This document shows positions 1-64,000 of a stretch of DNA of 64,000 bases, in pieces; the first letter of the stretch is position 1; every line of letters begins with the position of its first letter. A program made the translations under genes and the position numbers. Source of the stretch: Marinilabiliaceae bacterium ANBcel2 (GTDB lineage Bacteria > Bacteroidota > Bacteroidia > Bacteroidales > Marinilabiliaceae); NCBI GenBank assembly GCA_029688995.1, contig JARULA010000002.1, positions 124,001 through 188,000 of the forward strand, read 5' to 3'. The notes under the pieces are model-generated. The model had not been told where the DNA came from and did no database searches. It was given only the letters and a program-made list of their open reading frames with translations.

Positions 1-794
1 ATGCCGACCGCGATATAATGGAGGATGAAGAGTTATATTTTAGAGTATTTGCAATAAACCGAAATGCTTTTAATGAGACTAAAACAAGCTATTTTCATAA
101 ATCAATAGGAGGATACCACGGAGCAAAACTGCAAAGATATCAGGATGTTATAGACAGATATCTGCAAACGTACCGGCAACAGCTAACATCTTTGCTACAA
201 GAGTCTCATAACCCTTTATCAATGGAAGAGGCTCTTAGGGATATGCCTGCATTAAATATGCTTAACTCTAAATATATCATATTCCATTCAGATATGAGTC
301 CATTACAAAACCCTTACAGAATGGGAAATGCATGGTTGGTAAATGATATAAGAACTGTATCTTCAAATCTGGAAGAGTTAAATGCAATTGAACAATTTGA
401 TCTGCATCAAACCGCAGTAGTTCATGACGAATTTTCAAATGTGCTTCAAAATTATACAATAGGAGAAGCAGGTGGAAATATAGACCTAACTTATTACAGT
501 CCGGACGAACTCCACTACAATGCCCAAAGCAACTCTTCACAGCTTGCACTATTTAGCGAAATATATTATCCTAAAGGATGGCGTGCCTATATAAATGGAG
601 TAGAGGCGCCAATTGTACGTGCAAATTATCTTTTAAGGGGAGTTTTTGTTCCTGAAGGAGAGAGTGAAATAGTAATGAAGTTTGAACCGGCATCTTATAG
701 ATGGGGAAAAACAATTGCAGCAGTAAGTTCTTTTATTATCCTATTTTTAATAGGGGGATATCTATTTAAAAGATACTATTTTAAAAAAGAGTAA
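1..794 (+). CDS. YfhO family membrane protein, C-terminal part (5' end outside window)
   Basis: The reading frame is open to the first base (upstream codons read A-D-R-D-I before the first ATG at 18), so this is the tail of a longer gene. The visible part has the motifs I associate with Bacteroidota YfhO-type proteins: a YFHKSIGGYHGAKL segment, a LNMLNSKYII segment and a C-terminal beta-rich region (SEIYYPKGWRAYING). It ends with one membrane helix at about residues 233-252 and a basic tail. YfhO proteins are large multi-pass membrane proteins linked to glycosyl transfer onto cell-wall or surface polymers. The missing 5' part should hold the remaining helices. A strong hairpin terminator follows the stop codon. 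Confidence 0.8.
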   Translation, partial: ADRDIMEDEELYFRVFAINRNAFNETKTSYFHKSIGGYHGAKLQRYQDVIDRYLQTYRQQLTSLLQESHNPLSMEEALRDMPALNMLNSKYIIFHSDMSPLQNPYRMGNAWLVNDIRTVSSNLEELNAIEQFDLHQTAVVHDEFSNVLQNYTIGEAGGNIDLTYYSPDELHYNAQSNSSQLALFSEIYYPKGWRAYINGVEAPIVRANYLLRGVFVPEGESEIVMKFEPASYRWGKTIAAVSSFIILFLIGGYLFKRYYFKKE

Positions 795-812
795 TATTTA
801 AAATCTTTTACC

Positions 813-853
813 AAAGATGGCTTGTTCTTTTAAAATAAAGCAAGCCATCTTTT
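813..853. terminator. Bidirectional terminator hairpin between convergent genes
   Basis: A perfect 12-bp stem (AAAGATGGCTTG at 813-824 with CAAGCCATCTTT at 841-852) encloses a 16-nt loop and is followed by TTTATTT on the plus strand. It lies between the stop of the YfhO-type gene and the stop of the leftward gene at 853, so it can end transcription from both sides. Confidence 0.8.
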
Positions 854-1761
854 TATTTCTCCTTTTCAACCCGTTTGGTTATAGCATTAAGCTCATTCAT
901 AGTAATTGTTAACTCCCCTTCAGCTTTAATCAGTTTGGTTTTTATCCCTTTTAAAACCGCTTCAAGAGAATTATGGACTTTACGCAAATATATATATGAT
1001 GATTTTACTCGCCCCTCTTCAAGTTTATCAAGAATAAAACTATTCAAAAAAATATCGGTAAAACCATTAAGGCTCTCAAGATGCAGATTGAAATTGCGGT
1101 TATCTCTAACCTCACCTATCCTCGTGCGAAATAAAATAATAGAGCAGCTGGCCTTTACAAACAGGTCAAAAGCCTTATCAAGCTCTAAAGAGGTCTCGCT
1201 ATTTAGCTCAAGATCTCTAATAATCTTTTTCATTGACGAAAAATACTCTGATGCCTCCTCTCCTATTGTTACCAATTCACTAATTACAGAAAGGTCATGT
1301 TTTAAATCTCCCACCTTAAATGAAAATGGAATAATATTGTGTGCAACAGGATCATCTATATCATAAAGTTGCTTCTCATACTCCTTTTTAATGCGTTTCT
1401 CTTCAGCCTTCAATCTTTTAAGTTTAATATCTTCACCCGATAACTCTTTATAGCACTCTTCAAGACACAAAATAAGATTGCACCCGATTCGATATTTTAA
1501 GCTCAAAAAGAGAAGTAGTTGAATACGCATCTCACTACCCTTAGCAACCTTATTAACCTCATCAAATAGAGTTATCACAGATTTATCACTCATTGAGACA
1601 TCAAAGAGCAAAGTTTTTTTTAGTCGGGATTCAGCCTTTTTAACCAACTCTTTTTCACTCTTATAAATATTACGATAGTTACTATAGAGCTTCTTCTTAT
1701 ATAATCGGGAGCATATCTCTCCTCTAATCTGCAGAATAGTTTTTTGGTAATCTCCAATCAT
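853..1761 (-). CDS. Hypothetical lysine/glutamate-rich helical protein
   Basis: I do not recognise this 302-residue protein. It has no signal peptide and no membrane segment. It is rich in Lys, Glu and Leu and looks almost entirely alpha-helical, with a coiled-coil-like stretch around residues 108-135 and another at the C-terminus (about 265-302). It is the last gene of the leftward polysaccharide block, 91 bp beyond the GT2 glycosyltransferase, and ends at a shared terminator. It could be a cytoplasmic scaffold or regulator, but nothing in the sequence shows a function. Confidence 0.6.
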   Translation of the reverse strand: MIGDYQKTILQIRGEICSRLYKKKLYSNYRNIYKSEKELVKKAESRLKKTLLFDVSMSDKSVITLFDEVNKVAKGSEMRIQLLLFLSLKYRIGCNLILCLEECYKELSGEDIKLKRLKAEEKRIKKEYEKQLYDIDDPVAHNIIPFSFKVGDLKHDLSVISELVTIGEEASEYFSSMKKIIRDLELNSETSLELDKAFDLFVKASCSIILFRTRIGEVRDNRNFNLHLESLNGFTDIFLNSFILDKLEEGRVKSSYIYLRKVHNSLEAVLKGIKTKLIKAEGELTITMNELNAITKRVEKEK

Positions 1762-1852
1762 AATAGAGTGACAAATTTTAATTTGGGTTGGTTAATCTGC
1801 AAATTTAAACCTTTAAAAAATGGTTGTCAACTTATAAAAGGTTTTGATAATT

Positions 1853-2602
1853 TTAAAACCTGCGATGTTTTATTAAATATAAAAGAAACTTTATTGCTAT
1901 GGGAATATGACAATAAAAGGTCTTAAACCACCCAAAATATTTAACCATAATATTATATCTCTCTTTTAACCCGGGAACTATATTCTTTTTTGTTAATCCG
2001 CCATCTAAAAAGCGGCACATCACTTCACCCGTATATATTCTTGTTGATGAATTTTTAAGTGCTAAAAGTAACCACTCATAATCAGCAGCAAATCTATATT
2101 TTAAATTATAATATGACGCTACCGAACGCGAAACAATTGCCGCCTGATGTCCTATCAACATACCCCTATTAAAATGCTTCCATTCAATGTTTTTAACAGG
2201 CTTAAGGCGACGAAGACCTATCTCCTGGCCGTTATCATTAACAATTAAAGTATCTCCGTAATAGATATCTGCTAAAGAATGATTGCTAAATACTCTTTTA
2301 AGTAAACTGTTATCACCCACCTCGTCACCTGCATTTATAAACCATAAATAATCTCCCGAAGAAACCCTTATGCCCTTATTCATAGCATCATACAGACCAT
2401 CGTCACTCTCAATTATAAGTTGATCTATATTACCACGGTACTTTTTTAGTATATCTAAAGTTCCATCTCCACTACCGCCGTCAATAATAACATATTCCAA
2501 ATTAGGATAGTCCTGATCTATAACACTTTTAACTGTTCTTTCAATTGTATCTACCCCATTATATACAACTGTAACAACTGAAACCAAAGGATAGTTTTGC
2601 AT
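1853..2602 (-). CDS. Family 2 glycosyltransferase
   Basis: This is a 249-residue GT-A fold enzyme of the WcaA/PF00535 type. The N-terminus carries the nucleotide-sugar binding strand and helix (PLVSVVTVVYNGVDTIERTV), followed by IDGGSGDGT and ESDDGLYDAMNKGI. A DxD-like site is not obvious; AGDEV lies in the expected place. A hydrophobic helix near the C-terminus (about 228-244) suggests membrane association. It probably transfers one sugar onto a lipid-linked surface polysaccharide. Its start lies 17 bp after the stop of the GT4 gene, consistent with one operon. The sugar donor cannot be read from the sequence. Confidence 0.85.
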   Translation of the reverse strand: MQNYPLVSVVTVVYNGVDTIERTVKSVIDQDYPNLEYVIIDGGSGDGTLDILKKYRGNIDQLIIESDDGLYDAMNKGIRVSSGDYLWFINAGDEVGDNSLLKRVFSNHSLADIYYGDTLIVNDNGQEIGLRRLKPVKNIEWKHFNRGMLIGHQAAIVSRSVASYYNLKYRFAADYEWLLLALKNSSTRIYTGEVMCRFLDGGLTKKNIVPGLKERYNIMVKYFGWFKTFYCHIPIAIKFLLYLIKHRRF

Positions 2603-2619
2603 ATTACTGATAAATAAGA

Positions 2620-3888
2620 TTACAAAGACAACAAACTGGAGTATAAATCGATATATTTTTGTGCTACAACAGCCGGACTATATTTTTCTAAAATGGTATC
2701 CCTTGCATTAACATGCATATTTAACTCTTCACTATTTGAAAGCAAAAATTCCATGCCGGAGGCAAAATCATAATAGTCGGCTATTCGGGCAAGATATCCA
2801 CTCTTTTTATGATCAATCATTTCGGGAACTCCACCGGTATTAAATGCAACAACAGGGGTTCCACATGCAAGAGACTCCATAACAGTATTGGGAAGATTAT
2901 CTTCAAGAGAGGGCAAAGCAAAAATATCGGCAGCATTAAAAAGCTTAATTAAAGTCTCTTTATCTGATATATAACCCATTATATGAGCATTTAAAGGTAG
3001 CCTGTTTTGAACTCCTGAAGGAGTTTTGCCAAACAAGAGAAGCTCAGCCTCGTTATAACTGCCTCTCTTTTTTAAAAGTTGCAATGATCTAATTAAAAGA
3101 TCAAAACCTTTACGACCATCAGAGATGTTGGCAGCTCCAAAAAGAACTAATTTCTTATTTAATGGTAATCCCAGCTCTCTTCGCGCATGGTTCTTATCTA
3201 AAGATCGATAAATATCTATATCTATAGGATTAGGAATAGCTTTTATTTGATGATCTTTTATAAGTGATGAATTTGAAGCCTTTTCAGCAAGCCATTTGCT
3301 GCATGGTACAAATGCAATCTTATTGATATTTAAATAAATTTCTCTTTTTATTCTATGGTGATAAAAAGAGAGATCGTCTGATTTACATATTTTTAAAAAT
3401 TGACAATTTCCACACTCTATAGTATAGTTGTCGCACTCACCAGCATAGTGACAGCCACCGGTAAAACTCCACATATCATGAAGAGTCCATACAACAGGCT
3501 TATTTAACTTAAAAAGCTTATGCAGCGAGGTAAGAGATAAATACCCCTGATTGATCCAGTGAAGATGAATTATATCTGCACTTTGAATTAAAGGATGAGT
3601 AGATATATCAAATCCATATTTTGCAGCAGACCATGCAAAACGAGCCGATCGGTTTTTCTCTTTAGGAATAAAGTAAAAAAGTTCTTTAGCAAAGTAGTAT
3701 TGTAAAAGAGTCTTTCTATACAAGTTAGATGCAACAGGAACGGTAGTTTTAATATTTTCAAAACTCTCTTTACGGGCTACTAAAAAGGAGGTATCAAACC
3801 CTAAATCTTTTATTGATTTTACAATTCGAGATGCAGCAATAGCAGCGCCACCCTTTATATCACTGCGATTAACATGGACAATACGCAT
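2620..3888 (-). CDS. Family 4 glycosyltransferase
   Basis: This is a 422-residue GT-B enzyme. The C-terminal half has the GT4 signature: LFGAANISDGRKGFDLLI, ADIFALPSLEDNLPNTVMESLACGTPVVAFNTGGVPEMI, which includes the donor-binding E-x7-E motif. The N-terminal half has a cysteine cluster (GGCHYAGECDNYT, ECGNCQFLKIC) seen in a known GT4 subgroup and possibly binding metal or forming disulfides. It is predicted to be a cytoplasmic, membrane-peripheral enzyme of surface-polysaccharide assembly. The start is 12 bp beyond the stop of the upstream sensor kinase gene. Confidence 0.9.
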   Translation of the reverse strand: MRIVHVNRSDIKGGAAIAASRIVKSIKDLGFDTSFLVARKESFENIKTTVPVASNLYRKTLLQYYFAKELFYFIPKEKNRSARFAWSAAKYGFDISTHPLIQSADIIHLHWINQGYLSLTSLHKLFKLNKPVVWTLHDMWSFTGGCHYAGECDNYTIECGNCQFLKICKSDDLSFYHHRIKREIYLNINKIAFVPCSKWLAEKASNSSLIKDHQIKAIPNPIDIDIYRSLDKNHARRELGLPLNKKLVLFGAANISDGRKGFDLLIRSLQLLKKRGSYNEAELLLFGKTPSGVQNRLPLNAHIMGYISDKETLIKLFNAADIFALPSLEDNLPNTVMESLACGTPVVAFNTGGVPEMIDHKKSGYLARIADYYDFASGMEFLLSNSEELNMHVNARDTILEKYSPAVVAQKYIDLYSSLLSL

Positions 3889-3900
3889 AAAAAATTTCTC

Positions 3901-6765
3901 TTATAACTTATGCAAAGGTAATTCAAAAAAGAATACGGAGCCTTTATTCTCTTCAGATTCAACCCATATTTTACCCCCCATTAACTCAACATGTTCTTTA
4001 GATATGGCCAGTCCCAAACCGGTGCCACCATATTGTACCTGAACATTTGAACCGGCTTGCCTAAACCGCTCAAAAACAACCTCTTTAGCCTTATCACTTA
4101 ATCCTATGCCGGTATCTTTAACAAAAAAGCGAATTGTTGAATCTGAAACAACCTCAAATCCAAAAACAATTTCTCCTACATGCGTAAATTTAACAGCATT
4201 ACTAATTAAATTATTAAATATCTGTTTAAGCTTTAGTTCATCACTGAGAATTTTAAACTCCTTACCTTCAACAGGAAACTTAGCATATATCTTTAAATTA
4301 TCTTTAACCTCGGAGCTAAATTGAGAGTACAAATCTCTTAACAAGCCATATAGATTAATTTCGCTGCACTTAACTCTCTCCTGGCGTGTTTCCAGAGTAG
4401 ATACAGTTAATATATTATTAAGCAGATCAAGTAGTTGCCGACCGTTATTTATAATAATAGAGGAGTACTGCTCCCTCTCTTGTTCATCTATCTCAGGAAT
4501 CGATACCATTTCTGAAAAACCTATAATAGCATTTAACGGAGTTCTTATTTCATGAGACATATTCTGCAAAAATGAAGTTTTCAACCTTTCACTCTCTCTG
4601 GCCTTTTCAATTGCTTCAACCAACTCATCATTAATTAAACGCAACTCCTCATTTAATGATTGATACTCTTCGTTGAGCATTAAATACTCTCTATTTTGCC
4701 GTTTAAGGTCAGACTTGCTGCGCTCTAACTCTAACTCATACTCCTTTTGTTTGGTAAAATCACGACCAACTCCTATAAAACCGATTAGCTCACCTTTTGA
4801 AAATACAGGATTATAACTCCAGTTTATCCATTGCCAACCATTCACGGTTTTTACTCTCTGCTCAATTACTCCTTCATAAGGAGGCTTAAGAAGATTATTT
4901 AAGCCATCCATAGTAATTTTTTCATCAGCGGGATGGAGTTCGGGGATATAGATATTTCCCACAAGCTCATCTTCAGTTTTGCCAAAGGCTTTTAGGAGTG
5001 ACGGACTAACATATTGGTATCGGCCCTTAGTATCGGTCTTTAAAATATAATCATGCTGATTTTCAACAAGTAACCTGTATTTCTCCTCGCTTCTGTTTAG
5101 TTCAATTGTTCTCTCCTCAACCTTATTCTGCAATCTATTTTTACGACTACTAAACATCCCTATTACAAATGTTAGTAAAAAGGTTAAAACAACTGTTCCC
5201 GGTAAAATTATCCAAAACAGGAAGTTGGAGTGCATCTGTAAAAATTGTTCAGATGGGGCAAATTGTAGTTGATAAGTATTACCAAAATAAAAGTAATAGT
5301 ATGATTCACTAATATTTGAAGTGCTGCTACTATTTTTAGACAATTCTGTGGGATATGAAGAGATATAGCTTTTATCTCCACTACTGGTTATGCGGGAAAA
5401 ATTGACATTAAAAAGAGAGTGGTCCGGACCTAAAGATTCTATAACATCTTTTAAAAATCTATTGGAATCAATTATTATTATAAGCATATAATCGGCATAA
5501 TCACCACTATAGGTAACAGGAGCATATATTATATTGCAAGGGCCTATCTGGTTATAAGTTCCAATATAGCTCTCCTCTGAATGAGTCATCAACTCTCTTT
5601 CTGTTTTTTCAATTAAAGTGCGGCTATCCTCTGTAACAAAAGGTAAATTGTGATTCAATCTATAGGGAGCAATAGTGTAGGGTGATAAGTATTTTAAATT
5701 ATAGAAATTATCATCCTGCTGGTAAGCCAACCCTACAACATTTATATATCTGTAATTAAAAAGTTCTGAGATAACATCTTTAAACCCTTTATTATCGAGT
5801 TTTTCAAGAGATCCGACATCAGAAATAACACGATTAATGCGCCAGTTTAAAAAATTAAAATTACTGCGTATGTCCGATGCCTGAAACATTGTTGTACTTT
5901 TAAAAATCTCCTCTTGATATCTCCTCTCTTCTTTAATGGAGAGATAAACTATTACAGCAGAAATAACTGAAGATATTATGAAAGTTATCCAGGCATCTTT
6001 ACTAAGATACCAAACTGTTGGAGCTATATTATCTAATTTAGGGGAGGTTAAAATAAAAATGGTGAGTAACAGAATAAAAAGAATAACCCCAGATATAAGA
6101 GCTGAAGGGATTGAGCTGCGCCGGATAAACTCACAATAAAAATCCTTTTCATAGGAGACTCCAACAGCCATATAAGGTGTTGATGAGCGAGGAGGAGTAA
6201 CAGGAGTATATACAGTTAAATAACTTTTATCCCCAAAAGAGCGCAATCCAGTAGAGGCAACATCACCCTCCATAAAGAGTCTGTTCAAACATTGATAATC
6301 GATATCTATTATATCGGCAGAGTTATAAATACCAAATAGAGACTCTTTATGAGAGTGCGGACCAACATAAAAGAGTGAATTCTCTTTATATAAAGTGTGA
6401 ATATCAACTCCGGAGTATCCCTGTGCCATAGTTGAAAGCTGACTTGCGATATGGCTAAATTCAGGGGTATTAACATCACTTTTAGTAATGTCAAAAGAGG
6501 TGAATCTACTATAACGAAACCCTTGTGCAACATTGGATCCGATGCTATAAAGATCATCTTTTATCTTTTCATATTCCCTATTTTGATTTTTAAAAATAAA
6601 ATAGAGACCTGCTAACACTATTATAAAAAAAAGAGAATAAGTTAAAGCTTTAATTTTTAAACTTTTACCATAATTACCTCTCCTTAGTTTAAAAATGAGA
6701 ATAAGTAAAACAGATATTATTAAGCTATAAAAAGCAAATAGAATTGAAGTTAATGATATATACAT
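3901..6765 (-). CDS. Membrane sensor histidine kinase with two extracytoplasmic regions and a PAS domain
   Basis: The 954-residue protein has membrane segments near residues 3-25, 41-58, 218-240, 259-276 and 517-538. These leave two putative periplasmic sensor regions (about 60-217 and 277-516). A PAS domain follows (about 561-670), then a coiled coil, HisKA with His738 in SHEIRTP, and HATPase_c with N856, DTGIG (884-888) and GGTGLG (913-918). There is no receiver domain and no adjacent response regulator gene. A frame two codons longer starts with TTG; the ATG at 6765 is preferred. It sits inside the polysaccharide block between the flippase and two glycosyltransferases, so it may sense an envelope or surface-sugar signal. 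Confidence 0.9.
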   Translation of the reverse strand: MYISLTSILFAFYSLIISVLLILIFKLRRGNYGKSLKIKALTYSLFFIIVLAGLYFIFKNQNREYEKIKDDLYSIGSNVAQGFRYSRFTSFDITKSDVNTPEFSHIASQLSTMAQGYSGVDIHTLYKENSLFYVGPHSHKESLFGIYNSADIIDIDYQCLNRLFMEGDVASTGLRSFGDKSYLTVYTPVTPPRSSTPYMAVGVSYEKDFYCEFIRRSSIPSALISGVILFILLLTIFILTSPKLDNIAPTVWYLSKDAWITFIISSVISAVIVYLSIKEERRYQEEIFKSTTMFQASDIRSNFNFLNWRINRVISDVGSLEKLDNKGFKDVISELFNYRYINVVGLAYQQDDNFYNLKYLSPYTIAPYRLNHNLPFVTEDSRTLIEKTERELMTHSEESYIGTYNQIGPCNIIYAPVTYSGDYADYMLIIIIDSNRFLKDVIESLGPDHSLFNVNFSRITSSGDKSYISSYPTELSKNSSSTSNISESYYYFYFGNTYQLQFAPSEQFLQMHSNFLFWIILPGTVVLTFLLTFVIGMFSSRKNRLQNKVEERTIELNRSEEKYRLLVENQHDYILKTDTKGRYQYVSPSLLKAFGKTEDELVGNIYIPELHPADEKITMDGLNNLLKPPYEGVIEQRVKTVNGWQWINWSYNPVFSKGELIGFIGVGRDFTKQKEYELELERSKSDLKRQNREYLMLNEEYQSLNEELRLINDELVEAIEKARESERLKTSFLQNMSHEIRTPLNAIIGFSEMVSIPEIDEQEREQYSSIIINNGRQLLDLLNNILTVSTLETRQERVKCSEINLYGLLRDLYSQFSSEVKDNLKIYAKFPVEGKEFKILSDELKLKQIFNNLISNAVKFTHVGEIVFGFEVVSDSTIRFFVKDTGIGLSDKAKEVVFERFRQAGSNVQVQYGGTGLGLAISKEHVELMGGKIWVESEENKGSVFFFELPLHKL

Positions 6766-6874
6766 GAACAATATAATTTACAACAGAAGTAAAGATAAAA
6801 ACCTACCTAATATTAGCATTACGCTAGCTTATTCAAATTTGTTCCAAAAAATAGTAATGAAAAAATGGCCCCTT

Positions 6875-8329
6875 TTATAACCTTAAAAAATTTGTAATCT
6901 CTTTTACATCCTTAATTGAAACAATTTTAATTAAAAAAAGATATAGAATAAAAAGTCCAAATAGGAGCAGCTTAATTGCAAAAGAGATAAAAAAAGGACC
7001 TCCTGAAAGCATAGACCAAAAAATTAACATTATAATCCAGATGGGAATAAGCCATAAAATTTTTTTATCACTTTGTAAAAGTGATTTTTCAAGCTGTGAG
7101 GATTCATAAAAAAACCAGACAAATCCAACCAGTTGAGCAATTAGTGTAGCCCATGCAGCTCCAGTTTTACCATAGAAAGGAACCAATAAAATATTTACTC
7201 CAATATTTATAACTGCTACAATAATTAGTATCAGAGAAATTCGACGACTCTTTTTATGCTTATTTAAAGGAAGAGTATAAACCTGCCTCATACCGGCAAA
7301 AATTAAACCTGCCGTTAATACAGGCACAAGATAAACAGCACTTTGAAAAAATGGTGACCCTGCAGAGATTAAATACATAATCTCCTGCGAAAAAAAGACA
7401 ATTGCCAGTCCGCCAACCAGCAAAACAATAAAAAAGATCCTGCTAAATTTTTTGAAAAAAGAGATATTATCCTCTCTGTTTAATGTTTTAAAAAAGTAAT
7501 TAGAGTAAGAAGAAATTATTGATGCAACAACAACCATCTGCATTAAATTAGCAATCTTAAAGGACATACTATAACCTGCAACCTCATCAAGATTTTGAAA
7601 CTGATTAATAATATGCCTGTCACTCAATGTTAAAATTGTTGTCAATATATTTGAAACAGCAAGTGGTATCCCATATCTCACCATCTCTTTTAATACATCA
7701 ATTTTAAATCTAAAAGAGATTTTTGTAATTAGCGCAGGAATCATCAAAATTAAAGTGATAAAATGAGCCAGAAACTGCCCCAAATAGATCCCTTTTAAAC
7801 CATACTCCTTAACTTCTAAAAAGTAAAAGGTAAATCCCAGTAACATAAGTATATTTAAAGAGAGCCATCCTGTTTGAGAAACAGCTTTCTGTTCAAGTTT
7901 CAAATAGTAAAAGGGGACATCATAGAGCAACCTAAAAAGAGTTGCACTTAAAAAAAGAAGAAGGATTTCAGTAGAGAGAGGATATCTAAATATTGAAGAT
8001 GACCATATAAAAATAATTGCACCGCAAAAAATTAGTGATAACAGACTGGTACCTGTATTAAAAAACCATGTAGTAAAAAAAAGCTGTCGCTTCTCTTCAT
8101 GGTTTCCCATTTCGTGATACCATCGCATAAAGCCACCTTTGGCACCCCAACCGGATAAAATCAATATAAACTGAAAAAATGTCTCTAAAAGTGTTACAAC
8201 ACCAAATTCAGTTTCACTTATATATTTTAAATAGAGAGGTAAGAGCAGGACGCCACTAAGCTTGGTTACTATATTACCGGCAGCATAAATAAAACTTTGT
8301 CGAAAAATAAAGCGGCTTTGATTATACAT
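6875..8329 (-). CDS. Wzx-like oligosaccharide flippase
   Basis: This 484-residue protein has about 12-14 hydrophobic segments and the N-terminal pattern of the polysaccharide-transport family (FIYAAGNIVTKLSGVLLLPLYLKYISETEFGVVTLLE). Such proteins move lipid-linked sugar units across the inner membrane. It is the first gene of the leftward polysaccharide block and is divergent from the sugar-nucleotide genes that start at 8474. A second, different member of the family is encoded at 48,834-50,306. Confidence 0.88.
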   Translation of the reverse strand: MYNQSRFIFRQSFIYAAGNIVTKLSGVLLLPLYLKYISETEFGVVTLLETFFQFILILSGWGAKGGFMRWYHEMGNHEEKRQLFFTTWFFNTGTSLLSLIFCGAIIFIWSSSIFRYPLSTEILLLFLSATLFRLLYDVPFYYLKLEQKAVSQTGWLSLNILMLLGFTFYFLEVKEYGLKGIYLGQFLAHFITLILMIPALITKISFRFKIDVLKEMVRYGIPLAVSNILTTILTLSDRHIINQFQNLDEVAGYSMSFKIANLMQMVVVASIISSYSNYFFKTLNREDNISFFKKFSRIFFIVLLVGGLAIVFFSQEIMYLISAGSPFFQSAVYLVPVLTAGLIFAGMRQVYTLPLNKHKKSRRISLILIIVAVINIGVNILLVPFYGKTGAAWATLIAQLVGFVWFFYESSQLEKSLLQSDKKILWLIPIWIIMLIFWSMLSGGPFFISFAIKLLLFGLFILYLFLIKIVSIKDVKEITNFLRL

Positions 8330-8430
8330 TAAAGTTTAACCTTTATCAGTTTTTATTCCCAAATTTACAATAATATTTATCTAAAACATCTCAAACAAAA
8401 ATTGAGATATAGGATTCAAACAAAACTAAC

Positions 8431-8438
8431 TATCTTTA
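8431..8438 (+). promoter_or_regulatory. Possible -7 promoter element for the sugar-nucleotide operon
   Basis: TATCTTTA matches the Bacteroidota -7 consensus TAnnTTTG except at the last base and lies 35 bp before the ATG at 8474. A TTG lies 26 bp upstream (8402-8404), which is longer than the usual -33 to -7 spacing, so this is only a candidate. Confidence 0.3.
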
Positions 8439-8473
8439 CGAGTTAATAATAACAGGGAAATATAATCATTACT

Positions 8474-9493
8474 ATGAAAAAAGTAAGATTTGGAATTATA
8501 GGGTGCGGAAGAATAGCTCACAGACATGCAGAGCATATAAATAATAACGGTATTTTATCTGCTGTTTGTGATATAATTCCGGATAGAGCAGAAGAGATTG
8601 CAACAAAATATAGTGCAAAAAGTTATTCAGATATAGATAAATTCTTAATTGAAAACAGAGATTCAATGGATGTTGTATCTATCTGTTCACCAAACGGATT
8701 ACATGCCTCCCAAACAATTAAAGCTTTAAAAACAGGCTATCATGTATTGTGTGAAAAGCCTATGGCAATATCGGTGGCAGATTGCGGAGAGATGATAAAT
8801 GAAGCTGAAAAAGCCAACCGTCGTCTCTTCATTGTAAAACAAAACAGATTTAACCCACCGGTAGAAGCTGTTAAAAAAACTATAGATGATGGGCATCTAG
8901 GCAAAATATTCTCGGTGCAGCTAAGCTGCTTCTGGAATCGAAACGAAAATTACTACAACAAATCAGAATGGAAAGGTAGCGCAGAGATGGATGGAGGAAC
9001 CCTTTTTACTCAATTTAGTCACTTTATAGATCTATTATACTGGATGATAGGTGACATTAAGAAAGTTTATCCTTTAACAGCAAATTATGCGCACCAAAAC
9101 TTAATAGATTTTGAAGATTCGGGAGTTGCATCTTTGGAATTTTATAACGGTGCAATTGGTACTATTAATTATACGGTTAACAGTTATCAAAAAAACATGG
9201 AGGGTTCAATAACAATATTTGCAGAGAAGGGAACCGTTAAGATTGGAGGCCAGTATCTAAATGAGCTTGAGTATCAAAACATTGAAAATTATAAAATTGA
9301 AAATTTAAAAGAGAGTAAAAAGCCAAATGACTATGGAGATTATCAGGGTTCTATGTCAAATCACGATAATGTGTATGAAAATTTGGTAAGCGTTCTAACA
9401 AATGAAGGGGTTATTGCAACAAATGGTTTTGAAGGACTTAAAACCATCGAAATTATAGATAAAATCTACTCTTCAGCTAAAACAGTTAAATAG
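8474..9493 (+). CDS. Gfo/Idh/MocA-family sugar dehydrogenase, WlbA/WbpB-like
   Basis: This 339-residue protein has an N-terminal Rossmann fold (FGIIGCGRIAHRHAEHI) and the family EKP motif at 94-96 (CEKPMAIS). The C-terminal substrate domain includes NRFNPPVEAV and GTLFTQFSHFIDLLYWMIGD. It most resembles UDP-N-acetyl-2-amino-2-deoxyglucuronate 3-dehydrogenases, which oxidise C3 of the sugar nucleotide using NAD. The next gene, abutting its stop codon, is a PLP aminotransferase, the following step in making 2,3-diamino-2,3-dideoxy sugars for surface glycans. The exact substrate is inferred from this pairing. Confidence 0.85.
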   Translation: MKKVRFGIIGCGRIAHRHAEHINNNGILSAVCDIIPDRAEEIATKYSAKSYSDIDKFLIENRDSMDVVSICSPNGLHASQTIKALKTGYHVLCEKPMAISVADCGEMINEAEKANRRLFIVKQNRFNPPVEAVKKTIDDGHLGKIFSVQLSCFWNRNENYYNKSEWKGSAEMDGGTLFTQFSHFIDLLYWMIGDIKKVYPLTANYAHQNLIDFEDSGVASLEFYNGAIGTINYTVNSYQKNMEGSITIFAEKGTVKIGGQYLNELEYQNIENYKIENLKESKKPNDYGDYQGSMSNHDNVYENLVSVLTNEGVIATNGFEGLKTIEIIDKIYSSAKTVK

Positions 9494-10609
9494 ATGGGGC
9501 AGATAGTTTTAACAGACTTAAAACGTCAATACAGATCCATTAAATCGGAGATAGATTCAGCAATAAAAGAGGTTATTGAAAGCAACTCCTTTATAAAGGG
9601 AGGTTTTGCAGCAGATTTTGAGAAAAGCTTTTCTCAAATAACAGGCTCAAAATATAGCGCTGCAACAGGTAACGGAACCGATGCTCTCTATATATGTTTA
9701 AAATCATTAGGAGTTAAATCTAATGATGAAGTAATAACGGCTGCAAACTCATTTATAGCTACTTCAGAAGCTATAAGTATGACCGGAGCAAAAGTTATAT
9801 TTGCAGATTGTAATAGATATTATACAATTGATCCCACTGAAATTGAAAAAAAAATAACATCTAACACCAAGGCAATTATACCAGTGCATCTCTTCGGACA
9901 AACAGCAGAGATGGAAAAAATTAAAAAAATTGCCGACAAACATAATCTTTTTATAATAGAAGATGCGGCTCAGGCTGTTCTCTCATCATATAGCAACAAA
10001 CCTATAGGGAGTTATAGCAGTTTTGCAACATATAGCTTTTTCCCCGGTAAAAATCTTGGCGCATATGGCGATGCAGGCGCAATAACAACAAACAATAAAG
10101 AGCTGGCACACTGGTGTTCAATGTATGGAAATCATGGAAGAACAGATAAATATGATCATAAATTTGAAGGTATAAATAGCAGATTAGATGGCATTCAAGC
10201 TGCAATACTTAATGTAAAACTCAAATATATTGAGGAGTGGACCAAAAAGAGAAAAAGAGTTGCTGAAATATATAAAAATGAGCTCTGTCCGATTTCACAA
10301 AAGAGTATAATTATGCCTCCAACAAGAGATGGTAGCGACCATGTTTATCATATTTTTGCCATTAGAGCAGATGAGAAAGAGCGCAGTGAATTAATAAAAC
10401 ATTTAAACTCAAAAGGAGTGAATACAGGTATTCATTACCCCATAGCTCTACCACTTTTAACAGCATATAAACATTTAAATCACAAAAAGGAAGAGTTCCC
10501 AAACGCTGTACTGTTTTCAAAACAGCTTTTATCACTTCCGATATTTCCAGAGCTTAAAGATGATGAAATAAAATATATATGTGATACCATAAAATCTTTT
10601 TATAATTGA
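9494..10609 (+). CDS. DegT/DnrJ/EryC1/StrS sugar-nucleotide aminotransferase, WbpE/WlbC-like
   Basis: This 371-residue PLP enzyme of the DegT family has TGNGTDALYICLKSLG for cofactor phosphate binding, IEDAAQAV with the ring-stacking Asp, and the Schiff-base lysine K186 in SFFPGKNLGAYGD. The GNHGR...NSRLDGIQAAIL region is also typical. It probably adds an amino group at C3 of the keto-sugar made by the dehydrogenase encoded immediately upstream; the ATG directly follows that gene's TAG. Related enzymes use glutamate as amino donor. The N-acetyltransferase that usually completes this pathway (WbpD/WlbB) is not in the window. Confidence 0.88.
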   Translation: MGQIVLTDLKRQYRSIKSEIDSAIKEVIESNSFIKGGFAADFEKSFSQITGSKYSAATGNGTDALYICLKSLGVKSNDEVITAANSFIATSEAISMTGAKVIFADCNRYYTIDPTEIEKKITSNTKAIIPVHLFGQTAEMEKIKKIADKHNLFIIEDAAQAVLSSYSNKPIGSYSSFATYSFFPGKNLGAYGDAGAITTNNKELAHWCSMYGNHGRTDKYDHKFEGINSRLDGIQAAILNVKLKYIEEWTKKRKRVAEIYKNELCPISQKSIIMPPTRDGSDHVYHIFAIRADEKERSELIKHLNSKGVNTGIHYPIALPLLTAYKHLNHKKEEFPNAVLFSKQLLSLPIFPELKDDEIKYICDTIKSFYN

Positions 10610-10613
10610 TCCT

Positions 10614-11843
10614 ATGTTTAAATTTTTAAAAGTATCAACATATTACAGAGATTTTTTAAGATATTACTACCATAACTATCCTCACATTAAAACTGCATGT
10701 TACAAAGAGCAGTTCATCCACCTTATGAATCAGCACTTTGCCTGGAGCGATAACTACAGCCGTTTTTTAAACAAAAAAGGCGTTGAAACAATGGAGATTG
10801 TAACCAACGCAACCCCACTACAGCAAGCATGGGCTAAGGAAAACGGCACAAACCCATATCAAACTGAGCAAAATATTTTAATTGCACAAATTAAAAAATT
10901 TAAACCCGAGGTAATCTATTTTCAGGATAGTATAAATTATAACGGAGAGTTTATAAAAGAGATAAAAAAAAAGCACCCATTTATAAAACTGATAATAGGA
11001 AATGTTTGTGCCCCTTTTACTGCTATGCAGTGTCACCATTTTGTACCATTTAATTTTTTTACAGTCTGTTCACCCTTCTTTAAACAACAGCTGGCAAAAT
11101 ATAGTATAAAAAGCATTATAATACCCCATGCATTTGACGAAAGAGTTTTAAAAAAAAATGAGAATGATAAGAGCTACCCCGAAGCAGATATCATTTTTCA
11201 GGGGTCAATAATTGCAGATGAAGGATTTCATAATTTAAGAAAAGAGATTCTTGAAAAGGTGATAATCGAAGATTTACCCTTCACTTTTTACGGGAACCTC
11301 CCAGATAGCAGTTATATATCATTAATTAAAAAGCAGGCATCTTATTTAGCATCAAAAACTTTAGATAAAATAGGATTATCATCTATAACAGAACAAGTTA
11401 ATATTATAAAGAAGGGGAGAAACCACTCTAAAATGCCACAAAAATTAAAAATCTCATCCACTCTTAAAAAGGCCGCAAAGCCACCACTGTTTGGTATAGA
11501 TATGTTTAAAGCAATAGCCAAAGCTAAAATAGGATTTAACATCCATATCGATTGTGCTGGTGAATATGCGGCCAACATGAGACTATTTGAGACGACAGGT
11601 GCCGGAAGCTGTCTTATAACTGACAATAAAAAGAATATTAATGAGCTGTTTGAAGATGGTAAAGAGATAGTAACATACAATAACGCAACTGAGTGCATAG
11701 AAAAAATGAAATGGCTTTTAAATAATCCCGAAAAGAGAAAAAAGATAGCCACTGCTGGACAAAAAAGGACATTGAAAGATCACACTTTTGAATCAAGAGC
11801 AGATATTTTATACAACGAAATAGTCAAATATATTAACCAATAA
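10614..11843 (+). CDS. CgeB-like glycosyltransferase (Glyco_trans_1_2 type)
   Basis: The C-terminal part of this 409-residue protein has the GT-B signature of the CgeB/PF13524 group: NMRLFETTGAGSCLITDNKKN, then a C-terminal helix region (NNPEKRKKIATAGQKRTLKDHTFESRADIL). The N-terminal half is less conserved. There is no signal peptide, so the enzyme is cytoplasmic. It starts 4 bp after the aminotransferase stop, suggesting it uses the amino sugar made by the two upstream enzymes. Its stop is only 8 bp from the stop of the convergent deacetylase gene. Confidence 0.8.
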   Translation: MFKFLKVSTYYRDFLRYYYHNYPHIKTACYKEQFIHLMNQHFAWSDNYSRFLNKKGVETMEIVTNATPLQQAWAKENGTNPYQTEQNILIAQIKKFKPEVIYFQDSINYNGEFIKEIKKKHPFIKLIIGNVCAPFTAMQCHHFVPFNFFTVCSPFFKQQLAKYSIKSIIIPHAFDERVLKKNENDKSYPEADIIFQGSIIADEGFHNLRKEILEKVIIEDLPFTFYGNLPDSSYISLIKKQASYLASKTLDKIGLSSITEQVNIIKKGRNHSKMPQKLKISSTLKKAAKPPLFGIDMFKAIAKAKIGFNIHIDCAGEYAANMRLFETTGAGSCLITDNKKNINELFEDGKEIVTYNNATECIEKMKWLLNNPEKRKKIATAGQKRTLKDHTFESRADILYNEIVKYINQ

Positions 11844-11851
11844 ATAGAAAT

Positions 11852-13255
11852 TTAGAGCTGATTATACCTATCTGCAATCTCTTTACCTGTAAAATTTTGA
11901 GGTTTTTTATCGCAGATTAGTTTTAATAAACTGCAATAATAGTTGTAAATTCCTGGATAAAGATATTCATCTAAACGACAATTATGCCATAAAAGAGAAA
12001 ACAGGCCTCCAAATTTTTCAACCTCGTCAATTAAACTAATTGTTGAATCGGTAATTTTGCTATAACATAATCCTCTGTAATTTAAAACAGTAACATCCAT
12101 GACCACTAATGGAATCTCCACAATATCAATCTCTCTATCGTTATTCAAATCATATGGTTTAAAAGGATAGCAGTAACCATTTCTAAATCCCTCATGTTCG
12201 GCAAATCCTAAAGTTGTATCATATTTAAATCCTGCCTCTTTCTGAATTTTAAAAGTCCCGGGATAGTTAAAACGTAGATAGTGTTGTCTTATCCCTACAG
12301 GAGTGACACCTGTATAACGCTTAAACTTTTCTTTCTCACTATTAAGCAGTTGGGCATTATTAACCGAATCAAAGCTACCATGAAGAGAAGTTTCAAACCC
12401 TTCAATATTTAACCTCTCAATTAAAAATGCAACTTTTTTATTCTTAAAAGAGTAACGGGCATCTTTATTTTTTCCGCTTCTGTTTAAAAAATAGTAGGTG
12501 GAGCGAATTTTTAGAGCCTTCTCGACTGAAATAAGATAATCAAAATTCCACCACGGATCCCGGTCCCTAAATGGAGTCATATTAAAACGGAGTCCTTTTA
12601 AAAAGAGCTTAAAGGTTAAACCCCTATTGTAGTATAAAGGCGCTAAACCAATTAACTGCTTTAACTTAAATAAAGTTTCACGAATACTAAAAAAAGCAAC
12701 TCTATCTACATCATGGCTAAGAAAAAAGCAGAAATTATCAAACATTCTTCTCTCTTCAAACTTAAAATTATGCATCTTAGCATACAGGGTAAACCCTTGC
12801 AAAATAATATCAAAATAGTAGTTTACCACAGGAATATCTACAATATTAAGTCTGTATTGTAAAGATCTTTTGAATGGAAACCGACCTGCAAAGTCCTTTT
12901 CATCACAATTATACTCCTCTACCGAAGCAATAAAATAAAATGCTGATGATAAAAAATCGTGATTAAAAATAAGATTTTTGTCTTTATCGATAAAGAAAGG
13001 CTTTTTTGAAGAGCTTAAAGGAAATAACACAGGTATTTTTCTTTGCTTAATATCCAGCCAAAAAGGTTTATCCAAAGGAGAATCTCTATCACTTATTTTA
13101 AAAATAATCTTGGATTTATAATTATCGCATAAAGAGTTAACTTTAGAGCCTTGAAAAGCAAAAACAATAGCATTATCAATTATACTGTTTTTTTGGTAAT
13201 GACGTTTTAAGTGCGAAAGTATATAATCTCTTCTATTCTTAGAAATCAACAACAT
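11852..13255 (-). CDS. NodB-type polysaccharide deacetylase family protein
   Basis: This 467-residue protein has an N-terminal domain of about 150 residues like that found before NodB domains in Bacteroidota exopolysaccharide loci. The catalytic part follows, with the metal-binding LSHDVD motif (about 173-178), ETSLHGSFD with the second His, GIRQHYLRF and LLWHNCRLDEY. It probably removes acetyl groups from a surface polysaccharide or precursor. There is no signal peptide, so the site of action is uncertain. It starts 1 bp after the stop of the AAC(3)-family acetyltransferase gene, so the two are translationally linked. Confidence 0.82.
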   Translation of the reverse strand: MLLISKNRRDYILSHLKRHYQKNSIIDNAIVFAFQGSKVNSLCDNYKSKIIFKISDRDSPLDKPFWLDIKQRKIPVLFPLSSSKKPFFIDKDKNLIFNHDFLSSAFYFIASVEEYNCDEKDFAGRFPFKRSLQYRLNIVDIPVVNYYFDIILQGFTLYAKMHNFKFEERRMFDNFCFFLSHDVDRVAFFSIRETLFKLKQLIGLAPLYYNRGLTFKLFLKGLRFNMTPFRDRDPWWNFDYLISVEKALKIRSTYYFLNRSGKNKDARYSFKNKKVAFLIERLNIEGFETSLHGSFDSVNNAQLLNSEKEKFKRYTGVTPVGIRQHYLRFNYPGTFKIQKEAGFKYDTTLGFAEHEGFRNGYCYPFKPYDLNNDREIDIVEIPLVVMDVTVLNYRGLCYSKITDSTISLIDEVEKFGGLFSLLWHNCRLDEYLYPGIYNYYCSLLKLICDKKPQNFTGKEIADRYNQL

Positions 13256-13256
13256 A

Positions 13257-14117
13257 TCATCGGATTATTCGATTAAAGAATCTTTTTAATAATATTAAAG
13301 CAGAGTGATACTTTACCGAAATAATATTTCCTCTGCTATGATTCCACCTAAGACGGCAATCCTTACATTCAGGGTTGTCACAAAAAAAGATAGAGGGATT
13401 ATCTTTTAAAACTTCAATCTCACATTTTAATGTTTCACGCATAGATGTAAGCATAGAGTCAGCACCTCCTATTTTACCATATCTTACAATTCCTCTCTCC
13501 TTGTAATATGGAATAAATTTAGGAAATCCTTTTGAACACCCCCCATGCCAATCAACCTTAGCAATATCATATGTTCCTCTTATTGTAAGATATCTCACCC
13601 CTTTTAACGGATTTCTCTTTTTTAATCCAACCTTTTCAACTGCAACATGAGTTGTTCCAACTCCTTCTACTTTCGTTCCGATATTAAGATTATATGCACC
13701 CATATGAGCAATCTGCTCCATAACCTGATATCCATAACTGCCTGGCATATGATTATGCATAAGTGTTTGCGCGTGACGCCCTAAAGCAACAAATTTTTGA
13801 ATAGGATGCCGGCTCCTTACAGCTCCAGGATAATCTATCATAGCATTAACAAAGACTCCTGCATATGATGGTGTATCATAACGACTAATTTTATCTCTAT
13901 TTTTATTGGAAAGTGGCAAAGGATAACTCTCAATGAAAGCATCTGCCACAATAGTTCCTGACGATCCAACCGATTCAACTAAAGCATCAATTAAAGTAAA
14001 AACACCTTCTTCCATCTTTGATAAAGATTTAAGAGAAACCTTTACATGCAAAATAGCTCCCTCTTCTACTCCAATATCTTTAATATCTTTAATTAGCTGC
14101 TCTTTTGATAATTTCAT
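13257..14117 (-). CDS. AAC(3)-family N-acetyltransferase, probably acting on surface sugars
   Basis: This 286-residue protein matches the aminoglycoside 3-N-acetyltransferase fold: an N-terminal ILHVKVSLKSL, GSSGTIVADAF, and the catalytic region RSRHPIQKFVALG followed by GSYGY and NIGT. The C-terminus carries a Cys cluster (FFCDNPECKDCRLRW) not needed for the core fold and possibly metal-binding. Family members beside deacetylases and glycosyltransferases modify polysaccharide sugars rather than antibiotics, and that context applies here. The gene lies 49 bp beyond the GH97 gene and 1 bp before the deacetylase gene. Confidence 0.82.
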   Translation of the reverse strand: MKLSKEQLIKDIKDIGVEEGAILHVKVSLKSLSKMEEGVFTLIDALVESVGSSGTIVADAFIESYPLPLSNKNRDKISRYDTPSYAGVFVNAMIDYPGAVRSRHPIQKFVALGRHAQTLMHNHMPGSYGYQVMEQIAHMGAYNLNIGTKVEGVGTTHVAVEKVGLKKRNPLKGVRYLTIRGTYDIAKVDWHGGCSKGFPKFIPYYKERGIVRYGKIGGADSMLTSMRETLKCEIEVLKDNPSIFFCDNPECKDCRLRWNHSRGNIISVKYHSALILLKRFFNRIIR

Positions 14118-14166
14118 TTAAAAACAATATTTCTACATTAAGGTATAGTTTTCTTAACAAACTATT

Positions 14167-16035
14167 CTATTTTGGAGTAAAAACAATTGCAGCTCCCCCA
14201 TCAGCAGAGAGATTAAAGTCAATAACCGACTTGCTTGTAACCTCCTCTATTATCTCCTCAAAAATACTATTTTCACCATCATCACCATAAATCAAAGCTC
14301 TATAGTATCTCTCTTCATCTAAAAAATCAAGGCCAATTGAAAGTTGACGCTCTTCACTATTAGTGATAACTCCGGCATACCACTCATCGCCGCACCGTCT
14401 GGCTTTAGCAAAGTAGTGCCCGGGATCACCTTTAATAAATGAGTAATCATCCCAAACTACAGGCAGCTCTTTAAAAAAATTGAGCTCACTTAAACTCTCT
14501 TCATAAATTTCAGGAATACCGTACCATAACAGATGTTGTAACGGACTATAAAAAAGAACCGATAAAGCAAGTTGATGAGCTTTGGTAGTTCCGTTGTTAT
14601 GCAGGTTATTATGTAGCTTAGGATGATCTTTGGGCATCCCTTCAAAACAGATTGTGTAGTCAGCTGCTCCCGATAAGTATCTGGTATATGGAAGAAGGGT
14701 AGTGTGATCACCTCTGTTATCTATATACTCATTGCCACGTATGCCTTCAACAGTAAGAAGGTTTGAATAAAGCTTCTCCTCTCCTGTCAACCTGATGTTA
14801 TCATGAATGTTAACAACCATTTTAGCCTCAGAGGCTAATGATACGATTTCGAAAAGTCTCTCTCTATCAACAGCCGATAACGCTCTCATAAACCCCAGCT
14901 TTAATCCGCTTATACCCCACGATTGATACAGTGAAACAAGCTTATGAGGATCATATGTACTCCAGGCAACCTGGTTAACATATAAAATAAGACCCATACT
15001 CTTTTGTGAAGCATAATCAACTACCTTTTCTATATCAAGCTCTTCAATAACATTTCGCGGATCAGAAGAGGGATCATTCTCATTAGGAATTCCATATCCC
15101 ATACCGTACCAACCGGCGTCAAGCAGCAGATAGTCAAAATTAAAATCAGCTGCAAAATCAGCTGCCTCTTTTACTGATTGAGTATCCATATTCATAACCC
15201 TAAAAACTTTTCCAGGATTAACCCACTTGTAATCATCAATACTATCATTATCAACTAAAGTATATAAAAGGTTTTTGTTTTCAATTAAATCTTCGGGACG
15301 ATCACCAACTAATATATACCGCCAGGGAGTTTTAAAAGGCATATCACGATGCACGTCGGCAGAAGCAAATTGAATTGATAGTTGGCCATTTCCGTAATTA
15401 AGAAGATTTGCTCTTACAAAGTGGTCGTTTAAAGCTTCATTAAATGCCAAAGAGTAGTTCTCACCTATAAGTGTAAAAGGTAAAAGCGTTCTAAATCTTT
15501 CGCTGCTGCATGTTTTAATGTAACCCGACTCATATCCCGATTCCCTGTATCCTGATAATCCGTTTTCAACATTAAATGCACTATATTCACTTCTTAAAAA
15601 AACTTGTCCTTCATTCTGGGGAAAAGAGTATCTAAAAGCTGCTCCCTCATCATATACCCTAAACTCAATCTCCATTAAAATACCTGATAAATGCTCCATT
15701 TTAACAGTAAATGAGTTATAGCTCATTTCAAAACAGGAACGCTCACCATACAAAAGCTCAACATCTGCTCTTTGGTTACTCTTCTCATTACTCTCTATAA
15801 CTGTAAAACCGGAATGCAAATCTACACCCTCTGAGGTAGCAAATCCCAAAGAAGAGGGGGCTATTACAGTATCACCTTTAAAAATGAGCTTGTAGAGTAA
15901 CCCCCCATTATCAACAGAAAACTGAAGATTAAGAGTACCGTTGGGGGACTCTTTGTCAATAAACAGATTATTGTTAGATAATAGGGTCATTAAGGAGCAA
16001 AAAAGGAGACAAAAAGAGATAAAAAGAGATTTCAT
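14167..16035 (-). CDS. Secreted glycoside hydrolase family 97 enzyme (SusB-like alpha-glycosidase)
   Basis: This 622-residue protein has a signal peptide (residues 1-20), an N-terminal beta-sandwich with the GH97 pattern VYDEGAAFRYSF, and a TIM-barrel with NFDYLLLDAGWYGMGYG, LILYVNQVAW, GISGLKLGFM and LLTVEGIRGNEY. A C-terminal beta domain completes the family plan and length. GH97 includes inverting alpha-glucosidases and retaining alpha-galactosidases. Where retaining members have the nucleophile Asp (K-x-D-F), this protein has Gly381 (KLGF), which favours the inverting class. It likely acts in the periplasm on alpha-linked oligosaccharides. No SusCD pair is nearby, which is unusual for a starch-type locus. 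Confidence 0.9.
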   Translation of the reverse strand: MKSLFISFCLLFCSLMTLLSNNNLFIDKESPNGTLNLQFSVDNGGLLYKLIFKGDTVIAPSSLGFATSEGVDLHSGFTVIESNEKSNQRADVELLYGERSCFEMSYNSFTVKMEHLSGILMEIEFRVYDEGAAFRYSFPQNEGQVFLRSEYSAFNVENGLSGYRESGYESGYIKTCSSERFRTLLPFTLIGENYSLAFNEALNDHFVRANLLNYGNGQLSIQFASADVHRDMPFKTPWRYILVGDRPEDLIENKNLLYTLVDNDSIDDYKWVNPGKVFRVMNMDTQSVKEAADFAADFNFDYLLLDAGWYGMGYGIPNENDPSSDPRNVIEELDIEKVVDYASQKSMGLILYVNQVAWSTYDPHKLVSLYQSWGISGLKLGFMRALSAVDRERLFEIVSLASEAKMVVNIHDNIRLTGEEKLYSNLLTVEGIRGNEYIDNRGDHTTLLPYTRYLSGAADYTICFEGMPKDHPKLHNNLHNNGTTKAHQLALSVLFYSPLQHLLWYGIPEIYEESLSELNFFKELPVVWDDYSFIKGDPGHYFAKARRCGDEWYAGVITNSEERQLSIGLDFLDEERYYRALIYGDDGENSIFEEIIEEVTSKSVIDFNLSADGGAAIVFTPK

Positions 16036-16211
16036 GTGTCTATAATTTGATTTTAAGTAACCACATTAAACTCGCCTTGATAGTCATTACCCTGTGTATT
16101 GAAGGTTTGACATGGCTCGTTTCATATAGAATAATTTTTCAAAACAAAAGGTTATAAAGGCTAAAAATATACAAAAAAAATTTTAACCAGAGATAAATCA
16201 CTATAAAATGC

Positions 16212-16219
16212 TATATTTG
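16212..16219 (+). promoter_or_regulatory. Promoter -7 element for the ftsX operon
   Basis: TATATTTG is a perfect match to the Bacteroidota -7 consensus TAnnTTTG and lies 55 bp upstream of the ftsX ATG. No clear TTG is seen at the usual -33 distance. It would drive the ftsX-DUF3098-uppP-truB-queA run. Confidence 0.45.
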
Positions 16220-16274
16220 CAGGTAAATTAGAGACTAATATATCCTTTTCAGATTACTGTGAAAACGAGCTTTT

Positions 16275-17144
16275 ATGAGTAATAAGGTCGCAAAAAGAAA
16301 GCTGCGTAGTTCATACGCAACTACCATAATTAGTATATCTCTGGTACTTTTTCTACTGGGAATTATCGGCTTTCTATACCTTAATGCTAATAGATTATCG
16401 GTATATGTTAAAGAAAATCTGGGTTTTACTGTATTAATAAATGATAATGCACGTGAAGCTGAAGTAATGAGGCTTCAAAGAGTTTTAAGTGCTGCTCCCT
16501 ATGTAAGAACTGCAGAGTATATTACTAAAGATAAAGCAGCAGAAACATTAAAAGAAGAGTTGGGTGAAGATTTTATTGATTTTCTTGGGTACAACCCCCT
16601 TCTCTCCTCTATAGAGGTTAAGCTTTCACATCAATGGGCTACTCCCGACAGCATGGCAAGAATAGAGGCTCAGGTCACCAGTTTCCCGGAAGTTCGAGAG
16701 GTTTACTATCAAAAAAACCTGGTAGATGCTATAAATGAGAATGTTAAAAACATAACTCTCGTACTTGTTCTTTTTAGTGCTCTGCTTTTAATAATTGCTG
16801 TTGCTCTTATAAACAATACAATAAGACTATCGGTATATTCAAAAAGATTTTTAATTAAAACGATGCAGTTGGTAGGAGCAACAAAAGGATTTATACGAAA
16901 ACCCTTTTTAGTAAAAAGCATGCTTCAGGGATTAGCTGGTGCAACAATTGCAATAGTCTTATTGTCGGGATTAATATATGGACTTAATAATGAGTTGGAA
17001 GGAGTTATTGGATTTAACAACATAACAGATATTGCACTACTTTTTTTAATGGTAATAGTTGCGGGAATTTTAATAACTTTTATTTCAACCTTTTTTGCTG
17101 TAAATAAATATCTTAAATTGAAGAGTGATCAGCTATATTACTAA
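16275..17144 (+). CDS. ftsX: Cell division protein FtsX (permease-like)
   Basis: This 289-residue protein has four membrane segments (about 17-37, 158-180, 210-232 and 255-280) and an extracytoplasmic loop of about 120 residues after the first helix, the topology of FtsX. NNTIRLSVYSKRFLIKTMQLVGAT is the conserved cytoplasmic stretch before the third helix. FtsX forms a membrane complex with the ATPase FtsE and couples divisome state to peptidoglycan hydrolase activation. FtsE is not in this window. An EnvC-like activator, the classical FtsX partner, is encoded at 44,520-45,656. Confidence 0.93.
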   Translation: MSNKVAKRKLRSSYATTIISISLVLFLLGIIGFLYLNANRLSVYVKENLGFTVLINDNAREAEVMRLQRVLSAAPYVRTAEYITKDKAAETLKEELGEDFIDFLGYNPLLSSIEVKLSHQWATPDSMARIEAQVTSFPEVREVYYQKNLVDAINENVKNITLVLVLFSALLLIIAVALINNTIRLSVYSKRFLIKTMQLVGATKGFIRKPFLVKSMLQGLAGATIAIVLLSGLIYGLNNELEGVIGFNNITDIALLFLMVIVAGILITFISTFFAVNKYLKLKSDQLYY

Positions 17145-17165
17145 ATAAACTCCAAAAACAAGAGT

Positions 17166-17456
17166 ATGCCTACAAAAAAGAGAACAGAGGAGAATTTTAA
17201 AAAGAAGAAGTTTGAAATGGCTCTGCATAAAGAGAATTACATTTTACTAATTATCTCTTTTGCAATAATAGTTATCGGCTTTTTATTAATGATAGGCGGG
17301 GGAAGCGATGACCCTAATGTTTTTGATGAGTCGGTATATGGATTCAGAAGAGTTACCCTGGCTCCTATGATTTCACTATTTGGTTTTGTTTTTGCTATTT
17401 ATGCAATTCTCAAAAAACCTAAAATTGACAAAACTGATAGTAAAAAGAACAACTAA
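17166..17456 (+). CDS. DUF3098 family small membrane protein
   Basis: This 96-residue protein has a basic N-terminus, two membrane helices (about 25-43 and 68-86) and a GGGSDDPNVFDESVYGFRRVTLAPM loop between them. It matches the small DUF3098 family of Bacteroidota, which lies between ftsX and uppP in many genomes. It starts 21 bp after ftsX. The function is unknown; position suggests a role linked to cell division or envelope synthesis. Confidence 0.85.
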   Translation: MPTKKRTEENFKKKKFEMALHKENYILLIISFAIIVIGFLLMIGGGSDDPNVFDESVYGFRRVTLAPMISLFGFVFAIYAILKKPKIDKTDSKKNN

Positions 17457-17537
17457 AAAAATATTATAACACGTTTAAGTCATGATTATCTATAAATAAT
17501 ATCTAATTAATCGACTAGAGAAGATAAAAAATCTAAA

Positions 17538-18344
17538 ATGACTATAATTGAAGCATTAATTTTAGGCCTTATTCAAGGCCTAACTGAGTTTTTGCCGGTA
17601 AGTAGCAGCGGGCATCTGGAAATTGGAAGAGAGCTCCTGGGGGTTGAAGCAACAGACAATCTGCGGTTTTCGGTAGTTGTACATGGAGCAACAGTATTAA
17701 GTACCCTTGTAGTATTTAGAGATGATATAGCTAAATTACTAACCGGTCTCTTTAAATTTGAGTGGAATGAAGAGACTAAATATATAGCAAAAATTGCTGT
17801 TTCAATGATTCCTATAGCAATTGTCGGACTCTTTTTTAAAGAGCATGTTGAAGCAGTTTTTGCAACAGAGAATATACTGCTGCTTGTAGGATTAATGTTA
17901 TTGATTACTGCTACATTACTAACTTTGGCATATATTAAAAAAGGGGGAGATAAGGATATATCATATAAGCATGCACTTATTATTGGAATTGCACAAGTTT
18001 TTGCAGTGATGCCTGGAATATCCAGATCTGGTGCAACAATAGCAACTGGCTTAATGCTGGGAAACAAAAGAAGTGAGATGGCTAAATTCTCTTTCTTAAT
18101 GGTTTTAGTTCCAATATTGGGAGAGAATTTTTTAGATCTGCTAAAAATGAGTTCTACCACCGAAGCAGCAGCTACTGCAGGTATAAGTGGTGTAGCTCTA
18201 TTATCAGGATTTATAACAGCTTTCATTGCCGGACTATTTGCATGTAAATGGATGATAAGAATAGTAAAACAGGGAAAACTTATCTGGTTTGCTATCTATT
18301 GTGCCATTATAGCAGCAATCTCAATAACAGGAAGCTTTATTTAA
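17538..18344 (+). CDS. uppP: Undecaprenyl-diphosphate phosphatase (BacA/UppP)
   Basis: This is a 268-residue integral membrane protein with both family signatures: [12 protein letters not shown] (about 15-26, catalytic Glu17) and GISRSGAT (about 160-167). It removes a phosphate from undecaprenyl diphosphate to recycle the lipid carrier for peptidoglycan and surface-glycan synthesis. About seven to eight hydrophobic segments fit the family. It is followed after 12 bp by truB. Length is usual for the family. Confidence 0.95.
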
Positions 18345-18356
18345 ACAAAACTCATT

Positions 18357-19103
18357 TTGACAGATATAGACGGCTTAAAGCTCTTTTCAAAAGATGAAAA
18401 AATAGGTGAAAAAGAGTATAGAGAAGGTTGTATTATTTTAATTGATAAACCTTTTAAATGGACCTCTTTTAATGTTGTAAGTAAAATAAGAGTATTACTG
18501 AAGCATTATATGGGGATAAAAAAAATTAAAACAGGACATGCAGGTACATTAGATCCTTTGGCAACAGGATTGCTTATTTTATGTACAGGCAAAGCAACAA
18601 AGTCAATTGACACACTGGTAAATAGCGAAAAGGAGTATATTGCTGATATAACGCTTGGAGCAACAACGCCCTCTTATGATCTTGAGACGGAAGTAGATAA
18701 TATATCAGATTATAGCAATATTACCAATGGAAAAATTATATGGTCTCTAAATAGTTTTAAAGGCAAACAAACTCAAGTTCCACCTGTTTATTCAGCAGTA
18801 AAAGTAAAAGGAAAAAAAGCTTATGAGCATGCACGCAAAGGAGAATCATTAAATCTTAAAGAGAGAGAGATAGAGATTTATAATGCTGAACTTTTAGAGT
18901 ATAATGCACCTGTTGCTAAAGTGAAAATAAACTGTAGCAAAGGCACTTACATAAGATCATTAGCAAACGATATTGGCAAAAAGTTAAATACCGGAGCATA
19001 TCTTTCGGCATTAAAAAGAACAAAATCGGGAGAATACACAATAGAAATGGCATCTTCAATTGAAGAGTTCGAAGATGCACTTAAAAAAAGTATAGATAAA
19101 TAA
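18357..19103 (+). CDS. truB: tRNA pseudouridine-55 synthase (TruB)
   Basis: This 248-residue enzyme makes pseudouridine 55 in the T-loop of tRNAs. It has [14 protein letters not shown] near the N-terminus, the catalytic motif [14 protein letters not shown] with Asp66, and the [13 protein letters not shown] region. The only plausible start is TTG at 18357: no in-frame ATG lies between the uppP stop and the conserved core. It is the fourth gene of the ftsX-to-queA operon. Confidence 0.94.
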
Positions 19104-19129
19104 ATTATTCACATAACGATTCTGTAGCA

Positions 19130-20179
19130 ATGAGATTATCTAAATTCAAGTACAATTTACCAGAAGATTTAATTGCTCTTCACCCTGCAAATAATCGGGA
19201 TGAATCAAGATTAATGGTTGTTGACCGGGCAACAGGGAAAATTGAGCATAGAGTTTTCAAAGATTTAATAGAATACTTTGAAAATGATGATGTGCTTGTT
19301 TTCAACGACACAAAAGTTTTTCCTGCAAGATTATATGGAAAAAAAGAGAAAACAGGAGCAGAAATTGAAGTTTTTTTGCTGCGCGAATTAAATCAGGAAC
19401 AGAGGTTATGGGATGTGCTGGTAGATCCTGCCCGAAAAATAAGAATTGGAAATAAACTATATTTTGGTGATGATGAATCCTTAGTAGCCGAAGTAATAGA
19501 TAACACAACCTCAAGGGGAAGAACTCTTAGATTTCTTTTCGACGGACCGCATGAGGAGTTTAAGGATACTTTGTACGGACTGGGAGAAACGCCTTTGCCT
19601 AAATTTATTAAAAGAAAAGTGGAGAAAGAGGATAGTGAAAGATATCAAACTATTTTTGCTAAAAGGGAGGGTGCAGTTGCCGCACCAACTGCTGGACTCC
19701 ATTTTAGCCGTGAACTATTAAAACGGCTTGAAATAGTAGGAACTAACTTTTCATATATCACTCTTCACGTAGGATTGGGAAGTTTTAGGTCGGTAGATGT
19801 TGAAGATCTTACAAAGCATAAAATGGATTCTGAGGAGATTCATATTTCTGAAGAGGCAGCCGATATTATTAACAAAGGGAAAGACCGCAAAAAAAGGGTG
19901 TGCGCAGTTGGCACAACGGTAATGCGAACCCTTGAAACTTCGGTTAGCACTTATGGACATGTTAAGCCCTTTGATGGCTGGACCAACAAATTTATATTTC
20001 CTAACTATGAATTTCAGGTAGCTAACTGTATGGTCTCAAACTTTCACCTGCCATACTCAACTCTTCTTATGATGGTATCTGCTTTTGGAGGGTATGATCT
20101 GGTAATGAAAGCCTATAATACTGCGGTAAAAGAGAAGTACAGATTTGGAACTTATGGTGATGCTATGCTTATTATATAA
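19130..20179 (+). CDS. queA: S-adenosylmethionine:tRNA ribosyltransferase-isomerase (QueA)
   Basis: This 349-residue enzyme transfers the ribosyl part of S-adenosylmethionine to preQ1 in tRNA, forming epoxyqueuosine. It has [46 protein letters not shown] and [17 protein letters not shown], all typical of QueA. It is the last gene of the ftsX operon, 26 bp after truB, and is followed by a clear terminator. queD of the same pathway is at 31,981; the other queuosine genes are not in the window. Confidence 0.95.
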
Positions 20180-20200
20180 AGCATTAATCCAATTTCATTT

Positions 20201-20252
20201 AAAGATGCCTCTTAATTTATTATTAAATTAAACAGAGAGCATCTTTTTTTAT
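20201..20252 (+). terminator. Rho-independent terminator after queA
   Basis: AAAGATGC (20201-20208) pairs with GCATCTTT (20239-20246). The AT-rich interior can pair further (CTCT with AGAG). A run of T (TTTTATTTTTTT) follows. It lies 21 bp after the queA stop codon. Confidence 0.75.
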
Positions 20253-20316
20253 TTTTTTCTCTTTTTTAAAATGAAAGTGGTAAATTACGTAGTAAAGAAA
20301 CCAAACTTATATTTTG

Positions 20317-21186
20317 ATGATTAAAATTCTGGTACCTGTAAATTTCTCAGACTATTCACTAAATGCAATATCGTATGCACTTACCCTTGCTGAAAAGTTT
20401 CCTGCAGAAGTGATAATACTCCACTGCTTTTCTAATTACGTACCCCTAAACGAACAGGAAAAAACAATTAAAGATGTAGATAAAGTTGTTGTTGAAAGAG
20501 TTGAAAAGGAAGAGAAAGATTCACAACAAAAGCTAAAAGAGCTTACCAATAGCTTTATTAAATCACTTAACCAAAATCAGAATCAAAATATAGATATAAC
20601 ATACAAATTTGAGTATGGTTATCCCGAAGATGTTATACCGCTAATAAGTAAAGAATTATCGGCCGATGTAATTATCATGGGAACAAAGTGTAAAGGGGAT
20701 ACAATAAAAGAGGCTCTGGGAAGCATAACAGGAGATGTTATGCAAAAAGTGTCCGCTCCGGTTTTGGCTGTTCCCTCTCATTCAACTATAAACCTTTCAA
20801 GAATAGGTAAGGTGATGTTTCTAATTGAGTTAAATCAGCGTGATTATATCTCATTACACCGTTTAATACGAATAATTTCTCCATTTCAAACTCAAATTAA
20901 TGTAGTATATTATACTACAGGAAAGGCTGATAAAAATGATATCAGAAAAATGGAGATGCTACATACCTATTGTGATGTAACATATCGTAACTATAACATC
21001 AATTTTGATATAATAACAGGGAAAAATTTTATTAAAACTGTTGATGAGTATCTTGAGGAGAACTCTATCGATATAATAGCTATGACCCGTAGAAAAAGAA
21101 CTGTTTTAAGAAAATTGTTCAGTCCGTCAGTAACCAGAAAAATGCTTTTTAATACTGATATTCCACTGCTCATTTTTCATTCTTAA
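20317..21186 (+). CDS. Tandem universal stress protein
   Basis: This 289-residue cytoplasmic protein contains two UspA-like domains. The first (about 1-145) is complete, with MIKILVPVNFSDYS and the nucleotide-binding GTKCKGDTIKEALGSITGDVMQKVSAPVLAVP. The second (about 150-289) is more divergent, with GKNFIKTVDEYLEENSIDIIAMTRRKRTVLRKLFSPSVTRKMLFNTDIPLLIF. Such proteins bind nucleotides and support stress survival, but partners are unknown. The longest frame starts with TTG one codon before the ATG at 20317; ATG is chosen. It is separated from queA by a terminator. Confidence 0.88.
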   Translation: MIKILVPVNFSDYSLNAISYALTLAEKFPAEVIILHCFSNYVPLNEQEKTIKDVDKVVVERVEKEEKDSQQKLKELTNSFIKSLNQNQNQNIDITYKFEYGYPEDVIPLISKELSADVIIMGTKCKGDTIKEALGSITGDVMQKVSAPVLAVPSHSTINLSRIGKVMFLIELNQRDYISLHRLIRIISPFQTQINVVYYTTGKADKNDIRKMEMLHTYCDVTYRNYNINFDIITGKNFIKTVDEYLEENSIDIIAMTRRKRTVLRKLFSPSVTRKMLFNTDIPLLIFHS

Positions 21187-21234
21187 CAGCACAAGGGCAT
21201 TAAAACAAATTATTTATAAATAAAAAAAAGTAAA

Positions 21235-22269
21235 ATGAAGATTGGAATTTTATCTGCAGGCGGTGATTGCCCCGGAATAAATGCAGCTATACGAGGTGTT
21301 GGCAAAACAGCAATAATTGAGTACGGGATGGAAGTTGTTGGAATAATTAACGGCTTTACCGGACTGGTAGAAAAGGATGTAATAGAACTTAAAGAGAATA
21401 TGCTCTCAGGAATTCTTACGTTGGGAGGTACAATACTGGGAACATCAAGATTAAAACCTTATAAGCCTGATGAGGATGAAGATCCCCGTAAAATACCTGA
21501 ACTGATCAAAAAAAATTATCATGAACTGGGGTTAGACGGATTGGTTTGTATTGGAGGCAATGGAACTCAAAAAACTGCCGATCTGCTTTCTCAGGAAGGT
21601 TTAAATGTTGTGGGAGTACCAAAAACAATTGATAATGATATATGGGGAACCGAAGTAACTTTCGGATTTGACACAGCAGTACATATCGCTACCGAAGCTA
21701 TCGACCGATTACACACAACGGCAAACTCTCATAAACGAGTTATGGTTATTGAAGTAATGGGACACCACGCAGGGTGGATAGCACTTCATGCCGGTATGGC
21801 CGGAGGAGGAGATGTTATAATTATTCCCGAAATTGAACATGATATAGATCTAATTTCGAAATATCTCTTAGAGAGAAGTAACAAAAAAAAGCCATACTCA
21901 ATTGTTGTTGTAGCTGAAGGTATTGAGATCCCAAAAAAGAAGAAGAAGTCGGCAGGTGCATATATAGCAAAGCAGATTAAAAAAAGAACCGGACTTGAAA
22001 CAAGGGAGACTATTCTGGGATATACTCAAAGAGGCGGAACACCAACATCTACCGACAGAATCTTAGCTACAGAATTTGGTTCATATACTGCCGAACTTTT
22101 ATATAAAAAAGAGTTTGGTAATATGGTAGCAATGAAAAATGGTAAAGTTGGAAAAGTTTCTTTAAATGAAGTTGGAGGCAAGCTAAAGCTTATTGAGGCA
22201 AGTAATAACAAATTAATAAAAAAAGGACGACATATGGGAATCTGTTTTGGTGACTGTATGCCAAAGTAA
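21235..22269 (+). CDS. 6-phosphofructokinase, group III-like
   Basis: This 344-residue enzyme phosphorylates fructose 6-phosphate in glycolysis. It has SAGGDCPGINAAIRG at the N-terminus, GGNGT (107-111), PKTIDND (129-135, with catalytic Asp), and EVMGHHAGWIALHAG. Two residues often used to judge phosphoryl donor point in different directions: Gly110 fits ATP, Lys130 (PKTIDND rather than PGTIDND) fits pyrophosphate. Such Gly/Lys hybrids occur in group III and many use ATP. The usual Mg-binding Asp of GGDG is Asn109. Donor specificity is therefore unsettled. Confidence 0.9.
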   Translation: MKIGILSAGGDCPGINAAIRGVGKTAIIEYGMEVVGIINGFTGLVEKDVIELKENMLSGILTLGGTILGTSRLKPYKPDEDEDPRKIPELIKKNYHELGLDGLVCIGGNGTQKTADLLSQEGLNVVGVPKTIDNDIWGTEVTFGFDTAVHIATEAIDRLHTTANSHKRVMVIEVMGHHAGWIALHAGMAGGGDVIIIPEIEHDIDLISKYLLERSNKKKPYSIVVVAEGIEIPKKKKKSAGAYIAKQIKKRTGLETRETILGYTQRGGTPTSTDRILATEFGSYTAELLYKKEFGNMVAMKNGKVGKVSLNEVGGKLKLIEASNNKLIKKGRHMGICFGDCMPK

Positions 22270-22335
22270 AATAGATAAGATTAAAAGCAGCTAAAAAAAT
22301 ATAAGTAGAAAACTCATACCTTTAAAATAGATCAA

Positions 22336-23043
22336 ATGGACAGTAACGAAATATCACAACTAAATAGCAGATTAAAAAACTATAATGCACAAAAGATCGT
22401 AGATGAAGTTGCAATGCTCTTTAAAAATAAGATAGCTCTTGCATCCAGCATGGGAGCAGAAGATCAGGTGCTAACAGATATGATCGCTAAAAGTGATAAA
22501 AGAGTTCCTGTATTCACTTTAGATACAGGAAGGTTATTTCCTGAAACTTATGATCTTATTGACCGCACTTCAAAAAAATATAAAATTCAAATTCAAATAT
22601 ATTTTCCCAATCCTGCAGATATTGAAAAAATGGTAAATGAGAAGGGCATAAACCTCTTTTATGACAATGTGGAGAATAGGAAGTTTTGCTGCAAACTACG
22701 CAAAACCGACCCCTTAAAAAGAGCTTTTAATGGTCTTGATGCATGGATATGCGGATTGCGTTCAGAGCAATCTGTCACCAGACAAAACATTGATATTGTA
22801 GAATGGGACGAAAACAATAAGCTAATAAAGATAAATCCTCTTGCAAAATGGAGTAATAAAGAGCTATTTGAATATATCAAAAAGAATAGAGTTCCATATA
22901 ATGTTCTTCATGATAAGGGATATCCTTCAATTGGATGTCAACCATGCACCAGAGCAATTACTGAAGGTGAAGATATAAGAGCCGGAAGATGGTGGTGGGA
23001 AAATCCTGAAACTAAAGAGTGTGGATTACATAAAAAAGGATAA
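22336..23043 (+). CDS. cysH: Assimilatory adenylyl-sulfate (APS) reductase, CysH family
   Basis: This 235-residue protein has the CysH fold: IALASSMGAEDQVLTDM, FTLDTGRLFPETYDLI and the C-terminal ECGLH with redox-active Cys229. It also has CC (118-119) and CxxC (201-204), the four ligands for a [4Fe-4S] cluster. That combination marks the APS-using form rather than the cluster-free PAPS reductase of enteric bacteria. It reduces activated sulfate to sulfite. No other sulfate-assimilation gene is adjacent. Its 3' end is shared with a hairpin also serving the convergent gene. Confidence 0.9.
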   Translation: MDSNEISQLNSRLKNYNAQKIVDEVAMLFKNKIALASSMGAEDQVLTDMIAKSDKRVPVFTLDTGRLFPETYDLIDRTSKKYKIQIQIYFPNPADIEKMVNEKGINLFYDNVENRKFCCKLRKTDPLKRAFNGLDAWICGLRSEQSVTRQNIDIVEWDENNKLIKINPLAKWSNKELFEYIKKNRVPYNVLHDKGYPSIGCQPCTRAITEGEDIRAGRWWWENPETKECGLHKKG

Positions 23044-23045
23044 AG

Positions 23046-23080
23046 TTTTGAAGAGGTAAAGCTACTTTACCTCTTCAAAA
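23046..23080. terminator. Perfect 16-bp hairpin at the convergent gene ends, stop codon in its loop
   Basis: TTTTGAAGAGGTAAAG (23046-23061) pairs with CTTTACCTCTTCAAAA (23065-23080) with no mismatch. The 3-nt loop (23062-23064) is exactly the TAG stop codon of the leftward DUF4834 gene, so one stem arm encodes the end of that protein. The hairpin starts 3 bp after the cysH stop codon and can serve both transcripts, although neither side has a long T run. Confidence 0.7.
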
Positions 23081-23343
23081 TCAACATATTCTCCAGCACT
23101 ATTATCACTGTTACTACTTTTTGATTTTTGCTTTTGTTTTCGATTATTTACAGGTTCCTCATAAGTAATGACAACCTCTCCCTCTTCACCCTTCTTTTTT
23201 CTAATATAATCCTTGTAAACTCTCTGTTGTTCCCGCTGCTTTTTATTAATCCTATGAGATATAAAAAGGGGTAAAAAAATTCTTCCTATTATTTTAAACA
23301 GATAATAAAACAGAATTAAAAATATTAAAACTCTAAAAAACAT
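23062..23343 (-). CDS. DUF4834 family small membrane protein
   Basis: This 93-residue protein has one N-terminal membrane helix (about 3-23), then a basic stretch and a low-complexity Lys/Gln/Ser-rich tail ending in acidic residues (YVDFEEVK). It matches the short DUF4834 family of Bacteroidota. It lies 23 bp beyond the S41 protease gene and is probably cotranscribed with it. The function is unknown. The final codons form one arm of the terminator hairpin. Confidence 0.8.
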   Translation of the reverse strand: MFFRVLIFLILFYYLFKIIGRIFLPLFISHRINKKQREQQRVYKDYIRKKKGEEGEVVITYEEPVNNRKQKQKSKSSNSDNSAGEYVDFEEVK

Positions 23344-23366
23344 ACCAACTCAAATTACAATTTAAA

Positions 23367-25022
23367 CTACTCTATCTCCTCTATCGAAAACGGATCATGA
23401 TCATAACCTTTTTTAACAGCTTCTAAAGCGGCAATAACAATCTCATCTATTTTGTGTAATATAGGATAAAATCCCTCTTCATCCATGATATTTCTTGCTA
23501 TATATGCATTAACTTCGGTTGAAATATAATCCTTAGACTCCTCAAACTCACTCGGGGGAAAATCTACTCCCCTCTCTTCTATAAAATCTAATAGTGAATC
23601 CAATATATTTTGATGAGAAAGATGTTGATAAAGATCTTTAACCGCTTCAAAAGAGGAGAGCTCGTCACGATTATCATCACTATAGCGAAGAGCAAATTGA
23701 TAAATCAACCCCCTGTCTCTTAATGTAAAATAAAGATCATTAAAATAGGTTGTATCGCGAGGTACAAAAATATCAGGCATCACACCTCCTCCTCCATAAA
23801 CCACTCTGCCTCCTTTGGTCTCATATCTTAAAGAGTCGTTCATTACAATACTGTCTTTCTCATAAAACTCTCCATGCTCAAATCTGGATAAAATGTCCCT
23901 ATAGTAATCTTCAATCCCGTTATCATATGGTTTTTGAATTCCTCTACCACTGGGAATATAATATCGTGCAACTGTTAACCGAACCGCACTACCATCAGTT
24001 AAAGACATCTGCTGCTGTACCAATCCCTTACCAAATGAACGACGACCAATCACTAACCCCCTGTCATTATCCTGAACAGCACCTGCCAATATTTCACTTG
24101 CCGAGGCGCTAAACTCATCTATTAAAACAGTAATTCCTATATCCTGAAAAGAGCCGCTCCCATTTGCATAAACATCCTGACGGGGTACAGCCTTCCCTTC
24201 GGTATAAACAATCAACTCATCCTTAGCAAGTATTTCATTTATCATATTAATAGCCACATCAAGATATCCCCCAGAATTACCACGCAAATCAATAATAACA
24301 CTTTCACTCCCTTTGGATTTAAGTTTAGATAAACCTGTAATAAATTCCTGGTAAGTGTTACGGGCAAATCTGCTAATCTTAATATATCCAATTGCATCCT
24401 CAATCATATAAGAGATATCTACACTATGTACAGGAATGGAGCCCCTTGTAATTTCAAAGTCAATTAAATCTTCACGTCCGCGTCGCTCCACGCCAACATT
24501 AACAACAGTTCCCATCTCTCCTCTCAACATACTAACCACCTGATCGGTAGGTATTCCTTCTCCGGCAATTAACGAGTCATTAACAGTAATAATTCTGTCA
24601 CCGGGGACAATCCCAACCTCTTCTGATGGGCCACCGGATACAACGCTTATTACCATTACTGTATCATTCTGCATATTAAACTGAACACCAATTCCTCCAA
24701 ATTCTCCATCCAACTCCTGATTAGCCAGTTCAACTTTATCCTCGGGGATATAAACTGAATGGGGATCAAGATCCTCCAATATATCGGGAATTATCTTCTC
24801 CTCTATTTCACTAATATTAATTGAATCTACATATTGCTGCTCAATTATTTCAAGTAAATTACCAACCTTACTCTTACCGGGATAAACAAACATCCTCCCT
24901 CCATTGCCACTACTCACTGCTTCACTCTGCGAAAAAAATGCTCCGCCAAAAAAACCGGCGGCCAATACAACTGCAAAAAGCAGAGGTAATATAACTTTTT
25001 TAAAACTATTATTATACTGCAT
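23367..25022 (-). CDS. S41 family C-terminal processing peptidase
   Basis: This 551-residue periplasmic or membrane-anchored protease has an N-terminal hydrophobic segment (about 9-30), a PDZ domain (about 105-180; GEFGGIGVQFNM through VVNVGVERRG), and a catalytic core with IDLRGNSGGYLD, SASASE (305-310, Ser307 likely the nucleophile) and Lys332 in FGKGLVQ. Ser-Lys spacing fits the Ctp/Prc family. The 190-residue C-terminal extension is longer than in CtpA. These enzymes trim C-termini or degrade envelope proteins. A second S41 protease is encoded at 27,450. Confidence 0.92.
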   Translation of the reverse strand: MQYNNSFKKVILPLLFAVVLAAGFFGGAFFSQSEAVSSGNGGRMFVYPGKSKVGNLLEIIEQQYVDSINISEIEEKIIPDILEDLDPHSVYIPEDKVELANQELDGEFGGIGVQFNMQNDTVMVISVVSGGPSEEVGIVPGDRIITVNDSLIAGEGIPTDQVVSMLRGEMGTVVNVGVERRGREDLIDFEITRGSIPVHSVDISYMIEDAIGYIKISRFARNTYQEFITGLSKLKSKGSESVIIDLRGNSGGYLDVAINMINEILAKDELIVYTEGKAVPRQDVYANGSGSFQDIGITVLIDEFSASASEILAGAVQDNDRGLVIGRRSFGKGLVQQQMSLTDGSAVRLTVARYYIPSGRGIQKPYDNGIEDYYRDILSRFEHGEFYEKDSIVMNDSLRYETKGGRVVYGGGGVMPDIFVPRDTTYFNDLYFTLRDRGLIYQFALRYSDDNRDELSSFEAVKDLYQHLSHQNILDSLLDFIEERGVDFPPSEFEESKDYISTEVNAYIARNIMDEEGFYPILHKIDEIVIAALEAVKKGYDHDPFSIEEIE

Positions 25023-25035
25023 ATTAAATAAACAT

Positions 25036-25479
25036 TTATCCTTCTATATGAACAACCTCTATATTAGCACGCTTCAACAATTTAATCCCATCATCAATTC
25101 TATACTTATCCTGAAAAACAACTCTAAAAATGCCTGATTGAATAATCAATTTAGCACACTCTATACATGGTGAAGAGGTAACATAAAGAGTTGCTCCATG
25201 GGAACAGTTATTACTTCTGGCAACTTTTGTAATAGCATTAGCCTCGGCATGGAGTACATAAGGCTTGGTAATATTATCCTCCCCTTCACACTCATTTTCG
25301 AAGCCGGCAGGTGTACCATTATATCCATCACTAATAATCATCTTATCCTTAACAAGTAATGCTCCAACCTGTCTTCTTTTACAATATGAGTTTTCGGCCC
25401 ATATTAATGCCATACGCAAATAACGTTTATCCAGCATAAGTTGTTTTGCCGAATTGGGATGTAATTTATTTAGACTCAT
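25036..25479 (-). CDS. Deoxycytidylate (dCMP) deaminase family protein
   Basis: This 147-residue zinc deaminase has the HAE motif (77-79, Glu79 as proton shuttle) and PCxxC (104-108). LVKDKMIISDGYNGTPAGFENECE is typical of the dCMP/ComEB group. It converts dCMP to dUMP for thymidylate synthesis. It starts the leftward run with the S41 protease and DUF4834 genes, with a 13-bp gap to the protease gene. dut, which also supplies dUMP, is at 48,404. Confidence 0.9.
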   Translation of the reverse strand: MSLNKLHPNSAKQLMLDKRYLRMALIWAENSYCKRRQVGALLVKDKMIISDGYNGTPAGFENECEGEDNITKPYVLHAEANAITKVARSNNCSHGATLYVTSSPCIECAKLIIQSGIFRVVFQDKYRIDDGIKLLKRANIEVVHIEG

Positions 25480-25571
25480 CTTCTGCTGTTTTTACAAAAA
25501 ACGTACCACACAAAATTAAAATAATTAATCTGTTTTAGTTATATAAGGTTCAATTTTTAGCTTAAAATCAA

Positions 25572-25645
25572 CTGTTTATCAAACAATAGTTTTTATTGGC
25601 TGTTTAATATAATTTAACAGTACTATTAGAGCTGATAAACAGCCA
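25572..25645. repeat. Nested inverted repeats upstream of the AspT-like transporter gene
   Basis: TGGCTGTTTA (25597-25606) is the exact reverse complement of TAAACAGCCA (25636-25645). A second copy of the left arm, CTGTTTATC (25572-25580), can also pair with GATAAACAG (25634-25642). The set lies just upstream of a -7 element and could be an operator or alternative RNA structure. No known riboswitch pattern was recognised. Confidence 0.5.
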
Positions 25646-25653
25646 TTTTAAGC

Positions 25654-25661
25654 TAACTTTG
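25654..25661 (+). promoter_or_regulatory. Promoter -7 element for the AspT-like transporter gene
   Basis: TAACTTTG matches TAnnTTTG perfectly and lies 36 bp upstream of the ATG at 25698. A TTG at the expected -33 position was not seen. The inverted repeat ends 8 bp upstream. Confidence 0.45.
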
Positions 25662-25697
25662 CATATTAAAATTTAATTGCTTTTAAAATAATTAGTT

Positions 25698-27287
25698 ATG
25701 GAGTTTATTTCCCAACCCTATTTCATTCTCTTCTTTATTATATCTGTAGGATATATCATAGGAAAAATTAAAATAGCTGATGTCTCTCTTGATATTTCAG
25801 CAATAATTTTTGTAGCACTCTTTTTTGGACATCACGGTATGGTAATTCCATCTATAATAGGAGAGCTGGGGTTAATACTTTTTATCTATACTATTGGGAT
25901 GCAAGCCGGACCCGGTTTTTTCGATTCGTTTAAAAAACAGGGACGCGCTTTAGTGGGAATTACTTTAGTAATTATTGCATCTGCCTCACTTATTGCCTTT
26001 ATAGCGCACTATTTTTCGGGAATTGAGATGCCGGTGGCTATCGGACTCTTAACAGGGGCACTCACCAGTACCCCGGGATTAGCAGCCGGAATAGATGCAA
26101 CCTCTTCACCATTAACCTCCATAGGATACGGAATAGCATATCCCTTTGGCGTTATAGGAGTTATTCTTTTCGTTCGACTATACCCTAAAATTAGAAAAAT
26201 AGATATAAAAAGTGCCGAAAAAGAGTACGAAATTGAAAATAGCAGTGATTTTCCGCCTATTAAAAGTAAGATTTTTAAAGTAGAAAATGAAGCTGTATTT
26301 AATAAGTCAATTAGCGATCTCAGAGTCAGGTCAATGACAGACGCCGTTATATCAAGGGTTCAACACGAAAAGACCTCAGTAATTCCAACTCCCGAAACTG
26401 TACTACATAAAGATGATTTAATAAAAGCTGTAGGTACTGAAGAAGCTCTGGATAAAATAGGGTTTTTAATTGGTAGTGAGTCAAAAGAGGAGATACCTCT
26501 ACATAAATCCTATGAAGTACAATCACTTCTGGTAACAAATAAAGAGGTGGTTAATCAAACTTTGGGAACTTTCAATTTATGGAACAATTATCAGGCTACA
26601 GTAACAAGAGTGAGAAGAAGCGGTATTGATATTGCTCCTTCTCCTTCACTGAAACTACAGATGGGAGATAAAATAATGGTGGCTTCAAGCAAAGAGAATA
26701 TGAAGCAGGTAATCAAAATTTTTGGCAACAATGACAAAAAACTATCTGATACCGATTTTCTTCCTATCTCACTTGGAATTGTTATTGGTGTACTTCTGGG
26801 AAACCTCTCTCTCTCTTTTGGAGAAGAGTTTAAGTTTAGTCCCGGACTAACAGGTGGTGTTTTAGTTGTAGGAATGGTTTTAAGTCGTATAGGAAGAACA
26901 GGAAATATTGTATGGAGTATGTCGGGAGCTGCCACTCAGCTTTTAAGACAGATTGGATTAATGTTTTTTCTGGCAGAGGTTGGAACCAGTGCAGGGGCCA
27001 ATATTGTTGATACATTTAATGCATATGGCTATCACCTATTCATAATAGGAGCATCTATAACTCTTATACCAATGATTCTCTCAATAATAATATCAAGATT
27101 TATAAAAGGAGTAAATATATTATCAATGCTGGGAACTATGACAGGAGCAATGACAAGTACACCCGGACTGGCAGCGGTGACTCCTTTAACCGACACAAAC
27201 GCGCCTTCAGTTGCCTACGCGACAGTATATCCGGTGGCGATGGTAATACTAATAGTTTGTGTTCAGCTGTTATCAATAATCGGATAG
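25698..27287 (+). CDS. AspT/YidE/YbjL family putative transporter with RCK_C domains
   Basis: This 529-residue protein has the duplicated membrane domain of the AspT/YidE/YbjL family. The first half (about 1-165) contains EIGELGLILFIYTIGMQAGP-like sequence and LTGALTSTPGLAAGID. The second half (about 355-529) repeats it, with GTMTGAMTSTPGLAAVTP. Between them lie two TrkA-C/RCK_C domains (about 190-350), which in related proteins sense small ligands. The paired TSTPGLAA motifs are the hallmark. The best-known member is an aspartate-alanine exchanger; the substrate here is unknown. It is a single-gene unit with its own promoter candidate. Confidence 0.88.
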   Translation: MEFISQPYFILFFIISVGYIIGKIKIADVSLDISAIIFVALFFGHHGMVIPSIIGELGLILFIYTIGMQAGPGFFDSFKKQGRALVGITLVIIASASLIAFIAHYFSGIEMPVAIGLLTGALTSTPGLAAGIDATSSPLTSIGYGIAYPFGVIGVILFVRLYPKIRKIDIKSAEKEYEIENSSDFPPIKSKIFKVENEAVFNKSISDLRVRSMTDAVISRVQHEKTSVIPTPETVLHKDDLIKAVGTEEALDKIGFLIGSESKEEIPLHKSYEVQSLLVTNKEVVNQTLGTFNLWNNYQATVTRVRRSGIDIAPSPSLKLQMGDKIMVASSKENMKQVIKIFGNNDKKLSDTDFLPISLGIVIGVLLGNLSLSFGEEFKFSPGLTGGVLVVGMVLSRIGRTGNIVWSMSGAATQLLRQIGLMFFLAEVGTSAGANIVDTFNAYGYHLFIIGASITLIPMILSIIISRFIKGVNILSMLGTMTGAMTSTPGLAAVTPLTDTNAPSVAYATVYPVAMVILIVCVQLLSIIG

Positions 27288-27306
27288 TGCACAATTTTTC
27301 TATCCG
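27281..27306 (+). terminator. Weak hairpin at the end of the AspT-like transporter gene
   Basis: CGGATAG (27281-27287, including the stop codon) pairs with CTATCCG (27300-27306). An A-rich and then T-rich stretch follows. The short stem makes this a tentative terminator. Confidence 0.4.
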
Positions 27307-27449
27307 GTAATAAAAAACTATTTTTAAAGCACATATATACTCAATTGGATAATCAGGCAATAGTTATAAATTGTGATAAACCGGAATAATTAAACTATCT
27401 GTTTAATTAAAATGGAATAAACTTAAAACCTATAATAAAATATTTTCAA

Positions 27450-29183
27450 ATGAATAATAACTCTATTTTGAAATTCAAAAGACTTGCTTTTCTATTTATT
27501 GCTTCTGCTATTTTCTCTACAACAGCAGTGGCTGATATACCAGGTAAAGATAATCCTGATAGGAAAAATTTCGAAATTGTAAAAAATCTCGATATTTTCT
27601 ATACCCTGTTTAGAGAATTAAATAGTTACTATGTAGATGAAACCAATCCGGAGCAGCTTATTAAAAGCGGAATAGATGCTATGCTAGAATCTTTGGATCC
27701 ATATACTACATATATTCCGGAAGAAGAGATGGATGATTTTAGGTTTATGACTACCGGCGAATATGGTGGTATTGGAGCGCTAATAACAAAAAGGGGTGAA
27801 TATGTTGTTATATCTGAACCATATAAAGATTTTCCAGCTCAAAAGGCAGGACTAAAAGCAGGAGATCGAATATTAAAAGTTGATCAATTCAATGCTAAAG
27901 GTGCTGAAACAGCAGAAGTAAGTGACAAATTGAAAGGTCCGGCCGGCACAATTGTCGAAATAGTAGTAGAACGTCCAGGATTGAAGGAGGAGCAAATCTT
28001 TGAAGTAAAAAGAGAGATAATACAGATTAATCCCGTACCATATTACGGAATGCTTGATAATAAAACCGGAATAATTATACTTAATAACTTTACAAGTAAC
28101 TGTACCGATGTAATAGAAAAAGCTTTTACCGATCTAAAAGAGAATAAGGGGATGGAACAACTTGTTCTTGATTTAAGGAGTAATCCGGGAGGCTTAATGG
28201 ATGAAGCCGTTAAAACAGCAAACCTATTTCTTCCAAGAGGAAGTGAAGTGGTAAGCACAAAAGGTAAAATATCTCAATGGGATAACACATATCGTACTCC
28301 ACGCAACCCTATCGATACAATAATGCCTTTAACGGTATTAATTAATAGAGGATCAGCCTCAGCTTCGGAGATTGTTGCAGGAGCCATTCAGGATCACGAC
28401 AGAGGGATTATTATAGGTCAGAGATCATTTGGTAAAGGACTGGTACAAACAACCAGAAATTTAGCTTATAACTCAAGTTTAAAAGTTACAACTGCAAAAT
28501 ATTATATCCCAAGCGGAAGATCTATTCAGGCAGTAGATTATGCTCAAAGAGATGAGGATGGCTCTGTAGAGTTAATTCCCGACTCTTTAATGAGTAAATT
28601 TTACACCTCAGGAGGCCGACCTGTATATGATGGAGGGGGAATCTCGCCCGACATAATTGTTCAGCCTGACAGTTATGCAAATATTACCATTGCGCTAATG
28701 GCACAGCAAACAATATTTGATTTTGCAACAAAATTTGTGACTAAAAATGAGTCGATAGATAAACCCGGCATTTTTAAAATAGATGATGAGACATATGAAC
28801 AGTTCATTGCCTATGTAAAAAATCTTGAAGATTTTACCTATACATCAAGATCAAATGAATTATATCGGCAACTAAAAAATGCAGCAAAAAATGAAGAGTA
28901 CTATACAATTGATGAAAAAGCTTTTGAAGAGATCGAAGAGCTTTTAAAGCCAAATGCAGAAAGATCTTTAGATATCTTTAGCGAAGAGGTTAAAAACCTG
29001 CTTACTATGGAGCTTCTAACAAGATACTACCATCAGGAAGGATCAATCCTGCACTCTATTGAAAATGATGAAGAGATCCATAGAGCAGTTGAAGTATTAA
29101 ATGATAGCGAAACTTATCAAAATATGCTAAATGGTACAATCCCAACTCATGCTGGAGATAAAAGAATGGGAGGAAGAAATTAA
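27450..29183 (+). CDS. S41 family C-terminal processing peptidase (second copy)
   Basis: This 577-residue protease has a signal peptide (about 1-29), a PDZ domain (about 103-177) and a catalytic core with LDLRSNPGGLMDEA, SASASE (302-307, Ser304 likely the nucleophile) and Lys329 in FGKGLVQ. A helical C-terminal extension runs from about 420 to 577. It resembles the protein encoded at 23,367 but diverges outside the core, so it is a paralogue rather than a recent duplicate. It is predicted to act in the periplasm. It is monocistronic and faces the polA gene. Confidence 0.92.
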   Translation: MNNNSILKFKRLAFLFIASAIFSTTAVADIPGKDNPDRKNFEIVKNLDIFYTLFRELNSYYVDETNPEQLIKSGIDAMLESLDPYTTYIPEEEMDDFRFMTTGEYGGIGALITKRGEYVVISEPYKDFPAQKAGLKAGDRILKVDQFNAKGAETAEVSDKLKGPAGTIVEIVVERPGLKEEQIFEVKREIIQINPVPYYGMLDNKTGIIILNNFTSNCTDVIEKAFTDLKENKGMEQLVLDLRSNPGGLMDEAVKTANLFLPRGSEVVSTKGKISQWDNTYRTPRNPIDTIMPLTVLINRGSASASEIVAGAIQDHDRGIIIGQRSFGKGLVQTTRNLAYNSSLKVTTAKYYIPSGRSIQAVDYAQRDEDGSVELIPDSLMSKFYTSGGRPVYDGGGISPDIIVQPDSYANITIALMAQQTIFDFATKFVTKNESIDKPGIFKIDDETYEQFIAYVKNLEDFTYTSRSNELYRQLKNAAKNEEYYTIDEKAFEEIEELLKPNAERSLDIFSEEVKNLLTMELLTRYYHQEGSILHSIENDEEIHRAVEVLNDSETYQNMLNGTIPTHAGDKRMGGRN

Positions 29184-29190
29184 AATAAAA

Positions 29191-29241
29191 CGGGAGCAGG
29201 TTATAATTAATGAGCTTCAAGCCAGTTATAGCCTTCTCCCG
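29191..29241. terminator. Imperfect hairpin at the convergent ends of the S41 gene and polA
   Basis: The 16-nt arms at 29191-29206 and 29226-29241 are complementary apart from a few mismatches (CGGGAG pairs with CTCCCG, TATAA with TTATA). The right arm is inside the last polA codons. It could end either transcript, but no T run follows. Confidence 0.35.
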
Positions 29242-31972
29242 ATTCTACCAACAAAGGAATAGAAAGATCGCAAACACTCTCCATTGAATTAATCACAACA
29301 CTCTTTAACTCATCCAACTCCTCTTTTACAGTATCAAAAATAAGCTCATCGTGCACCTGTAAAATCATTTTAGAATTAAACTCTTTCTCTTCCATAATCC
29401 TATAGATATCAACCATAGCTTTTTTAATAATATCTGCAGCAGTTCCCTGAATAGGTGCATTAATAGCATTACGTTCTGCCACTCCCCTTACAACTGAATT
29501 TCTGGAATTTATATCGGGAAGATATCTTTTTCGCCCAAAAAGAGTTGTTACATACCCCTTTTCACGTGCATCGCGGATAGATTTTTCCATATAAACCTTA
29601 ACACCTGGGAAACTCTTAAAATATCCATCAATAATATTCTTAGCTTCAGTGCGTGATATACTCAATCTCTCTGCCAGTCCAAAAGCTGAAATTCCATATA
29701 TAATTCCAAAATTGGCAGTCTTCGCCTTACGCCTCATCTCAGAGGTTACATTTTCACTATCAACATTAAAAATTTTAGATGCAGTTATAGAGTGGATATC
29801 ATCACCTCTTTTAAATGCTTCAATTAAATCCTTATCACCACTAAAATGAGCCATCAATCTTAACTCAACCTGTGAATAATCGGCGCTAAATAATATATGA
29901 TTTTCATCTGAAGCAACAAATGCTTTACGAATCTCCTTCCCTTCTTCATCCCTAATTGGAATATTCTGCAAATTGGGATTTGAGCTGCTTAATCGACCTG
30001 TAACAACCACAGCCTGATTAAACGATGTGTGTAACCTGCCGGTACTACTATTTACCAAATCGGGAAGAGCTGAAATATAAGTAGAGAGCAACTTTTTTAA
30101 TCCCCTTTGTTCGAGTATTAAAGGAACTATAGTATGCTTATCCTTCAAGCGCTGCAATACCTCTTCATTGGTAGTATATTGTCCCGTTTTGGTTTTTGAT
30201 GCTTTAGCATCTATCTTCAATTTCTCAAAAAGAATCTCTCCTACCTGTCTCGGACTATTAACATTAAATTCGATACCGGCAATTGAATGTATCTGTTTTT
30301 CAAGTTTAATCAACCTGTTATGAAGAGTTTCACTACTATCATTTAAAGCTTTAATATCAATTTTTATACCATTAAACTCCATTATGGTTAAAACCCTTAA
30401 AAGAGACATTTCAACGTCAAAAAAGTAGTTTTGCAAATTCTCTTTTTTTAACTCTTGCAGCAATATATCTCTTAACTGAAATGTGATATCGGCATCCTCA
30501 CCTGCATACTCAGTAACTTTTTTTACATCAACATCTTTAATACTGCCCTGATTCTTCCCCTTAGCCCCTATAAGACTTTCAATAGACAATGGAGAATAAT
30601 TTAAATATGTCTCGGCCAAAAAGTTCATATTATGTCGCAATCCGGGCTCAATTAAATGATGAGCAACCATGGTGTCAAAGAAAGGCCCCTTAATATCAAG
30701 ACCATATTTCTTAAGCATTAAAATATCATATTTTAAATTTTGACCTATCTTCTCAATTGTGGGATCCTCAAAAACAGCTTTAACCCTTTCCAAAATATCT
30801 TTTGCAGCATCCAATTGAGCGGGTAAAGGAAGATACCATGCTTCATGAGGCTTCCATGAGAATGCAATGCCAACTAAAGAGGATGTTAAACCCAAACCAG
30901 ATGTCTCTGTATCAAAGCAAAAAGTCTTTTGTACAGAGAGCTCAACTAAAAGAGAGGATAAAGCCAACTCATTATCTATTAAATGATAATTATGCTCAAT
31001 ATTTTCAATAGTATCAAAACCATTACCATTATCAGTGAGACTATTATCTTCCTCCCCGAAAAGAGATCTTTGTTGAGGGTTAGATTTGGTCTCGTAAGAT
31101 GTCCCAAAAAGTCGATCAAAGATATTTTTAAATTCAAGTTCTGTTAAAAGCTCTTTTAATTTAACATTATCAAAATCCTCTCTTTTAAAACTATCAACAC
31201 TATATTTAAATGGAACATTAGTACATATAGTAATCAGCTTTTTAGAAAGCTCTACCTGATCTTTATAATTAATTAAGTTCTCTTTCTGCTTACCCTTAAA
31301 CTTCTCTATGTTTTTATAAACATTTTCAATTGAATGGTACTCTTTAATAATCTCCTTAGATCGCTTCTCTCCAATTCCGGGACAACCCGGAACATTATCA
31401 GATGCATCTCCCCATAAAGCCAATACATCAACTACATTTGCAGGATCAGGAACATTAAACCGCTCTTTAACAGTTTCGGGATCCCAAACCTCAACATCGT
31501 TACCACGTGATCTGGGTTTTAATACTTTAATGTTCTCATTTACAAGTTGTGCAAAATCCTTATCGGGAGTAACCATATAGGTATCATATCCATCATTTGA
31601 AGCCTGCAAAGCAACTGTTCCTATTACATCATCAGCCTCGTACCCTTCAATTTCAAGAAGCGGAATATTCATTGCCTGCAAAATAGTTTTAATATATGGT
31701 ACAGCCTTTTTTATATCTTCAGGAGTCTCTTCACGATTAGCTTTATATTCGGGATAGATCTCATTCCTAAATGTTGGACCGGAATAATCAATTACAACAG
31801 CAAGATATTGAGGATTCTGCTTTTGTAAAATATCTAACAACGTATTGGTAAATCCATAAATGGCAGAGGTATTTAACCCTTTTGAGTTAACTCGAGGTGC
31901 ACGAATAAATGCATAATATGCTCTAAAAATTAAAGCATAAGCATCCAATAAATAGAGAGATTTTTTAGACAT
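29207..31972 (-). CDS. polA: DNA polymerase I
   Basis: This 921-residue protein has all three domains of PolA. The 5'-3' exonuclease occupies about 1-290 (DAYALIFRAYYAF, VTPDKDFAQLV, GDASDNVPGCPGIGEK). The 3'-5' exonuclease lies at about 340-520 and looks active: CFDTETSGL keeps the catalytic Asp and Glu, and YAGEDADITFQL is present. The polymerase covers about 540-921, with motif A DYSQVELRLMAHFSGD, motif B RRKAKTANFGIIYG and motif C QVHDELIFD. It acts in Okazaki fragment processing and repair. It starts 8 bp after the queD stop, so the two are probably cotranscribed. Confidence 0.97.
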   Translation of the reverse strand: MSKKSLYLLDAYALIFRAYYAFIRAPRVNSKGLNTSAIYGFTNTLLDILQKQNPQYLAVVIDYSGPTFRNEIYPEYKANREETPEDIKKAVPYIKTILQAMNIPLLEIEGYEADDVIGTVALQASNDGYDTYMVTPDKDFAQLVNENIKVLKPRSRGNDVEVWDPETVKERFNVPDPANVVDVLALWGDASDNVPGCPGIGEKRSKEIIKEYHSIENVYKNIEKFKGKQKENLINYKDQVELSKKLITICTNVPFKYSVDSFKREDFDNVKLKELLTELEFKNIFDRLFGTSYETKSNPQQRSLFGEEDNSLTDNGNGFDTIENIEHNYHLIDNELALSSLLVELSVQKTFCFDTETSGLGLTSSLVGIAFSWKPHEAWYLPLPAQLDAAKDILERVKAVFEDPTIEKIGQNLKYDILMLKKYGLDIKGPFFDTMVAHHLIEPGLRHNMNFLAETYLNYSPLSIESLIGAKGKNQGSIKDVDVKKVTEYAGEDADITFQLRDILLQELKKENLQNYFFDVEMSLLRVLTIMEFNGIKIDIKALNDSSETLHNRLIKLEKQIHSIAGIEFNVNSPRQVGEILFEKLKIDAKASKTKTGQYTTNEEVLQRLKDKHTIVPLILEQRGLKKLLSTYISALPDLVNSSTGRLHTSFNQAVVVTGRLSSSNPNLQNIPIRDEEGKEIRKAFVASDENHILFSADYSQVELRLMAHFSGDKDLIEAFKRGDDIHSITASKIFNVDSENVTSEMRRKAKTANFGIIYGISAFGLAERLSISRTEAKNIIDGYFKSFPGVKVYMEKSIRDAREKGYVTTLFGRKRYLPDINSRNSVVRGVAERNAINAPIQGTAADIIKKAMVDIYRIMEEKEFNSKMILQVHDELIFDTVKEELDELKSVVINSMESVCDLSIPLLVESGEGYNWLEAH

Positions 31973-31980
31973 AAAAATTA

Positions 31981-32427
31981 TTAATTATCATCTGCATACC
32001 ACTCGGCAAAAGAGCCGGCAGTTTCATATAATCTTAAGCTATACAATTTAACTTTAAAAGGAAGTACTTTTGTAACTCTTTCAACAAAATCGAGAAGCAA
32101 ATTTTCACATGTTGGCTGATATGGAACAATGAAGTAACGATTGGTGATCTCTTTAACTCTACTTATATAATCCTCTCCTGCTCTTTTAGATATAACCACC
32201 GAATGATCAAATGGTTTAACAATTTCACGATTTACAACCGATTTTAATTCCGAAAAATCAATTACCATACCATAATCAGAATTCTCAGGATTGGCATCAG
32301 GTTCTCCCATAACTGTAACATACATAATATATGAATGGCCATGAATATTTTTGCACAACCCGTTATAGTTATGAAGTGCATGCGCCATCTCAAACCTAAA
32401 CTCTTTTGTAACTCTTATCTTAGCCAT
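31981..32427 (-). CDS. queD: 6-carboxytetrahydropterin synthase QueD family protein
   Basis: This 148-residue zinc enzyme of the 6-pyruvoyl-tetrahydropterin synthase family has FRFEMAHAL, the catalytic-site LCKNIHGHSY (Cys and two zinc-binding His) and PTCENLLLDFVERV. It makes 6-carboxy-tetrahydropterin, an early precursor of queuosine. The longest frame begins with TTG at 32433; the ATG at 32427 gives the usual MAKIRVTKEF start. It follows the ArsR gene by 10 bp, so an ArsR-queD-polA transcript is likely. Confidence 0.9.
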   Translation of the reverse strand: MAKIRVTKEFRFEMAHALHNYNGLCKNIHGHSYIMYVTVMGEPDANPENSDYGMVIDFSELKSVVNREIVKPFDHSVVISKRAGEDYISRVKEITNRYFIVPYQPTCENLLLDFVERVTKVLPFKVKLYSLRLYETAGSFAEWYADDN

Positions 32428-32437
32428 AAGCAAATAG

Positions 32438-32734
32438 TTAACCTGAACATTTACTTACACAATCGATAATATTGCGTAAACTTTCATGTTTTAAAAAGTA
32501 GAAAGTATTTTTACCCTCTCTTTGTGATGACAATACTCCCTTATCTTTCAAAATACCAAGATGGTGTGACGTTGTACTCTGCTCAATATTTAGAATATTA
32601 TGAATTTGAGTTACTGTTAATTTATTACCATCCTCAAGATGCGATAAAATAGCAATTCTCATGGGGTGGGCTATAGCTTTGAGTATGTTGGCTGCCCTGT
32701 CGAGCATTTCCGGATCTAAATCTTTAATCTTCAT
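32438..32734 (-). CDS. ArsR family winged-helix regulator
   Basis: This 98-residue regulator has the ArsR fold: ILKAIAHPMRIAILSHLEDG, the recognition helix region IEQSTTSHHLGILKDKGVL and a beta-wing (SSQREGKNTFYFL). The classic arsenic-binding ELCVCDL motif is absent. Two Cys near the end (CVSKC) could sense metal or redox. A longer frame begins with TTG at 32749; the ATG at 32734 is preferred because AGAGG lies just upstream, unusual for this phylum. It probably autoregulates through the repeats at 32764-32816. Confidence 0.85.
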   Translation of the reverse strand: MKIKDLDPEMLDRAANILKAIAHPMRIAILSHLEDGNKLTVTQIHNILNIEQSTTSHHLGILKDKGVLSSQREGKNTFYFLKHESLRNIIDCVSKCSG

Positions 32735-33056
32735 AATAAACCTCTTCAATTTAATAATTTATCAGATAGAAATAGTTATTATACAAATATATAAAAAAGT
32801 AGATAGAAAGTATCTAACCGGCCAAAATATTTATATACATAGATATGAGCAGCTAAACGGAGAAAACTTTTAATATCAATATTAATTATTTAATTACTCT
32901 TCAAATTGTTATTTTTGGAAAACAAAAACCGATAACAACAAAAGAGCAGATAACTATTAAGAGATTTAAAAAATTAGAACAGAGAGAAGTTGTTAGATGC
33001 TTTTTATATTTATCTGTAGTGCATAGCGGTTAATTATTTAAACAAATTATTTTTTA
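32735..33056. other. Divergent intergenic region between the ArsR gene and prenyl synthase gene
   Basis: This AT-rich stretch holds no supported gene. On the left are a leftward -7 element and repeats likely to be the ArsR operator. The rest shows no tRNA, riboswitch or strong hairpin; a TATATTTA just after 33000 could serve the prenyl synthase gene. Confidence 0.6.
32764..32816 (-). promoter_or_regulatory. Probable ArsR operator and -7 element
   Basis: On the minus strand, TATATTTG (plus CAAATATA at 32784-32791) is a perfect -7 element 50 bp before the ArsR ATG. It lies between two copies of AGATAGAAA (32764-32772 and 32801-32809). The second copy is part of an inverted repeat, TAGATA-5 nt-TATCTA (32800-32816). 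Repeats around the promoter fit autoregulation, typical of ArsR proteins. Confidence 0.4.
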
Positions 33057-34031
33057 ATGAAAATTTCAGATAGAATAAAACTGCCTATAGCCCGGGAAAT
33101 GAAAGAATTTGAGCCTTTTTTTAAAAAGGAACTTGAAACTGACGTTCCTCTGCTAAATCTCATCGTAAACTATATATTAAGGCGAAAAGGAAAACAGATG
33201 AGACCAATGTTAATCTTTTTGTCAGCGAAATTGAATGGTGAAATAAACAGACAAACATATACAGCTGCAACTCTTATAGAACTATTGCATACTGCAACTC
33301 TTATTCATGATGATGTGGTAGATGAAACTTACCAACGCAGAGGCTTTTTTTCAATAAATGCACTATGGAGATCTAAAATTTCAGTTTTGGTGGGAGACTA
33401 TCTTTTATCTACAGGTTTAAGTAAAGCTTTAAAAGAGGACCAAATTGACGTACTTAAAATTGTATCTAATGCAGTTACAGAAATGAGTGAAGGCGAACTG
33501 TTACAGATAGAAAAATCTCGTTATTTAAATATTACAGAAGAGAGCTATTATGATATTATTAGAAAAAAGACCGCAACCTTAATATCGGCATGTACCGAAT
33601 CAGGAGCAGTTTCGGTTAATGCCGATAAAGAGGACATTGCAAAAATGAAGGAGTTTGGTATAAATTTAGGAATAGCATTTCAAATAAGAGATGATATTCT
33701 TGATTATAAAAAAAAGGGTGTAACAGGCAAGCCGGCAGGAAATGATATTAAAGAGAAAAAAATAACTCTCCCTTTAATACATGTATTAAATGAGGCAAAA
33801 AAGAGAGAGAGACGTAAAATAATTAAAACAATTAGCAAGCATCATAAAAAAGAGCGTAAAATAGCCCCGGTAATAAAATATGTAGTTGATAATGGAGGAA
33901 TTGATTATGCCCGAAATAAAATGCATCAATTTAGCGAAAAAGCATTGGATATATTAAAATCTTATCCTGAATCAGATACACAAAAAGCCTTAATTGAATT
34001 AGTAGATTTTACTACCAAAAGAGAGAGTTAA
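33057..34031 (+). CDS. Trans-isoprenyl (polyprenyl) diphosphate synthase
   Basis: This 324-residue enzyme extends allylic diphosphates with isopentenyl diphosphate. It has KGKQMRPMLIFLSA, the first Asp-rich motif LIHDDVVDE followed by RRGFFSINALW, and the second motif FQIRDDILDYKKKGVTGKPAGNDIKEKKITLPLIH. Bulky residues before the first Asp-rich motif suggest a long-chain product such as the menaquinone side chain. The exact chain length cannot be read. It is a single gene divergent from ArsR. Confidence 0.92.
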   Translation: MKISDRIKLPIAREMKEFEPFFKKELETDVPLLNLIVNYILRRKGKQMRPMLIFLSAKLNGEINRQTYTAATLIELLHTATLIHDDVVDETYQRRGFFSINALWRSKISVLVGDYLLSTGLSKALKEDQIDVLKIVSNAVTEMSEGELLQIEKSRYLNITEESYYDIIRKKTATLISACTESGAVSVNADKEDIAKMKEFGINLGIAFQIRDDILDYKKKGVTGKPAGNDIKEKKITLPLIHVLNEAKKRERRKIIKTISKHHKKERKIAPVIKYVVDNGGIDYARNKMHQFSEKALDILKSYPESDTQKALIELVDFTTKRES

Positions 34032-34088
34032 AATATAATATTTATCATTACAATTTATCACTTACAGGTAATTTGCTTCTATTCTTAA

Positions 34089-34955
34089 CTAATCAGCAGG
34101 TGAAGAGTTGATATAATTTAAAAGATTATCTGCCAGTCTGCTTGCCCCAATTCTAAAATAGTCAGGTACAAGCCAATCTTCTCCCAAAAGAGATTTAACT
34201 ATTCCATAATAGATAGTTGCTTCATCAACCGATGATATTCCTCCAGAAACTTTAAATCCAATCTTTCTGTCCCGTTTTAAATAATAAGCTTTTATAGCAT
34301 GCGCAATAATCCAGGCAGCCTCAGGAGATGCAGATTGAGAAACTTTACCAGTAGAGGTTTTAATAAAGTCGGCACCACACTCCATAGCTAAAAGTGAGGC
34401 TCGCCATATTGATTCATTATCAGGTAATATACCACTCTCAATTATAACCTTTAATTTAATATCACCAGCCACATTTTTAATTGCTGAAATTTCGCTACCA
34501 ACAAATTCATAATTTCCTTCAAGAAACTCTCCAACACTCATAACATAATCAAGTTCATCAACTCCAAAAGCTATTGCTTTTTTAGCCTCTGCAAGCTTAA
34601 TGTCCAGAAAAGTTTGTGAAGAGGGAAAAGAGCCTATAACTACAGCCCTTTTAATACCGGTTCCCCTTAATGCGCTATCTAAAACTGAGGCAAAAACAGG
34701 ATAGGTGCATACGGCAGTCACATTTGGCATTTGGGGATGCTCAACTGAAAATTGCTTAGCCTTATCACAAAATAGATGCACCGTTTCACTACTATCTGTC
34801 ACATTTAAAGTGGTAAGATCTATAAAACTACAGATCGACTTCAAAAGCTCTTTATCCTTATTTTTAGGGTTATTTGCAAAAGAAGAATCATAAGAAGAAA
34901 TTTTTAAAAAATCCTCTTCAAAAGTCTCAAATAAAGGTTCAATTGGATTATCCAT
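34089..34955 (-). CDS. deoC: Deoxyribose-phosphate aldolase
   Basis: This 288-residue class I aldolase cleaves 2-deoxyribose 5-phosphate to glyceraldehyde 3-phosphate and acetaldehyde. It has KLKVIIESGIL, the Schiff-base lysine K199 in DFIKTSTGKV and the second lysine K235 in GFKVSGGI. It is longer at the N-terminus than the E. coli enzyme, as in the long-type DeoC of Bacteroidota and eukaryotes. It lies 33 bp upstream of dtd on the same strand. Confidence 0.93.
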   Translation of the reverse strand: MDNPIEPLFETFEEDFLKISSYDSSFANNPKNKDKELLKSICSFIDLTTLNVTDSSETVHLFCDKAKQFSVEHPQMPNVTAVCTYPVFASVLDSALRGTGIKRAVVIGSFPSSQTFLDIKLAEAKKAIAFGVDELDYVMSVGEFLEGNYEFVGSEISAIKNVAGDIKLKVIIESGILPDNESIWRASLLAMECGADFIKTSTGKVSQSASPEAAWIIAHAIKAYYLKRDRKIGFKVSGGISSVDEATIYYGIVKSLLGEDWLVPDYFRIGASRLADNLLNYINSSPAD

Positions 34956-34988
34956 TTATAAAAATTTTAACGCATTACTATCATCATA

Positions 34989-35441
34989 TCACTCCTTATT
35001 ATCACTATCTATAAATATAGTTACGGGTCCGTCATTCAAAAGAGAAACCTCCATTTGTGCACCAAACTCACCAGTTTTAGGTGTAGTTAAAGTAGTAGAT
35101 TCAATAAACTCTATAAATTTCTCATATATAAATATTGCAACATCGGGTTTAGCTGCATTAATATATGAGGGACGGTTCCCTTTCTTAGTTTTAGCATGCA
35201 GGGTGAACTGACTAACAATTAGAATCTCTCCTTTTACCTCTTTTACAGAGAGGTTCATCACTCCATCATCATCATCAAAAATTCTCAAATTAGAGACTTT
35301 TTTGGCAAGCCATAAAGCATCATCGAGAGTATCACTATTGGTTATACCAACAAAAACAAGTAACCCATTTGAAACTTGAGAATTTACCCTACCATCAATT
35401 TCTACTGAAGCCCTCTTAACTCTTTGAATAAGAACCCTCAT
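34989..35441 (-). CDS. dtd: D-aminoacyl-tRNA deacylase
   Basis: This 150-residue protein hydrolyses D-amino acids wrongly attached to tRNA. It begins MRVLIQRVKRASV and contains the two signatures SQFTLHA and NDGPVT near the C-terminus, plus GNRPSYINAAKP. Length and order are those of the bacterial DTD family. It is the first gene of a two-gene unit with deoC, divergent from the lipoate ligase gene. Confidence 0.94.
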   Translation of the reverse strand: MRVLIQRVKRASVEIDGRVNSQVSNGLLVFVGITNSDTLDDALWLAKKVSNLRIFDDDDGVMNLSVKEVKGEILIVSQFTLHAKTKKGNRPSYINAAKPDVAIFIYEKFIEFIESTTLTTPKTGEFGAQMEVSLLNDGPVTIFIDSDNKE

Positions 35442-35585
35442 AAAAATAATATCTTTTCATTTTGAACTGAATGACTTATAACTATGTTTAATAAGCAGCA
35501 ACAATACAATTTTAAACAAAAATAACAAAACAAACAGATTAGACAGATTAACAATTAGATAAATATCATAGTAAAAATGTTTTAA

Positions 35586-36578
35586 ATGAAAACCAGATTA
35601 ATCATTAGTAAAAGCAATAATCCCACATTCAATCTGGCAACAGAAGAGTACATACTAAGATACACCAAAAATGATGCAGTACTGTTATATATAAATAGCT
35701 CATCTATAATAACGGGAAAACATCAAAACGCTTATGCTGAAGTTAATTTGCCATTTATAATTAAAAATAACATTCCTCTATATCGTAGAATTTCAGGAGG
35801 AGGAACTGTCTATCACGATATGGGAAATATCAATTTCTCTTTTATTAAGACCGGAGAACCCGACAAACTAATAAATTTTAAAAAAAGTACACTACCAATA
35901 GTAAACTCTTTAAACCAGCTAGGGTTACCGGCCAAACACGGAGAACGTAATGATATAACTCTATACAATTATAAAATATCTGGAAACGCATCACATCTGT
36001 TTAAAAAAAGGGTGATGCATCATGGCACCTTACTTTTTGATTCAAATTTGGAAAATCTAAATCTGGCCCTAAAGACTCCGGATATGAAATATAATGATAA
36101 TGCTGTTAAATCTATAAAAAGCAGAGTGGTAAATATTAAAGAGTTCATCAATAAAGATATTACAACTAAAGAGTTTATAGAAAAAATAGCCTCACTACTT
36201 GAATCAGATAATTATATAGAAAATATAGAACGCTCTTTGTTAACTAAGGAGGAAGAAAAAAAGATAATTGAAATAGCTAATAAGAGATACAATAGAGAGG
36301 AGTGGAACTATAATTATGGTCCCTCTTATGAATTAAATAAAAGCATTAAAAATAATGGGGTAATACTCTCTTTAAATATGGAAGTAAAAAAGGGAGTAAT
36401 TGATAAGATAAAAATTGATTGCAACAGAAATAAATACTACGATTCAATTAAAGTGTTAGAAGATATTATTATAAATAAAAAACACAATATTAATACTTTA
36501 AAAAACTATATTTCTCATTATAATATTGATGAAAAATTAGATATTAAGAGAGAAGAGCTTCTCATGCTCTTCTTTTAA
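35586..36578 (+). CDS. Lipoate-protein ligase
   Basis: This 330-residue enzyme attaches lipoate to 2-oxoacid dehydrogenase and glycine-cleavage proteins using ATP. It has the signature RRISGGGTVYHDMGNINFSFI (RRxSGGGxVxHD), the lysine-bearing YKISGNASHL and a C-terminal accessory domain (about 240-330), as in LplA. It is monocistronic, between divergent dtd and convergent uvrC. Base composition is like its neighbours. Confidence 0.9.
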   Translation: MKTRLIISKSNNPTFNLATEEYILRYTKNDAVLLYINSSSIITGKHQNAYAEVNLPFIIKNNIPLYRRISGGGTVYHDMGNINFSFIKTGEPDKLINFKKSTLPIVNSLNQLGLPAKHGERNDITLYNYKISGNASHLFKKRVMHHGTLLFDSNLENLNLALKTPDMKYNDNAVKSIKSRVVNIKEFINKDITTKEFIEKIASLLESDNYIENIERSLLTKEEEKKIIEIANKRYNREEWNYNYGPSYELNKSIKNNGVILSLNMEVKKGVIDKIKIDCNRNKYYDSIKVLEDIIINKKHNINTLKNYISHYNIDEKLDIKREELLMLFF

Positions 36579-36641
36579 GTAGTTATCTACATATATAAAT
36601 ATCATTGCACTTTAATTCTTTATATGACAAAATATCTATTT

Positions 36642-38435
36642 TCAACCATTAAAATAATTAAATATAATTTCTGCTCGTTTCTGTCCCACTACTTTTGATA
36701 ACTTATCAACACTACTCTTTTTAATTGCATCAAAAGATTTGAACTCATTAAATAAGTCTTCTATAGTTTTAGATCCCACTCCATTAATAGATTCCAGCTC
36801 AGAACTTAATGCTCCTTTGCTCCTTTTATCACGATGAAATGAGAGTCCGAAGCGATGAGCTTCATTTCTCAAATGTTGTATTAACTTTAATGAAGAGCTG
36901 TTTTTATCGAGATATAAAGGGACAGGATCACCGGGGAAAAAAAGCTCTTCGAGTCGTTCAGCAATACTAATAACAGCAATATCATCTAACAAGTTAAGTC
37001 TATTTAATGCATTAACTGCCGACCCCAACTGGCCTTTACCTCCATCAATAACAATTAACTGCGGCAGAGACAGTCCCTCATCCTTTAACCGCTTATAGCG
37101 TCTATAAACAACCTCCTCCATAGATAGATAATCATTTGGTCCCTCTACAGTTTTAATATTAAAATGACGATACTCCTTTTTAGAAGGTCTCCCCTTTTTA
37201 AAAACAACACAGGCAGCAACAGGATAAGTTCCCTGAATGTTTGAATTATCAAAACATTCAATATGAAGAGGTACACTTTTTAATCTTAAATCTTTTTGCA
37301 AATTCTCCAGTAAAAGAACATTTTTTGACCGCTTATTGCGATTAGCTTCCTGTTTAAGTTTCTCTATTCGGTAATATTTTACATTCCTTTGTGAGAGTTC
37401 GAGCAGTTTTTTCTTATCACCTTTTTGAGGTATAGTATAGACTAAATGGTTTAGTTCAATATCTGGTTTAACCGGTACTATAATCTCCTTAGAATTACTA
37501 TTGAAACGTTCTCTTATATCAACAATAGCTAAAGATAAAATATCTAAAACATTTTCATCCAGCCTCTTTGTATACTCAACTGTATGAGCTTGTACAACCG
37601 CACCGTTTAAGACTTTTAAAAAATTAATGAAAACACTTTTTTCATCATCCAAAAAGGAGTATACATCAACATTATCAATTCTTGAGTTAACAATAGTTGA
37701 CCTACTTTGATAGCCTGATAAAATATTAATTCTCTCTCTTATCTCTTCAGCTTCCTCAAATTTATAACTATCGGCATAATTCAACATCATCTCTTTTAAA
37801 TAGCGAATAAGCGAATTGATATTACCCTTTAAAATATTATTGACCTCAGATATATATGTAAGATATTCGCTCTCTATTTGGAACCCCTCACAAGGAGCTT
37901 TACAATTACCAATATGATACTCGAGGCACTTCTTATATTTTTTTTGTTTTATATTATCCGGACTTAAATCATAGCGGCAGGTACGTAAGGGATATAAACG
38001 ACGAAAAAGATTTAATAATGTTCTTACCATTTTAACTGATGTATATGGTCCATAATAAGAACTACCATCTTTAATAAGTTTACGGGTTTGATATACTCTG
38101 GGGAAATACTCATTTTTTACTACAATCCAGGGAAAAGATTTATCATCCTTCAACAATACGTTATAGCGTGGTTGATATTTCTTTATTAAATTATTCTCCA
38201 AAAGCAGAGCATCCTCTTCACTATCAACGACAACATGATTAATATCTCTAATTTTAGTTATTAATACTCTGGTTTTTCCATTATCCGGCTCTCTATTAAA
38301 ATATGATGAGACTCTACGCCTTAAAGATTTAGCCTTACCTACATAAATAATTATGCCATCTTTATCAAAAAATTGATAAATACCAGGCTTATCAGGTAAT
38401 GCCAAAATTTTGTCTTGCAAATAAGCACGCTTCAT
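36642..38435 (-). CDS. uvrC: Excinuclease ABC subunit C
   Basis: This 597-residue protein makes both incisions around DNA lesions bound by UvrAB. It has an N-terminal GIY-YIG nuclease (DKPGIYQFFDKDGIIIYVGKAKSLRRRV), a Cys cluster (CRYDLSP...CLEYHIGNCKAPCEG), a UVR motif (about 200-235), the RNase H-like nuclease (HIECFDNSNIQGTYPVAACVVF, VIDGGKGQL) and a C-terminal helix-hairpin-helix (SINGVGSKTIEDLF). The order and length are normal. It lies 45 bp beyond the adenine deaminase gene. Confidence 0.97.
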   Translation of the reverse strand: MKRAYLQDKILALPDKPGIYQFFDKDGIIIYVGKAKSLRRRVSSYFNREPDNGKTRVLITKIRDINHVVVDSEEDALLLENNLIKKYQPRYNVLLKDDKSFPWIVVKNEYFPRVYQTRKLIKDGSSYYGPYTSVKMVRTLLNLFRRLYPLRTCRYDLSPDNIKQKKYKKCLEYHIGNCKAPCEGFQIESEYLTYISEVNNILKGNINSLIRYLKEMMLNYADSYKFEEAEEIRERINILSGYQSRSTIVNSRIDNVDVYSFLDDEKSVFINFLKVLNGAVVQAHTVEYTKRLDENVLDILSLAIVDIRERFNSNSKEIIVPVKPDIELNHLVYTIPQKGDKKKLLELSQRNVKYYRIEKLKQEANRNKRSKNVLLLENLQKDLRLKSVPLHIECFDNSNIQGTYPVAACVVFKKGRPSKKEYRHFNIKTVEGPNDYLSMEEVVYRRYKRLKDEGLSLPQLIVIDGGKGQLGSAVNALNRLNLLDDIAVISIAERLEELFFPGDPVPLYLDKNSSSLKLIQHLRNEAHRFGLSFHRDKRSKGALSSELESINGVGSKTIEDLFNEFKSFDAIKKSSVDKLSKVVGQKRAEIIFNYFNG

Positions 38436-38480
38436 TGTTCAATCAATCTAATTTTATTATGGCATGAAAATAGCAATTAA

Positions 38481-40124
38481 CTACTTAAATATAGACTCAA
38501 ACTGAAAATTATCACTACAAAAAAGACCTTTGTCACTTAGTTTTAGTGAAGGTATAACTAATAATGATAAAAAAGAGAGTGTCATAAAAGGAGCAGAAAG
38601 TTGTGATCCGGATTTTTTGGCTAAAGAGTCTATCTCGGTATAGAGCAGAGCCACTTCATTAACAGACTCTAAACTCATCAATCCGGCTACAGGCAGAGGC
38701 AATATTTTTAAACCTTCACTACACTTAATTCCTATACCACCTTTATTATCAACGATATTATTTATAAGCTCAACTATATATTGATCATCTGTTCCTGCAA
38801 CTACTATATTATGACTATCATGAGCAACTGTCCCTCCTATAGCACCATCTTTTAACCCTATATTCTTAACAAATCCTATCGAAGGTGTGCTGTGACTATA
38901 TCGATTATAAACCACTAATTTGATAATATCCTGCTTGAGATCACCATTTAAATAGTTATTGCGATATTCTCTAATATCCCAATTAAAAATATCAGTTATT
39001 AACTCTCCATCTTTAACATTGATAACCTGAGCATAAGTAGCATAATCTGGAACCTTAAGTAAAAAATCTTCATGAGTAACTTTCTTAGCACAAAAATTAT
39101 TTATTGCTACTTGTGGTGATAACGAAAATTTATAACCCTCTTCACTATTATATGCTTCACTTCCATCTATAAAAGTTGATAAAACATTTAAATCCTTTAA
39201 ACTGTCAACAATAATAAAATCTGCAAGATCTCCTTCCTTTAATAATCCTATAGGTAATTTATAATGTTTAATCGGATTTATTATTGCTGCTTTCAAAAGT
39301 TTAAAAATATCAACTCCATAGCTAAGACCCAGACGAATAATTCGATCAATATGTCCGTTAGAAAGAATTTCGTCGGGATGACTATCATCAGTACAGAGCA
39401 TAACATCATCGGGAAATTGAGAAATCAATGGGTAAAGATTTTTAAAGTTTTTTGCTGCACTCCCATCCCTTATCAATATTTTCATTCCTTTCATGATCTT
39501 CTCTTTTGCTTCAATATATGTACTACACTCATGATCTGTAGATATCCCACAAGAGATATAGTAATCGAGATCTTTGCCAGACAATCCGGGAGCATGTCCA
39601 TCTATAACTTTATTAAGTTTCTTTGCACTAGCAATCTTTTTATCTATTTCAGGATCCCCATTAATTACTCCGGGATAATTCATAACCTCAGATAAAAACC
39701 ATATTTGGTCATTAGAGAGCAGCTCTAAAACATCTTGCGAGTTGATGCAAGCGCCGGAGGTTTCAAAGTTGGTAGCAGGAACAGATGAAGGAGCACCATT
39801 AAAAAACTTTAAAGGAACTGTTAAACCATTATTAATCATATAATAGACGCCGGATTTACCACAAACATTGGCAATCTCATGTGGATCACAAATAACTGCT
39901 ATTGTTCCATGTGGAACAGTAGCGGCTGCAAAATGTGAAGGTAATAACATAGAGCTTTCTATATGAATATGACTATCAACAAAACCAGGTAGAATATAAC
40001 GATCAGGAACTTCTCGAGAATTAACCCTGGCAACTTTGACAATTAATCCATCCCTAATGGTTAACGAACCTGGAAATATACTTTCGTTCTCAATATCGAC
40101 AATATGCCCTAAAATTTTTTCCAT
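38481..40124 (-). CDS. ade: Adenine deaminase
   Basis: This 547-residue amidohydrolase converts adenine to hypoxanthine. The N-terminus has the metal-binding strand PGFVDSHIHIESSM; IDGHAPGLSGKDLDYYISCGISTDHECST and LCTDDSHPDEILSNGHIDRIIRLG supply further ligands; GGTVAHDSHNIVVAG marks the C-terminal Ade domain. This set separates it from dihydroorotases and hydantoinases. A long gene-free stretch lies upstream. No purine riboswitch was recognised there. Confidence 0.94.
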   Translation of the reverse strand: MEKILGHIVDIENESIFPGSLTIRDGLIVKVARVNSREVPDRYILPGFVDSHIHIESSMLLPSHFAAATVPHGTIAVICDPHEIANVCGKSGVYYMINNGLTVPLKFFNGAPSSVPATNFETSGACINSQDVLELLSNDQIWFLSEVMNYPGVINGDPEIDKKIASAKKLNKVIDGHAPGLSGKDLDYYISCGISTDHECSTYIEAKEKIMKGMKILIRDGSAAKNFKNLYPLISQFPDDVMLCTDDSHPDEILSNGHIDRIIRLGLSYGVDIFKLLKAAIINPIKHYKLPIGLLKEGDLADFIIVDSLKDLNVLSTFIDGSEAYNSEEGYKFSLSPQVAINNFCAKKVTHEDFLLKVPDYATYAQVINVKDGELITDIFNWDIREYRNNYLNGDLKQDIIKLVVYNRYSHSTPSIGFVKNIGLKDGAIGGTVAHDSHNIVVAGTDDQYIVELINNIVDNKGGIGIKCSEGLKILPLPVAGLMSLESVNEVALLYTEIDSLAKKSGSQLSAPFMTLSFLSLLVIPSLKLSDKGLFCSDNFQFESIFK

Positions 40125-40302
40125 TAGAATATATTTTAATTAAATAACCAATAAAACTTTAATAGCAACAATAAGTTAAATGAAAAAATTGCCTATTCAA
40201 AACTAATAGCTTTTGTTAAGCTCCATTTATAATGGAGTCAAAAAATCAAATCTATATCAAAAAGTTAATCAATAATAATAAAAAAATTCCTATATAGTGA
40301 AT

Positions 40303-40417
40303 TAGACAATCATATAAAAGACTATAAATTATACACTAAAAATAGACAATCAATTATTTATAATCTTTTTATCAAAAAACCCTCTAGCAGATGTCATTTG
40401 TTAAAAATAGACAATCA
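40303..40417. repeat. Three direct copies of TAGACAATCA
   Basis: Copies start at 40303, 40343 and 40408. The second and third share a longer core, TAAAAATAGACAATCAAT. Spacing is uneven (40 and 65 bp), so they are not a CRISPR array. They could be protein-binding sites upstream of ade. A related ATAGACAAT occurs at 53,358 in the origin-like region. Confidence 0.5.
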
Positions 40418-41544
40418 ATAAATGCCAATACTATAACGATTTAAATGCTTACTCAAAGCTGAACAATTAAATTTATATAAAACTATCAGATTATAAATAT
40501 CAAAGAAGAAGATTTAAGAAGAAGACAAAACTGAGTTATCCGGTATTAAAACCTTACTCCTTATAGTGCCATATTCAAATAGACTATAGCTTTTCAATAA
40601 ATAAATAAATCTAAATGAATTTTTAGAAAAATAAATAGCTTTATCAAGTACAGCTAAGGATACAAAGCTGGTTATATACGCCAGACAAATTTATGTAGCA
40701 AGTTTTCGTTGTAATCTGGATTAAAGCTATTCTGCTATAATCTAGGAAAATCAATTTAAAAATATTTTGCTATAAATATGGATCTACTGAAGAGTTCTGT
40801 TAGAATAATGGGCAATATTTAATACTCACAAGCACCTCTTGATTTTTTTACTAGGGACTCATTCATGTTAGATGCTGCATGCTGACCTTTCTGGTTGTGA
40901 CACAAAAAGAAGACCTTAGATTTATACTAAGATGGGGAAATGTAAACTTCATCCCGGCCTAAAGAAACATTAGCTAACATAGCTAGATAGGAGAAAGACA
41001 AATTAACAGACACCCTTAATTCGCCCATAACAACTATAATTGATCGGTCTTTAAAGTTTAATAACCAAATCGATAAAATTCTTACCTATATACATTTTAG
41101 TTATTTCTTCAAAAAAAAATTTAACGTACCGTAGAAAATTCGAATTCAATTTGAATTATTTGAGCAATAATCTTTGGATAATTCAAGAAAGCTAAAAAAA
41201 GATTAACCATTCTCTATTCCCCTATTTTTATAGCGATAAAATAGTCTTTATTAAAAATTATGAGAATTATTTATCTGTGATAGAGGTGAAAATGTTCCAA
41301 TAATAGATATTTATTAATAAAAAAATTTAATAATAGCTTAAATTAGATAATAAGCTTATCTGTTTTTAAATTTTAAAATTGCAACTAATATAATAATAAA
41401 AAAATAGTGCCCACTTTTAAAAATAAAGAATCTAAAACAGAAGTACCAGAAAATAAAATTAAGCAAAATTCGACAAATCTGTAACAAACTATTTAAAAGA
41501 GTGAAAATGGATATTGCCTATATAAAATATATTCAAAAACATTC

Positions 41545-41560
41545 GGTTCCACGTGGAACA
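41545..41560. promoter_or_regulatory. parS: parS-like ParB-binding site (variant)
   Basis: GGTTCCACGTGGAACA contains the 14-bp perfect palindrome GTTCCACGTGGAAC. It is the bacterial parS palindrome with a symmetrical T-to-C change in each half, a form known from pseudomonad chromosomes. It abuts the mnmG stop codon at 41561. A canonical parS is 12.9 kb away at 54,463. parS sites mark the origin-proximal part of chromosomes. Confidence 0.75.
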
Positions 41561-43438
41561 TCACCTGCCCAAAAGTACCAATAAAACATTTATATCGGCC
41601 GGCGAAACTCCACTAATTCGAGAAGCTTGCCCTATAGTTTCAGGTTTAATAAGTGCAAGTTTTTGACGCCCCTCTGTGGAAATAGTATGTATATTACTAT
41701 AATCAAATTTGTCTTTAATATAAATATTTTCTAATCTATGAAGTTTGTCGGCAATTTTCCTTTCTCTTGTAATATATCCTGAATACTTAATTAATATTTC
41801 AGCTGATTCTATAATCTCTTCAAAACGTTCCCCGGGAATAGTAGAATAAAATCTATCCAATTCTTCGACAATATCTCCCAACTCTTTAAGTTTAATATGA
41901 GGACGGGTAACAATTGAAGATAACTTTACACCCTGTTTTAAAGAGGAGCTATTAACGGATTTTAAATAAGGATTAACCTGCTCTGGCTTAATACTAATAT
42001 TATTGATTAGATTAATAATCTCATCTCTATATCGAATCTTCTCCTGCAATAATGAATATCTTTCTTTATTAACTAAACCAATAGAATATCCTCTGGGTGT
42101 TAAACGAACATCAGCATCATCCTGGCGCAATAAAATTCTATATTCAGCTCTACTGGTAAACATTCTGTAAGGTTCATCAACACCTTTAGTGACGAGATCA
42201 TCAATTAAAACTCCAATATAAGCTTCATCTCTATCGAGTTTAAACAGCTTTTGATCCTTCAAGTTAAGAGATGCATTAATACCTGCTATCAAACCCTGGG
42301 CAGCAGCCTCCTCATACCCGGTGGTACCATTAATTTGCCCAGCTAAATATAGATTGTTCAAGAGTTTAGATTGCAGGGTATGATATAACTGTTGTGGGTC
42401 TAAGTAATCATATTCAATAGCATAACCGGCTCGAAAAAATTTCGCATTCTGGAGTCCGGGAACGAGCCGTAAAGCTTCAAACTGAATTTCTGAAGGTAAA
42501 GAACTGCTAAACCCATTAAGATAATACTCTACAGTTGATTCTCCTTCAGGCTCTAAATAGAGTTGGTGCAGAGATTTATCAGGAAAAGTTACAATTTTTG
42601 TTTCAATACTGGGACAATAACGCGGTCCGGTACTTTGGATGGTTCCATCATACATAGGACTGGAAGATAAACCTTTATTAATAACGCTATGCACATCACT
42701 ATTAGTATAGGTAATGTAACAACTACGCTGATTTAAAGTAGTACCGCTATCTGGCAGATAGCTAAACTTATAAAAAGAGTCCTCCCCAGCCTGCTCTTCC
42801 ATCTGAGAAAAATCAACACTACGACCATCTACTCTAACAGGAGTACCAGTCTTCATTCGTCCAACATTAAAGCCTAAGCTTTGAAGTTTATCAGAAAGAC
42901 CTTTTGAAGCAGGCTCCGAAATACGACCGCCCTCAATTTGAACACTTCCTATATGCATCAAACCATTTAAAAAAGTGCCGGTAGTTAAAATAACCTTTTT
43001 AGCAAAAAATTCAATTCCTGTTTTAGTGATAACTCCATGAACTGATTTATCTCTAATAATTAAATCCTCAACACTGTCTTGCCAAAAAGAGATGTTACTA
43101 TTACTCTCCAATATAGTTCTCCACTTTCTGGAAAAAAGAATTCTATCACATTGAGATCTGGGACTCCACATAGCAGGTCCCTTACTACGATTGAGCATTC
43201 GAAACTGAATCGAAGAGAAATCGGTTACAATACCCATATAGCCACCCAAAGAATCAATTTCCCGTACAATTTGCCCCTTAGCTATTCCACCTATTGCCGG
43301 ATTACAACTCATCTGTGCAATCCTATCCATATCGTGAGTAATCAAAAGAACATTCATTCCAAGATTACCACATGCCATAGCAGCTTCACATCCCGCATGT
43401 CCGCCACCAACTATAATAATATCATAACTACGCAACAT
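41561..43438 (-). CDS. mnmG: tRNA uridine-5-carboxymethylaminomethyl modification enzyme MnmG
   Basis: This 625-residue FAD protein modifies U34 of several tRNAs together with the GTPase MnmE. It starts with the dinucleotide-binding IIVGGGHAGCEAA, then SCNPAIGGIAKGQIVREIDSLGG, GRMKTGTPVRVD, QQLYHTLQSK and LAGQINGTTGYEEAAAQGLIAG. The C-terminal domain ends SGVSPADINVLLVLLGR. In many bacteria this gene (also called gidA) lies near the replication origin, which fits the parS site at its 3' end. mnmE is not in the window. Confidence 0.97.
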   Translation of the reverse strand: MLRSYDIIIVGGGHAGCEAAMACGNLGMNVLLITHDMDRIAQMSCNPAIGGIAKGQIVREIDSLGGYMGIVTDFSSIQFRMLNRSKGPAMWSPRSQCDRILFSRKWRTILESNSNISFWQDSVEDLIIRDKSVHGVITKTGIEFFAKKVILTTGTFLNGLMHIGSVQIEGGRISEPASKGLSDKLQSLGFNVGRMKTGTPVRVDGRSVDFSQMEEQAGEDSFYKFSYLPDSGTTLNQRSCYITYTNSDVHSVINKGLSSSPMYDGTIQSTGPRYCPSIETKIVTFPDKSLHQLYLEPEGESTVEYYLNGFSSSLPSEIQFEALRLVPGLQNAKFFRAGYAIEYDYLDPQQLYHTLQSKLLNNLYLAGQINGTTGYEEAAAQGLIAGINASLNLKDQKLFKLDRDEAYIGVLIDDLVTKGVDEPYRMFTSRAEYRILLRQDDADVRLTPRGYSIGLVNKERYSLLQEKIRYRDEIINLINNISIKPEQVNPYLKSVNSSSLKQGVKLSSIVTRPHIKLKELGDIVEELDRFYSTIPGERFEEIIESAEILIKYSGYITRERKIADKLHRLENIYIKDKFDYSNIHTISTEGRQKLALIKPETIGQASRISGVSPADINVLLVLLGR

Positions 43439-43509
43439 ATATATCTATATAAATAATTAATATAGTGAAATATTAATACTACTTATCATAATTAAGCTAA
43501 AATCCGTAA

Positions 43510-43517
43510 CAAATTTA
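43510..43517 (-). promoter_or_regulatory. Candidate -7 element upstream of mnmG
   Basis: The plus-strand CAAATTTA reads TAAATTTG on the minus strand, a full match to TAnnTTTG, 71 bp before the mnmG ATG. No good -33 TTG is visible. It suggests mnmG has its own promoter despite lying downstream of ybeY. Confidence 0.35.
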
Positions 43518-43593
43518 AAGTAGTTAAGTAAATTTATACGAATAAGAAAAGAAAAAATAATAAAGGAATAATAAACTACAGTAAATCAAGTCT

Positions 43594-44031
43594 TTAAGAA
43601 TACTTGGACAGATAAAGTTCAAGGGCATCATCTTCAACTTTCCTCATCACTTCCTTTTCCTCATCAGTTAAATCATTAAAACCAATAAAATGAAATATCC
43701 CATGTATGAGTACTCTTAATAATTCATTAAAAAAAGAAACACTATACTTATCACTATTAGTTTTAACAGTATCTAAACTAATAAAAATATCACCACTAAT
43801 AAATTTGTCCGAAGAATAATCAAAAGAGATAATATCGGTATAATAATCATGGCCTATATAATCTCTGTTCATTTTTAGTAAATACTCATCATTACAAAAT
43901 ATAAACGAAACTTCTCCTAAATCAAAATCATTAGAAGAGACAACTTCATAAATCCATCTACGAATAGAATCGTAATCAAAATCGGGTGTAGTAAACCCTT
44001 CAGAAAAAAAAGCAATAGAGGAGTTACTCAT
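43594..44031 (-). CDS. ybeY: Endoribonuclease YbeY (rRNA maturation factor)
   Basis: This 145-residue protein matches YbeY, involved in 16S rRNA maturation and ribosome quality control. It has YYTDIISFDYS and the metal site LRVLIHGIFHFIGFND. The usual zinc motif is H-x3-H-x5-H; here the first two His (110, 114) are kept but the third position is Asp120. I recall a similar non-His residue in other Bacteroidota YbeY proteins, so it is probably a lineage feature. The gene overlaps the RsbW-like gene by 4 bp. Confidence 0.92.
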   Translation of the reverse strand: MSNSSIAFFSEGFTTPDFDYDSIRRWIYEVVSSNDFDLGEVSFIFCNDEYLLKMNRDYIGHDYYTDIISFDYSSDKFISGDIFISLDTVKTNSDKYSVSFFNELLRVLIHGIFHFIGFNDLTDEEKEVMRKVEDDALELYLSKYS

Positions 44032-44423
44032 GAAAGACTAAAAAATAATTTTACCTGATTACCAGATTCATTAAATTCAATCTTATCGGTAAGATGGGAC
44101 ATAAGAAAAATACCTCTTCCATGACTCTTCTCAATATTCTCCTCAGTAGTTGGATCGGGAAGATTATTATAATCAAAACCCTCACCCTCATCTGTTATAG
44201 TAAAAATCAATTCATCTTTAGATAGCTGATACTCTAAATATACTCTCTTATTTTTGTCCAACTTGTTACCGTGAACAATTGCATTATTAACACCCTCTAC
44301 GACTGCAAGTAAGAGCTTACCGTACACATCGGAATTTAACTGATATTCGGCACATATCTCATCTATAAGCTTTTCAACTATGGATATGTTCTTTATCTCT
44401 GATTCTAATTCTTTTTTATACAC
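44028..44423 (-). CDS. RsbW-like anti-sigma/serine kinase ATPase
   Basis: This 131-residue protein is a single HATPase_c domain of the RsbW/SpoIIAB type: VVEGVNNAIVHGN (N-box), FTITDEGEGFD (G1) and SHGRGIFLMSHLTDKIEF (G2). Proteins of this type bind or phosphorylate anti-sigma-factor antagonists in partner switching. The start codon is GTG at 44423; no suitable ATG exists. Its stop overlaps the ybeY start, so they are translationally coupled. No antagonist or sigma factor gene is adjacent. Confidence 0.85.
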   Translation of the reverse strand: MYKKELESEIKNISIVEKLIDEICAEYQLNSDVYGKLLLAVVEGVNNAIVHGNKLDKNKRVYLEYQLSKDELIFTITDEGEGFDYNNLPDPTTEENIEKSHGRGIFLMSHLTDKIEFNESGNQVKLFFSLS

Positions 44424-44519
44424 AGTATCCCGCTTTAAATTAAAACTTATAAAATTTAAATAAGTATCTTTTTGGTTTATACTAAAATTAAAAAAAAGAG
44501 TTTCCTTTTTATCATAAAA

Positions 44520-45656
44520 TTAATTGCGCAACCAAATTGAAGGATCCAACTTCTGATTTTCATTCCATATCTCAAAGTGAAGAATACCATAATCATCTGT
44601 GGATCCCTTATACACTTTTCCTATCTCAGTACCGGCGCCTACTAACTCTCCCTGTGCAACAAAAACCTCTCTTAAATTAGCATAAACAGTCAAATAATCA
44701 CCATGCCGCATAATAATAGCAGTATTATAACCAGGTATAGCAACAATTCTACTAACCTCCCCCTGATGTACTGAATAGATAGATTCACCCTCTAATGATT
44801 GAATATCAATACCATTATTATTAATAGTAACATTATCCAAAACAGTATGTCGATGCTCACCAAATTGATTTACAATAATACCTCTATCAACAGGCCAGAT
44901 TAACCTTCCTTTAAAATCCTCAAAATCAATTCCCTCTGAACCTGTAGAGGCCGTTTCAATATATTCAAGAATTCTATTTTCAAGTTCATGGGCCTGTTTT
45001 TCCTTTTCCCGCAAAGATTGACGCAACCACTCCTCCTCAGCTCTTAATGATCGAATAAGCCTTGATTTACCTTCTCTGTTTTCCTCTAATTTAGAGTATT
45101 CCTCCTCTACTCGTTGAAGATTATTCTCTTTCCTCTGTCGCTGATTCTGGATATTTTGATTTAGGCCAATTAAACGATTCTGTTTCTCTACAAGTTGTTC
45201 CCCTTGTTGCTGTCTATATCTGGAATACTCTTTTAAAACCCGGTAACGTTGATAAGATTCGGCAAAACTGTTAGCACCCATAAAAAATACCAACTCATCT
45301 AAAGAATTTCTACGCTTATATGTATCTCTAATAAGTTGAGCATACTCATCTTTTAACTGCTCAATCTCTTCCTCTAACCGATTAATCTCTAATTGATTTG
45401 ATTCTATATCCCGATCTAAACTATTCAATTCATCACGTAAATCATGTAATACCTTTTCCCTGACAGAAATTTCCTGAGAAATAAGTGTAAGCTGCTGATA
45501 AGTATTTTCACGTGTAGATCTCTTTTGACCCAACTCTTTGTTAGTCTGTTCAATTTCTTCCAATAATCTTTCACGCTGATCTCTTAAATTATCAACGCCC
45601 TGGGAAAAACAGGAAACAGAAAGCAGTGTAAATATACTAAAAATCAATAACTTCAT
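44520..45656 (-). CDS. EnvC-like murein hydrolase activator (coiled coil plus degenerate LytM domain)
   Basis: This 378-residue protein has a signal peptide, a long coiled coil (about 12-230, with a Glu/Arg/Gln-rich hinge) and a C-terminal LytM/M23 domain (about 245-378). The peptidase metal site is broken: NNNGIDI stands where H-x3-D is expected, and LHFEI keeps only part of the HxH motif. It should therefore activate an amidase rather than cut, like EnvC, which FtsX controls. A longer frame starts at 45695; the ATG at 45656 places the signal peptide correctly. It overlaps the DUF4292 gene by 20 bp. Confidence 0.88.
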   Translation of the reverse strand: MKLLIFSIFTLLSVSCFSQGVDNLRDQRERLLEEIEQTNKELGQKRSTRENTYQQLTLISQEISVREKVLHDLRDELNSLDRDIESNQLEINRLEEEIEQLKDEYAQLIRDTYKRRNSLDELVFFMGANSFAESYQRYRVLKEYSRYRQQQGEQLVEKQNRLIGLNQNIQNQRQRKENNLQRVEEEYSKLEENREGKSRLIRSLRAEEEWLRQSLREKEKQAHELENRILEYIETASTGSEGIDFEDFKGRLIWPVDRGIIVNQFGEHRHTVLDNVTINNNGIDIQSLEGESIYSVHQGEVSRIVAIPGYNTAIIMRHGDYLTVYANLREVFVAQGELVGAGTEIGKVYKGSTDDYGILHFEIWNENQKLDPSIWLRN

Positions 45657-46485
45657 AAGAATCAGGGATTTGAAAAAAGATGGTTTGTTCACCATTAATC
45701 ACAATAGAGTTAAAATTCATCCTAATCATATGATTGCGACCACGATAATCCGATTTAAGCTCAATAGTTTCAGGAAAAACATAATCATCATCAACCTTAA
45801 TAAATGATGAGTAATCAACCTCTAACGTTTTATTATCAATAATATAATCTATAATAAAATTATTAACTTTATAAATATCCGGAAGAACAGAAAAGTGATG
45901 CTCCACATTACATCCGCTATCTAAATATTTACGTTCGAACTTATACTGCTTCTCCTCTACAGAAAAATTGTAATCATTAAAATTATAATCTTCATGTAAT
46001 GGATAAGAAAAAAGAGAATTTGTGAAAATAGATTGTAATATATGAAAATCTAAAGTAACATTATATCGATCAGAAAATGTACTATAATCACTACGACTAA
46101 CCTCCTGATTAATCCTATCAATAATATAGATATCACTTTTATCAAACATAACCCGAACTAACTCTATGCCCATAACAGGAATAACTGAAATAATAATTAC
46201 AGAATCCCTCTCTATGAACATATTAGCTCTGAAAGATCTATCATTATTTCGATCTTTAAAATCAATATTTAAACGTCTTAAATATATTGTTTCTATATCA
46301 GCTACAGCTTCTTCAGCATTAATTAATATCATATTCTTCTCTATATCAGAATCTGTTAATCCGGTAAATAATCTCTCAACAGATTGACACGATGATAATC
46401 CTATAATTAATAACAAAGATAGATAACAAAAAGCTCTTGTAATAAAATGATAATTACTCTTGTAACCAAAACCACACTTATTCAT
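45637..46485 (-). CDS. DUF4292 family lipoprotein
   Basis: This 282-residue protein has a lipoprotein signal: a hydrophobic segment ending LLIIGLSSCQS, with the lipidated Cys at about 33. The rest is a beta-rich domain like DUF4292 of Bacteroidota, similar in style to LolA/LolB-type lipid-binding folds. It overlaps both the upstream TPR lipoprotein gene (8 bp) and the downstream EnvC-like gene, so the three are coupled. A role in envelope biogenesis is inferred from family and context. Confidence 0.82.
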   Translation of the reverse strand: MNKCGFGYKSNYHFITRAFCYLSLLLIIGLSSCQSVERLFTGLTDSDIEKNMILINAEEAVADIETIYLRRLNIDFKDRNNDRSFRANMFIERDSVIIISVIPVMGIELVRVMFDKSDIYIIDRINQEVSRSDYSTFSDRYNVTLDFHILQSIFTNSLFSYPLHEDYNFNDYNFSVEEKQYKFERKYLDSGCNVEHHFSVLPDIYKVNNFIIDYIIDNKTLEVDYSSFIKVDDDYVFPETIELKSDYRGRNHMIRMNFNSIVINGEQTIFFQIPDSYEVIDF

Positions 46486-48265
46486 AATCCTTCTCTATAA
46501 AAGTTCTATTTTCAATTTTAAGGGGTAATTTTTTTGTTAATTCATCGTCCCCTGTCTCCAATGCCTTCTTCCACTGTTCAACGGCTTCATCTATTTTTCC
46601 ATTCCTATAGAGAATATCTCCATAATGTTCAAGAATTACACCATTATTTGAATCGTCATACTCTATAGCCTGCTCTATAACAAAGAGAGCATCAAAAAAT
46701 TTATTTTGTTTAAATAAAACCCAGGCATAAGTATCAAGATATGTAGGATTATCAGGCTCCAACTCTATAACTCTGGTAATCATCTGTTCAGCTCTGTCCA
46801 GATCTTTCTCCTTAAGAGATAAATAATAGGCATAGTTATTTAATACAACAATATTATTACCATCATGTGACAGGCTCTCTTCAAAATATTTAAAACTATT
46901 ATCGGGATCATCAAGCTTAAAATAGACATCACCTAGAATACCATAAATCTGACTTAAAAAACTGCTATTATCCTCAACAATCTCACTACTTCTAATAAGG
47001 TAATTTTTAGCTTCACTATACTGATCATCTATAAGAAAATTAACCCCGGCAAAATAATTGAATATAGGATTTTCAGGAAAAATAGCAACAGCTTGTAAGG
47101 AATAATCTATTAGTTCATCGTGCTCCAAATAATCTGAAGCTAAAAAGAGAAATTCATGCCAAACATCCTCTTGCTCATCATCAATTAAAAGGGCAGTCTC
47201 ATAGCTACGCATAGCAATACTATCCTTCTCTATCGAAGTGTTAAAATTGCCATAAAGAACATAAGGCACAGAACTAAAAGAGTGATTGTCGATCAACAAA
47301 TTCAAATACTTATCAATATCCTCATTATTCAAAGGGTTAGATGCATCATCCAAATCAGAAATAAAAGGTAATATTTTTTGTACTTTTTGATTTAATGGTG
47401 TTCCCGGATTTCTATAGGCCTCCTTTAATGATTTTTTAAAATTAGCTGTATCCTTCTCACCTAAATAGTAACTGGACAGAGAAAACCATACCGGACCAAA
47501 ATCAGGAAAATCATCTAAAATATCGGTATAAAGACGATAACCATTTCGTTTATTACCCTCTTGTATATAAAAATCACCAAGATATACACGATATAACGGT
47601 TCATCGGGGAAAACATCTATCAATGATTTAAGTTCATCTTCTGCTCTCTTCTTTTCACCAGCCTCGCTCCAAATAGAATGACGTTCTAAATATAATGATT
47701 CATTAGCCCCAATAATATTTTCTAAACGATACAAAGAATTAACAGCCTCTTGATATCGTTTAACTCTAAAACTCAACTGAGATTGATAATAATGATATTC
47801 AGGAGTTTGAGGATAGCGTTGAACCAAATATCTAATACTACTTAACGCAAGAGTATCTTTACCATTATGTTGATATAACTGACTTAACAACTCTACAAAA
47901 TATTTATTATCAGGATCTAACTGAGTAGCATTAAAAAGATAGTTTTCAGCCTCTTCAAACTCACCATTATCGATTAATAAATTTCCTACCTCATAATAAC
48001 AGGTAGCACATGTAGAATCGATTTTTAAAGCTTCATGGTAATACATTGCAGCACTGCCAATATCACCCAACATCTTTAATCTATTGGCTTCTATAAAATA
48101 AAAATCAAATTTTCTACTATCAATATTATCTGGTTGTTTAATAGTAAAAAAACGACCTTCGGGATATAGATACTCTTCAAAATCAGCAATATCTTTAGTA
48201 GATGAACAACCAAAAAAAAGCAGCACAATAGAAGTATAAAAAACTATTTTTTTAAATATATGCAT
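46478..48265 (-). CDS. Tetratricopeptide repeat lipoprotein
   Basis: This 595-residue protein has a lipoprotein signal (IVLLFFGCSST, Cys at about 20) and at least eight TPR units across 60-590, for example GSAAMYYHEALKIDSTCATCYYEVGNLL and FKYFEESLSHDGNNIVVLNNYAYYL. TPR arrays mediate protein interactions, so this is probably a periplasm-facing scaffold. It heads the overlapping trio with DUF4292 and EnvC-like genes and may help assemble a cell-wall remodelling complex. Confidence 0.88.
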   Translation of the reverse strand: MHIFKKIVFYTSIVLLFFGCSSTKDIADFEEYLYPEGRFFTIKQPDNIDSRKFDFYFIEANRLKMLGDIGSAAMYYHEALKIDSTCATCYYEVGNLLIDNGEFEEAENYLFNATQLDPDNKYFVELLSQLYQHNGKDTLALSSIRYLVQRYPQTPEYHYYQSQLSFRVKRYQEAVNSLYRLENIIGANESLYLERHSIWSEAGEKKRAEDELKSLIDVFPDEPLYRVYLGDFYIQEGNKRNGYRLYTDILDDFPDFGPVWFSLSSYYLGEKDTANFKKSLKEAYRNPGTPLNQKVQKILPFISDLDDASNPLNNEDIDKYLNLLIDNHSFSSVPYVLYGNFNTSIEKDSIAMRSYETALLIDDEQEDVWHEFLFLASDYLEHDELIDYSLQAVAIFPENPIFNYFAGVNFLIDDQYSEAKNYLIRSSEIVEDNSSFLSQIYGILGDVYFKLDDPDNSFKYFEESLSHDGNNIVVLNNYAYYLSLKEKDLDRAEQMITRVIELEPDNPTYLDTYAWVLFKQNKFFDALFVIEQAIEYDDSNNGVILEHYGDILYRNGKIDEAVEQWKKALETGDDELTKKLPLKIENRTFIEKDYE

Positions 48266-48403
48266 TTGAAAACTATTTTTTAAAAAAAAGTAACTGATAA
48301 ACTCAACGATAGTTCAATTACTAAATAACGGTAAACTCTGATAAATAAGATAATAATGTATAATCCTTTAACTCAATTTCAATTCACAAAAAAGAAACAG
48401 TTA

Positions 48404-48841
48404 TTAATTAATTCCACTATGACCAAAACCACCTTCTCCTCTATCACTATTACTTAATGATTCAGAGGAAATCCAGTTAAAGGATTCAAACTTATTAATA
48501 ACCATTTGACATATTCTATCTCCACTATTAACGGTGAAAGACTCTTTTGAATGATTTATCAAAATAACTTTAATCTCACCACGATAATCGGCATCAATAG
48601 TACCTGGAGAATTTAAGACAGTTATACCATTTTTAATAGCTAATCCGCTTCTTGGACGTATATGAGCTTCATATCCGGATGGCAACTCAATAAAAAGACC
48701 TGTTGGAATCATAACTCGTTCTCCGGGTTTAATCAAAATATTTTCATCAAGAAAAGCACGTATGTCAACACCTGCAGAATTACTGGTGCTAAATATAGGC
48801 AAATCATTGTCACTTTTATTAACTACCTTTATATCAATCAT
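48404..48841 (-). CDS. dut: Deoxyuridine 5'-triphosphate nucleotidohydrolase (dUTPase)
   Basis: This 145-residue trimeric dUTPase splits dUTP to dUMP and diphosphate. All five motifs are present: AGVDIRAF, PRSGLAIKNG, GTIDADYRGEI, GDRICQMV and the C-terminal RGEGGFGHSG that closes the active site. It overlaps the upstream flippase gene by 8 bp. Together with the dCMP deaminase at 25,036 it supplies dUMP for thymidylate. Confidence 0.96.
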   Translation of the reverse strand: MIDIKVVNKSDNDLPIFSTSNSAGVDIRAFLDENILIKPGERVMIPTGLFIELPSGYEAHIRPRSGLAIKNGITVLNSPGTIDADYRGEIKVILINHSKESFTVNSGDRICQMVINKFESFNWISSESLSNSDRGEGGFGHSGIN

Positions 48842-50306
48842 TTAAAATAGTTTTTTTAAATACTTTACTAAAATTTAAAAATATAAATACACCAATATTA
48901 AAAACAAATATAAATCCTTTAAATACATATTGATAAAATAAGTCATCAATTTTTATACCCTGATCGAACAAGTATGATAAAATAGCAATAAAAAAAGTAA
49001 TAAATATTTTTAATAGATTATAAGGAACCGGAAAAATTTTGGAACCCACATAATATGATAAAACAACCATAACTAAATATCCGCCCATCATAGCAAATGC
49101 ACCTCCCACCATACCAAACAGAGGAATAAAAATAAAATTGAGTATAATAGTAATAACACTACCAATTATTCCAAAATAAGCACCATATATAGTCTTATCT
49201 GTTAACTTATACCATAAAGAGAGATTAAAGTATATCCCATACATAAGATGAGATAAAAGAACAACAGGAATAACAATATTACCACGAATATATTCATCGG
49301 TTAAAATATAATTGATTATATCTATAAAAAGAGTAACACCTAAAAAAATTAATACTCCAAAAAATATATAATATTCCATTATACGAGCATAAGATAATAA
49401 TTCTTTACCCTGCTTTTTAAAAAAATAGGGTTCAAATGCAAAACGGAACGATTGAGTAAAAAGACTCATAATTACACCAATTTTAAAATTGGCTCCATAA
49501 ACAGCCAGCTCTTTAAAACCATCACCGGAAATCAAAAAAGGCATCAAAATTTTTTCACTGTTTTGAATAACCATACCGGTTAATCCTACAAGTAAAACTG
49601 GCCAGGAATAAATAAGCAAATCTTTCAATAGTAACCTGTCAAAATAGTTAAAATCAAAAGTAAGTCCGGGTAAAAAGATAATTAAAACAGATAACGAAGA
49701 GATAGCATTACTTAAAAGTATATACAATACACCATTTGCACTATTATATAACTCTACCAATTGATAACATAGAAGATTATTATTAATCAAATAAGGTATA
49801 AAAAGGAGAAAAAAGAAATTAAAAAAAATATTTACCCCTATAGAGAGTAGTTTAATAGCACCAAATTTTAAAGCTTTATTTTTTAATCTCAAATATGCAA
49901 ATGGAATAGAAACAAATGAATCAAAAGCTATAATAAAACCAGCTAAAAAAATAGAAATTTGAAAATTCCCCTGATAAATTAAATTACTAATAGGGCCACT
50001 AAAAATTAATGACAAAATAATAAGTAATACACTGGTAATTAAAAGAGAAATAAGAGATGTAGTATATACTTTTTGGGAATCATTACCTTTTGAAGCAAAT
50101 CGAAAAAAACCTGTCTCTAATCCGTATGTAAAAATTACCAAAAGAATAGTTAATGCACCATATATATTTACAACAATACCATACTCCTCGGGAGCAACTG
50201 TTCGAATATAAAAAGGCATTAACAACCAATTTAATAACCTGCCTGTCATTGTGGTTACACCATAAATGACAGTCTCACCTGCCAATTTACTTAACTCCTT
50301 ATTCAT
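48834..50306 (-). CDS. Polysaccharide biosynthesis / oligosaccharide flippase family protein
   Basis: This 490-residue protein has about 12-14 membrane segments and starts like Wzx/RfbX members (LAGETVIYGVTTMTGRLLNWLLMPFYIRTVAPEEYGIVVNIYG). It should flip a lipid-linked sugar or precursor across the inner membrane. It is encoded among housekeeping genes and overlaps dut, unlike the flippase at 6,875 in the polysaccharide block, so it may serve a conserved envelope pathway. Its substrate cannot be judged. Confidence 0.88.
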   Translation of the reverse strand: MNKELSKLAGETVIYGVTTMTGRLLNWLLMPFYIRTVAPEEYGIVVNIYGALTILLVIFTYGLETGFFRFASKGNDSQKVYTTSLISLLITSVLLIILSLIFSGPISNLIYQGNFQISIFLAGFIIAFDSFVSIPFAYLRLKNKALKFGAIKLLSIGVNIFFNFFFLLFIPYLINNNLLCYQLVELYNSANGVLYILLSNAISSLSVLIIFLPGLTFDFNYFDRLLLKDLLIYSWPVLLVGLTGMVIQNSEKILMPFLISGDGFKELAVYGANFKIGVIMSLFTQSFRFAFEPYFFKKQGKELLSYARIMEYYIFFGVLIFLGVTLFIDIINYILTDEYIRGNIVIPVVLLSHLMYGIYFNLSLWYKLTDKTIYGAYFGIIGSVITIILNFIFIPLFGMVGGAFAMMGGYLVMVVLSYYVGSKIFPVPYNLLKIFITFFIAILSYLFDQGIKIDDLFYQYVFKGFIFVFNIGVFIFLNFSKVFKKTILND

Positions 50307-50499
50307 CTCCTGGAAATATATTTTTAAATGGATATATAAAAATAACTGTAATAGTAATTGGCCTTAACAATATTAAATTCAACAATATTAAAATATTTTT
50401 ACTCAATTAATTTAATAACTCTCATATCTCAAACTATTTAATGAGAATTACAGATAAAGAAAACAATAAAAAAAAGATTTATAAAAACTAAATAAAAAT

Positions 50500-51507
50500 C
50501 TAAAAGAGGCTGTTTTGAATAGGTCCTCGCTCCCGTCCAAAATGGTTATATGATTTAGATGTAACAACTCTACCTCGTGGTGTTCTCTTTAAAAAACCCT
50601 CCTTAATTAAAAATGGCTCATAAACTTCTTCTATTGTACCACTATCTTCACCCACAGCTGTAGATATTGTAGTTAATCCAACCGGACCACCATCAAATTT
50701 ATCCAATAGAGTAAGTAAAATTTTCCTATCCATTTGGTCGAGTCCATAATCATCAATATTAAGGGCATTTAAAGAGAATTTAGTAATATCTATATCTATA
50801 CACCCATTACCCTTAACCATTGCAAAATCACGTACTCTACGCAATAAAGAGTTAGCAATACGGGGTGTACCTCTACTTCGTCTTGCAATCTCAAATGCAG
50901 CATCACCAATAATCTCAGAATCTATAATTCTGGCAGATCTTTTAACAATATTGGATAAAATATCTGTATCGTAGTATTGAAGATGAGAATTAATTCCAAA
51001 TCTGGCTCGTAAAGGACTTGTTAATAAGCCACTTCGAGTAGTTGCGCCAATCAAAGTGAAAGGAAACAGATCTATTTGAATAGATTTTGCACCAGGACCT
51101 TTATCTATAACAATATCAATACGAAAATCCTCCATTGCCGAATAGAGATACTCTTCAACGATCGGACTTAATCTATGTATTTCATCTATAAAAAGAACAT
51201 CATTCTCTTCCAGTCCGGTCAAAATACCTGCCAAATCACCGGGCTTATCCAAAACGGGTCCACTGGTTAACTTAAATCCAACACCCAATTCATTTGCTAT
51301 AATATTAGATAGTGTAGTTTTACCCAATCCGGGAGGACCATGTAATAATACATGATCTAAAGCTTCGTTACGCATTTTTGCGGCTTCTACAAAAATTTGC
51401 AAATTTTCTACGACACTACCCTGACCTTCAAAATCCTTAAAAGATAAAGGCCGAAGTTGTTGATCAATATCTTTTTCAATCTCTTTCTCCGGATCTCTAA
51501 AATCCAT
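50500..51507 (-). CDS. ruvB: Holliday junction DNA helicase RuvB
   Basis: This 335-residue AAA+ motor drives branch migration with RuvA. It has [11 protein letters not shown], Walker [10 protein letters not shown], Walker [12 protein letters not shown], sensor 1 [20 protein letters not shown] and a C-terminal winged helix ending RTPRGRVV. Length and motifs are normal. It lies 10 bp beyond the response regulator gene. ruvA and ruvC are not in the window. Confidence 0.97.
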
Positions 51508-51517
51508 ACATAATCAA

Positions 51518-51898
51518 TTAAATTAAGGAAAATCTAGTAGCAATCTCCTTAAAAATTTCAATATCAAAAGGCTTTACCATAAATTCATCCATACCATTTG
51601 AGATACAACGTTCACGGTCAGAATCAAACGTATTAGCGGTTAATCCGACAATACGAGTATATCTACCCATCTCTCTGTCAACATTTCGAATTTTATAGGT
51701 AGCTTCTATTCCATCCATTACAGGCATCATTAAATCCATCAAAACCAAATCGTAATGATAATCTTTTACTTTATCAACAGCCTCTTTTCCATTATTAGCT
51801 ATATCTATATTAAAATCAAATTTTCCTAAATGTAATACTATAAGTTTTTGATTAAGAAGATTATCTTCAACAAGTAAAAGACTCTTTTTTGTCCCCAT
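51518..51898 (-). CDS. Single-domain response regulator (CheY-like)
   Basis: This 126-residue protein is a receiver domain only: acidic pair VEDN (Glu11, Asp12), phospho-acceptor Asp55 in LVLMDLMMP, Thr87 and Lys109 in FMVKPFD. It resembles receiver domains of hybrid kinases (LLVEDNLLNQKL). With no output domain it must act by protein contacts or in a phosphorelay. It lies between nadA (7 bp) and ruvB (10 bp). The orphan kinase at 3,901 is a possible but unproven partner. Confidence 0.92.
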   Translation of the reverse strand: MGTKKSLLLVEDNLLNQKLIVLHLGKFDFNIDIANNGKEAVDKVKDYHYDLVLMDLMMPVMDGIEATYKIRNVDREMGRYTRIVGLTANTFDSDRERCISNGMDEFMVKPFDIEIFKEIATRFSLI

Positions 51899-51905
51899 AA
51901 TTAAC

Positions 51906-52901
51906 CTACTTCTTTTTTATTTGATTAGATACAGATAACATTCTTTCAATAGGTATTAAAGCTCTTTTTCTCAATTTTTCCTCAATTTCAACCTTAGGGT
52001 ATTCATATTTTAAAGTTAAATAGATCTTCTTAAGAGTATTAAGCTTCATAAATTCACAATCACTACATCCACAAGTAGAATCAATAGGAGGTGCAGGAAT
52101 AAAAGTTTTATCTTTTGATTTTTTAATCATTTGATGCAAAATTCCTGATTCGGTAGCTACAATAAACTTTTTACAATCACTATGAGAAGTATAATTTAAA
52201 AGTGCGGCTGTACTACCAATAAAATCAGCCATTAAAAGAAGTGGTTTTTTACATTCTGGATGTGCAATTAATAAAGCATCGGGATGCTCTTTTTTTAAGG
52301 CCACTATTCTTTCAATAGAAAATTGCTCATGTACATGACATGCACCGTCCCATAGCATCATTTCTCTGCCACTAATACTTTCAAGGTAATTACCTAAATT
52401 ACGATCGGGTCCAAATATAATAGATTTCTCTTTAGGAATACTATTAATAACATCAACTGCATTAGTACTTGTAACTACAATATCAGATAGAGCTTTAACT
52501 GCAGCAGTTGTATTAACATAAGTTACAACAGTATGATCGGAATATTTATTAACAAACTTTTCAAACTCATCGGCCGGACAACTATCTGCCAGAGAACATC
52601 CGGCATTAATATCGGGTACAAGAACAGTTTTATCAGGCGATAGAATTTTAGCTGTTTCTCCCATAAAATAGACTCCCGATAACAATATAATATCGGCATC
52701 ATTTGAAGCAGCTTTTTGAGCTAAAGCTAAGCTATCACCAACAAAATCAGCAATATCCTGTATTTCATCAATTTGATAATAGTGCGCCATTATAATAGCA
52801 TTCTTCTCTCTCTTTAACTTATTAATTTCAACTTTAAGATCAAGATTTTTAGAAATCTCCTCATTAACATACCCCACTTTTTCCCAACTGTTATTATACA
52901 T
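51906..52901 (-). CDS. nadA: Quinolinate synthase
   Basis: This 331-residue [4Fe-4S] enzyme condenses iminoaspartate with dihydroxyacetone phosphate to quinolinate in NAD synthesis. It has IIMAHYYQIDEIQDIADFVGDSLALA and three likely cluster ligands: Cys102 (NAGCSLAD), Cys188 (DGACHVHEQF) and one of the C-terminal cysteines, probably Cys282 (CGCSDCEFM). nadB and nadC are not nearby. It is the last leftward gene before the origin-like gap. Confidence 0.95.
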   Translation of the reverse strand: MYNNSWEKVGYVNEEISKNLDLKVEINKLKREKNAIIMAHYYQIDEIQDIADFVGDSLALAQKAASNDADIILLSGVYFMGETAKILSPDKTVLVPDINAGCSLADSCPADEFEKFVNKYSDHTVVTYVNTTAAVKALSDIVVTSTNAVDVINSIPKEKSIIFGPDRNLGNYLESISGREMMLWDGACHVHEQFSIERIVALKKEHPDALLIAHPECKKPLLLMADFIGSTAALLNYTSHSDCKKFIVATESGILHQMIKKSKDKTFIPAPPIDSTCGCSDCEFMKLNTLKKIYLTLKYEYPKVEIEEKLRKRALIPIERMLSVSNQIKKK

Positions 52902-52993
52902 ATAAATTAGAATTTAAATAAATTAATGGTAATAATAATATCATGTTGATAATGTTAATACATTAATTGTATAGCTATTGTTTTTTATAATTT

Positions 52994-53032
52994 ATAGTTT
53001 TAATAGTGAGTTATCAACACTATTAAAACTAT
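52994..53032. repeat. 15-bp perfect inverted repeat enclosing a DnaA-like box
   Basis: ATAGTTTTAATAGTG (52994-53008) is the exact reverse complement of CACTATTAAAACTAT (53018-53032), with a 9-nt centre. The near-match DnaA box TTATCAACA (53011-53019) fills the centre and enters the right arm. It lies between divergent genes, so it is not a usual terminator. Confidence 0.75.
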
Positions 53033-53064
53033 CTATCTATCTCTATAGTAGTAAGTAATATACT

Positions 53065-53073
53065 TTATCCACA
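53065..53073 (+). promoter_or_regulatory. DnaA box (perfect)
   Basis: TTATCCACA matches the high-affinity DnaA box consensus exactly. It lies 33 bp to the right of the 15-bp inverted repeat in the origin-like region. Confidence 0.7.
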
Positions 53074-53289
53074 ACTGTTTAATAATGGTCAAAGTTAAAA
53101 AATATATTCACTATTTAGTTTATAACTTAAGGTTATCAATGTTTAAAACGTAATAATAAATTTAATGATTTTTATTTTTCTCTTTGATACATGATTCTCT
53201 TATATTTTTTATTGAAATACTCAAGAGAAAATTATTAAAAGAAATTATGTAGTTTTCTTTAATTATAAACAAGTAATTAACAGGTTTGG

Positions 53290-53303
53290 TTGATATATAT
53301 CAA
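53290..53303. repeat. 14-bp perfect palindrome upstream of the rpiB -7 element
   Basis: TTGATATATATCAA is fully self-complementary. It ends 14 bp before TATCTTTG at 53318 and could be an operator for rpiB or an origin-region protein site. Confidence 0.5.
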
Positions 53304-53317
53304 TAGTATAAAAATAT

Positions 53318-53325
53318 TATCTTTG
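53318..53325 (+). promoter_or_regulatory. Promoter -7 element for rpiB
   Basis: TATCTTTG is a perfect TAnnTTTG match. The nearest upstream TTG (53290-53292) is 25 bp away, slightly long. It would give an rpiB leader of roughly 125 nt, which contains an 8-bp hairpin (AAATATTG/CAATATTT at 53348-53369). Confidence 0.45.
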
Positions 53326-53456
53326 CTTTTTCGATTAAAATTTTTACAAATATTGAATAGACAATATTTTAATATATAAGATTGTAGCTTATTTTTTATG
53401 GTTCTATATAGTCCGGGATAGGTTATACAATTTACATTATTTAAATTTTATAAAAA

Positions 53457-53900
53457 ATGACTCAAAAAACAGTTGCTATTGGGTGTGATCATGCCGGATA
53501 TGAATTAAAATTAATAATAATTAAATTTTTGAATGATAATGGTTATAAAGTGATAGATTTTGGGGCAAACTCATCTGATAGTGTTGATTATCCCGATTAT
53601 GCTCATCCTTTAGCAATTTCTATTGAGAATGGTGATGCTGATCTTGGTATTACTATTTGCGGTAGCGGAAATGGTATAAGTATGACTGTTAATAAACATC
53701 AGGGAATTAGATCTGCTTTATGCTGGATGCCTGAAATATCCCGATTAGCCAGAGCACATAATGATGCTAATGTTTGTTCTTTACCTGCTCGTTTTATTAA
53801 TTATAATGAAGCTATTTTAATAGTTAAAAATTTTTTAAATACTAAATTTGATGGCGGACGTCATATATCACGAATTAATAAGATTCCTATAAATTGCTAA
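53457..53900 (+). CDS. rpiB: Ribose 5-phosphate isomerase B
   Basis: This 147-residue enzyme interconverts ribose 5-phosphate and ribulose 5-phosphate. It has VAIGCDHAGYELK, the DFG...SVDYPDYAH segment, and the active-site ICGSGNGISMTVNKHQGIRSALCW. Cys67-region and His residues match the RpiB family. It is the first rightward gene after the origin-like gap; its stop is 3 bp from the stop of the convergent VanZ-like gene. Confidence 0.95.
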   Translation: MTQKTVAIGCDHAGYELKLIIIKFLNDNGYKVIDFGANSSDSVDYPDYAHPLAISIENGDADLGITICGSGNGISMTVNKHQGIRSALCWMPEISRLARAHNDANVCSLPARFINYNEAILIVKNFLNTKFDGGRHISRINKIPINC

Positions 53901-53903
53901 TAT

Positions 53904-54326
53904 TTAAATATTTAATGGTTTAAGTAGTGATTTTATTATAGATATGATTTTTAGATTGAATGATTTAAAAATTATATACGCCGAAATAACTCCTGCGCTA
54001 TTGGCTATAAAATCATAAAAGTCACTATTTCGGTTTGAAATTATTGGTTGAAATATCTCTATTAATCCTCCCAATAAAATTATTAATAAAATTCCTATAA
54101 AATTATTTTTAATTTTTACTGTTTTATCTTTGTTATAGATATATTTTTCAATTAGATATACCATTGTTAATGAAAAGTACATCATAAAATGTACTATTTT
54201 ATCAATTCCTTTGAAATTTATTAATGGTGATGAAGGTACATTTGATGATGTCATTAAACTTAAAAATATTATAGCAATTGCTATAATAATAGTTACTCTA
54301 TAGTTAGTAATATATTTTAGATTCAT
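53904..54326 (-). CDS. VanZ-like family membrane protein
   Basis: This 140-residue protein has four membrane segments (about 9-26, 39-58, 73-90 and 104-122) and the family pattern DKIVHFMMYFSLTMVYLIEKY, GGLIEIFQP and RNSDFYDFIANSAGVISAY. VanZ-like proteins are small membrane proteins of unclear role; some affect glycopeptide susceptibility, but that should not be assumed here. It is convergent with rpiB. Confidence 0.85.
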   Translation of the reverse strand: MNLKYITNYRVTIIIAIAIIFLSLMTSSNVPSSPLINFKGIDKIVHFMMYFSLTMVYLIEKYIYNKDKTVKIKNNFIGILLIILLGGLIEIFQPIISNRNSDFYDFIANSAGVISAYIIFKSFNLKIISIIKSLLKPLNI

Positions 54327-54428
54327 GGATAATTAAACTTAAAAATGAAAAATAGTAATTTATTTATTAATATTTTATCTATTTGATTTGATATTTGTTG
54401 AAAAGTTGTTTTTAATCTGTTAATATCC

Positions 54429-54437
54429 TGTTGATAA
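54429..54437 (-). promoter_or_regulatory. DnaA-like box near parS
   Basis: TGTTGATAA is the reverse complement of TTATCAACA, a one-mismatch DnaA box identical to those in the origin-like gap. It lies 26 bp left of the canonical parS site, in the 174-bp divergent gap between the VanZ-like gene and hemW. Confidence 0.4.
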
Positions 54438-54462
54438 CTTGATATAACTCCCTATTTTGCAG

Positions 54463-54478
54463 TGTTTCACGTGAAACA
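54463..54478. promoter_or_regulatory. parS: parS centromere site (canonical)
   Basis: TGTTTCACGTGAAACA is an exact 16-bp match to the consensus bacterial parS palindrome bound by ParB. It lies 22 bp before the hemW ATG and about 1.4 kb right of the perfect DnaA box. parA and parB are not in the window. Confidence 0.92.
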
Positions 54479-54500
54479 GTTTGATTGATTTTCTTTTATT

Positions 54501-55616
54501 ATGGCTGGAATATATATACATATCCCTTTTTGTTTTTCCAAATGTAGTTATTGTGACTTTTACTCAATTGTTGGTTATACTAAACATGACAAATTTTTTG
54601 ATTGTTTGTTTAAAGAGATAGATCTGCGTAAAAATGAGTTTAAATATAATATTGACACTATTTATTTTGGTGGTGGTACTCCTTCATTTGTTTCAATTGA
54701 TTTTATATCTCAAATATTAAATAAAATTTTTAATGACTTTTCTATATCTACAAATTGTGAAATTACTCTTGAGGCAAATCCAGATGATTTAAATTCTAAC
54801 TTTTTAAAAAACCTTTTATTATCAGGGGTTAATAGATTAAGTATTGGAGTTCAAAGTTTTATTGATGAGGATCTAATTTTTATGGATCGTCGTCATAACT
54901 CAAAAACTATATTTAATGTTTTGAGTAATTGTGATAGTTTGGGTTTTAATAATATAAGTATTGATTTTATATATGGTCTTCCATGGAGTTCAATTGACTC
55001 TTTTTATTATAATCTTAGGCAGTTAGAGAAAATTAATTTTACTCACCTATCTGCTTATCATCTCTCTTTTGAGGAGAATACCCCTTTTTATAATAAAATG
55101 GTAAAGGGTGAAATTGTTGAGAATAGTGAGGATAATAGTTTTGAGCAGTATAAACTTTTATGCTCTTTTGTATCTGATCTTGATATGAATCATTATGAGA
55201 TATCAAATTTTGCACGTAAAGGATTTGAATCGAAACACAACTCATCTTATTGGCAATATAAACCATATTTAGGTTTGGGCCCCGGTGCTCACTCATATTA
55301 TAATAATTGTCGATTTATAAATGTTACCGATATTTATAAGTATGTATCAGGCGATTTTAATCAAATAAGAGAAGTGGAATTTTTAGATATAGATAGTAAA
55401 TTTAATGAGTACATTATGTTATCGTTACGAACATATAATGGAATCTCATTAGATTATTGTAAATATAATTTTGGTGATTATTACAACTATTTAATTAAGA
55501 AAATTGATAAGTGGAATAGAAGCGGTCATTTAATAGTTGATAATAGATTTGTTAGATGTACTCAAGAGAGTTGGTTTATTTCTGATTCAATTATTAAAGA
55601 TTTATTTTATGGCTAA
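54501..55616 (+). CDS. hemW: Radical SAM heme chaperone HemW
   Basis: This 371-residue protein has the radical-SAM cluster motif CFSKCSYCDF (CxxxCxxC) near the N-terminus with an adjacent Phe, then TIYFGGGTPS, LEANPDDL, RLSIGVQSF, SIDFIYGLPW and the C-terminal HemW domain (NSSYWQYKPYLGLGPGAHSY). The CxxxCxxCxF form separates HemW from true coproporphyrinogen dehydrogenase HemN. HemW proteins bind heme and deliver it to target proteins. It overlaps the rhodanese gene by 8 bp. Confidence 0.9.
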   Translation: MAGIYIHIPFCFSKCSYCDFYSIVGYTKHDKFFDCLFKEIDLRKNEFKYNIDTIYFGGGTPSFVSIDFISQILNKIFNDFSISTNCEITLEANPDDLNSNFLKNLLLSGVNRLSIGVQSFIDEDLIFMDRRHNSKTIFNVLSNCDSLGFNNISIDFIYGLPWSSIDSFYYNLRQLEKINFTHLSAYHLSFEENTPFYNKMVKGEIVENSEDNSFEQYKLLCSFVSDLDMNHYEISNFARKGFESKHNSSYWQYKPYLGLGPGAHSYYNNCRFINVTDIYKYVSGDFNQIREVEFLDIDSKFNEYIMLSLRTYNGISLDYCKYNFGDYYNYLIKKIDKWNRSGHLIVDNRFVRCTQESWFISDSIIKDLFYG

Positions 55617-55989
55617 AGTATCTCTTTTTTTTTGTTTAGTAATTTGTTTTTCAAAAGAAGTTGAAAAATTGGATTGTGAATCTTATTATGATTTATTGAA
55701 TAGAGTAGATCAATATATCATTTTGGATACCAGATTAAAAGACCAGTATAATTTTGAACGTATCCCTAGTGCTTATTGGGCTGGTGATAAAGAAACACTT
55801 GATTCAATTGTAAAAAAGTTATCTTTGCAAACCAATATTTTTATCTATTGTGATTATGGAGATCGTACAGTAGAGGTATATGAAATTTTAAGGGATAACT
55901 ATGGATTTGAAAATATTTATGATTTAGATAAAGGGTTTGAAGAATGGAAATATCAAAATTATCCTGTTGACACTCTTCTCATAGAGTAA
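55609..55989 (+). CDS. Exported rhodanese-like domain protein
   Basis: This 126-residue protein has a short signal peptide or anchor (MAKVSLFFCLVICFS) and one rhodanese domain. The active-site loop IYCDYGDRT keeps the catalytic Cys, so sulfur transfer or a redox role is possible; DTRLKDQYNFERIPSAYW is the N-terminal family motif. A longer frame starts at 55537 inside hemW; the ATG at 55609 gives a proper signal sequence and an 8-bp coupling overlap. Exported single-domain rhodaneses are common in Bacteroidota, but their substrates are unknown. Confidence 0.8.
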   Translation: MAKVSLFFCLVICFSKEVEKLDCESYYDLLNRVDQYIILDTRLKDQYNFERIPSAYWAGDKETLDSIVKKLSLQTNIFIYCDYGDRTVEVYEILRDNYGFENIYDLDKGFEEWKYQNYPVDTLLIE

Positions 55990-56038
55990 TCTCTTTTTGT
56001 AGATAATTTTTTTGTATCGTTTCAATTATATTGTTTTA

Positions 56039-56893
56039 ATGAAAAAAAATAGTCCCATATATATTACCTGGCTTTCTGTTTTTTTTAATATTTTTTTATT
56101 TATAATTAAGCTTTGGGCAGGTTTAATTTCAGGATCTGTTGCTTTATTAGCCGATGCATGGCATACTCTTTCCGATTCAGTATCGTCATTAGCTGTGTTT
56201 ATAGGAATAAAGGTTGCAAAAAAACCTGCCGATAAAAATCACCCATATGGTCATGGTAGAGCTGAGGTTATAGCCTCTTTAGTTGTTGGAATATTATTAG
56301 CTGTTGTAGGTTTTAACTTTTTAGTAGAATCTATAGTGAGATTGAGAAGTCATGAAGTTGCTTATTACGGCAACATTGCCATAATAGTAACTATTATTTC
56401 TATTGTTGTAAAAGAGATTATGGCCAGATACTCTATATATGTTGGTAAATTTTTCAATTACAACTCCTTAGTAGCTGATGGATGGCATCATCGTATCGAT
56501 TCAATAAGTAGTATTATCATTTTATTAGGAATATTTTTAGGTAATTATTTTTGGTGGATTGATGGTGTTTTGGGTATTTTGATTTCGCTTTTTATTTTTT
56601 ATACCACCTGGTATATAATGCGAGATTCATTAAGTGTATTAATTGGTAAAGGAATTGATAAAAGCTTAAAGGAGAAAGTAAAAGGATATGGAAAATTGGT
56701 GATAGAAGATATAGATTTAAAACCTCACCATTTTAAAATTCATCATTATGGTAATCACACCGAATTAAGTTTTCATATTGTTTTGCCCGGAAACTATAGT
56801 CTTTATAAAGCTCATGATATAGCAAAAATGTATGAAGATATGGTAGAAGAGGAATTAGGTATGGTGGTTACAATTCATGTAGATGCCGAATAG
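56039..56893 (+). CDS. Cation diffusion facilitator (CDF) family transporter
   Basis: This 284-residue protein has six membrane segments and both metal-site helices of the CDF family: ALLADAWHTLSDSVSSL (HxxxD) and LVADGWHHRIDSISS (HxxxD). A cytoplasmic C-terminal domain (about 205-284) ends with histidine-rich HHFKIHHYGNHTELSFHIVLPG. CDF proteins export divalent metals such as Zn, Fe or Mn by proton exchange; specificity cannot be fixed. The longest frame starts with TTG at 56012; ATG at 56039 is preferred. A strong terminator lies downstream. Confidence 0.92.
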   Translation: MKKNSPIYITWLSVFFNIFLFIIKLWAGLISGSVALLADAWHTLSDSVSSLAVFIGIKVAKKPADKNHPYGHGRAEVIASLVVGILLAVVGFNFLVESIVRLRSHEVAYYGNIAIIVTIISIVVKEIMARYSIYVGKFFNYNSLVADGWHHRIDSISSIIILLGIFLGNYFWWIDGVLGILISLFIFYTTWYIMRDSLSVLIGKGIDKSLKEKVKGYGKLVIEDIDLKPHHFKIHHYGNHTELSFHIVLPGNYSLYKAHDIAKMYEDMVEEELGMVVTIHVDAE

Positions 56894-57213
56894 CCTGTTT
56901 AAATAAGATCTGTAAACATTGCAATGAAAGGTCCACAAACCCTCTTTTTTTGTTAGGTTTAATAAGAGAGAACCATGATGTATTACTGCATGGTGTGATA
57001 GTAGTAAAAGTAAAGCCACACTTTTGTGACAAAATAACCAAACTCATTTGAATATTAAAAAATGAGATACATAAGGAAAATTAATTACCATATACGCTTA
57101 TATTGATTTGCGGATTTGGAAATAGATCAAGCATATTTAAAACAGAAATAGGAGAAAACAATTTTGTTTTCTCCTATTTCTGTTTTAAATATTTTAACTC
57201 TATTAATTTTTAA
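56894..57213. other. Convergent intergenic region without a gene
   Basis: The first 240 bp show no gene or tRNA; they contain a short hairpin (ACCATG at 56972, CATGGT at 56989). The last part is a very strong inverted repeat that forms a bidirectional terminator. Confidence 0.6.
57133..57192. terminator. Perfect 28-bp inverted repeat, bidirectional terminator
   Basis: Positions 57133-57160 are the exact reverse complement of 57165-57192, with only a 4-nt loop (ATTT). The core arms read AGAAATAGGAG and CTCCTATTTCT, flanked by AAAACA/TGTTTT runs, so each direction ends in a T-rich tract. It lies between the convergent CDF gene and the secreted protein gene. The length and perfection are unusual for a terminator. 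Confidence 0.8.
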
Positions 57214-57669
57214 TTAGAAGCCCATTTCCCCTTCGCTATATTGCTTAACAAGAGAGATAACCGCCTCGGCACACCCTTCTCCTCCACCTCTGAAAGAGAA
57301 AACCAGACTATAAACTTTGGTTGATCGGCATACAAATTCGAAGGAGTCGTAGTGAGTTCCGCCGTCATAATTGCTTACAAGCATATTATCCTCATCGTAT
57401 AGTTGCATAACTATTTTATCTCGATTTGATGGTCCGTCAACCACATTAAAACGATAGTGGTTACGGCTATTCAGTAGTACATTAAATTTTACCTGACCCG
57501 TTTTTCCTCCTCCGTCATCTTTTTCAATGTTTATTGAATAGTCTCTTATATATTGGCTGTTTCCCATTTCATCAAGAGCCTGACGTTTAACTTCTTCTCC
57601 GCATTGGGCAGATGCTGATATATATGCTAGACTGGAAATAAATAATAAACTAAATAATACCCTTTTCAT
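57214..57669 (-). CDS. Hypothetical secreted protein
   Basis: This 151-residue protein has a clear signal peptide (MKRVLFSLLFISSLAYISASA, cleavage near residue 21) and a mature part predicted to be a beta-sandwich with three Cys (about 23, 113 and 132). I do not recognise the family. It is encoded downstream of the Sia-like/ABC module on the same strand, with a 115-bp gap from the lipoprotein gene, and ends at the 28-bp hairpin. It might belong to that module, but the gap leaves this open. Confidence 0.65.
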   Translation of the reverse strand: MKRVLFSLLFISSLAYISASAQCGEEVKRQALDEMGNSQYIRDYSINIEKDDGGGKTGQVKFNVLLNSRNHYRFNVVDGPSNRDKIVMQLYDEDNMLVSNYDGGTHYDSFEFVCRSTKVYSLVFSFRGGGEGCAEAVISLVKQYSEGEMGF

Positions 57670-57784
57670 ATGTATATATTTTTCTTTTTTAGGTCATTTA
57701 ATATTGCCATTAATGATCAATTTTACAACAATTTTATGGCTAAGATTTATAAACATGAATTTAAGAAATATAAAATAAAATAAG

Positions 57785-58708
57785 TTATTCTACAATTTTA
57801 TTTCTTATCCTTTTAATTGTAGCAACAATATTGTCCATATCTTCAGGCGTGTAATCTACTATACTTATTTCATCCTGAACAAAAATTAATCGGCCATCCT
57901 GTTCAATGGTTTCAGGTTCTCCCAGTTGGGTCGTTATAGAAACGTTGCTGTACACTTCTTTTAACTCCCTTATATCTTCAACTAATTCTGCAAAATTTGG
58001 CTCAGATGAGTAGTTATCAAGTATTATTTCCAGTATGTTAATAACATTTTTCTGTTCTGCTATACTATGAGCTATATTTTCATCACCTGTCTGTTCATAT
58101 ACATTTGCAGCAATGTAGAGCCCCTCTATCCATGTTCCTGTAACTATAAGGCTACTTACATTACTTCTGTTTTGATCACGAAGATAGTTGTCCATTTCAT
58201 TAAAGCTTGATATGGACATTTGCATTAGTGAATCCAGATTTGTTGATCCTGAAGCCATTCTTCTTAGTGCATTAAAATCGAAGAATTGTCCTACTCGAAT
58301 TCCTTCTGCAAGTGTTTGTATAGCCATTAAATATCCAACAACGATATTATTTTTATCGAAGGTATTAATATAACCTAAATCAGCACTGTAAACGCCTAAG
58401 TTTAATGCTCTTTTAAAGCTTGTTTGATAACTGTTTGCATTATCTGGATCATTCATTATTCTTTGTGAGAACTCAACCCCCGATCTTTTAAACATATTGG
58501 CCATTTCTACCGGAGAGGAGACATTTCCAATTACTTCGTTCATGATCTCTTCAGACAATTTTAAAGGGGCATCGGAGCTGATAAGAGAGTCGGGAAGCAT
58601 AAGCTGGTCATCATCCTGTTGTCCTGATCTGTCTGAGCAGCCTCCACAGCTGCTTAATAGTTGAAATCCGGCAAATATAAGCAGTACAAAAAATAAATTC
58701 TTTATCAT
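57785..58708 (-). CDS. Hypothetical lipoprotein
   Basis: This 307-residue protein has a lipoprotein signal (FAGFQLLSSCGGCSD, Cys at about 21) and a mainly helical mature domain with an acidic start. A stretch ALNLGVYSADLGYINTFDKNN and later IEGLYIAANVYE are repeated in style, suggesting an all-helical fold. I do not recognise the family with confidence. It follows the TerB-ABC transporter gene by 69 bp on the same strand and probably belongs to the same operon, perhaps as its periplasmic partner. Confidence 0.7.
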   Translation of the reverse strand: MIKNLFFVLLIFAGFQLLSSCGGCSDRSGQQDDDQLMLPDSLISSDAPLKLSEEIMNEVIGNVSSPVEMANMFKRSGVEFSQRIMNDPDNANSYQTSFKRALNLGVYSADLGYINTFDKNNIVVGYLMAIQTLAEGIRVGQFFDFNALRRMASGSTNLDSLMQMSISSFNEMDNYLRDQNRSNVSSLIVTGTWIEGLYIAANVYEQTGDENIAHSIAEQKNVINILEIILDNYSSEPNFAELVEDIRELKEVYSNVSITTQLGEPETIEQDGRLIFVQDEISIVDYTPEDMDNIVATIKRIRNKIVE

Positions 58709-58777
58709 GATTACAATAATTTAAATTTTCTGGTTAAGTAGTTACTCTGTTATTATACTAATTAAATATATAAAAGG

Positions 58778-61700
58778 TTACTTTTTAAATATTTTTATTC
58801 TGCTGCCATAATTGAGAGCTTTAGTTAGCAGGTCGTAATATAATACTATGTAGAGAATGATTGTTAAAACCCATACCATTGCAATATTAAACCATAATGT
58901 TTCAAAATAATTTCCTCCAAAATGTTTTGCTGGAGCAAAAAAATGGGTTCTAAAATCGACAAAATTACCGGGTTCAGGTTTTTGATATATGGGATCGGCC
59001 ATTTGTACCAATTCATTACCCTGACGAACAATTTTATTTCTCTCAAGCTCTCTTCTTACTATTGATGAGATACTCTCATTGTAGTGATCATTTTTAATTC
59101 GGTTGAACCTGTCGGGATCGGCATTTAAATTTGCCGAGATAAACTGATCTTTTTGTGAGTTTGCCTCTCTAAATATTGCTCTGTAATAGGAGCGTAGCTC
59201 GTTTAAATATTGATCTGCCGCATTTGCAGTACTATTATCAAAATCTTCTGCATTTAGGTTTTCCAGATAGTTGAATTCAATGTCAGGAACACGTTTTTTC
59301 TCTTTAGAGAATTCGTTATAGAGTAATTTTAAATCATTTATAAAATCTTTATCATCTCTATTTTTATCATCCAGAATATGTACTGTTACCTGGTCCAAAA
59401 TATGCTTTAATTCGGGGATATAATGTACCTGTTTGAAATCGGCTTTGCTCTCCCTTTTTTCGATTTCAAAATAGTTTCTTTTATAGTTGTTGTGTTTATA
59501 TTGATGCACTATAAGACCTTCGTAAATATATCTTGAAGGCATAAATTCTGCAACTGCAGGAACTTTATCTACGCTGGTAAAATCTTTATTTAATTTGTCA
59601 AAAGTGAACATTGCACCTCCCAATACCATTTGAGGAATCATTACCAGTGGAATCAATATATATATTGTTACTATTGAGTTGAATGATGCCGATAAAATTA
59701 GTCCGAGAATATTAGCAAATGCTGATATTGTAAACAGAGCAAGCCAAAATTCAAAATTCATATTTTGAATACCCAGTATGCTGTTACCTACCCAAACGAA
59801 CAGTAACATTTGAATAGCTGAGATGGTAAAAAGAATTACAATTTTTGAGCCTAAATAACTTGACCGGCTTAATTTCAAAAAGGATTCACGTTTTAATATT
59901 TTGGCATCTTTAAAGATCTCCTCTGCACTTACGATTAATCCAAAAAAGAGTGCTACTACTATTCCCATAAAGATATAGGGGGCAATATTTTCATTTTCGC
60001 GAAATATATATACATCAGATGCAGGGTCGGCAATATATCTTATGAGATAGGCCAGTATAAATCCTAAAAATGGTGCTTCTAACAGATTTAAGAGTATATA
60101 CTGTTTATTACCTATTTTTGAAAAGAAATCTCTAAGAGTATATATTTTAAACTGTTTAAACCATGATGGTATATTCAATGATTTTGGTGGTGGGGTAGTT
60201 ATTGAGTTAACTTTTGGTATTGGATTCTCTTTTTTGAAATTTTCGTGCCACTCTTCGGGTGAAATTTTTCTTTTGTTTGTGTAATTTCCATACTCATCAA
60301 TTACACTGGCATCTATAATATTGAAAATAAGTTCGGGGTTGAGATTGCCACAAGTTGGGCACTCTCCCTGCTCACTGTTAATTTGTGCGTCGAGTTGTTT
60401 AAAGTAGATTAATGATTCTCCGGGGTTACCATAATATACGGGATATCCACCTGTATCCAATATATACATTTTATCAAACATTTTGTATATGTCGGATGAC
60501 GGCTGATGTATTACTACAAATATTAGCTTCCCTTTAAGAGCCAATTCCCTTAAAAGATTCATAACATTTTCTGAATCCCTCGATGATAGTCCGGATGTAG
60601 GTTCATCTACAAATAAAATAGCTGGTTCCCTTATTAATTCTAATGCTATATTTAGACGTTTTCTTTGACCACCGCTTATCATTTTATTTAGGGGAGAGCC
60701 TACCTTTAAATCTTTTCTCTCATATAATCCCAAATTAACAAGAGTGTTGTTAACCAAAGAGTTTATCTCTTCTTCGCTTTTATCTTTGAAGCACAGTTTT
60801 GCATTGTAGTAGAGGTTTTCAAATACTGTAAGCTCTTCAATTAAGAGATCATCCTGGGGGATTAATCCAATAACACCTTCTACTTTCTCTTTTTCGGTGT
60901 GAAGGTTAGCACTATTTATTAATACTTCTCCCTCGGTTGGCGTTTCGGTACCCGAGAGAACATTTAGGAGTGTTGTTTTTCCGGCACCTGATGCACCCAT
61001 AATCCCAATAAGGCGCCCCTGCTCTTCAGCAATATTGATATTGCGTATTCCAATTGTACCGTTTTTAAACTGGTACTTAACATCTTTTACCTCGTAGCTT
61101 ATTTTAGCAGAATCTGCATCAGTTAAAAAGTGGCCTGCTACATCGGTGTAATAGATAGGCTTTCCTTTGGGAACTCTTATAAAACTACCTTTTGGGAATA
61201 GATAAATCCTTTTGGAATTTATTCCCATTCCATTTAAAAATAGCTCTTGATCGCCAGTATAGCGCATAAAATAGAGGTCTGCGCTCTTTACTCTTAAAAT
61301 GATTACAGAGCCATTAAGGCCGTTGGTTAATATATGTTTGTTTTTTCTTTCCTCCTCTTCTGAATCATTGGCAATCATAAAATCGGGATGATTCAGTTTT
61401 TCGGGATCATTATGCAGGCCAAATATCTCTATGGCTGTTTTCTCATTTTCAGATATTTTGAAGACATCAGCAACGGTATTTATAATTGCTATCCGTTGCT
61501 CTGTCATCTTCATATCCATACTAATTAGTTCGTATAAACGAACCAGAACAACAATTTTTTGTTCCCTGTTGAGTTTTCGGTTAATTTTTTTGCAGATGCC
61601 AAGAATTTTCACCGAATCTTTCATTGATGTTAGCTGTACCTTCTTCTCCTCCTTCTCTTTCGCATCTCTTTTTTTTGCATCCGCTGAATGTTTCAAAAAC

Positions 61701-61849
61701 AGATTGAAATACTCCTCTACTGCTTCTGAATTAAGCTGCTGTTTTAAGAATGTACGAACATATTCGGTTTCGTTCGATTCAACTCCACCGTCCTGTTTGG
61801 TTAGCAAGCCAAACAGTTGCATCAATGCTTTTAATATCTCTTCACTCAT
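58778..61849 (-). CDS. ABCG-type ABC transporter fused to an N-terminal TerB-like domain
   Basis: This 1023-residue protein is a half-transporter with extra domains. An all-helical TerB/DjlA-like region spans about 1-145. A small beta region (about 170-245) precedes the ATPase, which has Walker A GASGAGKT (285-292), signature ISGGQRKRLN (391-400) and Walker B AILFVDEPTSGL. A CPTC pair (497-500) links to an ABC-2 membrane domain with helices near 588-606, 625-643, 668-690, 700-722, 728-748 and 990-1010. A long loop (about 780-985) lies before the last helix. It starts 13 bp after the SiaC-like gene, so partner switching may control it. Confidence 0.88.
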   Translation of the reverse strand: MSEEILKALMQLFGLLTKQDGGVESNETEYVRTFLKQQLNSEAVEEYFNLFLKHSADAKKRDAKEKEEKKVQLTSMKDSVKILGICKKINRKLNREQKIVVLVRLYELISMDMKMTEQRIAIINTVADVFKISENEKTAIEIFGLHNDPEKLNHPDFMIANDSEEEERKNKHILTNGLNGSVIILRVKSADLYFMRYTGDQELFLNGMGINSKRIYLFPKGSFIRVPKGKPIYYTDVAGHFLTDADSAKISYEVKDVKYQFKNGTIGIRNINIAEEQGRLIGIMGASGAGKTTLLNVLSGTETPTEGEVLINSANLHTEKEKVEGVIGLIPQDDLLIEELTVFENLYYNAKLCFKDKSEEEINSLVNNTLVNLGLYERKDLKVGSPLNKMISGGQRKRLNIALELIREPAILFVDEPTSGLSSRDSENVMNLLRELALKGKLIFVVIHQPSSDIYKMFDKMYILDTGGYPVYYGNPGESLIYFKQLDAQINSEQGECPTCGNLNPELIFNIIDASVIDEYGNYTNKRKISPEEWHENFKKENPIPKVNSITTPPPKSLNIPSWFKQFKIYTLRDFFSKIGNKQYILLNLLEAPFLGFILAYLIRYIADPASDVYIFRENENIAPYIFMGIVVALFFGLIVSAEEIFKDAKILKRESFLKLSRSSYLGSKIVILFTISAIQMLLFVWVGNSILGIQNMNFEFWLALFTISAFANILGLILSASFNSIVTIYILIPLVMIPQMVLGGAMFTFDKLNKDFTSVDKVPAVAEFMPSRYIYEGLIVHQYKHNNYKRNYFEIEKRESKADFKQVHYIPELKHILDQVTVHILDDKNRDDKDFINDLKLLYNEFSKEKKRVPDIEFNYLENLNAEDFDNSTANAADQYLNELRSYYRAIFREANSQKDQFISANLNADPDRFNRIKNDHYNESISSIVRRELERNKIVRQGNELVQMADPIYQKPEPGNFVDFRTHFFAPAKHFGGNYFETLWFNIAMVWVLTIILYIVLYYDLLTKALNYGSRIKIFKK

Positions 61850-61862
61850 CTGCTATTGTGGG

Positions 61863-62249
61863 TTAGTCTTCGTCGACGTAAGGTAGATAATCAAAAGGTA
61901 TTTCAACTATATCAGAGTACTCTTCTCCTGCTTCAAGCATATCCTCTTCATCCTCTTCGTAATGCCACTTAATAACAACCTCTTTACCATCTTCAACAAT
62001 CTCTTCAAATTTTAAGAGTATATCTAAAATTATTTTTGATGAGGCAGTATTAAAATATTCCAGTTTAAAATTGAACTCTGTTCTGTCATTGGGGTCTTTG
62101 GCATATTCATCAATCCAGTCAAGAATTTGTTCATAAAACTGATTTACATCTTCAGGCAGCGATCTCCCGGATATTTCAAATTGACCGCTATCTTTATCTA
62201 ATATTACGTTAGGGGTATCATCTGTTCCTTTGATGTTAATTACTTCCAT
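61863..62249 (-). CDS. SiaC-like regulatory phosphoprotein (DUF1987)
   Basis: This 128-residue protein matches the SiaC/DUF1987 family: INIKGTDDTPNVILD, FEISGRSLPEDV and FKLEYFNTASSKIILDIL. The probable phosphorylated residue is Thr68 in NTASSK, the same number as in Pseudomonas SiaC. The C-terminus is acidic. In the known system, SiaC is phosphorylated by SiaB, dephosphorylated by SiaA, and in the free form activates a diguanylate cyclase. Here no cyclase is adjacent. It lies 16 bp after the kinase gene and 13 bp before the transporter gene. Confidence 0.88.
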   Translation of the reverse strand: MEVINIKGTDDTPNVILDKDSGQFEISGRSLPEDVNQFYEQILDWIDEYAKDPNDRTEFNFKLEYFNTASSKIILDILLKFEEIVEDGKEVVIKWHYEEDEEDMLEAGEEYSDIVEIPFDYLPYVDED

Positions 62250-62265
62250 AGTAGTTCTCTTTTTT

Positions 62266-62832
62266 TCAGTTTCTTCTAATTGTTGATGTTAAAATAAAGA
62301 AGGATACCTGTTCATTTAACTCTTTAAACTGGTACGATAATTTACTGCCGGTCTTTTTAGCTATATCAATTAGTCCCAATCCGGCACCTCCTTTTTCAGA
62401 CAATGAAGCTTCTCTTATCTGCTGCTTAAACAGATCGGATAATCCCTTTTTATCTAAACTGTTTATTAGCTCAAGAGTTTCTTGAAGTCCTTCAACTCTC
62501 TCGTTTTTGATAATGTTACCGGTTATGATTTTATAAGTATCATCCCCTTTACTCACCATTACAATCCCTCTGCGGTCTTCATCATCTTCACTTAGTCCAT
62601 CAGCATGTTTACTTATATTTTGTAAACATTCAACCATTACATTAAAAACCTTTTTTTGCACTGTATTTGATTCAGCACTTTTTGAAAGGTTTTTTTCTGT
62701 TAATGCTGTAAAAGTTTTTGTAATTTCCTGAGTCACTTCACCCTCATATACAAGACTAATCTCGTTAGTCTTCATTGTTTTATAGAGTTGATAAGCAAAC
62801 TCCAGAAAGTTGTGTTTTTCTTTTTCCATCAT
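62266..62832 (-). CDS. SiaB-like protein kinase (DUF6272)
   Basis: This 188-residue protein is a GHKL-type kinase of the SiaB family. It has an N-box-like VFNVMVECLQNISKHA and a glycine-rich KGGAGLGLIDIAKKTG. It should phosphorylate the SiaC-like protein encoded 16 bp downstream. The longest frame begins with TTG at 62844; the ATG at 62832 is preferred. It follows the PP2C gene by 38 bp. Confidence 0.85.
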   Translation of the reverse strand: MMEKEKHNFLEFAYQLYKTMKTNEISLVYEGEVTQEITKTFTALTEKNLSKSAESNTVQKKVFNVMVECLQNISKHADGLSEDDEDRRGIVMVSKGDDTYKIITGNIIKNERVEGLQETLELINSLDKKGLSDLFKQQIREASLSEKGGAGLGLIDIAKKTGSKLSYQFKELNEQVSFFILTSTIRRN

Positions 62833-62870
62833 ATTTTGGTTCAAATAATCAAAATTTTGTGTAAATATAG

Positions 62871-64000
62871 TTACAATTCAATTCCTATCAATAAAACATC
62901 ATCAACTTGTTTTTCGTCACCCATCCATTCATGGAACTCTTTCGAGAATGTACGCGAGTATTGGGCCATACTAATATTATCATCGGCAGTTAAAAGTTCT
63001 CTAATTCTTCTGGGCTGAAACTTTTTTCTTTTTGGCCCACCAATTTGATCAGGTAACCCATCACTAAAAATAAATATTTTATCCTCTTTTTCGTAATTAA
63101 TAACGTGATGTTCAAAATCTTTTTCAACTTTTTTTCGTAATGGGATACCACCAATAGCTTTTCTGCTCCCTTTGTATTCATGCAATTCACCATTTCGTAT
63201 TAAGAACAGGGGGCGGTTTGCGCCTGCAAAATCGAGTGTTTGATTCTTTTTATCTATAATGCATAGTGCTAAATCCATTCCATCTCTTCCTTTTGCTCCT
63301 TCCTGATCCTGTTTTAATGTTATTCTAACGTTTGAGTGCAGGTCATCCAAAATTTTAGCAGCAGACTCATTCTCCTGAGCATTAACAATATTATTTAATA
63401 AGAAGTAGCCGATAAAACTGATTAGTGCTCCCGGAACCCCATGTCCTGTGCAGTCCACTGCTGCAACATATGAGATATCTCCTTTTTGAAAAAACCAGGG
63501 GAAATCACCACTTACCACATCTTTGGGGCGGTAAAAAATGAAAGATCTGGGGAAGTAGTTTTGTATAAGATCTGTGTCGGGTAATATAGATGTTTGAATT
63601 CGTTGTGCGTAGTTTATACTGTCTGATATTTTCTTATTCTTCTCTTTAATATCCTGTTCAATCTTCTTGAACTCTGTCATATCATGCGCTACAAAAAGGA
63701 TTGTTTCCAGCTCTCCTTCTTCTCCCAGTTCCGGGATAGCCTTAATCTCCATTATTCTTTCACCCGATTTTGATAGCATAGTTACCTCAGAGATGGTCTG
63801 TTCCTGTTGCTCTCTTATATCGGTTAAGCTGGTTTCTACATATTTAGTGAATCTTTCATCTATCTCTATATCACTTATTCGTTTTTTTATTAGATCCGAT
63901 GGTCTATCGGCAACAAATTTTGATACTGCCGGATTTACATAAATAAGTTTTCCGGTGAGATTAATTCGCACTATCATATCGGGAGAGTTCTCCGATAAAC
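62871..64000 (-). CDS. PAS-PP2C (SpoIIE-type) phosphatase, SiaA-like (5' end outside window)
   Basis: The frame continues past the first in-window ATG (63977) to the window edge, reading L-S-E-N-S-P-D-M-I-V-R-I, so the N-terminus is missing. The visible part has a PAS domain (SPDMIVRI...YVNPA through FVAHDMTEFKKIEQDI), a short coiled coil and a SpoIIE phosphatase with DVVSGDF, DCTGHGVPGALISFIG, GMDLALC, FSDGLPDQ and DDVLLIGIEL, which supply the metal-binding Asp residues. It probably removes phosphate from the SiaC-like protein. The missing part may contain further sensor domains. Confidence 0.88.
   Translation of the reverse strand, partial: LSENSPDMIVRINLTGKLIYVNPAVSKFVADRPSDLIKKRISDIEIDERFTKYVETSLTDIREQQEQTISEVTMLSKSGERIMEIKAIPELGEEGELETILFVAHDMTEFKKIEQDIKEKNKKISDSINYAQRIQTSILPDTDLIQNYFPRSFIFYRPKDVVSGDFPWFFQKGDISYVAAVDCTGHGVPGALISFIGYFLLNNIVNAQENESAAKILDDLHSNVRITLKQDQEGAKGRDGMDLALCIIDKKNQTLDFAGANRPLFLIRNGELHEYKGSRKAIGGIPLRKKVEKDFEHHVINYEKEDKIFIFSDGLPDQIGGPKRKKFQPRRIRELLTADDNISMAQYSRTFSKEFHEWMGDEKQVDDVLLIGIEL

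Follow-up and report, generated by a model that had tools for sequence, protein, structure and literature searches.

A predicted chromosomal replication origin between nadA and rpiB, away from dnaA, in a Marinilabiliaceae bacterium

It is already known that the chromosomal origins of Bacteroidetes commonly lie far from dnaA, as the available portion of one account states (PMC4755523). In the basal unwinding system, according to the excerpts available of three further papers (PMC8287927, PMC6669920, PMC10721633), a pair of DnaA boxes guides DnaA onto trinucleotide repeats, the DnaA-trios. In the titles and abstract openings searched, a scope that takes in neither the DoriC tables nor most papers behind subscription, no Bacteroidales origin is described as lying next to nadA or rpiB. 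What is gained here is the place of the predicted origin, its link with nadA and the variant sites that it carries.

The window analyzed here is a 64-kb stretch of the 565-kb contig C12 of Marinilabiliaceae bacterium ANBcel2, whose draft assembly comprises 2,982,560 bases in 35 contigs. Judging from its sequence, the gene-free gap between nadA and rpiB (52902..53456) is very probably a DnaA-dependent chromosomal replication origin. We read it so because a flip in strand composition, a cluster of DnaA boxes, extreme AT content, an adjoining parS site and a block conserved in order all come together there; the earlier note had inferred an oriC at this place, and that inference is now supported by the skew minimum, the box density, the synteny of parS, a skew that persists when gene strand is controlled for, and profile homology within the Bacteroidales.

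The gap is 555 bp long and its flanking genes are divergent: nadA on the minus strand to the left (51906..52901; Pfam PF02445, E 1.7e-117) and rpiB on the plus strand to the right (53457..53900; Pfam PF02502, E 3.8e-55). As had been claimed, it is free of genes (no ORF of at least 100 aa lies at 52902-53456), and neither Rfam families at gathering score nor tRNA genes were found in the window. The genes to its right, described before as rightward, run that way only up to 56.9 kb, barring a 140-aa minus-strand ORF, and beyond that point they are leftward again. The gap is indeed AT-rich: at 18% GC it is the lowest-GC stretch of 555 bp in the 1,245,293 bases compared (all of C12 plus 680 kb of contig C1), a composition that would suit the AT-rich unwinding DNA of an oriC. 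The dnaA gene is on C1 and not beside the gap; adjacency to dnaA is a common trait of oriC, not a defining one in Bacteroidetes.

The change of the plus strand from C/A-rich to G/T-rich across the gap, first noticed by eye, is real, and it is of the kind expected where leading and lagging strands switch. Cumulative G+T minus A+C over the whole of C12 has its minimum at window position 52943, the likelihood change point falls at 52950 (with 52400-53600 within 10 log units), and T-A alone places it at 52750. G-C alone disagrees and counts against the origin reading, its best break lying at 80.65 kb (80650), 27 kb off the gap; we set it aside as a locator and read this break as a probable effect of gene orientation, because leftward genes lie to the right of the gap. 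At third codon positions, the keto bias of genes on the two strands is -0.032 and -0.253 to the left of the gap and +0.298 and +0.088 to the right, and non-coding DNA goes from -0.087 to +0.120. Since only some of the ORFs on C12 run with the presumed fork (71/128 on the left; 132 of 305, counting those of at least 150 aa, on the right), the switch is not produced by gene orientation; the right arm, by the same count, has no leading-strand gene bias. Contig C1, which carries dnaA, falls monotonically in 20-kb steps across the 680 kb taken and has no minimum of its own; therefore the origin is not beside dnaA. A skew minimum elsewhere, which the earlier note had named as evidence against an oriC, thus appeared in G+T minus A+C neither on C12 nor in these 680 kb of C1, together 1,245,293 of the 2,982,560 bases, a limited share that counts as a point against the reading.

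Within the gap, the perfect DnaA box announced at 53065 is TTATCCACA on the plus strand (53065..53073), aligned with TTATTCACA of relatives, and the two reported one-mismatch boxes are both TTATCAACA, one at 52944..52952 on the minus strand, where it is the proximal member of a tandem pair, and one at 53011..53019 on the plus strand, aligned with a conserved TTATNAACA of relatives. There is also a site at 53133, TTATCAATG, where a weaker box had been proposed, but it is no evidence by itself since it lies three mismatches from TTATCCACA. Farther right, the box-like TAATTAACA (53274..53282, plus) lines up with the conserved TTATNAACA that relatives carry farthest to the right, and CAAAGTTAAAAAATAT (53090..53105, plus) forms a conserved block in the alignments. 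The three boxes with at most one mismatch compare with 0.14 expected, a count reached in 0/200 composition-matched shuffles; no other spot in the 1,245,293 bases has three such boxes inside 200 bp, and the gap ranks 1 of 190 intergenic stretches of at least 150 bp for box count, a cluster proper to an oriC and a density unlike that of ordinary intergenic DNA.

Several other features of the gap were considered and not retained. A single perfect box was rejected as evidence, there being 36 genome-wide, fewer than the 45 of a reversed control pattern. The 15-bp inverted repeat is present and perfect (arms 52994-53008 and 53018-53032), with the box at 53011 mostly in its loop; a repeat as long arises in 1/300 shuffles and C12 contains 33 of them, and it was dismissed as a core part because it is absent from the relatives' alignment. 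So is the trio-like TAGTAGTAA (53046-53054), likewise rejected, which stands at a distance of 10 bp from the perfect box. With a box matrix learned from relatives, the gap comes out among the highest ranks when the cut-off is loose, but it loses that place when the cut-off is strict: 4 sites in the gap reach score 9, and 153 of 24884 windows have at least that number.

The minus-strand box at 52944 is abutted by the box-like 9-mer GTATTAACA (52953..52961, minus), which has the same orientation and differs from TTATCCACA by 3 mismatches; the tandem is kept in relatives. Along the minus strand the order is GTATTAACA + TTATCAACA (52961 down to 52944), two bases, the trinucleotide repeat ATATTATTATTACCAT (52926..52941) and then DNA of only A and T, save one G, up to nadA (52902..52925), a candidate unwinding stretch. 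Relatives have repeats such as TATTATCATCATCAT at the place of ours, and their counterpart of tandem plus repeat reads, for example, TTTTAAACAATATCAACAGGGTATTATC. The tandem pattern occurs in its strict form in 13 of 26 gaps and in its loose form in 19; shuffled gaps yield it 0.002 and 0.010 times each, respectively. No 3'-GAT-5' DnaA-trios follow the boxes, the box strand reading TAT/CAT and fitting only the loose 3'-NAN-5'; since the repeat differs from the 3'-GAT-5' consensus, we do not file the gap as a member of the basal unwinding system. In one relative (G027), a tandem pair is followed by TGACTACTATT, the complement of which, 3'-GATGATAA-5', is close to the classical DnaA-trio.

We envisage that DnaA would bind the TTATCAACA/TTATCCACA sites, that the abutting minus-strand boxes (52944-52961) would direct a DnaA filament leftward onto the repeat at 52926-52941, and that the AT-rich stretch beside nadA would melt; helicase loading could then follow, with two forks departing in opposite directions, while ParB at the parS site at 54463 (perhaps at 41545 and 39903 too) would separate the new origins.

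Of the nearby parS sites previously claimed, the exact 16-mer stands: the palindrome TGTTTCACGTGAAACA (54463..54478, plus), about 1 kb from the gap, is the sole exact copy in the whole genome. The other two, GGTTCCACGTGGAACA (41545..41560, plus) and TGTTCCATGTGGAACA (39903..39918, plus), are degenerate, each with 3 mismatches to TGTTTCACGTGAAACA and 1 to TGTTNCACGTGNAACA; together with one site on C1 they are the three one-mismatch matches to TGTTNCACGTGNAACA found elsewhere. A ParB gene lies on C12, the same contig as parS, and both the palindrome and the protein of a ParABS system are thus present. The two parS-like sites enclose 1.4 kb (40125-41560) of 25% GC, with no ORF of 100 aa and no Rfam match. 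Among the 18 relatives with a nadA-rpiB gap, 2 carry no exact parS and all the remaining 16 have parS within 20 kb of rpiB (30/32 sites), often lying some 2.4 kb off on the side of rpiB and some 12 kb off on that of nadA. A Marinilabiliaceae metagenome bin (L098:12074-13227) packs nine exact copies of TGTTNCACGTGNAACA into about 1.2 kb, at a spacing mostly near 100 bp, as compared with 0-3 in each of the 35 genomes scanned.

Divergent nadA-rpiB gaps are found in 18 other genomes and at named Marinilabiliaceae and other Bacteroidales loci. A profile built from the gaps of 23 relatives, with our own left out, finds our gap at E 1.6e-21, the next best match in 1.245 Mb being at 3.8. When this profile was run on 47 further loci with a threshold of E 0.001, it matched just upstream of nadA in 16/17 Bacteroidales loci without an adjacent rpiB (some of them mutually close relatives) and in none of 5 Chlorobium nadA loci, 18 other stretches of the relative G007 or 7 loci without nadA. 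In a separate set of 12 loci it matched 7, including three genomes new to the analysis (G026, G040, and G028); G034 gave a weak match (E 0.034) and four gave none, among them G036, cut by a contig end. The neighbor other than nadA varies (Dus, SpoU methylase, an SDR gene, VanZ): rpiB has been swapped out or lost in some relatives, and nadA stands beside the element in most of the Bacteroidales loci seen. At one locus (L192), the gene order (radical SAM, parS, VanZ, gap, nadA) is that of our window minus rpiB.

The strand switch recurs as well. On the 4.1-Mb contig of G007, stretches are negative in 10/11 cases to the left of the gap and positive in 9/9 to the right, and a local skew minimum at 2108273 lies 0.2 kb from the start of the gap (about 2108496). 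This assembly is nearly complete and shows no full DnaA domain by PF00308, its best matches being short (E 2e-6). In G006, 7/8 flanking stretches agree with the switch and in G002, weakly, 6/6. In 20-kb loci that contain the gap (10 from the family, one from the order), the minimum is at most 1.5 kb from the gap in 11/11 and at most 150 bp in 8/11, a placement that divergent genes alone would favor. Two observations count against the origin reading: the element also lies upstream of nadA at loci where the local 10-kb skew does not switch, the sign agreeing in only 10/15 loci without an adjacent rpiB and in 5/8 with one; and at two loci with both nadA and parS (L192 and L193), no minimum falls at nadA in the 20 kb of each.

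The boxes of the relatives are for the most part of another form. In unseeded counts over 26 gaps (a set that takes in our own and some near duplicates), TTATCAACA is the top 9-mer, at 16 against 0.49 expected; relatives mostly have TTAT[C/T]AACA sites, and canonical boxes are sparse, a point against the origin reading, 11 of the 26 gaps having none at up to 1 mismatch. A matrix from the gaps of 24 relatives, seeded with TTATYAACA, has A at position 6 in 86%; motif counts in the loci used for learning it were discarded as circular. The DnaA proteins were scanned in 26 loci, within the order only; 3 had no pattern match, and the 23 proteins read carry the signature DHA in 21 cases and DHS in two, so that 21/23 have Ala where E. 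coli has T435. In the available text of PMC7561715, T435 of E. coli is listed among the residues that contact the box, and we hypothesize that Ala at this position goes with the changed box. Tentatively, it is possible that many Bacteroidales keep an ancestral origin of about 400 bp tethered to nadA, the sites of which moved from TTATCCACA to TTATYAACA along with the change in DnaA, and which opens at a non-classical trinucleotide repeat.

Could the block instead serve to regulate nadA (and rpiB), with TTATYAACA as an operator and the skew switch merely that of a divergent gene pair? The profile does follow nadA where rpiB is not adjacent, the local skew of the relatives is confounded by divergent genes, and TAnnTTTG, the Bacteroidota-type promoter consensus, is present in 24/26 gaps, including ours as TATCTTTG (53318..53325, plus), a possible promoter element for rpiB. 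Our own switch, however, is seen in genes of both strands and in non-coding DNA over 565 kb, and parS sites cluster near the gap. Moreover, G005, a member of the same family, has nadA, yet a model limited to the leftmost 246 positions of the element finds no match in its genome, which also has no exact parS and no sign switch, the bias being negative on both sides of nadA (4/4 stretches). In G027, by contrast, no nadA was found, and an array of TTATCAACA-like sites lies upstream of rpiB (G027:C18; L195:6740-7220), with a profile match (E 0.42) below significance. Regulation of nadA is thus a quite unlikely account of the block.

It is more improbable still that the block is a DnaA-titration or regulatory locus with the true origin elsewhere. 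Loci like datA or DARS are clusters of DnaA boxes, and dnaA is on another contig, both of which agree with such a role; a skew minimum and a parS site, which would be unexpected at such a locus, nevertheless both occur at the gap. That the switch stems from an assembly error or from an inversion not long ago, boxes having arisen by chance in AT-rich DNA, is scarcely credible: although a draft in 35 contigs leaves room for such errors, the composition-matched shuffles never yielded three boxes, the same junction exists in 18 other genomes, and G007 and G006 show the switch again, as does, weakly, G002.

The reading of the gap as an origin locates, in a draft genome, the probable start of replication, and in Bacteroidales, where dnaA is a misleading guide, it offers a landmark that can be used. 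Three questions also arise from the conserved block: whether the lineage's DnaA prefers TTATYAACA, whether the repeat is opened in a trio-like manner, and why the origin stays by nadA while the other neighbor changes. We consider it a good, not exotic, example of a bacterial origin away from dnaA. Other Bacteroidetes origins, among them the oriC predicted on chromosome I of Prevotella intermedia, as given in the accessible part of their description (PMC4755523), likewise combine a skew transition, several DnaA boxes, and a distant dnaA; for P. intermedia the E. coli box served for the prediction, whereas the relatives studied here favor TTATYAACA. A palindromic parS beside the skew minimum is a trait shared with the ParABS systems of gut bacteria, as far as the available part of that source goes (PMC10197239), but here a single site is exact, and the two others, 11-13 kb off on the opposite side, are degenerate. 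The basal unwinding system of Bacillus subtilis, in the portions of the papers at hand (PMC8287927, PMC6669920, PMC10721633), consists of a DnaA-box pair, a spacer and DnaA-trios, and its layout resembles that of our gap, where a candidate pair in tandem points toward trinucleotide repeats and AT-rich DNA; in our gap, however, the distal box is poor and the repeat, read on the strand opposite the boxes, is 3'-RTA-5' rather than 3'-GAT-5'.

Follow-up and report, generated by a model that had tools for sequence, protein, structure and literature searches.

The stretch of DNA analysed here (the window) comprises 64,000 nucleotides of a contig of Marinilabiliaceae bacterium ANBcel2. At its right end a row of genes was found on the minus strand, encoding homologues of SiaA, SiaB and SiaC, a transporter, a lipoprotein and a small secreted protein termed x. 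The transporter is called TABC here, for its combination of a TerB domain, an FHA-like domain and an ABCG-type exporter. The features are the following, with the evidence for each in brackets:

62871..64000, minus strand: SiaA-like phosphatase, truncated at the edge of the window (PP2C/SpoIIE motifs, profile matches)
62266..62844, minus strand: SiaB-like GHKL protein kinase (NF038262, DUF6272)
61863..62249, minus strand: SiaC-like phosphoprotein of the STAS-like fold family PF09345 (PF09345; phmmer to SiaC structures)
62046..62048, minus strand: codon of SiaC Thr68, the residue phosphorylated in P. aeruginosa (alignment to P. aeruginosa SiaC)
58778..61849, minus strand: TABC, 1023 amino acids, ABCG-type half-transporter (ABC_tran, ABC2_membrane and TerB matches)
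61415..61843, minus strand: TerB domain of TABC, residues 3-145 (Pfam TerB, AlphaFold, Foldseek)
61601..61630, minus strand: candidate SiaC-docking motif, TABC residues 74-83 (motif tracks SiaC presence)
61175..61381, minus strand: FHA-like beta domain of TABC, residues 157-225 (Foldseek)
60410..61093, minus strand: nucleotide-binding domain of TABC, residues 253-480 (profile matches and sequence motifs)
59600..60097, minus strand: first membrane segments of TABC, residues 585-750 (hydropathy and ABC2_membrane match 566-783)
58898..59599, minus strand: stretch of about 230 residues between hydrophobic segments of TABC, residues 751-984, predicted periplasmic (hydropathy only)
57785..58708, minus strand: lipoprotein of a family without Pfam name, 307 amino acids (lipobox LSSC, conserved Cys21)
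57214..57669, minus strand: x, the sixth gene, encoding a small secreted protein (gene order; hydrophobic N-terminal segment)
57139..57186, no strand assigned: perfect inverted repeat with a 20-bp stem, probably terminating the unit (inverted-repeat search)

The genes are separated by 26 bp between SiaA and SiaB, 16 bp between SiaB and SiaC, 13 bp between SiaC and TABC and 69 bp between TABC and the lipoprotein. SiaB is listed with a TTG start codon, an ATG at 62832 or 62829 being likelier. No other terminator-like site was found on the minus strand between the inverted repeat and position 64000. A preliminary description of this DNA had listed five genes with short gaps. All five are real and intact, lying on the same strand with 13-69 bp from SiaC through the lipoprotein, but the set was incomplete, having missed the chemosensory genes upstream as well as x, which in 65 close loci comes after the lipoprotein at a median gap of 11 bp and is part of the unit.

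In the host genome the full SiaA gene occupies C12:186871-189489 and encodes 872 amino acids with predicted transmembrane segments within residues 21-85, a GAF domain (169-281), a PAS domain (494-604) and a PP2C/SpoIIE domain (675-871). The latter matched with E=1.1e-14 and has catalytic metal-binding motifs (SGDFPW, DCTGHG, SDGLPDQ, DDVLL); the phosphatase scored 57.0 bits against the SpoIIE profile (cut-off 25). SiaB reached 174.6 bits with the NCBIfam profile SiaB_fam_kinase NF038262 (cut-off 85) and 144.3 bits with Pfam DUF6272, and SiaC 144.6 bits with PF09345 (cut-off 24.5) and E=1e-19 in a phmmer comparison with the P. aeruginosa SiaC structures. The NCBIfam equivalog cut-offs of the P. 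aeruginosa proteins were reached by none of the three, the scores being 174.3 of 700 for SiaA (window-cut protein), 88.2 of 225 for SiaB and 92.2 of 150 for SiaC. Retention of Thr68 in SiaC, claimed in the preliminary description, was confirmed by alignment with P. aeruginosa SiaC, and a threonine occupies this position in 97 of 97 SiaC proteins linked to TABC versus 76% of 42 other SiaC proteins.

TABC matched ABC_tran with E=4e-30 and ABC2_membrane with E=2.5e-19. The nucleotide-binding domain precedes the membrane domain in one chain and contains a Walker A motif (GASGAGKT), an SGGQ signature, DEP and an H-loop, and an alignment with the ABCG1 chain spans residues 249-754. By its architecture TABC is an ABCG/ABC-2 type exporter, export being its predicted function. 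A role in anti-phage defence was considered and discarded, as matches to mad3/mad8 concerned the ABC-ATPase only. The TerB profile scored 22.4 on full-length TABC, under the Pfam cut-off of 24.4, and 25.2 bits on residues 1-250, over this cut-off. A TerB match at E<=0.05 was obtained in 93 of 105 TABC homologues, and the domain, modelled by AlphaFold with a pLDDT of 90, was matched by Foldseek to PG1108 (2h5n) and a COG3793 protein (2ou3), so that the TerB-like assignment made previously holds. What had been described merely as a beta region is present and could be specified as FHA-like, the top Foldseek matches being FHA domains with a probability of 0.9-1.0 for many and E values of 0.04-1. 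A listing of 25 Pfam families for 105 TABC members does not include FHA. Reading the alignment for the phosphopeptide residues of FHA domains (GR/SxxH/NG), NG was found to be kept (N206 G207) and SxxH was not seen. The domain appears degenerate, and canonical phosphothreonine reading by it is unsupported for lack of the SxxH motif.

The lipoprotein has the lipobox LSSC, with Cys21 conserved to at least 90% in 95 homologues, and an AlphaFold model with a pLDDT of 87. This fold had no match in the PDB and no Pfam family is common to the homologues, so an assignment of function by fold or family was given up. A homologue lies near TABC in all seven loci which lack SiaC; the lipoprotein therefore goes with the transporter and not with the Sia trio, as whose companion beyond the membrane it had been presented. 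An acidic surface-export signal at positions +2 to +6 was not found in the homologues, which speaks against a surface-exposed lipoprotein and makes the periplasmic side the better fit.

Co-conservation of the trio and the transporter was computed at the level of loci and of genomes. Of 79 close SiaC loci that were mapped, 74 have TABC next after SiaC, and the order SiaA-SiaB-SiaC-TABC-lipoprotein-x was seen across Bacteroidales, Cytophagales and others. Among 396 Bacteroidia genomes 171 contained both SiaC and TABC, 7 TABC only, 22 SiaC only and 196 neither; SiaC is thus found in 171 of the 178 genomes carrying TABC. Separate inheritance of trio and transporter, which the preliminary description had named as evidence against its own reading, is excluded by these numbers. 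No GGDEF protein is encoded in the host genome, and a GGDEF domain occurred in none of 40 sampled genomes with TABC and SiaC. Because of this SiaC cannot work through a cyclase there, and action via a cyclase encoded elsewhere was rejected. Gene order, co-inheritance and the missing GGDEF domain together bear out the earlier proposal that the trio is wired to a transporter and not to a diguanylate cyclase. A chemosensory gene cluster lies immediately upstream of the unit, and of the 59 TABC-linked loci whose sequence extends far enough on that side, 47 have CheB/CheR genes there on the same strand.

A motif of the pattern TS[VL]..SVK.L was recognised in the TerB domain (family consensus [RK][RKL]TS[VL].(.)SV[KR].L), which reads TSMKDSVKIL at residues 74-83 of the present protein and in the AlphaFold model lies in a flexible loop leading into helix 76-90. 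Its dependence on SiaC was computed. The strict pattern occurs in 88 of 96 TABCs adjoining SiaC, most of the rest being near-matches, in 28 of 36 TABCs with SiaC elsewhere in the genome, and in none of the seven TABCs first found in SiaC-less genomes. Where it is missing, ten control residues of the TerB domain are still 93% identical and the domain is otherwise preserved. The motif state predicted in advance for 16 further genomes proved correct in all 16. In a tree built without the N-terminus the motif-less TABCs from SiaC-less genomes branch at about four separate places, suggesting loss of SiaC and motif in about four lineages; an independent-contrast test comprised four pairs (p = 0.125). 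In a few genomes with SiaC every TABC lacks the motif (G488, G635, G583, G432/G566, G528), hence SiaC has other partners in these. Since the motif tracks the presence of SiaC so closely it is probably the site where SiaC binds, which lends strong, though indirect, support to the docking on the TerB-like domain proposed earlier. In P. aeruginosa Thr68 of SiaC is inserted between stalk helices of SiaD in contact with basic, serine and hydrophobic residues, and phosphorylation of Thr68 abolishes this contact (PMC8457831). The motif in TABC resembles the SiaD contact residues in composition and the contacting face of SiaC is conserved; a residue-by-residue alignment with the SiaD stalk motif was not possible, the likeness being one of composition only. 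A gene fusion of SiaC and TABC as proof of contact had to be dropped, none occurring among 33 Bacteroidota SiaC frames (123-163 amino acids); a single SiaB-SiaC fusion was encountered.

Taken together, a six-gene system for signal-controlled export appears rather likely. SiaA, a membrane-bound PP2C phosphatase with GAF and PAS sensors, and the kinase SiaB would set the phosphorylation of Thr68 in SiaC. Unphosphorylated SiaC would dock on the basic motif in the N-terminal TerB domain of TABC and switch export of a substrate, on being likelier than off, and phosphorylation of Thr68 would break the contact. TABC would operate with its dedicated lipoprotein and x on the periplasmic side, and the upstream chemosensory cluster probably feeds SiaA. 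For the core of this proposal, direct gating of an exporter by a STAS-like phosphoswitch which in its unphosphorylated form attaches to a short linear motif of a TerB-ABCG fusion, the chances are put slightly better than even.

Instead of SiaC, the partner of the motif could be SiaB or SiaA, both probably lost along with SiaC. In another reading the motif is a substrate site, with SiaB phosphorylating TS..S of TABC, SiaA removing the phosphate, the FHA-like domain reading it, and SiaC as a side player or competitor. A Ser/Thr-rich motif in a flexible loop followed by an FHA-like domain would suit this, as would the presence of SiaB beside SiaC at nearly every mapped locus and the precedent of Rv1747, an FHA-bearing ABC exporter under control of threonine phosphorylation (PMC5549992, PMC3908365). 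However, the known target of SiaB is SiaC (PMC7647112), the FHA-like domain has no visible SxxH signature, and the conserved V80 and L83 are more in keeping with a docking helix than with a phosphosite, all of which leaves this explanation unlikely. Also improbable is that SiaC and TABC share an operon and a regulon, such as an envelope-stress or surface-attachment programme, without touching each other, the target of SiaC being encoded elsewhere. SiaC copies away from TABC are indeed common (the 42 compared above; up to 10 copies per genome), and other Bacteroidota families have SiaC with no TABC nearby. Against a mere shared regulon, the motif depends on SiaC even where SiaC is not adjacent, no cyclase is available as target, and the pair is kept in two different gene arrangements: on contig C30 of the host genome a second SiaB-SiaC pair lies beside a paralogous transporter in convergent orientation, which recurs in several families. 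Transporters that signal are known, for example the Bce type, and with CheB/CheR so often upstream TABC could be a BceAB-like sensor and not an output, SiaC sensing or stabilising it and its state passing via SiaA/SiaB to the chemosensory cluster, but this is very unlikely considering the output role of SiaABC known from Pseudomonas and the existence of TABC and lipoprotein without SiaC at seven of seven loci, from which it follows that TABC has its own job.

Control of TABC by docked SiaC would resemble SiaABCD of P. aeruginosa, where a PP2C phosphatase, a GHKL kinase and SiaC with its Thr68 likewise share an operon in which the putative target comes after siaC (PMC7647112, PMC8457831). Unlike there, the target position holds a TerB-FHA-ABC exporter with a lipoprotein and a secreted protein instead of SiaD, the second-messenger enzyme with GGDEF that is activated by the Pseudomonas switch, the Sia proteins score below equivalog level, and the host genome is devoid of GGDEF. 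A general role of DUF1987 proteins, the SiaC family, in modulating the activity of adjacent proteins was proposed by those who solved the SiaC-SiaD structure (PMC8457831). In the literature searched DUF1987 was met only in this Pseudomonas SiaD paper, and no description of a Bacteroidota Sia-TABC system was found. Regulation of an effector by a reversibly phosphorylated STAS-like protein is shared with the partner-switching systems HsbA-HsbD and BgrV-BgrR (cited in PMC8457831), which act on diguanylate cyclases, whereas the effector proposed here is a membrane exporter. Rv1747 of Mycobacterium tuberculosis, with PknF and Rv2623, is similarly an ABC exporter with an FHA fold at its N-terminus, and proteins of threonine phosphorylation are encoded together with it and regulate it (PMC5549992, PMC3908365). 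In the Rv1747 system there are two FHA domains and TerB is missing, the kinase is of the Hanks type, and the FHA contact is a canonical one with phosphothreonine. In TABC the FHA-like domain is seemingly degenerate and the candidate contact is placed in TerB, a STAS-like protein being the partner; the analogy is one of function only. With PG1108 and the COG3793 protein TABC shares the helical TerB fold, in TABC fused to an ABC exporter inside a Sia operon; no tellurite-operon genes were seen beside it.

If the proposal is correct, the SiaABC switch would have a second class of effector, unrelated to the cyclase and on a wide phylogenetic scale, and an ABC exporter would come under partner-switching control. 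The TerB-ABC fusion, which is present in about 43% of the sampled Bacteroidia genomes, would obtain its first assigned role and TerB a function outside tellurite operons. The system would often be embedded in a chemosensory cluster feeding SiaABC-TABC, giving such clusters an output in Bacteroidota without GGDEF. The ten residues of the candidate docking site are accessible to testing by point mutants.

On the minus strand at the right end of the window a SiaA-like phosphatase, a SiaB-like kinase, a SiaC-like phosphoprotein, a transporter (named TABC), and a lipoprotein are found in the order claimed in the preliminary description, separated by gaps of 26, 16, 13, and 69 bp. The SiaA gene is incomplete, as the window (C12:124001-188000 of the 2.98 Mb host genome) ends within it. 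The full-length protein of 872 amino acids has predicted membrane segments at 21-85 followed by GAF, PAS, and PP2C domains, and carries the PP2C motifs SGDFPW, DCTGHG, SDGLPDQ, and DDVLL. Threonine 68 of SiaC, said to be retained, indeed aligns with the phosphorylated threonine 68 of Pseudomonas aeruginosa SiaC; the most similar SiaC among named relatives are found in Marinilabiliaceae, for example, Anaerophaga and Carboxylicivirga. The unit ends as follows, and no further minus-strand terminator-like site was found between the repeat and position 64000:

58778-61849, minus strand, TABC transporter
57785-58708, minus strand, lipoprotein
57214-57669, minus strand, sixth gene x, encoding a small protein whose N-terminus is hydrophobic, downstream of the lipoprotein
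57139-57186, perfect inverted repeat of 20 bp, closing the unit after gene x

TABC has 1023 residues and is, as described, a TerB-bearing ABCG-type transporter, with an ABC ATPase (Walker A GASGAGKT, SGGQ, DEP, and IHQ) and, C-terminal to it, a membrane part of the ABC-2/ABCG type. Judging by hydropathy, a stretch of about 230 residues separates the last two hydrophobic regions and is predicted to be periplasmic. Structure prediction of residues 1-250 was confident (pLDDT 90, pTM 0.87) and gave two domains, one all-helical and one of beta type. The former is TerB, because Pfam TerB was matched at E ≤ 0.05 in 93 of 105 TABC homologues and the fold of this region matches the TerB structures 2h5n and 2ou3. 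The modelled beta domain resembles FHA domains, which were matched by Foldseek with probabilities up to 1.0 but E-values of at least 0.04. It retains the NG pair; no SxxH is visible, and reading of phosphothreonine is therefore not expected from its sequence.

The gene neighbourhood was surveyed in 80 named genome loci, picked by similarity of their SiaC to that of the host and hence not an estimate for all SiaC. In the 79 loci where SiaC could be mapped on the expected strand TABC was the next gene in 74, and the complete order TABC, lipoprotein, gene x followed SiaC in 63, with median gaps across these similarity-chosen loci of 57 bp (SiaC-TABC), 57 bp (TABC-lipoprotein), and 11 bp (lipoprotein-x). 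Both TABC and SiaC were present in 171 of 396 genomes of the class, TABC alone in 7, SiaC alone in 22, and neither in 196 (Fisher p ~1e-76, uncorrected for ancestry), which speaks against the lack of co-conservation of trio and transporter considered in the preliminary description. In contrast to SiaABCD of P. aeruginosa, where SiaC acts on SiaD, the output position is taken by a transporter rather than a cyclase, and no GGDEF domain was detected in the host genome or in any of 40 sampled genomes with TABC and SiaC, by a search which detects the domain in 8 control genomes. Several families, and the host genome as well, show an alternative arrangement in which SiaB-SiaC and TABC are convergent; in the host it belongs to a second, paralogous system on contig C30 (L004 5446-9950), with TABC2 and an x-like gene converging on SiaC2-SiaB2. 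There the convergent stop codons are 14 bp apart, and no SiaA or lipoprotein homologue was found within the 18 kb taken.

By inspection of TABCs from SiaC-bearing genomes versus those from seven SiaC-less genomes, one N-terminal block was found to differ most, residues 74-83 in the TerB domain (TSMKDSVKIL in the host). Threonine 74, serine 75, serine 79, valine 80, and leucine 83 are 81-100% conserved with SiaC; without it serine 75, serine 79, and valine 80 each occur in 0/7 and leucine 83 in 1/7, the neighbouring core (C86, I89, N90, L93, Q97, K98, E107) being kept in 6-7 of the seven. The strict pattern was present in 88/96 TABCs next to SiaC, in 28/36 with SiaC elsewhere, and in 0/7 without SiaC, where ten control positions were 93% identical. 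As the motif came from inspection, a prediction for 16 further genomes was fixed in writing before their sequences were examined: motif absent in eight SiaC-less genomes, present in at least one TABC copy of seven SiaC-bearing genomes, and expected in one incomplete genome whose genus carries SiaC. It was correct in 16/16. When the N-terminus was left out of tree building, TABCs from SiaC-less genomes fell at four or more places, some as sisters of motif-bearing TABCs from SiaC-bearing relatives; all four independent pairs point in the same direction, too few by themselves to reach p = 0.05. In three genomes that carry two TABCs, one copy has the motif and the other lacks it. Exceptions are one-directional, namely a few SiaC-bearing genomes with solely motif-less TABCs (G488, G635, G583, G432, G566, and G528). 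In G488 SiaB and SiaC are fused to a single protein of 308 residues (L329 1039-1965).

In P. aeruginosa unphosphorylated threonine 68 of SiaC inserts between the stalk helices of SiaD and contacts serine 82 and glutamine 86, basic residues of SiaD pair with acidic residues of SiaC, and phosphorylation of threonine 68 blocks binding (PMC8457831). The TABC motif is predicted to be a flexible basic loop leading into helix 76-90, with its serine, valine, and leucine in positions that could receive a SiaC-like face. In SiaC, Y65, N67, T68, S70, and an acidic stretch near 101-110 are kept. Threonine 68 occurs in 97/97 TABC-linked SiaC versus 76% of 42 others; about a quarter of these TABC-distant sequences are without it, so some family members may not be phosphoswitches. 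Residue 69 is alanine in 96% of operon-type pairs and serine in all convergent-type pairs. On these grounds, docking of unphosphorylated SiaC on the candidate TerB motif is proposed, which would gate the exporter, activation being the more likely effect as SiaC activates SiaD.

The lipoprotein belongs with the exporter, because each of the seven SiaC-less loci has a homologue in the vicinity of TABC. It is predicted to be mostly helical and matched no known fold. An acidic surface-export signal of lipoproteins, reportedly described in earlier published work, is absent from the family. Directly upstream of SiaA, and sharing its strand, lies a chemosensory cluster (C12:189505-204538; L003 5506-19001 and L240 1-2039) with GAF, CheB, two CheR, GAF-PAS, CheB-REC, CheD, histidine kinase, CheR, two CheW, CheA, HPt, receiver, STAS, MCP, and a YfiR/HmsC-like protein, in total one CheA, two CheW, three CheR, two CheB, and one CheD; genes outside the Pfam scan were named by sequence reading. 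Of 59 close TABC-linked loci whose upstream sequence was long enough, 47 have CheB/CheR homologues ahead of SiaA, and chemosensory input feeding the Sia switch is plausible.

Both the switch class and the exporter class are already known kinds; as far as the search went, the novelty lies in their coupling and in the candidate TerB docking motif. In the openly accessible journal papers searched SiaABC was found described only with SiaD in Pseudomonas, in line with the suspicion of an undescribed signalling-transport system. The nearest analogue is Rv1747, an exporter with FHA domains to which a phosphothreonine protein binds (PMC5549992).

In other Bacteroidota families SiaC is present with TABC not nearby, so SiaC has further partners. 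A tandem pair of SiaC genes (L195 10001-10804) has no SiaB, SiaA, or TABC homologue detected nearby. The small genomes of family f97 (G427, G458, G483, G507, G527, G547, G565, and G582) have 4-5 SiaC genes each and only a weak TABC match. Two SiaB-like kinase genes stand in tandem upstream of SiaC in four loci (L214, L219, L245, and L194). Isolated SiaB-SiaC pairs in three genomes of one family (L330, L331, and L332 from G622, G567, and G762) lie beside genes read as a small secreted protein, a J-domain protein, and an S46-like peptidase, possibly a further SiaC partner set.
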